From Deltaproteobacteria bacterium (GTDB taxonomy: Bacteria; Desulfobacterota; DSM-4660; Desulfatiglandales; Desulfatiglandaceae): 37,989 bases of DNA. Shown here piece by piece: positions 1-37,989 of this stretch. The stretch is from NCBI GenBank assembly GCA_016927455.1, contig JAFGMQ010000002.1, positions 1 through 37,989 on the forward strand. Direction: 5' to 3'. The position numbers and the translations under genes were made by a program. The notes beneath the pieces are model-generated. The model saw only the letters and a program-made list of their open reading frames with translations. It was not told the DNA's origin and ran no database searches. Each line of letters starts with the position of its first letter. Position 1 is the first letter of the stretch.

Positions 1-10
1 GCCTGCCTTT

Positions 11-26
11 TGGCACGATCCGTGCA
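11..26 (+). promoter_or_regulatory. Sigma-54 (RpoN) promoter for the stator/switch operon
   Basis: TGGCACGATCCGTGCA matches the -24/-12 consensus TGGCACG-N4-TTGCA, with GG at 12-13, GC at 24-25 and exactly ten bases between them. Transcription would start near 37, leaving a leader of about 135 nt before motA. Sigma-54 control of early and middle flagellar genes is common in bacteria with polar flagella. No enhancer-binding site can be judged because the window starts here. Confidence 0.8.
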
Positions 27-172
27 AGATATTTCAGATAAGAAAGTCTGTTGCTGTTTACAGTTTGTTTTCGATTGGGAACGGCAATTAAAAAATGTTT
101 CCTAAAATGAATTGTGAGAGCCGATCTAATATTACAGGGCTGTAATAATCTATTGAACAAAGGAGATATTCA

Positions 173-949
173 TTGGATATTACCACACTTATCGGAGTGA
201 TTGTTTCAGGCAGTCTGGTAATCAGTGCCATCATAATGGGCGGGCCGGCCACGTGGTTTATCAATCCTCCTTCCATTATGATAGTTGCCGGTGGAACAAT
301 GGGAGCAACCCTTATCAATTATCCCCTTTCCGAGGTGCTTGGTGTCTTTGGAGTGGCAAAACATGTTATTCTGCACAAGTCACAATCATTCGGAAAACTG
401 ATTGCTCTTATAGTTGATTTTGCAAAAAAGGCCAGGCGTGAGGGGATGCTTTCCTTTGAAGGGCAGCTGAAGGAAATAGAAGACCCTTTTCTGGTCAAGG
501 GCCTGCAGTTGGCAATAGACGGAATGGAATCCAACGCAATTGAGGCCGTTCTTACTACTGAAATTCAATCCCTGGAGGATCGGCACAAGCTGGGAGCAGA
601 GATTTTTACTACCATGGGTACTTACGCCCCTGCAGTTGGGATGCTGGGTACAATTATCGGGCTGGTACAGATGCTGATGCAGATGGAAGACCCAAGCCAG
701 ATCGGTGCCCCTATGGCTGTTGCACTGTTGACGACTTTCTACGGTACGCTGTTGGCAAATCTTCTCTTTCTGCCTATCGCAGGCAAGCTCAGGACCCGAA
801 GCAAGGAGGAAGTCTTAACAAAGCAGATGGTCCTCGAGGGGATTATTTCTATCCAGGCAGGAGATAACCACCGTATTGTTGAGCAGAAACTGAAGGCGTT
901 TATCCCTCCAAAACAAAGGCAAACAGTTGAAGAAACAAAGGAAGAATAA
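173..949 (+). CDS. motA: Flagellar motor stator protein MotA (MotA/PomA family)
   Basis: 258 aa inner-membrane ion-channel subunit that pairs with MotB to form the torque-generating stator. Four hydrophobic segments are visible, near residues 4-22, 33-50, 148-168 and 180-202, with a large cytoplasmic loop between the second and third, as in MotA/PomA. The conserved Pro-containing stretch APAVGMLGT opens the third segment. The start is TTG at 173, preceded by AGGAG at 161-165; no ATG start fits the N-terminal membrane segment better. It is the first gene after the sigma-54 promoter and is followed 24 nt later by the first of two motB-like genes. Whether the ion is H+ or Na+ cannot be told from sequence alone. 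Confidence 0.95.
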   Translation: MDITTLIGVIVSGSLVISAIIMGGPATWFINPPSIMIVAGGTMGATLINYPLSEVLGVFGVAKHVILHKSQSFGKLIALIVDFAKKARREGMLSFEGQLKEIEDPFLVKGLQLAIDGMESNAIEAVLTTEIQSLEDRHKLGAEIFTTMGTYAPAVGMLGTIIGLVQMLMQMEDPSQIGAPMAVALLTTFYGTLLANLLFLPIAGKLRTRSKEEVLTKQMVLEGIISIQAGDNHRIVEQKLKAFIPPKQRQTVEETKEE

Positions 950-973
950 CTGAGGAAAGACAGGGCTCCGGCA

Positions 974-1717
974 ATGAGAAGGAAAAAAAAAGGCGAAGAA
1001 GCAAATGCAGGACCTGGGTGGGAGATAGTATATACCGGATTTGTGCTTATCCTTCTATGCTTCTTTATTATGCTTTGCTCTTTCTCATCAATGGTGGATA
1101 CGAAGGTAATGCAATTCGTGTCGTCTTTTGTGAATACATTGAGCATATTCTCCGGTGGCATGGATTTTGAGCAGAGCAAGGTGGTGTTGCCGGATTCTCC
1201 GGATATTGTTGACGTGGAGAGCGGAATCGGCCAGATATTTCAGCAGATCGAAAAACTCATGAAGGATTTAGGAGTTGAAGGAGACATTGATCTGGTTTTT
1301 TCCGAAGAAGGACTGGTAATGAGGTTGTCTGATAATGTCCTGTTTAATCCTGGAGAGGCGGGGGTCTCTCCAGATGCCATTCCGCTTCTCATGAAAATAG
1401 GTTCGATAATTCAAAAGACCCCTTATGAAATAAGGATTGAAGGCCATACCGACAATGTCCCTATTAATACTGAAAGGTTTCCCTCAAACTGGTATCTGTC
1501 AACCGCAAGGGCGGTGAATGTGCTGAGATTTTTTCTGAAAAACGAAGATATATCACCTCAAAGATTGTCTGCAGTTGGGTTTGGAGAGTTTCAGCCGGTT
1601 TTTCCCAATGATAGCGCGGAACACAGGGCAAAGAACAGGCGGGTTGAAATTGTATTTGTCAGGTCGGAAGACATTTCATCCGCAGGTGAGGAACAGGGAT
1701 GGCAAGAAAAAAACTAA
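974..1717 (+). CDS. MotB-like stator protein lacking the ion-binding Asp
   Basis: 247 aa with a short basic N-terminus, one membrane segment (about residues 17-38), and a C-terminal OmpA-like peptidoglycan-binding domain (about 125-240) with the motif GHTDNVPI and the closing KNRRVEIVF. In MotB the start of the membrane helix carries a strictly required Asp (E. coli D32, in W-x3-Y-A-D-F). Here the same alignment reads W16-EIV-Y20-T21-G22-F23, so Gly (codon GGA) replaces Asp. The neighbouring paralogue keeps the Asp. The gene overlaps the next one by 19 nt, so the two are probably co-translated. It may form a heterodimer with the second MotB or act as a structural or regulatory partner. Family assignment is certain; function is open. 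Confidence 0.9.
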   Translation: MRRKKKGEEANAGPGWEIVYTGFVLILLCFFIMLCSFSSMVDTKVMQFVSSFVNTLSIFSGGMDFEQSKVVLPDSPDIVDVESGIGQIFQQIEKLMKDLGVEGDIDLVFSEEGLVMRLSDNVLFNPGEAGVSPDAIPLLMKIGSIIQKTPYEIRIEGHTDNVPINTERFPSNWYLSTARAVNVLRFFLKNEDISPQRLSAVGFGEFQPVFPNDSAEHRAKNRRVEIVFVRSEDISSAGEEQGWQEKN

Positions 1718-2424
1718 AACGAGAAGAGGGAGGAGAAGGCGGAGCAAAATGGCTTACCACCTTCAATGATATGATGACTCTCCTCATGGTCTTCTTTGTG
1801 CTTATATTTACAATGAGCAGCCTGAACGTTGAGAAGCTCAAGGGCTTTCAGAAGTCCCTTCGCAGCGGCCTCGGTATTTTAGATTCAGGCAGGATGGTAG
1901 CTGTAAAGCTTGTGGAACCCCAGTCCTTAATTGACATGGAAGGTCTGACTCTTAAAGATATCATGCTCAGTCAGTTAGTAGATATTAAGGACAGGCTGAA
2001 AAAAATCGGAAATGAGTTAGGCGTGGATGTTACATATTCAGGAAAAGCAGTAATCATAACTCTCAGGGATGCAGTTTTTTTTGATTCAGGAAAGGGGTAT
2101 ATTAACGAAGAGGCGTATCCGGTTCTGGATGATATTGCTGAAACAATAAGAAAGATTTCAAACAGGGTTAGAATTGAAGGCCACACTGATAATGTGCCTA
2201 TCAGCACCGGGAAGTTCCCTTCAAACTGGCAGCTTTCAACGGCCAGGGCCGTGAATGTCCTGAATTATCTGGTTGAAAAAGGCGGAGTGGACCAGGAGAG
2301 ACTTTCGGCAGTCGGATATGGAGAATCAAGGCCTGTTTTTTCTAATGACAATGCGGAAAAGAGGGCTAAAAACCGGAGGGTTGAAATCGTTATAGTGAAG
2401 GAGGCTAAGAAACAGGATGTCTAA
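1699..2424 (+). CDS. motB: Flagellar motor stator protein MotB (canonical)
   Basis: 241 aa stator subunit anchoring MotA to peptidoglycan. The N-terminus is basic, followed by a membrane helix at about 18-39 beginning W18-LTTFN-D24-MMTLL; D24 sits at the position of the ion-carrying Asp, and the style resembles Bacillus MotB. The OmpA-like domain (about 120-235) shares long identical runs with the preceding paralogue, for example GHTDNVPI, STARAVNVL, RLSAVG and AKNRRVEIV, so the pair arose by tandem duplication. It overlaps the previous gene by 19 nt and fliL by 8 nt. Confidence 0.93.
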   Translation: MARKKLKREEGGEGGAKWLTTFNDMMTLLMVFFVLIFTMSSLNVEKLKGFQKSLRSGLGILDSGRMVAVKLVEPQSLIDMEGLTLKDIMLSQLVDIKDRLKKIGNELGVDVTYSGKAVIITLRDAVFFDSGKGYINEEAYPVLDDIAETIRKISNRVRIEGHTDNVPISTGKFPSNWQLSTARAVNVLNYLVEKGGVDQERLSAVGYGESRPVFSNDNAEKRAKNRRVEIVIVKEAKKQDV

Positions 2425-2887
2425 AAAGATTATTATCATAGCAGGCTCAGCGTTCCTGGTTGTATTTATCGGCATGATTTTAGCCCTGACAATGATATGG
2501 AGCAAGTTAAACACCCTTGACAGGACAGTTAACCCGCCTCCTGTAGAGGAAGCGGAAGAGGCTGTAGAAGTAGTTGTACAGAAGATAGGGCCTATTTATC
2601 CGCTTGATACATTTATCGTTAATCTTGCCGATCAAGGGGGGAACAGGTATCTGAGGCTTTCGATCAGCCTTGAACTGAGGGATGAAAAGGTCAAAAACAA
2701 TGTGGATGAGAGAATCCCTCAGATAAGGGACAGTATTTTACTGATACTGCCGAATAAAACGGTTGATGATCTTAAAAGCAATGAAGGAAAAGGTGCCCTT
2801 CGAAATGAAATATCTGCGAGACTTAACGCTATGTTTCCTGCCGGGGAAATTGCCAACATTTATTTTACTGAGTTTGTAATGCAGTAG
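2417..2887 (+). CDS. fliL: Flagellar basal body-associated protein FliL
   Basis: 156 aa single-pass inner-membrane protein. An N-terminal membrane helix (about residues 4-28) is followed by an acidic linker and a periplasmic FliL domain with the typical YPLDTFIVNLAD start and a C-terminal end of the form I-x-x-I-Y-F-T-E-F-V-M-Q. FliL surrounds and stabilises stator units. The start overlaps motB by 8 nt, and fliM follows after 13 nt, so it links stator and switch genes in one operon. Confidence 0.93.
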   Translation: MSKKIIIIAGSAFLVVFIGMILALTMIWSKLNTLDRTVNPPPVEEAEEAVEVVVQKIGPIYPLDTFIVNLADQGGNRYLRLSISLELRDEKVKNNVDERIPQIRDSILLILPNKTVDDLKSNEGKGALRNEISARLNAMFPAGEIANIYFTEFVMQ

Positions 2888-2900
2888 AGGCGATAAAATT

Positions 2901-3875
2901 ATGCCTGATCAGATACTGTCTCAAGAAGAAATAGACGCCCTGCTTGGAGCCATGGCTGAGGGTGAGGTTGATGTAGAGGCTGAAAAGGCAGATACTGCCG
3001 AGGCAAAACCCTATGACCTTACTTCTCAGAGCATAATGCTTCGTGAGCAGTTCTTTGCCCTTGAAGAAGTTAACGACAAGCTGGCGGGGTCGCTGCATAA
3101 TTCGCTTTCATCCTCACTTCAGGCGCCGATTGACGTGAACTTTGTTTCCATGGAAATGATCAAGTTCAGCGATTTCTTAAGGGCCTTTGCCAGTCCCACA
3201 AGCTATAACATTTTTGCCATGGAACCGCTTATCGGGTCGTCATTGCTGGTAGTAGAATCGGATCTTGCCTTTTCTCTTATTGACTGCATGTTTGGCGGGG
3301 ATGGAAAGGGCTTGAGTCAGATAAGGGACTTTACCCTGATCGAGCAGAGAATGATTCGAAAATTTTCCAATGAAGTCCTTAAAAGCATGGAAAAGGCCTG
3401 GGAAATAGTCAATCCGATAAAGACCTCTCTGCTGAAAACAGAGACCAAATCAGAGTTTGTACATCTGGTTGACCCCAATGAAATGGTTATTGCTATTGTT
3501 TTTTCAATAAACGGCAAGGAGTTCTCAGGAAATATCCATTTCTGTATCTCATATATCATGCTGGAACCGATCAAGGACAGACTGTCCTCATCATTTCTGA
3601 GAAACAAGGATGTAAAGCATGCATGGAGTTCTCAACTTCAGGCCCTGTTGAAAAACACGGAAGTTAATTTAGCAGCCGAGGTTGGAAGCACCATGTACAC
3701 TATACGCGAGCTTTTAAGCCTGCAGGTCAGGGATGTCCTCAAGCTTGACAGCGGCCCCCAGGACCCTATTACCATCTGCGTTGAGGGAGTCGCCAAATAC
3801 GAAGGCCTGCCGGGGATATCAAAGGGAAACCGGGCAGTCCAGATAGTAACGCTACTTCCTAAAAACGGAGGCTAA
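2901..3875 (+). CDS. fliM: Flagellar motor switch protein FliM
   Basis: 324 aa C-ring component. The N-terminus LSQEEIDALLGAM (residues 6-18) is the conserved CheY-P binding peptide. An acidic linker leads to the middle domain (about 40-230, phosphatase-like fold that binds FliG), then a C-terminal SpoA domain (about 250-320). The length is close to the family norm (334 in E. coli). It is followed 6 nt later by fliN, its C-ring partner. Confidence 0.96.
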   Translation: MPDQILSQEEIDALLGAMAEGEVDVEAEKADTAEAKPYDLTSQSIMLREQFFALEEVNDKLAGSLHNSLSSSLQAPIDVNFVSMEMIKFSDFLRAFASPTSYNIFAMEPLIGSSLLVVESDLAFSLIDCMFGGDGKGLSQIRDFTLIEQRMIRKFSNEVLKSMEKAWEIVNPIKTSLLKTETKSEFVHLVDPNEMVIAIVFSINGKEFSGNIHFCISYIMLEPIKDRLSSSFLRNKDVKHAWSSQLQALLKNTEVNLAAEVGSTMYTIRELLSLQVRDVLKLDSGPQDPITICVEGVAKYEGLPGISKGNRAVQIVTLLPKNGG

Positions 3876-3881
3876 TTAATC

Positions 3882-4253
3882 ATGGTTGATCCAAATGACA
3901 AGAAAAATAATCCAAACGGGACTCAGGCAAATGGAGAAAATGAAAAGCCGTACAAGTTTTCCAGCCTGAGCGACATGTCAGGTTCGCAATCGCCGGCCAA
4001 TATTGATTTTATTCTCGACATACCTCTTGAGATTACAGTTGAACTCGGCAGGACCAGGATGCTTATCAATGAACTCCTTAAGCTGGGTCAGGGATCAGTC
4101 ATAACCCTTTCAAAGCTTGCAGGCGAGACCCTTGAAATACTGGCAAACCGGAAGCTTATTGCACGGGGAGAGGTGGTTGTTATCAATGAAAAATACGGTG
4201 TCAGGCTTACGGAAATTATCAGCCCCATGGAAAGGATTGAGAGTCTGAAATGA
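3882..4253 (+). CDS. fliN: Flagellar motor switch protein FliN
   Basis: 123 aa. A variable polar N-terminal tail of about 45 residues is followed by a SpoA domain with the family motif FILDIPLEITVELGRT and the closing RGEVVVINEKYGVRLTEI. FliN forms the base of the C ring with FliM and helps deliver export cargo via FliH. Its end overlaps the fliO start by 4 nt (ATGA). Confidence 0.96.
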   Translation: MVDPNDKKNNPNGTQANGENEKPYKFSSLSDMSGSQSPANIDFILDIPLEITVELGRTRMLINELLKLGQGSVITLSKLAGETLEILANRKLIARGEVVVINEKYGVRLTEIISPMERIESLK

Positions 4254-4624
4254 ATTACCATCCGGATCTTATCTCGACGGCACTCAGGATGCTGGCCGCT
4301 CTGGTTATCGTACTCGGCGGTCTATTGGCGGCCTTTTACGTGTCAAAAAGGCTTTTCAGGAGAGAGGCCGGCGCGTCGGGTGAAAAACTGATAAGGATTA
4401 TTGGTAACAGCTACATAGGGGTTAAAAAGACTGTTACCATGGTTGAAATTCCCGGGGCTGTCCTGGTGCTGGGAGTTACGAACGATAATATAAGTCTGCT
4501 TGCAAAAATAGAGGATAAGGAACGGATAGACCGTTTCAGGGGGATTGAATCAGAAAAGGCATCACTCTCGTTCTCCGAGCATTTAAACAGGTTAACATCA
4601 AGGATGAGGCAGAAAAGCGAATGA
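4250..4624 (+). CDS. fliO: Flagellar biosynthesis protein FliO
   Basis: 124 aa small membrane protein with one helix (about residues 11-30) and a cytoplasmic domain of FliO type (VKKTVTMVEIPGAVLVLGV). FliO assists assembly of the FliP ring of the type III export gate. It overlaps fliN and fliP by 4 nt each, the usual fliN-fliO-fliP arrangement. Confidence 0.88.
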   Translation: MNYHPDLISTALRMLAALVIVLGGLLAAFYVSKRLFRREAGASGEKLIRIIGNSYIGVKKTVTMVEIPGAVLVLGVTNDNISLLAKIEDKERIDRFRGIESEKASLSFSEHLNRLTSRMRQKSE

Positions 4625-5412
4625 CCAGGGGTTTTCTATTACATATGCCTCCGAAAAAGGCCGTTTTTATAATGGTGGTTTTTTACGCAGTTGTTATGGC
4701 GGCCGCCAATATCTGCTTTGCGGCCTCTCCTGCGGTTACTTCCCCCTTATTTAACATCGGAATTGAGAATGCGGATGATCCCGGCAAAGTGTCAGTTGTC
4801 TTACAGATTTTTATACTGCTGACAATACTTTCTCTGGCACCGGCAATACTCATCATGCTGACATCTTTTACAAGGATAGCAATAGTGCTTTCAGTCCTCA
4901 GGCAGGCCATCGGGACCCATCAGGTACCCCCCAATCAGATCGTAATGGGGCTGGCCTTGTTTCTGACATTCTTTATCATGACTCCGGTCTGGCAAAAAAT
5001 AAATCAGGACGCGCTTCAGCCGTATATGGATAAAAAGATAGGCCAGGAGCAGGCTCTGAAAAATGCCATGGAACCATTGCGCAAATTCATGTTCAGGCAG
5101 ACAAGGGAAAAGGACCTTGCTCTGCTCGTGGGCATCTCCGGTATTGAAAGGCCTAAAAACATGGAGGATATTCCGACGTCCGTGCTTATACCTTCGTTTG
5201 TGATCAGTGAATTGAAAACGGCTTTCCAGATAGGTTTTATGCTTTATGTGCCATTTCTGATAATTGACATGGTTGTCGCAAGCGTACTCCTTTCAATGGG
5301 AATGATGATGCTGCCTCCCGTAATGATCTCTCTGCCTTTTAAGCTTATGCTGTTTGTCCTGGCAGACGGGTGGTATTTAATCGTGGGTTCTTTAGTAAAG
5401 AGTTTCGGGTAA
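4621..5412 (+). CDS. fliP: Flagellar export gate protein FliP
   Basis: 263 aa polytopic membrane protein, core of the export gate. An N-terminal segment (about residues 12-35, ending near CFAAS) looks like the cleavable signal peptide known for FliP. Family hallmarks follow: LTSFTRIAIVLSVLRQAIGT, PPNQIVMGLALFLT and IPSFVISELKTAFQIGF. The long N-terminus explains the length relative to E. coli (245 aa). fliQ starts 4 nt after the stop. Confidence 0.96.
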   Translation: MTRGFLLHMPPKKAVFIMVVFYAVVMAAANICFAASPAVTSPLFNIGIENADDPGKVSVVLQIFILLTILSLAPAILIMLTSFTRIAIVLSVLRQAIGTHQVPPNQIVMGLALFLTFFIMTPVWQKINQDALQPYMDKKIGQEQALKNAMEPLRKFMFRQTREKDLALLVGISGIERPKNMEDIPTSVLIPSFVISELKTAFQIGFMLYVPFLIIDMVVASVLLSMGMMMLPPVMISLPFKLMLFVLADGWYLIVGSLVKSFG

Positions 5413-5416
5413 AAAA

Positions 5417-5686
5417 ATGTCACCTGAATTTGTAGCAGGATTTTTTACAGAAGCGATAAAGATAGCCATACTGCTGGCGGCGCCGATGTTGATAGCCGGG
5501 CTGGTTGTAGGTCTCCTGGTGAGCATTGTGCAGGCCGCCACTCAGGTCAATGAAATGACTATGACTTTCATTCCCAAGATGCTGGCTGTTGGCATTGCCA
5601 TACTTATTTTTTTCCCTTGGATGGTACAGATCATAGTCGATTTTACCCAGAACCTGTTCGTTAATATACCAATATACATTCGTTAA
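5417..5686 (+). CDS. fliQ: Flagellar export gate protein FliQ
   Basis: 89 aa, exactly the usual FliQ length, with two membrane helices (about residues 14-38 and 52-75). The segment VSIVQAATQVNEMTMTFIPK is the conserved turn between them. FliQ packs around FliP in the helical export gate. It lies between fliP and fliR, as in most flagellar clusters. Confidence 0.96.
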   Translation: MSPEFVAGFFTEAIKIAILLAAPMLIAGLVVGLLVSIVQAATQVNEMTMTFIPKMLAVGIAILIFFPWMVQIIVDFTQNLFVNIPIYIR

Positions 5687-5712
5687 CGAAGTCTGTACAG
5701 CGGATCAATCAA

Positions 5713-6489
5713 ATGGCTACCTTTTATATATCTCCGGAATACCTTCAGGTCTGTTTTCTTATTTTTCTGCGGGTGAGTGCAATCCTGATCAGCATACCCA
5801 TATTTGACAGCCGGAATATTCCTGTCCTGTTCAAGGCGGGGCTTTCAATAGTGATGACCATTGCTCTTTTCCCTGTATTGAAATTAAGCAACGCACCGTT
5901 TCTTATGCCTCCAATACCTTTTGCAATAGGTGTGTTAGGGGAAATAATCCTTGGCTTGATAATCGGTCTTTCAGTCAGGCTTATATTCGCAGGCATACAG
6001 CTTGCGGGACAGCTTGCAGGCTTCCAGATGGGGCTTGCCATTGCAAATGTCATGGATCCTATCTCAAGCATGCAGGCTTCAGTAGTTGCACAGTTCTATA
6101 ATCTTGCCGGCATGCTGTGCTTTCTTGCTATTAATGCTCACCACTGGTTTATAAAGGCCATTGCTGAAAGCTTCAGGCTTGTCCCCCCATTCGGTTTCCA
6201 GTTTACCAATTCCTTGATGGATCAGATAATGAGGCTTTCAGGTAATATGTTTGTCATTGCCATAAAGGTAGGTGCACCCTTGATAGCGGCACTTTTAATT
6301 ACCAGCGTGGCTTTGGGTTTGATAGTAAGGACCGTTCCCCAGATGAATATTTTTATCGTTGCCATGCCTTTAAAGATATTTATAGGGATGGTATTTCTGG
6401 TATTTTCTCTTCCCTATCTGGCCGAATTTTTCAGGGCGATATTCAATGGGCTGGGAAATGATATACTCTTGCTCTTAAAGGCGGTGTAG
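5713..6489 (+). CDS. fliR: Flagellar export gate protein FliR
   Basis: 258 aa, polytopic, with about six hydrophobic segments. It has the conserved early motif FLRVSAILISIPIFDSRNIP, the central GLIIGLSVRLIFAGIQLAGQ and the late RTVPQMNIFIVAMPLKI. FliR closes the FliP5-Q4-R1 gate. It starts 26 nt after fliQ and is followed 33 nt later by flhB, its direct partner. Confidence 0.95.
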   Translation: MATFYISPEYLQVCFLIFLRVSAILISIPIFDSRNIPVLFKAGLSIVMTIALFPVLKLSNAPFLMPPIPFAIGVLGEIILGLIIGLSVRLIFAGIQLAGQLAGFQMGLAIANVMDPISSMQASVVAQFYNLAGMLCFLAINAHHWFIKAIAESFRLVPPFGFQFTNSLMDQIMRLSGNMFVIAIKVGAPLIAALLITSVALGLIVRTVPQMNIFIVAMPLKIFIGMVFLVFSLPYLAEFFRAIFNGLGNDILLLLKAV

Positions 6490-6522
6490 CACTGAAGTTA
6501 TGAGCTGCAAAGGCGGGATTCG

Positions 6523-7602
6523 ATGTTTGGAGGAGATAATCAGGAAAAGACTGAGGCGGCAACGCCGAGACACCGTCAGAAGGCCAGACAGAAGGGTCAG
6601 GTAGCAAAAAGCCGGGAAATACCCTCCGTTTTAATACTGATGTGTGCTCTTGCAGTATTTTCTTTCCTCGGCCCGTGGATGTTCTGGAAAATTTCAGTAG
6701 CCATGAAGATGATTTTTCAGGGTATCGGTGCATTTGATATTGACACAGGATCTCTTCATTCAGTTTTTCTTGATATCTTTCAGCAGATCGCCATTATTTT
6801 GACACCCCTGATGTTTACTGTCCTTGTTGCCGGTATTGCGGGTAATATTCTCCAGTTTGGTTTTCTGCTTACTTCAAAGCCGCTTTCCCCGGATCTTTCA
6901 AGACTTGATCCGATTAAGGGAATTAGAAAGCTGTTATCGCTTAGGTCTCTGGTTGAGCTTGTCAAATCGCTGTTTAAGGTTGTCTTTATAGGTATTGTTG
7001 CATTTCTGGTTATAAGGGGGGAGCTTGCCGGCATCCCTTCAATAGTGCAACTGGATGTTGGAGGTATCCTGGCCTTTATAGCAAAGGTTTCATTCAAGGT
7101 ATGTTTTTATACATGCCTGGCATTAATAGTTCTGGCACTTCTGGATTATACTTACCAGCGATGGCAGCATGAAAAGGATCTCAGGATGACAAAACAGGAG
7201 GTGAAAGATGATTATAAGCAGACAGAAGGAGATCCCAATGTAAAGGCAAGGATTAGAAGCATTCAAAGAGAAATGGCAAGGGCCAGGATGATGGAGCAGG
7301 TCCCTGATGCCGATGTTATAGTAACTAACCCGACCAGACTCGCCATTGCACTGAAGTTTGATGCAGAGGTGATGATTGCGCCAAAGGTTACAGCCAAGGG
7401 CGCTGGATATATAGCTGAAAAGATAAAGGAAATAGCAAAAGAAAACGATGTGCCAATTGTTGAAAACAAGCCGCTGGCTCAGGCTCTTTACAAGACAGTG
7501 GATTTGGGCGAGTTTGTCCCCATTGACCTTTACAGGGCCGTTGCAGGTGTCCTGGCGTATGTTTATAAGATAAAAGGCATGGCAGGCAGGCATAAGGCAT
7601 AG
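6523..7602 (+). CDS. flhB: Flagellar export switch protein FlhB with NPTR cleavage motif
   Basis: 359 aa. Residues 1-215 hold four membrane segments preceded by the conserved EKTEAATPRHRQKARQKGQV start; the C-terminal cytoplasmic domain (about 215-359) contains the autocleavage site. That site is normally Asn-Pro-Thr-His (N269-P270 in Salmonella). Here residues 269-272 read N-P-T-R, with the His replaced by Arg (codon AGA). Asn and Pro, which carry out the cyclisation, are kept, so cleavage is still plausible. FlhB switches export from rod/hook to filament substrates. The gap to flhA is 117 nt with a short inverted repeat (ATTTCA/TGAAAT) but no clear terminator. Confidence 0.95.
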   Translation: MFGGDNQEKTEAATPRHRQKARQKGQVAKSREIPSVLILMCALAVFSFLGPWMFWKISVAMKMIFQGIGAFDIDTGSLHSVFLDIFQQIAIILTPLMFTVLVAGIAGNILQFGFLLTSKPLSPDLSRLDPIKGIRKLLSLRSLVELVKSLFKVVFIGIVAFLVIRGELAGIPSIVQLDVGGILAFIAKVSFKVCFYTCLALIVLALLDYTYQRWQHEKDLRMTKQEVKDDYKQTEGDPNVKARIRSIQREMARARMMEQVPDADVIVTNPTRLAIALKFDAEVMIAPKVTAKGAGYIAEKIKEIAKENDVPIVENKPLAQALYKTVDLGEFVPIDLYRAVAGVLAYVYKIKGMAGRHKA

Positions 7603-7719
7603 AACATGCATATTTAGAGTATTGAAAAAATATTTTCCGGATTTCAATCTGGGATGTGAAATTCAGGAATAGAAAAGAAGTTTTACGAAGCTCCATAATA
7701 TTAACGGGGAAAATTTGTC

Positions 7720-9822
7720 ATGGCAGTAGCAACTCAATCTGATAACTCTATACGGATACCATTTATCACCAATAACAGTGAGATACTTGTTGCTTTCGGG
7801 GTTGTATGTGTCCTGATACTGATGGTAATTCCTTTGCCCACCATGCTTTTGGATCTTCTTTTATCTTTGAATATAACACTTGCCCTGATAATACTTCTGG
7901 CGTCCATGTATATTTTAAAGCCTTTGGATTTATCATCATTTCCTTCTATTCTTCTGCTTGCAACTTTATTCCGTCTCTCCCTGAATATTGCTTCCACGAG
8001 GATAATCCTGCTGCATGGTAATGAAGGAACACTGGCTGCGGGAAAAGTAATAAAGGCATTCGGAAGCTTTGTAGTCGGCGGCAACTATGTAGTCGGCGGT
8101 ATAGTTTTTCTGATACTTGTCATTATTAATATTATCGTCATTACAAAGGGATCAGGAAGGATAGGCGAGGTGGCTGCCAGATTCACTCTGGACGCCATGC
8201 CTGGTAAGCAAATGAGTATTGATGCCGATCTGAACTCAGGATTAATTGATGACGTTGAGGCAAAGGAGAGAAGAAAGGTTATTTCCCGGGAGGCTGATTT
8301 TTATGGCGCCATGGATGGTGCAAGCAAATTTGTAAGGGGAGACGCCATAGCAGGAGTTATAATAACTCTTATAAATATCGTTGGTGGCCTCGCAATCGGA
8401 GTTCTCCAAAAGGGAATGACCATATTTGATGCTGCCCAGAATTATTCCCTTCTAACCGTTGGAGACGGACTCGTTACCCAGATTCCGGCGCTTATTATTT
8501 CGACCTCGGCCGGCATTGTGGTAAGCAGGGCAGGATCTGAAGCAAGCCTGGGAAGAGATATGACTTCACAGCTTCTGGTTCAGCCACGTGCTATAGCAAC
8601 TGCTGCGGTAGTACTTTTTGCATTAGGGCTGGTCCCCGGTCTTCCAACTGTTCCTTTTGCCGTGCTGTCCATAATGGCTGGAGCGGTTGCATACGTTGTC
8701 TCCAGTGCAAGAAAGGCAGGACAGGAGGAATCAGAGGCAACTGAGGAAGCAAAAACCAAGACCAAGGCTGCTGAAAGGTTTGATGTGCTTCCCCCTCTCG
8801 ACAGCCTGTCGCTGGAAGTTGGTTACGGGCTTATTCCGTTAGTGGATATGGAGCAAAACGGAGAACTCCTGGATCGAATAAGGTCAATAAGACGACAAAT
8901 AGCCCAGGAGGTAGGAATAATAGTTTCTCCCATTCATATACAGGATAATATGCAGTTAAAGCCGGCTGAATATTTAATAATGCTTAAGGGAAATGAAATA
9001 GGCAGAGGTGAACTTATGATGAATCACTATCTGGCTATGGACCCCGGGACTGCAAAAGAGAAAATTACCGGCATGCCGACAAAAGAACCAACCTATGGAC
9101 TTCCGGCAGTATGGATCAGGGAAGAGGAAAAGGAAAAAGCACTGTCTAAAGGCTATACTGTGGTTGATTTGCCAACAGTCCTGATAACTCATCTCTCAGA
9201 TATCATCAGAAAACACGCCCATGAATTGCTGGGGAGACAGGAAGTTCAGAAGCTGCTTGACATCATAAAAGAATCTCATCCCAAGGTAGTTGAAGAACTG
9301 ATCCCAAGCCTGATGTCCCTTGGCGGAGTAGGCAAGGTGCTGCAGAACCTATTGAGAGAACAGGTTCCTATCCGTGATCTGCTTACTATCCTGGAAACTC
9401 TTGCAGACTGGGCTCCCGTTACAAAAGACACTGACCTGTTAACGGAATATGTACGTCAATCTCTGGGGAGAACTATTACCAAAATGTATCAGACTCAACA
9501 GGGAGGCATACCTGTAATCACTCTTGATCAAGGGGCTGAAAAGACCTTTTTGGAGTCTATTCAACAGACGGATAAAGGGAGCTTTGTTTCAATGGATCCG
9601 GATTATGCCCAGAAGCTTATAAAATCACTTATGAAAAACCTGGAGGAATTCACAAAACTCAATTATCAACCTATTGTCTTGTGTTCGCCCCAGATAAGGC
9701 CTCATTTCAAGAATTTTACTGATCGTTTCATCCCTAACCTGGTAGTACTTTCGTATAACGAAATTTTAAATACTGTGAAAATACAATCTTTAGGAACTAT
9801 AGGAATCTCAAATGCACATTAA
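7720..9822 (+). CDS. flhA: Flagellar export gate protein FlhA
   Basis: 700 aa (E. coli 692). The N-terminal half has about eight membrane segments, with the FHIPEP-family signature around residues 145-185 (GSGRIGEVAARFTLDAMPGK, then MSIDADLNSG). After an acidic/Lys linker at about 335-350 comes the cytoplasmic domain that docks chaperone-substrate complexes and forms a nonameric ring (for example PTYGLPAVWI and RKHAHELLGRQEV). The start is ATG at 7720. It overlaps flhF by 11 nt. Confidence 0.97.
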   Translation: MAVATQSDNSIRIPFITNNSEILVAFGVVCVLILMVIPLPTMLLDLLLSLNITLALIILLASMYILKPLDLSSFPSILLLATLFRLSLNIASTRIILLHGNEGTLAAGKVIKAFGSFVVGGNYVVGGIVFLILVIINIIVITKGSGRIGEVAARFTLDAMPGKQMSIDADLNSGLIDDVEAKERRKVISREADFYGAMDGASKFVRGDAIAGVIITLINIVGGLAIGVLQKGMTIFDAAQNYSLLTVGDGLVTQIPALIISTSAGIVVSRAGSEASLGRDMTSQLLVQPRAIATAAVVLFALGLVPGLPTVPFAVLSIMAGAVAYVVSSARKAGQEESEATEEAKTKTKAAERFDVLPPLDSLSLEVGYGLIPLVDMEQNGELLDRIRSIRRQIAQEVGIIVSPIHIQDNMQLKPAEYLIMLKGNEIGRGELMMNHYLAMDPGTAKEKITGMPTKEPTYGLPAVWIREEEKEKALSKGYTVVDLPTVLITHLSDIIRKHAHELLGRQEVQKLLDIIKESHPKVVEELIPSLMSLGGVGKVLQNLLREQVPIRDLLTILETLADWAPVTKDTDLLTEYVRQSLGRTITKMYQTQQGGIPVITLDQGAEKTFLESIQQTDKGSFVSMDPDYAQKLIKSLMKNLEEFTKLNYQPIVLCSPQIRPHFKNFTDRFIPNLVVLSYNEILNTVKIQSLGTIGISNAH

Positions 9823-11119
9823 AAGATTTGAAGCACCTAATATGGCAGAGGCCCTGAGGTCTGTTAAACAGGAATTCGGTTCTGAAGCGGTAATCCTTTC
9901 GGCAAGGACACTCGATAAAAAGAGGGGGTTGCTTGGACTACCCAAAAACCCCGGAGTTGAGGTGACCGCTGCGGCAGATTATTATCACCACGGGGGAAAA
10001 AATGCTCTTACATCCAACCCCGGGAGAGCCTTTTATAAAGATTATGAATCAATGGGATCCGGAAGCCCTTTAAAGGGAGGAGAAATAGGTGAAAGAAACA
10101 GGCTCTATTCATTTCCTCAGAGAGATCGTCTTCAGCCTGCTTATGCAAAAGAGCTGTTTCCGTTATACCAGCAGATGCTGGATCGGGGAGTGGATCAGAA
10201 AATTGCCCTGGACTTGATGGGAAAGGTGAATGAAATGGCCCCATTGTCCGGGAGACCTTTTGAGAGGGAGAAAATGAAGGAATGTCTCGTCAGGGCATGT
10301 GAAGAGACAGGTATAAGGTCGTCCAGGATAAGAATAGGTCATAATAAGCAGAATATGGTTGTTTTCATTGGTCCCACCGGGGTCGGGAAAACAACAACTA
10401 TAGCAAAATTTGCAGCAGCAGCCCAAAATCACAGGAGGAGGAATCGCGTTGCTTTGATTACGCTGGATGACGAAAGGATCGCCGCTATTTCACAGATCAA
10501 GCTCTATGCCAGAATAATCGGAATTCCCGTTGAGGTGGTATCAAACACAGTTGAACTTAAGCTGTCTGTCAAAAAACTGAAGGACAGAGATCTCATTTTG
10601 ATTGATACTCCAGGTATAACTCTTAACAACAAGAGCAGGATAGATGAGTTCAGGTCATTATTTGAAAAAATCCAGCCTGTTGAATTTCATCTCCTGCTCA
10701 GCGCAACCACAAAGGAAAAGGACATTGCTGATATCCTGGAACGGTGCAGGCCAATTCCGATTTCCGGTCTTATATGGACTAAGCTCGATAACAGCACTGC
10801 ATATGGCAGTATCATTAACCAATTAATAAAGACCAATATACCGATGTCATATTTTACGAATGGCCAGCAGGTTCCTGAAGATATAGAATCTGCAACTGTA
10901 AAGCGACTGATAGACTTGTTAATAAATCATGAAAGCGAGAGCAGTCTTTGGTCCATGCCTCCTGAAGTGCTGGCTGAGAATCTTACAGAGCTGGAGAAGA
11001 GGCTTGATTCAAAAAAGGATGACTTTGTTTCATGGGGATATCAAAGAGCGAAATTTGAAGAATTTCCGAGTGTTCCAAATGGAGTGGATAAAAGAGAAAT
11101 TTACAGCTACGGATCCTGA
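9812..11119 (+). CDS. flhF: Flagellar placement GTPase FlhF (SRP-type)
   Basis: 435 aa SRP-type GTPase that places the flagellum at the pole. The N-terminus MHIKRFEAPNMAEALRSVKQ is the FlhF B-domain signature. The NG domain carries a P-loop GPTGVGKTT at 187-195, TLDDERIAAISQIKLYA (the family D-x-x-R region) and the G3 motif DTPG near 264. The start overlaps flhA by 11 nt. The 167 nt to flhG contain no gene I can support. Confidence 0.94.
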   Translation: MHIKRFEAPNMAEALRSVKQEFGSEAVILSARTLDKKRGLLGLPKNPGVEVTAAADYYHHGGKNALTSNPGRAFYKDYESMGSGSPLKGGEIGERNRLYSFPQRDRLQPAYAKELFPLYQQMLDRGVDQKIALDLMGKVNEMAPLSGRPFEREKMKECLVRACEETGIRSSRIRIGHNKQNMVVFIGPTGVGKTTTIAKFAAAAQNHRRRNRVALITLDDERIAAISQIKLYARIIGIPVEVVSNTVELKLSVKKLKDRDLILIDTPGITLNNKSRIDEFRSLFEKIQPVEFHLLLSATTKEKDIADILERCRPIPISGLIWTKLDNSTAYGSIINQLIKTNIPMSYFTNGQQVPEDIESATVKRLIDLLINHESESSLWSMPPEVLAENLTELEKRLDSKKDDFVSWGYQRAKFEEFPSVPNGVDKREIYSYGS

Positions 11120-11286
11120 GTTTGAATTTATCCGTCTATCTGCTTTTTTGGGAGGCCCTCAGCATCGAAAACTTGATAACGGGCACCGGGCTTAAGACTG
11201 ACGGACAGGGTTGGGAGTAACAATTACCTGGTGGTTGCCTTTTTAATACTGACAGGCGCGGACCATGGCGAGGAGATAAAGAGAAT

Positions 11287-12189
11287 ATGAACCATGCAGG
11301 GTCATCTAACAAGGTTATAAGTATAACAAGGAACCTCTCTGATAAAAAAGATTCTGACAGTTTAAGGCAAAAGAAAAAGACTAATACCAGGGTAATCGCC
11401 ATAACAAGCGGGAAGGGCGGTGTTGGTAAGACTAATATCGTGGCCAATCTCGGATTTGCGCTCAGCAGGCTGAGAAAAAAGGTTCTTGTGCTGGATGCTG
11501 ATCTGGGCCTGGGTAATCTTGATGTTTTGCTTGGAATTGCACCGAAATATAATCTTTCTCATGTAGTTGCGGGTGAAAAAAGCATTTCCGATATAATAGT
11601 CAAAGGTCCGGGAGAAATGAAGATACTTCCAGCCGGTTCAGGAATTCAGGAAATTACTGATTTGTCAAGGGATCAAAAAATCAGGATTCTTTCCGAGCTT
11701 GATACACTGCTTGATACAGTTGATATTCTACTGATTGATACTGCCGCAGGTATATCTTCAAATGTGATGTATTTCAATGTCAGTGCACAAAACATAATAG
11801 TTGTTGCAACACCTGAACCTACATCCATGACGGATGCATATGCTTTAATGAAGGTACTTTCAATGAGGTATTCTGAAAAAAAATTCAGCCTTCTTGTGAA
11901 TCTGGCTGCAAGCGTTGAAGAAGCCCATGAGGTATTCAGGCAGCTTGACCTTGTTGCCAAGAGATTTCTGGATATCTCAATTGAATATATTGGATATGTT
12001 CTGGCTGACAAGAATGTTACCAAAGGTGTCAGGCATCAGAAGATTGTGAGTGAACTTTATCCGGATACTATTGCAAGCAGGTGTTTTGCCACCCTGGCGG
12101 AAAAAGTCTGCAAATTGCCTCCTCCAAAGTTTCCAAAGGGGGATGCGAAGATTTTCTGGAAGAGTCTTGTCCAGAACAAGTTTGCATAA
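11287..12189 (+). CDS. flhG: Flagellar number regulator FlhG (FleN/YlxH, MinD-like ATPase)
   Basis: 300 aa ParA/MinD-type ATPase. After a ~35-residue basic/polar N-terminal tail comes a deviant Walker A GKGGVGKT at 42-49, then LDADLGLGNLDVLLG (switch) and LLIDTAAGISSNV (Walker B region). The tail includes DSDSLRQ, loosely like the DQAxxLR helix that in FlhG stimulates FlhF GTPase; that similarity is weak. FlhG limits flagellar number and often restrains the sigma-54 activator of flagellar genes. It sits after flhF and 27 nt before fliA, the standard order. Confidence 0.93.
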   Translation: MNHAGSSNKVISITRNLSDKKDSDSLRQKKKTNTRVIAITSGKGGVGKTNIVANLGFALSRLRKKVLVLDADLGLGNLDVLLGIAPKYNLSHVVAGEKSISDIIVKGPGEMKILPAGSGIQEITDLSRDQKIRILSELDTLLDTVDILLIDTAAGISSNVMYFNVSAQNIIVVATPEPTSMTDAYALMKVLSMRYSEKKFSLLVNLAASVEEAHEVFRQLDLVAKRFLDISIEYIGYVLADKNVTKGVRHQKIVSELYPDTIASRCFATLAEKVCKLPPPKFPKGDAKIFWKSLVQNKFA

Positions 12190-12216
12190 TTAAATCGAGC
12201 AGAGATTTCGGGAAAT

Positions 12217-12975
12217 ATGGAATTGGCAGAAAGACATATATCAGGCATGGAAAAAGAAGATCGACTTTTAAGGAAGCAGCTTATTCTTGAACACCTTCCC
12301 TATGTGAAATCCATAGTCTACAGGATTGCAGTACATCTTCCTTCCAGCGTTGAGATAGATGATCTTCTAAGCTCCGGTGTTATTGGCCTTATTCAAGCCG
12401 TGGAACGCTATGACCCGACCAGAGATAATAAATTTACAACCTATGCCACGTTCAGGATCAGGGGTGCAGTTCTAAGTGAGTTGCGTTCTCGAGACTTTCT
12501 TTCTCGATCAGACAGGAGAAAAATCCGTGCATTGGAAAAGGCCTATGCAAAACTTGAAAACAGGCTTGGAAGAGAGGCAAAAGACGAAGAAATTGCACAG
12601 GAAATGGAATTAAGCCTTGAGGAGTTGTTCAACATTAAGAAGACGTCTGCCATATCTATTATCAGCCTTGGAGAGATGGGATATTCAAAAGAAGAGGACA
12701 GCGGGAGGCTCATGAGCTACCTGAATGATACTGAGCCTGAAGACGGGCTTGCATTAACAAGGATAAAGGAGTTGCAAACCTCTCTTTCAAGGGCGATTGA
12801 TGAGTTGCCTGAAAGGGAGAAGATTGTAGTTTCCTTATATTACTGGGATGAATTGACTATGAAGGAGATTGGCAAGGTTTTGGACATCACTGAATCAAGG
12901 ATATGTCAGATCCATTCCAGTGCAGTTATTCGTCTTAGAAAAAAACTTGGAAGGGAGGGCCTGCTGGATGATTAG
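12217..12975 (+). CDS. fliA: RNA polymerase sigma-28 factor FliA
   Basis: 252 aa sigma-70-family factor for late flagellar and chemotaxis genes. Region 2 includes LPSSVEIDDLLSSGVIGLIQAVERYD and KFTTYATFRIRGAVLSELR; region 3 begins at SRSDRRKIRALEKAY; region 4 ends with ELTMKEIGKVLDITESRICQ and a helix-turn-helix. ATG at 12217 follows GGGAAA; a second in-frame ATG is at 12247 without a better ribosome site. Its anti-sigma factor FlgM is encoded at 19374. Confidence 0.96.
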   Translation: MELAERHISGMEKEDRLLRKQLILEHLPYVKSIVYRIAVHLPSSVEIDDLLSSGVIGLIQAVERYDPTRDNKFTTYATFRIRGAVLSELRSRDFLSRSDRRKIRALEKAYAKLENRLGREAKDEEIAQEMELSLEELFNIKKTSAISIISLGEMGYSKEEDSGRLMSYLNDTEPEDGLALTRIKELQTSLSRAIDELPEREKIVVSLYYWDELTMKEIGKVLDITESRICQIHSSAVIRLRKKLGREGLLDD

Positions 12976-13101
12976 GCAAAAGCGACGCAGAGTCAAAATA
13001 ATGACAAATAAATTGTCAACATGCTGTCATTGTTGCAGGAAGTTATTTGATATGCCGGGCGCTGTGGCCAGCATGCCGCAAAGATATTTGCCTAACTTTA
13101 C

Positions 13102-13461
13102 ATGGAGGAGCTGAGACATATTCCGGAAAAAGCATATGTCCGGCACAGTAATGTTATGGTTGATAATATTAACATTCCAAAGATTCTTTCTCCCCTGTCT
13201 TCGACTGCAAAAACAAGGAAAGTGAGCAGGGATCAGGGGGATAAACAGCAGAGATCTTTTTATAAACACCTCAAGGGAGACGAAGGCGAGGATGAAAATA
13301 ATACCGGTTCTGACCAGGATATTGAAACAGAGGAAATTGAAGATATTTATGAAAGAACAGAGGAAAGTCAGATTTTAAAATCAGCACAAATAAAAAGGCC
13401 GGAAAAAGAAAATGAAGGGGAAGATGATACTCATGGCAGACTTATCGATATACTTGTCTGA
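13102..13461 (+). CDS. Hypothetical acidic protein between fliA and DUF2802 gene
   Basis: 119 aa, not recognised. It has no membrane segment or signal peptide. The first half is mixed polar; the second half (about residues 65-110) is strongly acidic and probably disordered (clusters such as GDEGEDENN and EDIYERTEES). The start at 13102 is the only ATG after the upstream stop but lacks a ribosome site; the GGAGGAG lies just inside the frame, so the true start may be ATG 13156. The gene lies 28 nt before the next one on the same strand, in the flagellar operon, so a motility role is possible by position only. Confidence 0.5.
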   Translation: MEELRHIPEKAYVRHSNVMVDNINIPKILSPLSSTAKTRKVSRDQGDKQQRSFYKHLKGDEGEDENNTGSDQDIETEEIEDIYERTEESQILKSAQIKRPEKENEGEDDTHGRLIDILV

Positions 13462-13489
13462 TTTGATTCATTTTATGGAGGTGGTGTAA

Positions 13490-13996
13490 ATGGAACTTTA
13501 TTCTACAGAATTATTGAAAGTCATACTGAATGTCTTAGTCGTTGGGCTTTGGGGTATTACAATTATCTATTTGTTAATAAGCAGACTCAGGAGAAGCCAG
13601 GTACAGTTAAAAAATAACGATCAGGTAGATATCCTGGAATTCAACGAAGAGCTTAAACTTCAGACTGCAAAAAACAGATTCAGTAAGCCGTTTGAAACCG
13701 GATCGGAAAATATTCGAAGGGATTATCGAAAGCTGCCTCATTTTGAAAAAAAGGCTGATCTTGACAAGATAAACAAGCACTGGAAAGATTTTAGAGATAA
13801 GGAAATAGCAGCAGGTATCCCAGGAGGCAATTCTGCTGATGAATACAGCCGGGTTATAAGTCTGGCAGAAATGGGGTTGAGTGCGAAAGAGGTTTCAAAA
13901 AGACTAAAAATGCCGAAGGGTGAAGTCGAACTTGTTATAAAACTTAGAGGCGGGAACTGCGGAAAAAGTGAAAACACCATGTCCCTGAATTCCTGA
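13490..13996 (+). CDS. DUF2802-like membrane-anchored protein of flagellar clusters
   Basis: 168 aa. One N-terminal membrane helix (about residues 9-30) is followed by a charged linker and a small C-terminal helix-turn-helix-like segment, YSRVISLAEMGLSAKEVSKR then LKMPKGEVELVIKL. That tail is typical of DUF2802-type proteins found near fliA and che genes in proteobacteria; their function is unknown. A strong ribosome site GGAGGTGG precedes ATG 13490. It is probably the last gene of the first operon, since a promoter lies in the next gap. Confidence 0.75.
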   Translation: MELYSTELLKVILNVLVVGLWGITIIYLLISRLRRSQVQLKNNDQVDILEFNEELKLQTAKNRFSKPFETGSENIRRDYRKLPHFEKKADLDKINKHWKDFRDKEIAAGIPGGNSADEYSRVISLAEMGLSAKEVSKRLKMPKGEVELVIKLRGGNCGKSENTMSLNS

Positions 13997-14146
13997 ACTG
14001 AAAGAAAAAAGTGTTCGCTTTTTAATAGTTACGATGTTCCTTGGAAAATGGGAAAAAACTGCCTGCTTCGAGGACGGAATATAAGGGAAAAGCCTCAGAG
14101 ATAAGCATTAATTATAGTAATAAGGTAAAAATAAGATTTTTTATGC

Positions 14147-14162
14147 TGGTACGGTTTTTGCA
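14147..14162 (+). promoter_or_regulatory. Sigma-54 promoter for the flgF rod/ring operon
   Basis: TGGTACGGTTTTTGCA fits TGGYACG-N4-TTGCA, with GG at 14148-14149 and GC at 14160-14161, ten bases apart. Transcription would start near 14173, about 55 nt before flgF. It lies in the 231-nt gap after the DUF2802 gene; the rest of that gap is AT-rich with one weak AAAAAG/CTTTTT hairpin near 14005-14022. Confidence 0.82.
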
Positions 14163-14227
14163 CTAAATTTATAAGGAGGCTGATTGATTAAGCCTGATAT
14201 TTCAGGGTAATTTCGGAGACAAAAGAC

Positions 14228-14965
14228 ATGAATCATTCAATTCAGAAAGTTGCTGCCAAGGCTCTTGCACAGGAAATGAGGATGGAAATCCTTGCCAACA
14301 ACCTTGCCAATACAAATACAATTGGCTTTAAACAGGACAGGACCGCTTTTGTGATTCCGGATATGCAAAATGAAAATGCCCGTGGTGCTGAAAATATAAG
14401 GCCTTCCCGAGGCTATGGACAGTTTTATGCCAGGACCGATTTTTCCACAGGCCAGCTCAAGTTTACCGGCAATAAACTTGATCTTGCTCTTGAGGGAAAA
14501 GGCTTTTTCTGTGTCCAGACCCCTGATGGAATTCGATATACAAGACAGGGGAATTTTGTTCTCAGCCAGGAAGGAGTAATGCTCACACAGGATGGATTTC
14601 CGGTTTTGGGCAGGGGAGACAGGATAGCTGTTGAAGGCAGCGATATTGCGATTGACAGGGACGGGAGTGTCTTTGTTGACGGAAATGAAGTCGACAGACT
14701 AAGGCTTGTAGATTTCTCTCAGCCCTATGCTCTCAAAAAGGTTAATAATACAATGTTTGCCGCCAATGACCCGTCGGTTGCAGGAGATACTGCAGAAGAT
14801 GTTTCAGTATGTCAGGGTTTTATTGAGCTTTCTAATGTGGACAGCGTGAGGATGATTGTTGAAATGATAGAAACTGTCAGAGGGTACGAATCATATCAGA
14901 AGGTTATGCAGTACATGGATGAGGCTGTCGTCAAGACGGTTAACGAAGTGGGAAGGGTGGCGTAA
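14228..14965 (+). CDS. flgF: Flagellar basal-body rod protein FlgF
   Basis: 245 aa proximal rod protein. The N-terminal helix region carries the rod/hook signature LANNLANTNTIGFKQDR (residues 22-38); the middle contains LDLALEGKGFFCVQTPDGIRY; the C-terminal helix contains GFIELSNVDSVRMIVEMIE. The order flgF then flgG matches other Desulfobacterota clusters. It follows the sigma-54 promoter by about 65 nt. Confidence 0.92.
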   Translation: MNHSIQKVAAKALAQEMRMEILANNLANTNTIGFKQDRTAFVIPDMQNENARGAENIRPSRGYGQFYARTDFSTGQLKFTGNKLDLALEGKGFFCVQTPDGIRYTRQGNFVLSQEGVMLTQDGFPVLGRGDRIAVEGSDIAIDRDGSVFVDGNEVDRLRLVDFSQPYALKKVNNTMFAANDPSVAGDTAEDVSVCQGFIELSNVDSVRMIVEMIETVRGYESYQKVMQYMDEAVVKTVNEVGRVA

Positions 14966-15095
14966 ATTAAAATATAGAATAAGGCGGGTATCTTAAAATG
15001 AACTCAGGTTACAGCCATTCCGGTAATTCTAATAACGAGATTTCAGGGATAAGCTTTTCATTTTAAGTTAAGGCGTCGAATATAAGGAGGTAATC

Positions 15096-15884
15096 ATGTT
15101 AAGGACTCTATCAATTGCAGCTTCGGGCATGCAGGCTCAAACATTAAATATAGATGTCATTTCAAACAACCTGGCTAATGTGAATTCAACCGGATTCAAG
15201 AAAAGCCGTGCTGATTTCCAGGATCTGCTGTATGAGACGCTTCGTCCTGCCGGGGCATCAGCGTCTGCCGGCAACCAGGTCCCGACAGGGATTCAAATAG
15301 GACATGGGGCAAGGCCTGTGGCTACGCAGAAGATATTTATTCAGGGAAATTATCAGCTTACTGAAAACAAACTGGATGTTGCTATTGAAGGTGATGGTTT
15401 CTTTGAGATTATTCAGCCAAATGGTGAGGCGGCTTACACGAGAGCAGGCGCATTTAAAATGGACAGAGACGGAAGGGTTGTTACATCTGATGGTTTTTTA
15501 CTGGAACCTGAACTTACAATTCCTACTGATACGGTAAGCCTTTCGATCGGAACTGACGGGACGGTTTCTGTTTTGACCGCAGGAGATACAGAGCCCACAG
15601 AGATAGGGACAATTCAACTGACAAAGTTTTCAAATCCCGCCGGGCTGGAGAGTATTGGCAGGAATCTTTATCTGCCTACCCTGGCTTCCGGTGATGCAAT
15701 TATAGGAACAGCAGGAGAGGAAGGTTTTGGGACGCTTGCTCAGGGATATCTGGAAATGTCCAATGTAAGCGTTGTAGAGGAAATGGTAAATATGATCGTA
15801 GCTCAAAGGGCATATGAGATCAACAGCAAGGCCATTCAGGCCGCAGATCAGATGCTTCAGATAGCCAATAATATCAAACAGTAA
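15096..15884 (+). CDS. flgG: Flagellar distal rod protein FlgG
   Basis: 262 aa, the standard length (E. coli 260). N-terminus [15 protein letters not shown] with [18 protein letters not shown]-terminus [20 protein letters not shown] and [16 protein letters not shown], both diagnostic for FlgG. A strong AAGGAGG precedes the ATG. The 130 nt after flgF hold no convincing gene. Confidence 0.96.
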
Positions 15885-15896
15885 AAGGGTAATGTG

Positions 15897-16901
15897 ATGA
15901 ACTGTTTATTATTATTAAGGATAAAGAGGGCCAGCTTGATTCGGGTTTCCAGTTTTTTGGTCTTCATATTAATTGGAATGATGGACTGCCATGCCGCATC
16001 AGCGGTTACCTCAATAAGCCTCTTTGAAGGTGTGGAAATAAATAATTCAGAGATATTATTGAAAGACATTGCCGAAATAAAAGGCGGGGATCCTTCGTTG
16101 ACAGAAAAGATCCAGGATATTGCAATTGGAAGGTCTCCTCTGCCCGGGAAATCACGACGAATTGATAGAAGCTTCATAAACCTGAGACTCAAGCAGAACA
16201 GTATTGATTTAAATCAGGTAAGGCTTGAAGGAGAGGACCAGGTTGAGGTGCTGAGAGGTTTTATAGAAGTCAGCAGGACCAGAATTAATGATATTGTGCT
16301 GGAATATATTTATAAAAATAATCCATGGGAGAAAAACAGATTAACAGTGAAAAGTGTGGACGTTAAAAACAGTGTTATTCTGCCTAAAGGAAAGACATCA
16401 TGCAGGGTTATAGTTCCAAAAGGGAAGAATTTTTTGGGAACTCTGCCTCTGACCCTGGTTTTTGAGGTAAATGGAGAACAGCAGAGAAGTATATATATAA
16501 CAGCAGATCTCGAGGTTTTGACTGAAGTGGTTATAGCCAGCAGGCCATTGAAGAGGCGTACCGTGATTACTGAGGATGACGTTCGCATTCAGGAGATGGA
16601 TCTTGCTGTTCTTTCCGCCAATACTGTTCTGAAGTCCGAAGATGTCCTGGGTAAAAGGACTAAAAGGGAAATCAGTCCCAATATGGTTTTTAGAACCGAT
16701 TTGATAGAAGTACCTCCTGTTATAAAAAAAGGTGACACAGTAATGATCATTGCCGAATCAGACAGCATTAAAATTTCGATGATTGGGGCCGCTCGAGATG
16801 AGGGATGCATAGGCGAAAGGATCAGGGTAGAAAACATTGATTCCAAAAAATTTATTTATGCAGAGATCCTCGATCCAAAAACAGTGAAAGTTGAATTTTA
16901 A
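15897..16901 (+). CDS. flgA: P-ring assembly chaperone FlgA
   Basis: 334 aa secreted protein. The N-terminus is a signal peptide (hydrophobic core about residues 17-31, cleavage likely after CHAASA). The C-terminal third is a SAF-type domain with ASRPLKRRTVITEDDVRI and PPVIKKGDTVMIIAES, as in FlgA, which chaperones FlgI in the periplasm. It is longer than E. coli FlgA (219 aa) owing to an N-terminal domain common in this group. ATG 15897 is preferred over GTG 15894 because AAAAGGG ends 7 nt upstream. Confidence 0.9.
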   Translation: MNCLLLLRIKRASLIRVSSFLVFILIGMMDCHAASAVTSISLFEGVEINNSEILLKDIAEIKGGDPSLTEKIQDIAIGRSPLPGKSRRIDRSFINLRLKQNSIDLNQVRLEGEDQVEVLRGFIEVSRTRINDIVLEYIYKNNPWEKNRLTVKSVDVKNSVILPKGKTSCRVIVPKGKNFLGTLPLTLVFEVNGEQQRSIYITADLEVLTEVVIASRPLKRRTVITEDDVRIQEMDLAVLSANTVLKSEDVLGKRTKREISPNMVFRTDLIEVPPVIKKGDTVMIIAESDSIKISMIGAARDEGCIGERIRVENIDSKKFIYAEILDPKTVKVEF

Positions 16902-16919
16902 GGCTATGAGGACAAGAAA

Positions 16920-17645
16920 ATGACTTATAAACACGGACCTTTTTCGGTCGTATTGATTTGGGCGGGTTTATTTTCCTTTGTTTTTCCAGCCCTGTCAGGT
17001 TGTGCAGGGAGCTTAAAGGAAACAAGGCCTTTAAAGGAGGATTTTGTATATGAAATCAAAGATAATCCTCCAGTGCGGCATGAAGGTTCTCTCTGGCAGG
17101 ACAACGGCCCGCTGAGTGTTTTATTTGTAAATCCAAAGGCAAGGGCTGTTGGAGACATAGTTACGATTAAGATAGTTGAATCTTCCGCAGCTACCAACAA
17201 AGCCACTACCGGGACAGATCGAAAGTCTTCCCTGGATGCAGGCATTGATGGTTTCCTCGGCATGGAAAAAAGGTACCCCACAAGCAGCCATCCTAATTTT
17301 AATCCCTTTTCAGCGATCAGCGGGAGTATATCAAGCCAGTTTTCCGGGGCCGGCACAACACAAAGGAGTGGAAATCTGACCGCATATATCACGGCAAGGA
17401 TCAGTGAAGTATTGCCAAACGGAAATTTTGTGATTTTGGGTTCCAGACAGGTGACTGTAAATAATGAGGAGCAGTTTATTACATTATCCGGAATAGTGAG
17501 GCCAAGGGATATTTCCCCGGATAATGTTATACTGTCGACATATATCTCAGATGCTAAAATCAAATACAGCGGTTCAGGTATTGTTAATGACCGTCAGAGA
17601 CCGGGATGGCTGGCGAGATTGCTTGATACTGTCTGGCCATTCTGA
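16920..17645 (+). CDS. flgH: Flagellar L-ring lipoprotein FlgH
   Basis: 241 aa outer-membrane lipoprotein. The signal peptide ends in the lipobox LSGC (about residues 25-28). Downstream motifs are diagnostic: SLFVNPKARAVGDIVTIKI-like, ITARISEVLPNGNFVILGSR, GIVRPRDISPDNVILSTYIS and the closing WLARLLDTVWPF. Its presence shows a Gram-negative envelope. It starts 18 nt after flgA. Confidence 0.96.
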   Translation: MTYKHGPFSVVLIWAGLFSFVFPALSGCAGSLKETRPLKEDFVYEIKDNPPVRHEGSLWQDNGPLSVLFVNPKARAVGDIVTIKIVESSAATNKATTGTDRKSSLDAGIDGFLGMEKRYPTSSHPNFNPFSAISGSISSQFSGAGTTQRSGNLTAYITARISEVLPNGNFVILGSRQVTVNNEEQFITLSGIVRPRDISPDNVILSTYISDAKIKYSGSGIVNDRQRPGWLARLLDTVWPF

Positions 17646-17715
17646 TTATGGAAATACAGTGGTTGTATTTCAGAAAGTATTTGTCTTTATGCATTAATTA
17701 TTGAAGGTGAATCAG

Positions 17716-18849
17716 ATGAGAATGCATTTTTTATTAAATATGAGATTGGAAAGAATCGTAATGATCGGATTATCATTACTTCTGGCGGTTATTTTTGCTG
17801 TTCCAGCGTTTGCCATACGAATCAAGGATATAGCAGAGATTAAAGGGGTACGGCAGAATCAGCTGGTAGGATACGGCTTGGTTGTTGGTCTTGACGGAAC
17901 TGGTGATGGCAAGAATGCCAGGTTTACCTTTGAATCCATGGCCAGTATGCTGGAAAAAATGGGAGTTACAGTTACCGCTAAAAATATAGAAAAGGTTGAA
18001 AATGTTGCCGCAGTTATGGTTACTGCTGATCTTCCACCTTTTGCAAAGCTGGGGAGCAGAATAGATGTTGTTGTCAGTTCTATCGGGGATGCAAAAAGCC
18101 TTTATGGCGGCAACCTGCTTTTGACCCCGCTTATGGCTTCTGACGGAAATGTATATTCTGTAGCACAGGGGGCGGTTATAATAGGAGGTTTCTCTGCCGG
18201 AGGAGCACAGGCACAGGTGCAGAAGAATTTCCCCACTGTTGGGCGTGTAATTGACGGGGCCTTGATTGAGAAGGAGATTCCATCGGATTTCGGAAAAGAT
18301 GGATTATTATCTCTGTCTCTTCGTAATCCGGATTTTACTACAGCCTCCCGTGTTGCTGATGCTATTAACGGTGCGTTAAGTGATAGTCTGGCAAAGGCTC
18401 CTGATGCCGGTTCAATTGAAGTAAGAGTCCCGGAGAGATATTCTGAGAATATTGTTGGACTGGTAACTTTCATAGAAGGGCTGCATGTGGCTACTGATTC
18501 AACGTCAAAGGTTGTGATCAACGAGCGCACCGGAACAGTGGTTATGGGCAATAACGTCAGGATATCCACGGTTGCCATAGCCCACGGGAATCTCAGTATT
18601 GAAATAAAGGAATCAGCAGATATATCACAGCCACTTCCATTTTCTGAAGGAGAGACTGTGGTGGTGCCTGAAACCGAAATCTCGGTAAAAGAGGGAAGAA
18701 ATAAACTTCTGCTGCTCGAGTCAGGGGCAAGCATTGGCGATGTGGTAAGAGGGCTTAACTCTCTTGGTGTGTCTCCCAGGGACCTGATTACTATTTTTCA
18801 AGCCATAAAAGCCTCAGGGGCTTTACAGGCAAAACTGGAGGTTATATAA
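17716..18849 (+). CDS. flgI: Flagellar P-ring protein FlgI
   Basis: 377 aa periplasmic ring protein. The signal peptide runs to about residue 34 (AVPAFA), followed by IRIKDIAEIKGVRQNQLVGY and GLVVGLDGTGDGKNARFT, strongly conserved in FlgI. I chose ATG 17716, preceded by AAGGTGA six bases upstream, over an in-frame TTG at 17701 that has no ribosome site. It abuts flgJ (2 nt gap). Confidence 0.96.
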   Translation: MRMHFLLNMRLERIVMIGLSLLLAVIFAVPAFAIRIKDIAEIKGVRQNQLVGYGLVVGLDGTGDGKNARFTFESMASMLEKMGVTVTAKNIEKVENVAAVMVTADLPPFAKLGSRIDVVVSSIGDAKSLYGGNLLLTPLMASDGNVYSVAQGAVIIGGFSAGGAQAQVQKNFPTVGRVIDGALIEKEIPSDFGKDGLLSLSLRNPDFTTASRVADAINGALSDSLAKAPDAGSIEVRVPERYSENIVGLVTFIEGLHVATDSTSKVVINERTGTVVMGNNVRISTVAIAHGNLSIEIKESADISQPLPFSEGETVVVPETEISVKEGRNKLLLLESGASIGDVVRGLNSLGVSPRDLITIFQAIKASGALQAKLEVI

Positions 18850-18851
18850 TT

Positions 18852-19232
18852 ATGTCGGGAATGATTTCACAGCCAGTAATTCCTTTACAGGCAATAAACC
18901 TGAATGGCCGAATTGAAGGAGTTCAGAATTCAGTTTTCTCAAAGAGGAATTCTTCCGATGCCATTGATCAACAGGAATTAAGAAAAGCCTGCAGCGAACT
19001 GGAATCGCTTTTCATCTACACTCTTTTAAAAGAAATGAGAGCCACTGTCCCTAAATCAGGATTTATTAGCGGAGGAAGGGAAGAAGAGATATATACTTCC
19101 ATGCTGGATAACAGTCTGGCAGAAGAATTATCCTCTAAAGGAGGGATAGGCTTGTCTTCAATTCTCATTGAACAAATGAGAATAAATACGGAAAACAGGG
19201 TTTCGAGTAATATAGATGAAAAGAATAAATAA
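18852..19232 (+). CDS. flgJ: Rod-capping protein FlgJ, N-terminal domain only
   Basis: 126 aa. It contains the rod-binding domain (ELRKACSELESLFIYTLLKE, then MRATVPKSGFISGGREEEIY and GIGLSSILIEQM) but no C-terminal muramidase domain, which enteric FlgJ carries. Single-domain FlgJ is usual outside beta/gamma-proteobacteria; a separate hydrolase, not in this window, would then clear peptidoglycan for the rod. Confidence 0.9.
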   Translation: MSGMISQPVIPLQAINLNGRIEGVQNSVFSKRNSSDAIDQQELRKACSELESLFIYTLLKEMRATVPKSGFISGGREEEIYTSMLDNSLAEELSSKGGIGLSSILIEQMRINTENRVSSNIDEKNK

Positions 19233-19233
19233 T

Positions 19234-19260
19234 TTAAGTTCAGGAGTTTTCTGCCGATAT
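19234..19260 (+). promoter_or_regulatory. Sigma-28 (FliA) promoter for flgM
   Basis: TTAAGTTC at 19234-19241, eleven bases, then GCCGATAT at 19253-19260. Consensus is TAAAGTTT-N11-GCCGATAA, so the spacing is exact with three mismatches. The transcript would start about 100 nt before flgM. A FliA-driven flgM is the expected negative feedback. Confidence 0.8.
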
Positions 19261-19373
19261 ATAGATCAGGCCGTCTGTAAATTTTCTGGGATTTTTCAGG
19301 CCGTCTTTGATAAAGTGAGGACGTTGATACCTCGAAAAATTGAGCAGGGTTATTACTCAGGAGGGGATGTCAG

Positions 19374-19682
19374 ATGAAGATTGTAGGAGAAAATCCTTTC
19401 GTAAAATTAGATTCTTATGTAAAGAATATAAAGCAGAAGAAGGATGTTGATGAACCAAAAAACAGTACTTCTCGAGAGGACTCCACGGATGATAATGTTG
19501 TTCTGTCACCCAGGGCAAAAGAGATTCAGGATGCAAAAAAAATACTGATCTCGTCTCAGGATATTAGAGAAGAGAAGATAGCAGAGATCCGGAAGCAGAT
19601 TGAAAACGGGACCTATCAAATTAATGGAGACAAGATAGCGGTCAAGATGATAAAGGAATCAATTTTAAATGAGCTGCTTTGA
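19374..19682 (+). CDS. flgM: Anti-sigma-28 factor FlgM
   Basis: 102 aa, small and polar. The C-terminal half matches FlgM: R-x-E-K-I-A-E-I-R-K-Q-I-E-N-G-T-Y-Q-I, then IAVKMIKESILNELL. FlgM binds FliA until the hook is complete and is then exported by the flagellar gate. A strong AGGAGGGG precedes the ATG, and a sigma-28 promoter lies upstream. flgN follows after 113 nt. Confidence 0.9.
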   Translation: MKIVGENPFVKLDSYVKNIKQKKDVDEPKNSTSREDSTDDNVVLSPRAKEIQDAKKILISSQDIREEKIAEIRKQIENGTYQINGDKIAVKMIKESILNELL

Positions 19683-19795
19683 TTTTCTTTGACAATGTTG
19701 ATTCAAAATCTTTTGCTGTTTTTCTTACGGTAATGTACCATATGGATTCTAAACCAGCTGTAATTAAAAGCGATTACTAAAAGTCGGAACAGAGA

Positions 19796-20296
19796 ATGGA
19801 TATACTGCTTGACAGGTTTCTTGATTTGATGGAGGAGGCAACAATTGCCTACAAAGATCTGCTTTATGTACTTCAAAAGGAAAGGAAAGCAATCGTTAAC
19901 TCAAATTTTCAAGAATCCAATGAGGCTGGAAAGGAAAAGGAAAACATATTGCTTAAGATTCGCATAGTGGAAGAACAAAGGCAGAACATCCAGGAAAAAC
20001 TTGCTGATCACCTGGGATATCTTCCCCAGGATCTTACAATGACAAAACTCTCAGAATCAGTTCAGGATCCTTATTCAAAGCGATTAAAGGCCTGCTGTTC
20101 AAGCCTTTCAGCATTGCTTCAGAGTATTCTGGAAATTAACAGCGGCAACAAGGCCCTGATAATGCATTGCCTTGAATTGGTAACCGGGTCATTGACTCTA
20201 TTGAGCAATTTAATGAGTACAAATCCTGTATACTATAGAAGTGGAGCTGTTCATCTATCCGAAAATAATGGCAGGGTAATGTCCGGACGGATTTAA
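19796..20296 (+). CDS. flgN: Flagellar export chaperone FlgN
   Basis: 166 aa, mostly helical, with the FlgN-type pattern of a long N-terminal helix (LYVLQKERKAIVNSNFQ), an E-K-E-x-I-L-L-K-I motif and a heptad-rich C-terminus. FlgN is the export chaperone for the hook-filament junction proteins FlgK and FlgL, both encoded later in the window. The downstream hairpin at 20414-20447 may end this transcript. Confidence 0.82.
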   Translation: MDILLDRFLDLMEEATIAYKDLLYVLQKERKAIVNSNFQESNEAGKEKENILLKIRIVEEQRQNIQEKLADHLGYLPQDLTMTKLSESVQDPYSKRLKACCSSLSALLQSILEINSGNKALIMHCLELVTGSLTLLSNLMSTNPVYYRSGAVHLSENNGRVMSGRI

Positions 20297-20413
20297 GGGA
20301 AGTAATTACTTGATTTAAACAGAAGAAATCAGTTAATAATTCTATATAAAACAAATTCTGATGCTGGAGCTCTAAGAATAAGCGATATGATATTACCCCA
20401 CGCATCATTCGGA

Positions 20414-20447
20414 TGGAGAGGCACATCTCTCCCTTCTTCGTTTTTAT
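20414..20447 (+). terminator. Probable Rho-independent terminator after flgN
   Basis: TGGAGAG, a six-base loop, CTCTCCC, then a T-rich tract (TTCTTCGTTTTT). The stem is seven pairs including the outer A/T-flank region. It lies about 118 nt past flgN and before the cheA leader. The T tract is interrupted, so efficiency is uncertain. Confidence 0.55.
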
Positions 20448-20505
20448 ATTTCACGAAGCACATAAGACGATATATTGAAAACCTTTATATCTTATTTCAA
20501 AATTT

Positions 20506-20533
20506 TTATCGGCATAGTATAAAAAAAACTTTA
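20506..20533 (-). promoter_or_regulatory. Sigma-28-like promoter pointing antisense, toward flgN
   Basis: Read on the minus strand: TAAAGTTT (20533-20526), twelve bases, then GCCGATAA (20513-20506). Both boxes match the FliA consensus perfectly; the spacer is 12 rather than 11. No minus-strand gene follows that I can support, so the product would be an RNA running opposite the flgN 3' end. It lies in the AT-rich 284-nt gap between flgN and cheA. Confidence 0.5.
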
Positions 20534-20580
20534 GGGGAAATTTCAGAAAACTCAAAAATCCAGTGATTAAGGGATCAAAA

Positions 20581-23262
20581 ATGAAAAGGATGGATAAATC
20601 GGTTATAGAGACACTCAAGAAGATAGGTGAAGATATAGAAACGCTCAGCCTGGGCGATTATAATGCCTGGAATGCAGTTTACATTGATTTCGAAAACGCA
20701 GTAAGTGGCTTTCAGGATGATTTGCCTGAATTATTCAAGCTCATCAGCCTTTGCCTCAAGGGGCTCAGGTCTATTTCTGAAGGCTCTGTCTCAAATCTGC
20801 TGGACATTATTGAATCCCTGAATAATTCTCTGCATGCTTTGGAACAGTATATCCTCAATAGCCCTAAGAGTGTAGAACTCATTAATGAGGCCGTTCAGGC
20901 ACTGGAAAATGCAGTGGCCGTTGACTCAAGGGAAGATGCTTTGATATCGGTACCTGAAAACGGTCTTCAGGATGATGTCTCCAGTGAAGTTCCTTTAAAT
21001 TCCCTCAATGATGCTGCCATTTTTCTTATCCAAATCGAACCCGACGATAATCAGAGCCTTGTCCGTTTAAGGGACGCCCTCAATAAACTTGAATCTGACA
21101 AATCATATCCTGATATATCAAGAAAAAATATTAGCAAGGCAATAGTTATAATTGAGGGGATTATGGACGGAGGTATTTCAGATCCGGCTTCAGCTTTCAA
21201 GGAAATCGGCAGGCACCTGGAGGAAGCGGTTTATTTGAAGGATGAAGAGGATAGGATTCCTGAAGAATCCGGCGGTGATTTTACCTCTGACAAAGATGAG
21301 AGCGAGACAAATGAAGAAAAGGAGGTTGCAGAGGCAAAGGGTATTTTAACACCTTACGAAGATGAAGAAAAAGTGATTAGTGAGGTATCCGGTGATCTTT
21401 CATCTGATGTCGGGGCTGAAACAGGTGATCTGTCAGATGATTACATGTCTGAGGATGCTGATCCTGATTTACTTGCCGAGTTTATTAATGAGGGAAGAGA
21501 TTTGATTGCAAATGCTGAGGAGGCATTGCTGACCCTCGAAAATGAACCGGAAGACATGGAAGCTGTTGCAACCGTTTTTCGAGCCTTTCACACAATAAAG
21601 GGCACTTCCGCCTTTCTTAATATTACACTTGTATCCGAAATGGGTCATCATGCGGAGTCGCTTCTCAGTCGTGTCCGGGATCGGGAAATTCGTTACAGCG
21701 GAGGATATGCCGACCTCACCCTGCGAGCCCTTGATATGATAAAAGAACTGGTCCAGTCTGTTGAAAAGGCATTGGCAGGGAATGTTTTTTCTAAACCCTC
21801 CGGATATGATGAATTAATGGAAATTCTGGCAAATCCGGAGAAGGCGGGCATATCGGACGAATATGAGGACAGCTCGGATACGGATTTGAAGGTCGGAGAG
21901 ATACTTATTGGAAAGGGTAAGACGCAGAAGGAAAAAGTTGAGGAAACACTTTCCAGACATAGCGGCAGGCCGATAGGGGTAGAGCTTGTAAAGTCAGATG
22001 CCGTATCTGTTAATGATGTTGCCAAGGCGCTTCGTACTCAGAAACAGATAAAGGTCGGAAAACAGGTGGTTGAATCATCCGTAAGGGTAGGGACAGAACG
22101 TCTGGATCGATTGATTGATATGGTTGGAGAACTGGTTGTTGCTCATTCCATGCTTGCGCAGGATGATATTGTCGTAAGCGGGAGCCACCATGATCTTATT
22201 AAAAAAGTATCTCATACAACCAAGATCGTTCGCCAACTCCAGGATCTTGCAATGTCCATGCGTATGATTCCGCTCAAGTCAACTTTTCAGAAGATGGCAC
22301 GTCTTGTGAGAGACCTTTCACGTAAGGCCGGAAAGAATATCAGTTTTGTTACTGAAGGCGAAGACACCGAAATCGACAGAAACATGGTTGATGTAATAAA
22401 TGATCCCCTGGTCCATATAGTCCGTAATGCAGTTGATCATGGTATTGAGCTTCCTGATGTCAGAGAAAAAGCCGGTAAGCCGAAATCAGGAACGGTGAAA
22501 CTGTCAGCATATCATTCAGCGGGAAACGTGGTGGTTGAAATAGCTGATGATGGCAAGGGGCTTGACCGCGATGCTATTCTTGCCAAGGCAAGAGAGAGGG
22601 GTCTCCTGAGTGAAGGAACAATGATAAGTGACAGGGAAGCGTTTAACCTTATTTTTGAGCCGGGCTTTTCAACAGCTTCTGCAGTCACGGAGATATCCGG
22701 GCGTGGAGTGGGAATGGATGTGGTAAGAAGAAATATAGAGGCGCTCAGGGGCCAGGTTGAAATAGTTTCCGAGCATGGCAAGGGAAGCATTTTCAAGATG
22801 AGGCTTCCTCTTACACTTGCAATTATCGACGGCATGGTAATACGTGTGGGACAGGAAAATTATGTTATTCCTACAGTCTCTATCACCAGGTCAATCAAAC
22901 CCGATATCAAAGATTTTTCCACAGTGCTCAATAAGGGTGAGGTGCTTTCCATTCAGGGGAAACTCATTCCGCTCTTCAGGCTGGCAAGATTATTTGACAT
23001 AAAAGATTTTGAGCAGGATCCGAATAAGATGCTTGTTGTTGTTATTGAGGATAATGGAAGGCAGGCTGGCATGGTCATTGACGAGCTGATTGGGAGACAG
23101 CAGGTTGTTATTAAAACTCTTGGTGAGACCATGCAGAATATACTGGGTATTTCCGGAGGAGCCATTATGCCAAACGGTCAGGTAGGTCTGATCCTTGACG
23201 TTGGCGGACTGGTCAAGTTAGCTAATGGTGAAGGCATTGAAGGCTTAAGGGAAGAAGATTGA
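20581..23262 (+). CDS. cheA: Chemotaxis histidine kinase CheA with long N-terminal extension
   Basis: 893 aa (E. coli 654). An extra helical and acidic region of about 300 residues precedes the Hpt domain (about 300-405), whose phosphorylated His is H337 in FRAFHTIKGTSAFL. Then come a linker, the dimerisation helices (VGTERLDRLIDMVGELVVAH), the ATPase domain with N box NAVDHGIELPDVREKAGKP, G boxes DDGKGLD and GRGVGMDVV, and a C-terminal CheW-like domain. No distinct P2 CheY-binding domain is obvious. I chose ATG 20581, with AAGGGA six bases upstream, over GTG 20563 which lacks a ribosome site. It is followed by cheR. Confidence 0.95.
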   Translation: MKRMDKSVIETLKKIGEDIETLSLGDYNAWNAVYIDFENAVSGFQDDLPELFKLISLCLKGLRSISEGSVSNLLDIIESLNNSLHALEQYILNSPKSVELINEAVQALENAVAVDSREDALISVPENGLQDDVSSEVPLNSLNDAAIFLIQIEPDDNQSLVRLRDALNKLESDKSYPDISRKNISKAIVIIEGIMDGGISDPASAFKEIGRHLEEAVYLKDEEDRIPEESGGDFTSDKDESETNEEKEVAEAKGILTPYEDEEKVISEVSGDLSSDVGAETGDLSDDYMSEDADPDLLAEFINEGRDLIANAEEALLTLENEPEDMEAVATVFRAFHTIKGTSAFLNITLVSEMGHHAESLLSRVRDREIRYSGGYADLTLRALDMIKELVQSVEKALAGNVFSKPSGYDELMEILANPEKAGISDEYEDSSDTDLKVGEILIGKGKTQKEKVEETLSRHSGRPIGVELVKSDAVSVNDVAKALRTQKQIKVGKQVVESSVRVGTERLDRLIDMVGELVVAHSMLAQDDIVVSGSHHDLIKKVSHTTKIVRQLQDLAMSMRMIPLKSTFQKMARLVRDLSRKAGKNISFVTEGEDTEIDRNMVDVINDPLVHIVRNAVDHGIELPDVREKAGKPKSGTVKLSAYHSAGNVVVEIADDGKGLDRDAILAKARERGLLSEGTMISDREAFNLIFEPGFSTASAVTEISGRGVGMDVVRRNIEALRGQVEIVSEHGKGSIFKMRLPLTLAIIDGMVIRVGQENYVIPTVSITRSIKPDIKDFSTVLNKGEVLSIQGKLIPLFRLARLFDIKDFEQDPNKMLVVVIEDNGRQAGMVIDELIGRQQVVIKTLGETMQNILGISGGAIMPNGQVGLILDVGGLVKLANGEGIEGLREED

Positions 23263-23288
23263 AGAGCAACAACACAATCAGGAATATA

Positions 23289-24095
23289 ATGGCAGTTGAA
23301 TTGAGCGATAAACAGTTCCTGAAAATAAGCCAGATAATCTATGAACTATGCGGGATTAATCTGAAAGAAGGCAAACAGGCTCTTGTCAGGTCAAGATTAA
23401 TGAAGCGCCTGAGAGTACTGAAAATGGGGAGCTTTAAGGAGTATATAAAATTTATTGAAAGTGACAATGGCAGACAGGAAATAGGCTTTATGGTTGATGT
23501 TATGACCACGAATAAAACAAGCTTTTTCCGTGAGCCGGCTCATTTCAGGTATTTAGAGGAAAATGTATTGCCGAACCTGAATAAAAAACGAATCAGGTTC
23601 TGGACGGCTGCGTGTTCTTCAGGTGAAGAGCCCTTTTCTCTTGCCATGGTCGTGAGGGAAAATATCCAGAATATCAATTCCAGGGATATCAGGATACTGG
23701 CAACCGATATTTCCAGAAGGATGCTTGAGAGGGCCCGTAATGCTGTTTATGAAGAGGAAAAGGTATTTAGCATTTCTCCTCCGCTCATAAAAAAATATTT
23801 TGTCAAAATCGGAAAAGAATCACCTTCTGTCTATCAGTTGAAAGATTCTGTCAAGTCACTGGTTCATCTGGCATGGCTTAATCTGATGGATAAGTGGCCA
23901 ATGAAAGGCCCTTTTGACCTGATTTTTTGTAGAAATGTTATGATCTATTTTGACAGAACAACTCAACAGAATCTGATTAACCGTTTTTGGGATTATCTTG
24001 AGCCGGGAGGCTATCTTTTTGTTGGTCATTCCGAGGGGCTGTCATCTATCTCTCATAAATTCGAATATGTAAGGCCTGCTATTTACAGAAAATGA
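23289..24095 (+). CDS. cheR: Chemoreceptor methyltransferase CheR
   Basis: 268 aa SAM-dependent methyltransferase for receptor glutamates. The N-terminal helical domain includes LVRSRLMKRLRVLKM; the catalytic domain includes TTNKTSFFREPAHF, WTAACSSGEEPFSLAM (SAM-binding), DLIFCRNVMIYFD and LEPGGYLFVGHSEGL. ATG 23289 has AGGAA upstream and fits the family N-terminus; an in-frame TTG at 23259 overlapping the cheA stop is an alternative giving 278 aa. cheD follows after 28 nt. Confidence 0.94.
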   Translation: MAVELSDKQFLKISQIIYELCGINLKEGKQALVRSRLMKRLRVLKMGSFKEYIKFIESDNGRQEIGFMVDVMTTNKTSFFREPAHFRYLEENVLPNLNKKRIRFWTAACSSGEEPFSLAMVVRENIQNINSRDIRILATDISRRMLERARNAVYEEEKVFSISPPLIKKYFVKIGKESPSVYQLKDSVKSLVHLAWLNLMDKWPMKGPFDLIFCRNVMIYFDRTTQQNLINRFWDYLEPGGYLFVGHSEGLSSISHKFEYVRPAIYRK

Positions 24096-24123
24096 TCATT
24101 AAGAAAGAAAATGGTTAGAACTG

Positions 24124-24597
24124 ATGAGATACGTTGTTGGAGTAGGTGACATGAAGGCTGGGCAGAAAGGGGACATTATAGTCACCCATGCCCTTGGAAG
24201 CTGCCTCGGATTAATGCTCTATGATCCAGTGATGAAAATAGGGGGCATGCTGCATGCCATGTTGCCGTTATCAAAGATAAATATGGAAAAGGCTCAAGCC
24301 AATCCGTTCATGTTCGTTGACACAGGCGTGCCGGAATTGTTCAAGGCAATTTATAATATGGGTGGACTGAAGGGAAGGCTTATTGTCAAAGCTGCAGGCT
24401 GTGGTTCTCCTTTGGGAAATAACGAGATGTTTAAGATCGGGGAAAGAAATCATACGGTGCTGAAGAAGCTTCTCTGGAAAAACAGCATACTCCTCAAATC
24501 TGAGGACGTTGCAGGATCAAAAAGCCGAACGGTTCACTTTAATATTTCTACCGGCCAGGTAATAATAAGCAGCAACGGAGTGGAGACTGAGCTTTGA
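24124..24597 (+). CDS. cheD: Chemoreceptor glutamine deamidase CheD (first copy)
   Basis: 157 aa. The catalytic Cys and His stand at C27 (THALGSC) and H44 (GGMLHAMLP), the same positions as in Thermotoga CheD, with the late motif EDVAGSKSRTVHFNISTGQV. CheD deamidates receptor Gln residues and can bind CheC/CheX-type phosphatases. It overlaps the HDOD gene by 4 nt. A second, more divergent CheD is encoded at 30664. Confidence 0.93.
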   Translation: MRYVVGVGDMKAGQKGDIIVTHALGSCLGLMLYDPVMKIGGMLHAMLPLSKINMEKAQANPFMFVDTGVPELFKAIYNMGGLKGRLIVKAAGCGSPLGNNEMFKIGERNHTVLKKLLWKNSILLKSEDVAGSKSRTVHFNISTGQVIISSNGVETEL

Positions 24598-25445
24598 AAA
24601 ATAAGAGCAGAGTAGATATATTGTCAAAAGTGGATTCTTTTCCAAGTATGCCCGGGGCAGCGGTAAAGATGCTTTCACTCCTTGATAATCCTGACACTAC
24701 CGTCACTCAGATAGAAGGCATACTTCGGTATGAGCCAGGGCTTACCGCAAATATTCTGAAACTGACGAACTCTGCATATTTTGGTCTCCCGAGCAAAGTG
24801 GGTTCAGTAAAACATGCCGTAGTTCTGCTGGGTTGGAGGCGCCTGGTGCAACTCGTTATGGCTTCATGTGTCAGTGCTATAATGAACAAGTCAGTTCCCG
24901 GCTATGATTTGCCTCCAGGGGGTCTCTGGAGGCATTCCATCGCAGTTTCGGTTGCTTCAGAGGGGCTTATGAAGGAGCTTGGACTCCCATCTGATGACGA
25001 GGTTTTTACAGCTGCGCTTCTTCACGACCTGGGGAAACTTGTTCTTGGCAGTTCAATAAAAGATGATATCAGGGCTATTGAAATTACTGCCTCAGAGGGA
25101 GTACCCTTTGAAGTGGCCGAATATATGGTGCTTGGAACTGACCATGCTGAGGTTGGGGCAAAGATATTGGAGTCATGGTCTTTTCCTCCAAAGATAGTCA
25201 ACGCCGTTCGCTGGCATCATGAACCTGACTCTGCTGAGGAAAGCGATGTAATGCTTGATATTGTTCATGTTGCAAATGTGCTGTGCCTCATGATGGGGAT
25301 TGGTATTGGAAGAGAAGGCCTGAGATATGAACCCTCGCGTTTGGCAACAAAAAGGCTGGGACTTCATACTGCGCACCTTGAAATTGTGGCAAGCAGGACG
25401 ATGCAATGGGTAAATGAACTGACTGAAGTGTTTGGAGCAAAATAG
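24594..25445 (+). CDS. HDOD-domain signalling protein
   Basis: 283 aa. The HDOD domain fills most of the protein: SFPSMPGAAVKMLSLLDNP, a helix with PGLTANILKLTNSAYFGLPS, and the HD-like AALLHDLGKLVLG near residues 140-155. HDOD proteins are usually non-catalytic and sit in regulatory and chemotaxis operons; the ligand is unknown. The start is TTG 24594, coupled to the cheD stop (TTGA) with GGAG upstream. Confidence 0.85.
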   Translation: MKNKSRVDILSKVDSFPSMPGAAVKMLSLLDNPDTTVTQIEGILRYEPGLTANILKLTNSAYFGLPSKVGSVKHAVVLLGWRRLVQLVMASCVSAIMNKSVPGYDLPPGGLWRHSIAVSVASEGLMKELGLPSDDEVFTAALLHDLGKLVLGSSIKDDIRAIEITASEGVPFEVAEYMVLGTDHAEVGAKILESWSFPPKIVNAVRWHHEPDSAEESDVMLDIVHVANVLCLMMGIGIGREGLRYEPSRLATKRLGLHTAHLEIVASRTMQWVNELTEVFGAK

Positions 25446-25523
25446 TGTAAACAGGGGGGAAACCCGGGAATCGCACTTATTTATTCTTTAGCCGGTTCCA
25501 ATTAAAATGAAGAGGTTATTCGA

Positions 25524-25902
25524 ATGGCACTTAACGTCCTCATAGTAGACGACAGTGGTGTAATGAGAGCCATGATAAAGAAGACAATGCTCATGAGCGG
25601 CCTGCCGCTCGGCGAAGTCTACCAGGCCGGTAACGGTAAGGATGGCCTTGAGATTCTGAACCAGAACTGGATTGACCTTGTTGTGGTTGATATTAACATG
25701 CCTGTAATGAATGGTGAGGAGATGCTCAGCCAAATGCGGGAAAATCCAGGTACAAAAGATATCCCTGTTGTTGTCATATCTACCGAAGGAAGTCAGACAC
25801 GCATTGAACGTTTGATAAAAAAGGGCGCCAGCTTCATTCAAAAGCCTTTTTCTCCCGAGCTCATCAGGGATATCGTAAAGGAAATAACTGGAATAGGGGG
25901 CG

Positions 25903-25925
<23 letters not shown>
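25524..25925 (+). CDS. cheY: Chemotaxis response regulator CheY-like
   Basis: 133 aa single receiver domain. The acid pocket is D9/D10, the phosphorylation site is D56 (VVVDINMP), followed by the Thr in VVISTEGS and the Lys in FIQKPFSP. Phosphorylated by CheA, it would bind FliM to change rotation. It overlaps the CheX-like gene by 23 nt, suggesting the two are made together and that the neighbour removes its phosphate. Confidence 0.92.
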
Positions 25926-27524
<1,599 letters not shown>

Positions 27525-27529
27525 AAGAA

Positions 27530-28876
27530 ATGTCCGGAATAAATTCAGTACTGGATATCGGAAAGAGCGCCCTGTTAACTCATCAGCTGGGTATTCATAT
27601 TTCAGGTCACAATATTGCCAATGTAAATACCCCGGGATATTCAAGACAGGTATTGCATCTTGAGACGAAAGAACCCATGTCATTTACTCCGGGGATGCTT
27701 GGAATGGGTGTCAGGGGATCTGAAGTAAGGAGAATTCATGACAGCTATTTACTGGGGCAGTTAAATTCTGAATATCAGGCCCTCGGGAGATGGGATGCCG
27801 AAAGCGGTGTTCTTGAAAGGCTGGAGATGATTTTATCGGCAGATGAATTCAATAACTCACTTTGTGAGTTCTGGAATGCCTGGGAGGATCTGGCCAATAA
27901 TCCTTCGGGTCTGGCTGAACGGGCAGTGGTGATATCGAGGGGTGAACAGGTAGTTAATATTATACAGAGGATACACTCAAGCATTATGCAGTTTAAAAAT
28001 GCTGAGGTAGGCGCCGGTGTCACAGCAACAGTGGAAGAAATAAACCTTCTTTCAGAGCAGATTGCCGACTTAAATAAAAAAATTATAAGCGCTGAAGCTG
28101 TCGGTCAGAACGCTAATGATTTCAGGGATAAACAGGAGTTGCTGGTAAGGGAACTCTCTGAAAAGATCGATATTGATTATTTTTATGATAACGAAGGACA
28201 GTTAAATATCATAGTATGCGGCATGAAACCATTGGTGAACGGTGGCAATTACTTTGAACTCTCTACCCAGACCAGAGAAGGGGTACAGGAAGTCCTGTGG
28301 ATAGACAGCGAAGGCGAGTCAACAGTGATTAACCAAAATATTTCGGGAGGAAGTATCAAGGGAAATCTTGTTGATCTAAAGAGCTATATAGACAGGTTTG
28401 ATGAGTTGGCCAAGAATATAATAGAATGTGTAAACAGCATCCACAGCGCCGGTTTCGGATTGGATGGATCTACCGGAATCGATTTTTTTATTGGGTCGTC
28501 AGCCTCAGGTATTTCAGTGAACCCGGCCCTTGTCAATGATTTAAACATGATTGCCGCATCTGGAACATACGAGGGATTACCGGGAGATAACGGCAATGCT
28601 CTTGCAATTGCCGATTTGAGATATGATTCTTCAATCGGGGATTATTTTAATTCAATTGTGAATGACGTGGGTGCCAATCTGCAGAAGGCTAATTCAAATG
28701 CAGCCCATCAAAGTGAGATGATAGTTTACATGAATAACCTGAGAGAGTCCGTATCAGGAGTTTCTCTTGATGAAGAAATGATATCACTCATCCAGTATCA
28801 GCATGCATATCAGTCAGCAGCCAAATTGGTTGCTGTAGCTGATGAATTGCTAAGAACCGTGATAAACATGGTTTAA
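27530..28876 (+). CDS. flgK: Flagellar hook-associated protein FlgK (HAP1)
   Basis: 448 aa, the first hook-filament junction protein. N-terminus GKSALLTHQLGIHISGHNIANVNTPGYSR-type rod/hook signature, coiled segment at about 160-215, and C-terminal SGVSLDEEMISLIQYQHAYQ then AAKLVAVADELLRTVINMV. It is shorter than E. coli FlgK (547 aa) because the exposed middle region is reduced. It is probably co-transcribed with cheB; flgL follows after 22 nt. Confidence 0.93.
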   Translation: MSGINSVLDIGKSALLTHQLGIHISGHNIANVNTPGYSRQVLHLETKEPMSFTPGMLGMGVRGSEVRRIHDSYLLGQLNSEYQALGRWDAESGVLERLEMILSADEFNNSLCEFWNAWEDLANNPSGLAERAVVISRGEQVVNIIQRIHSSIMQFKNAEVGAGVTATVEEINLLSEQIADLNKKIISAEAVGQNANDFRDKQELLVRELSEKIDIDYFYDNEGQLNIIVCGMKPLVNGGNYFELSTQTREGVQEVLWIDSEGESTVINQNISGGSIKGNLVDLKSYIDRFDELAKNIIECVNSIHSAGFGLDGSTGIDFFIGSSASGISVNPALVNDLNMIAASGTYEGLPGDNGNALAIADLRYDSSIGDYFNSIVNDVGANLQKANSNAAHQSEMIVYMNNLRESVSGVSLDEEMISLIQYQHAYQSAAKLVAVADELLRTVINMV

Positions 28877-28898
28877 TTCGGCCGATCAGGAGTTCAGT

Positions 28899-30152
28899 AT
28901 GCGTGTAACAAACCAGATGATGATAAACACTTTTATCAGAACTATCAATGATAAGAGCGGGAATTTGCTGAAACTTCAGGAGATGATCTCTTCTGGAAAG
29001 AGGATTACAAGGTCTTCCGAAGATCCAATGGCTATGAGCAAGATTGCGGGTTTTCGTAAAACCCTGTGTGCAATAGATCAATATGGCAGAAATATTGCTC
29101 ATGGAAAGTCCTGGCTTTCAACAGCCAGTTCAACATTAGGACAGGTTGATGAATTGCTTATAAGGGTAAAGGAGCTTGCAGTATCACAGGCTACTGAAAC
29201 ATCGAGCCCTGAGACCAGGATGGCAGTTGCAGAAGAGATAAAAAATATTTTTGATCAAATGATTCAACTCGCAAATACAGAGGTGGGCGGCAGCTATATC
29301 TTTGCCGGCTATAAAACAGATACCTCTCCATTCACGCGGGATGACGATTATAATATTACATACTCAGGAGCTCAGCAGGAAGTCACAACGGTTACCTGTA
29401 ACACTGCAGCCACGCTTGCGGGCGGAGAATCATTTACATTGAATTCTTCCACAGCAGGCTATTATGTCTGGTACAGAGTGGATGGAGCCGGTGCAGATCC
29501 TGCGCTTGCGGGAAGAACAGGTATCTTGGTTGATCTTGATGCTGCTGATGACGCTGACGAGGTTGCCCTGAAGACAGCATCTGCAATTGATGAAACTGAA
29601 GGCTTTCGTGCAAGCTCCAGTAGCTCAACAGTTACTGTAACAAATGATGATGCAGGCGGTGAAGCCGATGACTCCGCTGATAATGATACTGGTTTCACTG
29701 TTGCGACAGTTTCCCAGGGTGTTGATGGAAGTCATGGAGATGTTAAGATAATTATTGGTAAAGAACTCGATTTTATTATCAATTTAAATGGGGACGATAT
29801 TTTTACCAACAGAGATGGAGTTAATATATTTAATATTTTAAGAGATTTAAAGATAGCCCTTGAAAATAATGACACCGAGGCTATTCAGGCCCAGATAGAG
29901 CCGCTGGATCAGGCAAAAAATCAGATGTTGAGATATGAGGCTGAGCTGGGGGCCAAGATAAACCGTCTTGAGAGTACTGAGCAGCACTGGGAAGACTTTA
30001 AACTGGAGTTAATCAAGCTGATGTCTGCGGCAGAAGATACTGATTTCGTTCAGGCAGTAATTGATCTGCAGAGCCAGCAGACAGCTTATCAGGCAAGTCT
30101 GAGTACTGCATCAACAATTATACAGAAGACGCTTCTGGATTTTCTGCACTGA
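28899..30152 (+). CDS. flgL: Flagellar hook-associated protein FlgL (HAP3) with inserted domain
   Basis: 417 aa (E. coli 317). N-terminus MRVTNQMMINTFIRTINDKS and the flagellin-like helices are typical of FlgL, as are GGSYIFAGYKTDTSPF and the C-terminal helix QTAYQASLSTASTIIQKTLLDFL. Between YSGAQQ (about 160) and HGDVKIIIG (about 280) lies an extra segment of about 118 residues, rich in Ala, Asp, Thr and Ser, with YYVWYRVDGAGADP and AGRTGILVDLDAADDADEVA. This replaces the short exposed loop and should project outward from the junction. Confidence 0.9.
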   Translation: MRVTNQMMINTFIRTINDKSGNLLKLQEMISSGKRITRSSEDPMAMSKIAGFRKTLCAIDQYGRNIAHGKSWLSTASSTLGQVDELLIRVKELAVSQATETSSPETRMAVAEEIKNIFDQMIQLANTEVGGSYIFAGYKTDTSPFTRDDDYNITYSGAQQEVTTVTCNTAATLAGGESFTLNSSTAGYYVWYRVDGAGADPALAGRTGILVDLDAADDADEVALKTASAIDETEGFRASSSSSTVTVTNDDAGGEADDSADNDTGFTVATVSQGVDGSHGDVKIIIGKELDFIINLNGDDIFTNRDGVNIFNILRDLKIALENNDTEAIQAQIEPLDQAKNQMLRYEAELGAKINRLESTEQHWEDFKLELIKLMSAAEDTDFVQAVIDLQSQQTAYQASLSTASTIIQKTLLDFLH

Positions 30153-30212
30153 TAGTTTAACCCTTGATCTAATTATAATTAAGAAGGCAGTTTCTGAGGA
30201 GTGGCGGCAGTA

Positions 30213-30677
30213 ATGAAAAAGGTGCTATTCATTGCTTTTTTTGATGTTATTTTCGTGCTTGTCTCATTGTCAGCAGGTTTATGCCTGAGCAGCCAGGATA
30301 TAATAACCCTGAAAAAGGCCGGAATAAATGATGAGACAATCAAAGTCATGATGGAAGAAAAGACTGTTGAGACCTGCGCATTTACAGTAAATGAGATTAT
30401 TGATCTCAAGAAAGCGGGAATAAGCAACGAAACTATTCAAATGCTTGTAAAGAGCGGCTCCTTTTTAAAGGACACTGAACCGGTAATCTACGGAAGGGAA
30501 GTAAAGTCCATCAAGTTCACTACGGCAGGGGATATAATTAAACTCAGGGAAGCTGGCTTGAGTGATGATGTTATAAGGGCTGTAATAATATATGGCTCGG
30601 GAAACAGCGATGATATAGAGCGTGAAAAGGCCTGGGAGATGCTGAAGAACATGGGTATAGTGGTTGATAAGCGGTAG
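30213..30677 (+). CDS. Secreted protein with three short helical repeats
   Basis: 154 aa, not assigned to a family. An N-terminal signal peptide or anchor (about residues 4-24, ending SAGLC) is followed by three similar units: DIITLKKAGINDETIKVMM, EIIDLKKAGISNETIQMLV and DIIKLREAGLSDDVIRAVI, at roughly 29-47, 57-75 and 101-119. Each looks like a helix - AG turn - helix. ATG 30213 is used because GTG 30201 would overlap its own GAGGAG. The next gene overlaps its end, and it sits between flgL and a second cheD. Confidence 0.75.
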   Translation: MKKVLFIAFFDVIFVLVSLSAGLCLSSQDIITLKKAGINDETIKVMMEEKTVETCAFTVNEIIDLKKAGISNETIQMLVKSGSFLKDTEPVIYGREVKSIKFTTAGDIIKLREAGLSDDVIRAVIIYGSGNSDDIEREKAWEMLKNMGIVVDKR

Positions 30678-31194
30678 GAGTGTGAGCAGCGATTCAAACA
30701 GCATAGTAGCCTTGAAATATTTTCTTGATCCCGGATACATATTTGTGCCCAAAAAGCCAACAATCGTATCCATGGTGTTGGGATCGTGTGTATCTGTTTG
30801 CCTTTATGACGCAAAGAGGAAGGCAGGAGGAATAAATCATTTTCAGTTTCCCCACACTAATGAGAGACAAAATGCTACTGCAAGATATGGAAATGTTGCG
30901 ACAATTACACTCATCCGGATGATGTTGAATGATGGTTCAAAAAGAAAACACCTGGAAGCTCAAATTCTCGGTGGGGCAAACCATCCCGATATTTGTAACA
31001 AAAACATCGGCAGGCAGAACATTATGATAGCAAGAAAGATTCTGGCAAAAGAACGGATCAGCATTGTTTCTGAAGATGTGGGAGGTGAAAGGGGTAGAAA
31101 AGTAGTATTCAACACCCATACAAATGAAATGGCTGTCATTAAGGTTGAAAAGCTGAGGTCAGCTGACTGGTATCCCTATGAAAATGACCGATAA
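30664..31194 (+). CDS. cheD: CheD-family receptor deamidase (second copy)
   Basis: 176 aa from TTG 30664. CheD hallmarks are present: VLGSCVSVCLYD with catalytic Cys at 42, GGINHFQFP with His at 59, and the late SEDVGGERGRKVVFNTHTNE. It is longer than and clearly diverged from the CheD at 24124, with an insertion after the His (TNERQNATARYGNVA). The start is unsure: TTG 30664 overlaps the previous stop by 14 nt, and GTG 30682 has AGGAG only one base upstream. Confidence 0.85.
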   Translation: MISGRSVSSDSNSIVALKYFLDPGYIFVPKKPTIVSMVLGSCVSVCLYDAKRKAGGINHFQFPHTNERQNATARYGNVATITLIRMMLNDGSKRKHLEAQILGGANHPDICNKNIGRQNIMIARKILAKERISIVSEDVGGERGRKVVFNTHTNEMAVIKVEKLRSADWYPYENDR

Positions 31195-31232
31195 TGTGGT
31201 TGTGATTAGTTTTAAACAAAACGCGAACTGAA

Positions 31233-31490
31233 ATGTCTTCTGCGGGAAGTCATTACTTTTTGTCAAATAATTTAAGGATTGATATCCGGACTCATGCTGA
31301 TTCATCAATGATCGATTGCCACAAATGTGAAAACTATTATGTAACCTGGGACAAGGAATTCCCTCATGGCTGTCGCGCCATGGGGTTTAAAAGCCGACAA
31401 ATGCCAAGTGCAGTGGTCCGCAACAGTTGTTCAGGAAGGGAATGCCTTTCCTTTAAAAACAAGGAGTTTAAGAAAAAACAACTTCACTGA
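31233..31490 (+). CDS. Small cysteine-rich protein, probable metal-binding
   Basis: 85 aa with cysteines at 29, 32, 47, 66 and 71: C-x2-C in DCHKCENYYVTWD, then FPHGCRAMGFKSRQMPS and SGRECLSF. I recall small proteins of this pattern from sulfate-reducing bacteria but know no function. C29, C32, C47 and C71 could bind zinc; this is inference. No ribosome site precedes ATG 31233, and ATG 31308 (just before the C-x2-C) is an alternative start. It is the last plus-strand gene before the convergent minus-strand operon. Confidence 0.65.
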   Translation: MSSAGSHYFLSNNLRIDIRTHADSSMIDCHKCENYYVTWDKEFPHGCRAMGFKSRQMPSAVVRNSCSGRECLSFKNKEFKKKQLH

Positions 31491-31554
31491 CCTGATTCAA
31501 GCCATCTCTCCGGGCGGACTGAAAGGAATTAAACCAGAAATTCAATAAATCGTT

Positions 31555-32493
31555 TTAGTGATTTTCATCCTCACCTTCTTTTTTGTCAGGAACCCTTTTC
31601 CTTAATAACTGGCTTAAACCGACACGAATTACTTCACATGCGTGTTTTAACATTGAAGGAAACAGTTCTCTGTAACCCCTTGAAATTATTTCTGTGCTGA
31701 CTTCTTTTCTGTACTCCTTTTTGGCTTCCTGAATTGTAGTTCTGATCTCATTCACAATATCAAGAGGATCTGATTCTTCCGGCAAAGAAAAGTCAGCAAC
31801 TATAGCAGCTGATTCCCTCAAGATAAGCTCAAGCTGATAATCCATTTCCTCCGGTATAACCCGGTCCTTTGAGTCATGAAACCTTACGGCTTCACATATA
31901 TTTTTGGCTATCTGGAATTTTTCCAGTACAAGAGCGCCTATCTGGGAATGAGTAACCCCAAGAATTCTCAATTCCGCCTCATGACTTGAAATGCCCTCAG
32001 CCTTTTTCAAGGCAATTATTTTTTTATGATCCTCTTTAAAATAAACTGCTATGACCAGCTTCCCGATATTATGCAGTATTGCCACAGTGAAAAGATCCTG
32101 AGGCTTGGGATATTCAAAAACGTCTCCCAGAATTTTGCAGACAGCAGCACAAAAATGTGACTGTCTCTGAAACCTGTCGAAGTTAAAATTCTCAAAATCA
32201 AGATGTTTTGTGAGATGATCAATGAGTATTGAAGTGATTAGAATCTGTTTCATCTCACTGTAACCCAGGAGCCTCACGGCGTGATCTATTGAACTGACCT
32301 TTCTTCCATAGTAAGCCGAATTGGCCATGTTTAGAAACCTGGCGGCAATATCAGCAGATATTTTTTTTACGATCTGCTGGAAATTGCTGTCCGGATCATT
32401 GAGCAAGGATATTATTTCAAAAACAGAAGCGTCGATCAGGGGAAGATCTTTTATTCTATTTTCAATAGATGTTACATTATCGTTATTCTCCAT
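31555..32493 (-). CDS. HDOD-domain signalling protein, chemoreceptor operon
   Basis: 312 aa. HDOD domain with LPLIDASVFEIISLLNDPDS, a helix with ARFLNMANSAYYGRKVSSID, and HD-like VAILHNIGKLVIAVYF. About the last 80 residues are charged and helical. It is the final gene of the minus-strand operon cheW - mcp - HDOD (67 nt after the receptor) and has a good GGAGATAAGG site. It is a paralogue, not a copy, of the HDOD protein at 24594. Confidence 0.85.
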   Translation of the reverse strand: MENNDNVTSIENRIKDLPLIDASVFEIISLLNDPDSNFQQIVKKISADIAARFLNMANSAYYGRKVSSIDHAVRLLGYSEMKQILITSILIDHLTKHLDFENFNFDRFQRQSHFCAAVCKILGDVFEYPKPQDLFTVAILHNIGKLVIAVYFKEDHKKIIALKKAEGISSHEAELRILGVTHSQIGALVLEKFQIAKNICEAVRFHDSKDRVIPEEMDYQLELILRESAAIVADFSLPEESDPLDIVNEIRTTIQEAKKEYRKEVSTEIISRGYRELFPSMLKHACEVIRVGLSQLLRKRVPDKKEGEDENH

Positions 32494-32560
32494 TGTCCTT
32501 ATCTCCGGTTGGATTTTTTTGAAGTCCTGATAACCCTCTATGAGGGAAATTCTATTGCTG

Positions 32561-34540
32561 CTAAAAATCCATCAGGTCATCTTCTTCCAAAGGGATAACC
32601 TGTTCAGGTCTGATCTCTTTCTTCGTACTGCCTGTTACTGGAGCCGCAGCTTTCCTGACAGCAGGCAGGTTGGACTTTGTTCTCTTTGCAGGAGTTGCAG
32701 GAGGAAGTTTTTGCTTGACTTCTTCATTACCGCCAACAAGAGCAACTAATTGCATTACATAGGCCTTCATACTCTCTGCCTGTGCATGCATCTGTTCTGC
32801 TGCTGATGCTGATTCCTCTGCGGTGGCTGCATTCTGCTGGGTAACTTTATCCATTTCGCCTACAGCTTTGTTAACCTGTTCGATACCTTGAGCCTGTTCA
32901 TGGGAGGCTGCCGCGATTTCGCTTACCAGTTCGCCTACCTTTGCAGCACTTGAAGCAACCTGGGAAAAGGCTTCGCTTGTCTGGCTGACAAGTTCCGAGC
33001 CATCCAAAACCTTTTTCACTGTTCCTTCAATAAGCTCTGCCGTATTTCTTGCTGCTTCCGCCGATTTCATGGCAAGATTTCTTACCTCATCAGCAACAAC
33101 GGCAAATCCTGCGCCTGCTTCACCTGCTCTTGCCGCTTCCACAGCCGCATTAAGGGCAAGTAAATTTGTCTGGAAGGCTATTTCATCAATACTCCTGATT
33201 ACCTTTTGGGTCTCTTTGCTGGCCCTGGAAATTTCCTCCATGGATGATATCAGGCTAAATACTGAATCGTTGGCGTGGTTGACTACCTGGTTGGTTTCTT
33301 TCATAAGCTTGTCAGCCTGATTAGCGTTGTCTGCATTTTGTTTTGTCATTGAGGACATTTCTTCAAGTGAAGAAGAAGTTTCCTCAATGGATGCGGCCTG
33401 CTCCGAAGAACCTTCTGCAAGGACCTGGCTGGAAGATGATATTTCTCCTGAGGCTGAAGCCACCTGGTCTGCGCCGTCGTTAAGACCCCTGATTATTCGT
33501 TTGAGTATCCTCGTGAGATATATGCTTAATAAGATACCAAGGGTCAGGGCGGCTGCGAAACCAGCCAGCATGCCTGTGAAAGCCACAACCTTTGACCAGA
33601 ATGCATCAGATTTTGATGATACTACTGATTGAGAAGCCAACTCTTTATTAAATGCTATTATCTTGTCTAACAATTTTAAGGCCTCGAGTTGCCTTACCCG
33701 CGTTGTTTCAGTGCCGAGAGTTATCATTTTCTGATAGATATTTTCAGCTCTGTCTGCCTCCTCGCTGACCTTTTCCAAATAATTGAAAAATCCATCAGCG
33801 GCAGGAATCATTTCTTCTTTATATGTGGTCAACGCTGCTAACAGATTTAATTCTTCCAAACGAAAACGCTTTATGTCAGCAATGCATTTGTGGAATTTTT
33901 CATGGTAGTTGATGCCTTCTTTTGATGCTTCGTTGATAATGGGATTTTCGGTTTTATAGGTTTCAATCCATTGTCCGAAGGCGCATTCTGATTTATCCTC
34001 ACCCCCTTCGAATCTTTGGCCCGTCTGAATTAGAAAAACTATCTGGGCCATCAATTTATAATGGTCTGCACTGAACATTATCAGTTTTTCCTTGAGGGCG
34101 GTCGGGTTCAGTATGCCCATTTTTTCAAGCTCACCTGCCAGTGTAAAGAATTCGTTGTTTGCATCCTTGCCGGCATTTAAAGCTGAAACAAATTCCTTCC
34201 ACATTCTTGTCTCTTCATCTGAATGTGGAAGTGCTTCATATATGTCCCATGAATTTTTATAAATCTTTCTTGCCTCAGCAATATCGTCAAATTGTTTCTT
34301 GCGGGTCTCTATATCAAGCATTGGGCTGAGGAGTGTGCGCTGGGCAACGATGATGGATTTCATTGCCTGATCAATAGTCAGCAGGTTTTGTATAGCAGGC
34401 AGGCGTTTATTGCCGACTTCATCCAGATGATTGCTCAGCTTTGTTGTGCTGTTCCATCCGGTAATGCCAACAACGAGGGTGATCAAAGCAACAGCTACAA
34501 AGGCAAAAATAAGCTTTACACTTAATCTGACGTTCTTCAT
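32561..34540 (-). CDS. Methyl-accepting chemotaxis protein with periplasmic CZB-like motif
   Basis: 659 aa chemoreceptor. TM1 is at about 10-28 and TM2 at about 317-341, giving a 290-residue periplasmic part: a four-helix-bundle start (residues 35-140), then a CZB-like zinc motif with H160 (SADH), C186 (ECAFGQW), H213 and H217 (YHEKFH). The signalling domain has the hairpin [21 protein letters not shown] and [12 protein letters not shown]2 leads almost straight into the coiled coil; a full HAMP domain is not evident. The C-terminus ends [11 protein letters not shown], without a CheR-binding pentapeptide. GGGAGAAA precedes the ATG. Confidence 0.93.
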
Positions 34541-34557
34541 TTCTGATTTCTCCCTGT

Positions 34558-35070
34558 CTATGCAATATCTTCTATAAGTTCTATTTCTGAAGTGCTCAGT
34601 ACCCTGTCGATATCGAGCAGAATCTTTACTCCTCCTTCAATCTTTGCCATTCCAAGAATGTATTCTGTTTTTAAGCCGGCCCCGAATGTCGGGGTTTCTT
34701 CTATATCATCACCCTTTATATTTAGAACTTCAGAAACGGAATCAACAATAATCCCAATTGGCAGAACCCTGTCCTGTCCATGTGTTTCAACAACGATAAT
34801 GCAGGTCCGTTCTGTATAATCAAGGGCTTCCATAGCGAACCTCTTTCTCAGGCCGACTACAGGTATGACTTTACCACGCAGGTTAATCACACCTTTTATA
34901 TAATCCGGTGTTTGAGGCACTTTGGTAATCGGCATCAATCCAATGATTTCCTTGATTTTCAGTATACTGATGCCGTACTCTTCATTGCCTAATGTGAAGG
35001 TCAAGTATTTTCCTTCGCGTTCAATTATCTGCTCTTCAGCAGGACCTGTTGCTTGGGAAATATCAGTCAT
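34558..35070 (-). CDS. cheW: Chemotaxis coupling protein CheW
   Basis: 170 aa CheW-domain protein linking receptor to CheA. It has [41 protein letters not shown] and [19 protein letters not shown], all standard. The start is ATG at 35070, preceded by GGAGGAAAAA; a longer frame to 35169 runs through a palindromic repeat and is not coding. First gene of the minus-strand operon, with a sigma-28 promoter about 290 nt upstream. Confidence 0.94.
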
Positions 35071-35129
35071 TTTTTCCTCCGTTTTTAATTTCAGGCCAAA
35101 TTGTTGATATAGTAAGAATATTTTAATCT

Positions 35130-35227
35130 CTACGGGTATAATTCCCCGTAGCTTGCTTCGGCTTGTCATCCCGAACTTGATTCGGGGCCGGAATGACGGT
35201 TGATACCCCGTAGCTTGCTGCGGGGTA
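35130..35227. repeat. REP-like palindrome cluster in the cheW leader
   Basis: Three adjacent hairpin units: CTACGGG/CCCGTAG at 35130-35151; GTCAT-CCCGAA-CTTGA-TTCGGG with closing ATGAC at 35165-35197; and TACCCCG/CGGGGTA at 35204-35227. A 14-bp direct repeat CCCCGTAGCTTGCT occurs at 35144-35157 and 35206-35219. The middle unit resembles dispersed intergenic palindromes seen in many proteobacterial genomes; copy number here cannot be judged from one window. Confidence 0.8.
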
Positions 35228-35357
35228 GTTCATTTTATGAACATTACCGATAACATCACCCAATTCAAGGGAAATGAAGTGCCGGGCAGATGCGGTTATC
35301 TGTTAAACAGTGATCTTCCAGCTAAGGGAGTTCAGTTTCCATTCATCTTCTATGAAT

Positions 35358-35384
35358 CTATCGGCATTTTATCTTAATTCATTA
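35358..35384 (-). promoter_or_regulatory. Sigma-28 promoter for cheW - mcp - HDOD
   Basis: On the minus strand: TAATGAAT (35384-35377), exactly eleven bases, then GCCGATAG (35365-35358). The -10 box has one mismatch to GCCGATAA and the -35 box keeps TAA and G. Transcription would start near 35350 and give a leader of about 280 nt that includes the palindrome cluster. Confidence 0.75.
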
Positions 35385-35541
35385 ATTTTTTATGCCACAA
35401 AATTATACGCTAAACAAGAATAATAATAAAACAATAAGTTTAACATTATGCTTTTTGGAGCTTAAAGAACAGCATTTATGCAAACCTGCCAATATAATGC
35501 CTTTAATAAGTGCCTTAAATCCCGTTATTTGAATTCATATA

Positions 35542-36033
35542 TTAAAACAATTCTGTAACATAAAAAAACAACATTATCCCAGATAAAGCAAGCTTAAGCC
35601 CAACGCCCATAATATTTCCCACAAAAACTCCAAATCCTGCCCGTAAGGCCATGCTTCCCGTTCTTCCGGATAAAAGTTCTCCAGTAATTGCGCCGGCGAG
35701 TGCGCCCAGAAGAATTCCCCAGGGAGGGAAGAGGAAAATGCCTGTTATCATTCCAAAAATAGAAAACCACACCCCGGTTTTTGAAGCTCCGAACTTTTTT
35801 GCACCTGCAGACATTAGTACATAATCAAGAAGTGTTACAATAACAGTCAAGACGCCCATTATAGTTAAAAACCTGAAACTGAAAGGCTGCCAGTCCTCCG
35901 CAAAGGAAAGAATGAGCAAAGCCAGGAAACTCAGTGGGGGGCCTGGAATTACAGGCAATATGCATCCGATGAGACCTGTCAGTGAAATAATCAAGCCGAA
36001 GATCTTAAGTGTTATAATCAGAATGTAATGCAT
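35542..36033 (-). CDS. DUF456 family membrane protein
   Basis: 163 aa, very hydrophobic, with four to five membrane segments. The DUF456 pattern is clear: GCILPVIPGPPLSFLALLIL near the N-terminus, DYVLMSAGAKKFGASKTG in the middle, then Gly-rich segments FLFPPWGILLGALAGAITGE and GFGVFVGNIMGVGLKLALS. Function is unknown. It is outside the motility operons and has only a weak ribosome site. Confidence 0.85.
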   Translation of the reverse strand: MHYILIITLKIFGLIISLTGLIGCILPVIPGPPLSFLALLILSFAEDWQPFSFRFLTIMGVLTVIVTLLDYVLMSAGAKKFGASKTGVWFSIFGMITGIFLFPPWGILLGALAGAITGELLSGRTGSMALRAGFGVFVGNIMGVGLKLALSGIMLFFYVTELF

Positions 36034-36452
36034 TTTTAGATCTGGTATTAATGGATAAAGGAACAGATTGTTTCCGGGGGAATGGGTATTCTGTCGGGAA
36101 AGCCGGCGAAGAGGTTGTTAAACGATACATAAGAAGCCAACAAAATGAAAACATTGATGTATTTAAAACCAATAAAGAGACAATATCAAGAAAAAAATGT
36201 GGAGTTAGGGGTAATGGATGCCAATGGGGTCTCTGCTTATAACAAAGCATGGGTTTCTTGCAAAGCTGAAACAGGTGCAACAGGATTATAAAAACAATGA
36301 CAGCATGTCTTCACAGTTAAGCAAAGTACATTCAGGACGGTAAGGTGTTTGTTCAAGTTTTTGGGCTGACTTATTCAACATTAAACCATTTTACTTTGAT
36401 TTCAAATGCTTTTGGACTCGGACCTCCTGAAATTATTTGCAGACCTCTGAAA

Positions 36453-36608
36453 ACCATTTTTCTTTTAAGCTTTTAAGCTTCTTTGGCAGTAGTGCTGGTA
36501 GTTTTATGCGGTACCTGTTGAACCACTCGTGCAATAAAGTGGATCTAAATATCTATAAGTGTGGCTTTTGGAGGTTGGCAGAATTGATTTCAGGGATTGC
36601 TTTTTCTC
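36453..36608. repeat. Degenerate ~155-bp repeat, copy 1
   Basis: Pairs with 37701-37852. The strongest matches are at the edges: CATTTTTCTTTTAAGCTTTT and GCTTCTTT-G-CAGTAG at the left, GTAGAATTGATTTCAGGGAT-like sequence at the right (here with GGCAGAATTG), and CTTTTTCTC at the end. The middle is diverged with small indels. No intact frame is shared, so it is either a decayed small mobile element or the remains of a duplicated gene. Confidence 0.65.
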
Positions 36609-36637
36609 AAGTATCTTTTTTTGTGAAAAAATGAGCA

Positions 36638-36665
36638 TTGACAACTTTAACAAATTAAATACAAT
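36638..36665 (+). promoter_or_regulatory. Sigma-70 promoter for brnTA
   Basis: TTGACA at 36638-36643, sixteen bases, TACAAT at 36660-36665: one mismatch to consensus. The predicted start near 36672 coincides with the brnT ATG, so the message may be leaderless. A small inverted repeat ATAC-N7-GTAT (36659-36673) overlaps the -10 box and could be an operator. Confidence 0.65.
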
Positions 36666-36671
36666 GTACGT

Positions 36672-36965
36672 ATGACCGAGATAATTTTTGAGTGGGACAA
36701 CAAAAAGGATAAAACGAATAAAAGAAAGCATGGCGTTTCTTTTGAGGAAGCCCGGACAGCATTTTACGATGAAAATGCAATCCAATATTTTGATCCGGAT
36801 CATTCGGATGAAGAAGACCGTTTTATCCTGTTAGGTCTCAGCTACAAATTAAAAGTCCTGATTATTTGTCACTGCTTTCGAGAAAATGATTCAGTTATTA
36901 GGATCATTTCGGCAAGAAAGGCAGATAAAGATGAAGAATATGGATATTGGGGGAATAGAAGATGA
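36672..36965 (+). CDS. brnT: BrnT-family ribonuclease toxin
   Basis: 97 aa. The family signature is clear: FEWDNKKDKTNKRKHGVSFEEA, then DRFILLGLS, and the C-terminal IRIISARKADKDEEYGYW. BrnT is a RelE-fold ribonuclease toxin neutralised by BrnA. The toxin-first order and 4-nt overlap (ATGA) with brnA are typical. No ribosome site is visible before the ATG, in line with a leaderless message. Confidence 0.9.
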   Translation: MTEIIFEWDNKKDKTNKRKHGVSFEEARTAFYDENAIQYFDPDHSDEEDRFILLGLSYKLKVLIICHCFRENDSVIRIISARKADKDEEYGYWGNRR

Positions 36966-37201
36966 GAAAACATTATGACTTTTCAAAAATGAAGGGACGA
37001 AAAAACCCTTATATAAAACTCTTAAAACAACCTGTTACAATGCGGCTTGATCGTGACACAGTTACTTATTTTAAGGAAATGTCTGAAGAAACTGGAATTC
37101 CTTATCAAAGTTTAATCAATCTCTACCTTCGAGATTGTGCCGTTAATCAAAAGAAACTCAACATGTCATGGTCGCCAGAAATCCCCGAACAAAGCAATTG
37201 A
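36962..37201 (+). CDS. brnA: BrnA-family antitoxin
   Basis: 79 aa. The N-terminal DFSKMKGRKNPYIKLLKQP segment is followed by a ribbon-helix-helix domain, VTMRLDRDTVTYFKEMSEET then GIPYQSLINLYLRDCA. BrnA binds BrnT and represses the operon. It overlaps brnT by 4 nt. Confidence 0.87.
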   Translation: MRKHYDFSKMKGRKNPYIKLLKQPVTMRLDRDTVTYFKEMSEETGIPYQSLINLYLRDCAVNQKKLNMSWSPEIPEQSN

Positions 37202-37394
37202 GAGCGACTGGCTATTTAATGCGCGTGTTGAATCCCAATTTAATCAATGGTCTTCATGCTTTCATGACCTATTGTTCTCGTTAATCCGGCAGTTCCTAAT
37301 TGCTCACGTTGGGTGTGAAAGGAGTGAAGCTGGTAGTTTGGACTCGACCCCCGAGTCGGATCCGATTCCCCAGGCCGATAAAGGAGGTGGTTTT

Positions 37395-37583
37395 ATGAAA
37401 TATAGAGATCGCATTTTATCTTGTCTGTGGAAACGTGTCTTCAGAGTGAAGAGCTCACCCTTTGCTCGATTGTATAGACTTTGTTGCGGAATGAAGTTCG
37501 ACGGGTTCGGGATCAGTTTGATCCCTGTGACCGGGGCGTTGGGCAGAGACAAAATGGTGTGGGAGATAAAGGGTAATGGATAA
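37395..37583 (+). CDS. Hypothetical small basic protein before truncated hicB
   Basis: 62 aa, unrecognised. It has a near-perfect ribosome site AAAGGAGGTG seven bases before ATG 37395. Sequence is basic with two adjacent cysteines (RLYRLCCGMKFDGF) and ends VWEIKGNG. It overlaps the hicB fragment by 8 nt. It lacks the HicA toxin motifs, so it is not a plain hicA. It could be a remnant: the same frame runs open upstream to 37137. Confidence 0.4.
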   Translation: MKYRDRILSCLWKRVFRVKSSPFARLYRLCCGMKFDGFGISLIPVTGALGRDKMVWEIKGNG

Positions 37584-37716
37584 ATGCGAAATTATTATTA
37601 ACTGGAGCAATGAGGATCAAGCATTTATTGCAGAAGTTCCAGAGCTACCAGGATGCATGGCGCATGGCAGTACCCAGGAAGATGCTTTGGCCAGTATCAA
37701 ATCATTTTTCTTTTAA
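37576..37716 (+). pseudogene. Truncated HicB-type antitoxin
   Basis: 46 codons from ATG 37576. Residues 4-43 match the HicB N-terminal domain: EIIINWSNEDQAFIAEVPEL, PGCMAHGSTQEDAL and ASIKS. The frame then enters copy 2 of the degenerate repeat and stops within its first bases (TTTTAA), so the rest of the domain and any DNA-binding part are missing. No intact hicA is adjacent. Confidence 0.75.
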
Positions 37717-37852
37717 GCTTTTCAGCTTCTTTGACAGTAGTCCCTGTCGTTTTATGTGGTGTGTAATGAGCCACATGTGCAGGTGGATTTCAATCTGGAT
37801 AAGTATGGGTTTTAGAAGTAGGTAGAATTGATTTCAGGGATCGCTTTTTCTC
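37701..37852. repeat. Degenerate ~155-bp repeat, copy 2
   Basis: Second copy of the sequence at 36453-36608, same orientation, 1.2 kb apart, with best-preserved ends. Its left edge is exactly where the hicB frame loses similarity, which suggests insertion into, or recombination at, hicB. The two copies flank the brnTA pair. Confidence 0.65.
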
Positions 37853-37904
37853 CTTGCACAAGTCCTGCTACTTTGGTATTTAAAACAGTGTTTTTCAAAC
37901 CTTT

Positions 37905-37989
37905 GCCTGGGTGGCGGAATAGGTAGACGCAAGGGACTTAAAATCCCTCGGAGCTTAGCTCTGTACGAGTTCGATTCTCGTCCCAGGCA
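37905..37989 (+). tRNA. tRNA-Leu (anticodon UAA)
   Basis: 85 nt. The acceptor stem GCCTGGG (37905-37911) pairs fully with CCCAGGC (37982-37988), with A73 at 37989. Anticodon stem AGGGA/TCCCT encloses loop CTTAAAA, giving anticodon TAA. The long variable arm (CGGAGC...) and T-loop GTTCGATTC are typical of tRNA-Leu. A 3' CCA, if encoded, lies beyond the window. Confidence 0.97.

Follow-up and report, generated by a model that had tools for sequence, protein, structure and literature searches.

In the stretch of 37,989 nucleotides of deltaproteobacterial DNA analysed here (the window), a perfect sigma-28 (FliA) promoter sequence lies between the export chaperone gene flgN and the chemotaxis gene cheA, and it points at no gene. 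With a probability of roughly 0.55, we regard it as a genuine, lineage-specific orphan promoter, which would yield an untranslated and probably unstable RNA with little or no effect on flgN. The observations that speak for this reading are the rarity of the motif, its association with flagellar genes, the presence of genes for FliA and FlgM, and the lack of a minus-strand gene or terminator downstream. FliA RNA polymerase would initiate near position 20499 on the minus strand, within the flgN-cheA gap, and the untranslated RNA would head for flgN. This RNA, which has no defined intrinsic end, would probably be terminated by Rho or where its polymerase collides with that transcribing flgMN; it would then be quickly degraded, and by itself would hardly affect flgN, if at all. 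The features concerned are collected in Table 1.

Table 1. Coordinates of the boxes and neighbouring features in the window, and of the structured RNA loci from another family of the phylum
Feature	Coordinates	Strand	Basis or remark
Sigma-28 (FliA) promoter boxes	20506..20533	-	-35 box TAAAGTTT at 20526-20533, spacer at 20514-20525, -10 box GCCGATAA at 20506-20513
Predicted RNA start and first ~200 bases before flgN	20297..20499	-	Start placed ~7 bases past the -10 box; non-coding by the tests applied
44-codon ORF, judged not to be a gene	20329..20463	-	No homologue, coding signal or usable Shine-Dalgarno
96-codon ORF	20136..20426	-	Shine-Dalgarno-like GGGAG; codon score 74th of 77 antisense ORFs
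Terminator-like hairpin, plausible end of the flgM-flgN transcript	20415..20432	+	Terminator scan
flgN, export chaperone	19796..20296	+	Pfam PF05130 FlgN, 1.4e-17
flgM, anti-sigma-28	19374..19682	+	Pfam PF04316 and NCBIfam TIGR03824, above cut-off
fliA, sigma factor expected to read the boxes	12217..12975	+	NCBIfam TIGR02479 FliA_WhiG, 257 bits, above cut-off
cheA	20581..23262	+	Pfam CheW, HATPase_c, H-kinase_dim, Hpt; AAGGGA before the best-start ATG at 20581
Weaker sigma-28-like site 5' of flgM	19234..19260	+	TTAAGTTC-N11-GCCGATAT; same position class as the flgM promoters of relatives
Weaker sigma-28-like site 5' of the cheW-receptor pair	35358..35384	-	Motif match
~135-base RNA loci (L164-L170, L172-L187)	~1501-1640 in most loci		Covariance, with sigma-28-like boxes upstream

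Read along the minus strand from 20533 to 20506, the site consists of TAAAGTTT, the 12-base spacer TTTTTATACTAT and GCCGATAA, which bears out at 16/16 bases the initial annotation's description of two perfect FliA consensus boxes separated by 12 bases. The boxes occupy part of the 284-base flgN-cheA gap, 48-75 bases 5' of the cheA ATG, and are oriented toward flgN and away from cheA. The gap is AT-rich and T-rich (GC 31 percent), a composition that favours the -35 half of the motif, yet first-order Markov resamples of the gap reached at most 13/16 matches in 4000 trials, and resampled strands of the size of the window reached at most 14/16. This is the sole perfect match within the window, with none in 100 shuffles, and it is also the only one in its own 2.55-Mb assembly, where a pattern search allowing up to 3 mismatches returned a runner-up at the same spacing with 2 mismatches. 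The textbook E. coli sigma-28 spacer is 11 bases long; among the order's other perfect boxes, spacers of 11 bases (6/12) and of 12 bases (6/12) are equally frequent, and the longer spacer is found in flgM promoters (L013-L017; L043) and in a flagellin promoter (L048) of relatives. A 12-base spacer is normal in these relatives and is no defect.

Across 85 genomes from the order, the exact 16-base motif with a spacer of 11-12 bases has 13 occurrences and the reversed pattern a single one; across 395 genomes from the phylum, the counts are 72 and none, the two samples having some genomes in common. Perfect copies are therefore almost never accidental. All ten of the perfect boxes that were profiled precede genes for FlgM (three), flagellin (three), MotA, CheR, a rod protein or an HDOD protein, an HDOD-like gene being present in the window's own che cluster as well, and most of the remaining contexts, judged by eye, have a close same-strand ORF downstream. 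From the phylum-wide counts and the flagellar and chemotaxis genes behind the perfect boxes, we infer that the boxes at 20506-20533 are very probably a sigma-28 promoter, predicted to be active in the cell. The weaker sites before flgM and the cheW-receptor pair fit the expected late regulon, and elsewhere in the genome a flaG-like gene, named by eye, is preceded by TCAAGTTT-N11-GCCGATAA. Matches in the relatives' loci L009 and L014-L017, which at first look were candidate antisense sites, were rejected as such: they are sense promoters of flgM, because flgN lies on the minus strand there.

As the initial annotation had proposed, no minus-strand gene follows the boxes; only ORFs of 44 and 96 codons are present, without homologues or coding signal. 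The 44-codon ORF has no Pfam or NCBIfam match, its best homologue among the compared loci has an E-value of 0.96, and no Shine-Dalgarno sequence was found at a usable distance from it. Its codon score of 0.08 is below that of all 30 genes used (0.12-0.29), and is reached by 18 of the 77 antisense ORFs. For the 96-codon ORF, there was likewise no Pfam or NCBIfam match and no convincing homologue among the compared loci. Intrinsic terminators on the minus strand were detected neither by a relaxed scan from 20498 to 19370 (~1.1 kb) nor by a standard scan of a wider region. The first 203 bases of the predicted RNA fold slightly better than shuffles (z-score -1.37), with two small hairpins within the first 90 bases, and the modelled fold as a whole is unremarkable. 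An Rfam scan of the entire window returned only a tRNA, with no match at the gathering threshold in the region of the predicted RNA.

In this family, flgM-flgN is followed either directly by flgK, as in some relatives, or by a che cluster, as in others and in the window, where cheA, cheR, cheD, HDOD, cheY, cheX and cheB (20581-27524) lie between flgN and flgK. The box is absent from the flgN-cheA gap of five relatives from other genera (G007, G019, G032, G033 and G075), in which the best minus-strand matches, 8-12/16, are at background level. FlgN identity to these relatives is only 23-57 percent, so that the absence speaks of non-conservation at the level of the family, not among close relatives; a FlgN alignment scan of the genome collection yielded nine loci, none of them from the same genus. 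When 60 relatives were searched for DNA homology to the gap, only chance-length matches of ~25 bases appeared outside its own genome, and the plasmid collection gave no match. The corresponding gap in G019 (L024, ~8990-9350) contains a long self-complementary sequence which, by eye, resembles a small mobile element.

Promoters of a comparable kind are known from E. coli, in which 30 of 52 FliA sites are intragenic, most of them without detectable RNA (PMC4183435). Like the boxes described here, the orphan and intragenic FliA promoters of E. coli (Fitzgerald et al. 2014, PMC4183435) are not positioned for a protein gene; an antisense case is known (hypD), and the RNA is mostly undetectable or unstable. 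The window site differs from them in that it is intergenic, lies in a flagellar cluster, and combines a perfect consensus with a 12-base spacer. This difference counts against the orphan-promoter reading, in that the inert E. coli sites are intragenic and many of them are poorer matches, whereas the present site is intergenic and optimal; in addition, that a perfect consensus has survived in a single lineage is a hint of selection for some role. Elsewhere in the phylum, discrete terminated RNAs follow gene-less perfect boxes of two further kinds, and orphan status, therefore, need not mean uselessness.

In a different family of the phylum, an RNA of ~135 bases lies downstream of two gene-less boxes (L116, L117). 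It folds (z about -4) into three strong hairpins, with C-rich loops, CUCCC or CCUCC, that are anti-Shine-Dalgarno-like, and its last hairpin is terminator-like. When the 395 sampled genomes were searched with a model of this RNA (R1), built from seven copies with the promoter left out, 16 genomes from that family were found to have it, and two weak matches lay outside the family. At the expected place, 16/16 genomes have a sigma-28-like box, made up of TAAAGTYY (with one deviating base allowed), N11-12 and NCCGANAA or a close variant of it; this looser pattern was chosen after the sequences were seen. Changes on both sides were observed in 8 of 30 pairs, the structure beats all slid controls, and the nearest Rfam family, ar14, is below its cut-off (35 vs 58.8 bits). 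The ~135-base RNA looks like a new sigma-28-dependent small RNA family. The RNA predicted in the window was rejected as a member, as it gave no match to R1 even at an E-value of 10. Within the window's own family, a gene-less perfect sigma-28 box in G002 (L049/L190, 1501-1620) is followed by ~70 bases and then by a hairpin with a T-run; in G009 (L191), the RNA portion has a homologue, 89 percent identical over 74 bases, which has an apparent sigma-70 promoter instead. One more perfect sigma-28 box, in L130 (~1501-1700), lacks a gene on its own strand over the stretch read, the opposite strand has an apparent short ORF, and the box is possibly a second antisense orphan.

These RNAs bear on the best-surviving alternative, in which the boxes in the flgN-cheA gap would drive a small regulatory RNA with targets in trans, comparable to UhpU of E. 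coli or to the sigma-28-preceded RNAs of the other family. We consider this possible, if doubtful, and rate it somewhat likelier than antisense timing, given that other perfect boxes of the phylum which lack a gene front discrete RNAs, structured and terminated. The two small hairpins at the start of the predicted RNA agree with such a role, but neither has a terminator after it, the fold z-score (~-1.3) is weak, and the RNA lacks both a homologue in the 60 relatives and a match to R1. Known non-coding RNAs under FliA include UhpU, MotR, FliX and FlgO in E. coli (PMC10578931) and CJnc170 (FlmR) in Campylobacter jejuni (PMC11187230). The former are derived from UTRs (PMC10578931), whereas the window RNA would be transcribed opposite to the operon strand and has no visible end; CJnc170 is a discrete 47-nt RNA (PMC11187230), and no comparable discrete structure is apparent in the window.

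The initial annotation had suggested instead that a FliA-driven RNA would run opposite the end of flgN and could provide timing feedback. Of this, the orientation is supported, as the promoter sequence faces the 3' end of flgN; antisense control of flgN is not supported, and the start would lie about 200 bases outside the gene. With a predicted start at ~20499 and the flgN stop at 20296, some 200 bases of intergenic DNA would be transcribed first, so that antisense pairing with flgN needs a read-through of at least 203 bases; the RNA would also overlap the tail of the flgMN transcript, with its hairpin at 20415-20432, before reaching flgN. Together with the absence of the box from the gaps of the five relatives and the lack of a discrete RNA end, this distance argues against antisense control of flgN, and the timing-feedback idea is unlikely. 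In its general form, a sigma-28 RNA reading through this distance would pair or collide with the flgN (perhaps also the flgM) transcript and damp this transcript at a late stage of assembly, in a delayed negative loop. To its credit are the orientation and strength of the promoter, the lack of an intrinsic terminator before flgN, and the sigma-28-like site at flgM (19234-19260), by which both strands could be under FliA control; with such a promoter also at flgMN, an antisense RNA would make a tidy delayed brake. Against it, besides the distant start and the unconserved box, stand the two detected intragenic FliA RNAs of E. coli, for which no regulation of the mRNA that they overlap was apparent (PMC4183435). 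We find this loop improbable, and quite improbable the more specific proposal that a FliA-driven antisense RNA crosses the flgMN tail into flgN, and possibly flgM, acting as a delayed brake or as a loop that lowers FlgM. An excludon RNA also serves as the mRNA of a divergent gene, whereas no minus-strand gene follows the boxes here. What the present case would share with the excludon-type antisense transcription at flagellar genes, reviewed in PMC7154746, is a transcript antisense to a flagellar operon.

It is decidedly unlikely that the boxes are left over from a promoter whose former target, a flagellar or chemotaxis gene on the minus strand, disappeared when the che cluster came to lie between flgN and flgK. 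The cluster does interrupt the flgN-flgK junction in the window and in some relatives but not in others, and the gap is variable and AT-rich; however, there is no trace of a pseudogene on the minus strand, a perfect consensus would be unexpected in an old remnant, and the relatives that have the che cluster have no box in the gap. Less likely still is an action on cheA, in which bound FliA polymerase, 48-75 bases upstream, would compete with or stimulate a plus-strand cheA promoter: the box is in the cheA upstream region, and a weak sigma-70-like pair at 20475-20503 adjoins it within the likely footprint, but chance alone would account for a site of this quality (1.6 expected, 1 found). A fortuitous match, without activity of FliA at the site in the cell, has the T-rich composition of the gap in its favour and is extremely improbable in view of the reversed controls across the phylum and of the gap resamples.

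E. coli commonly has flagellar promoters without a gene, the purpose of which is disputed, and a perfect-consensus case within the flagellar cluster of a Desulfobacteraceae-like bacterium offers a clean setting for asking if they are put to use. If antisense control were to operate after all, the RNA would act on late flagellar export as an inbuilt brake with a delay, or as a loop that lowers FlgM. The orphan box further drew attention to a class of sigma-28 boxes, likewise gene-less and from the same phylum, which are followed by a discrete conserved RNA.
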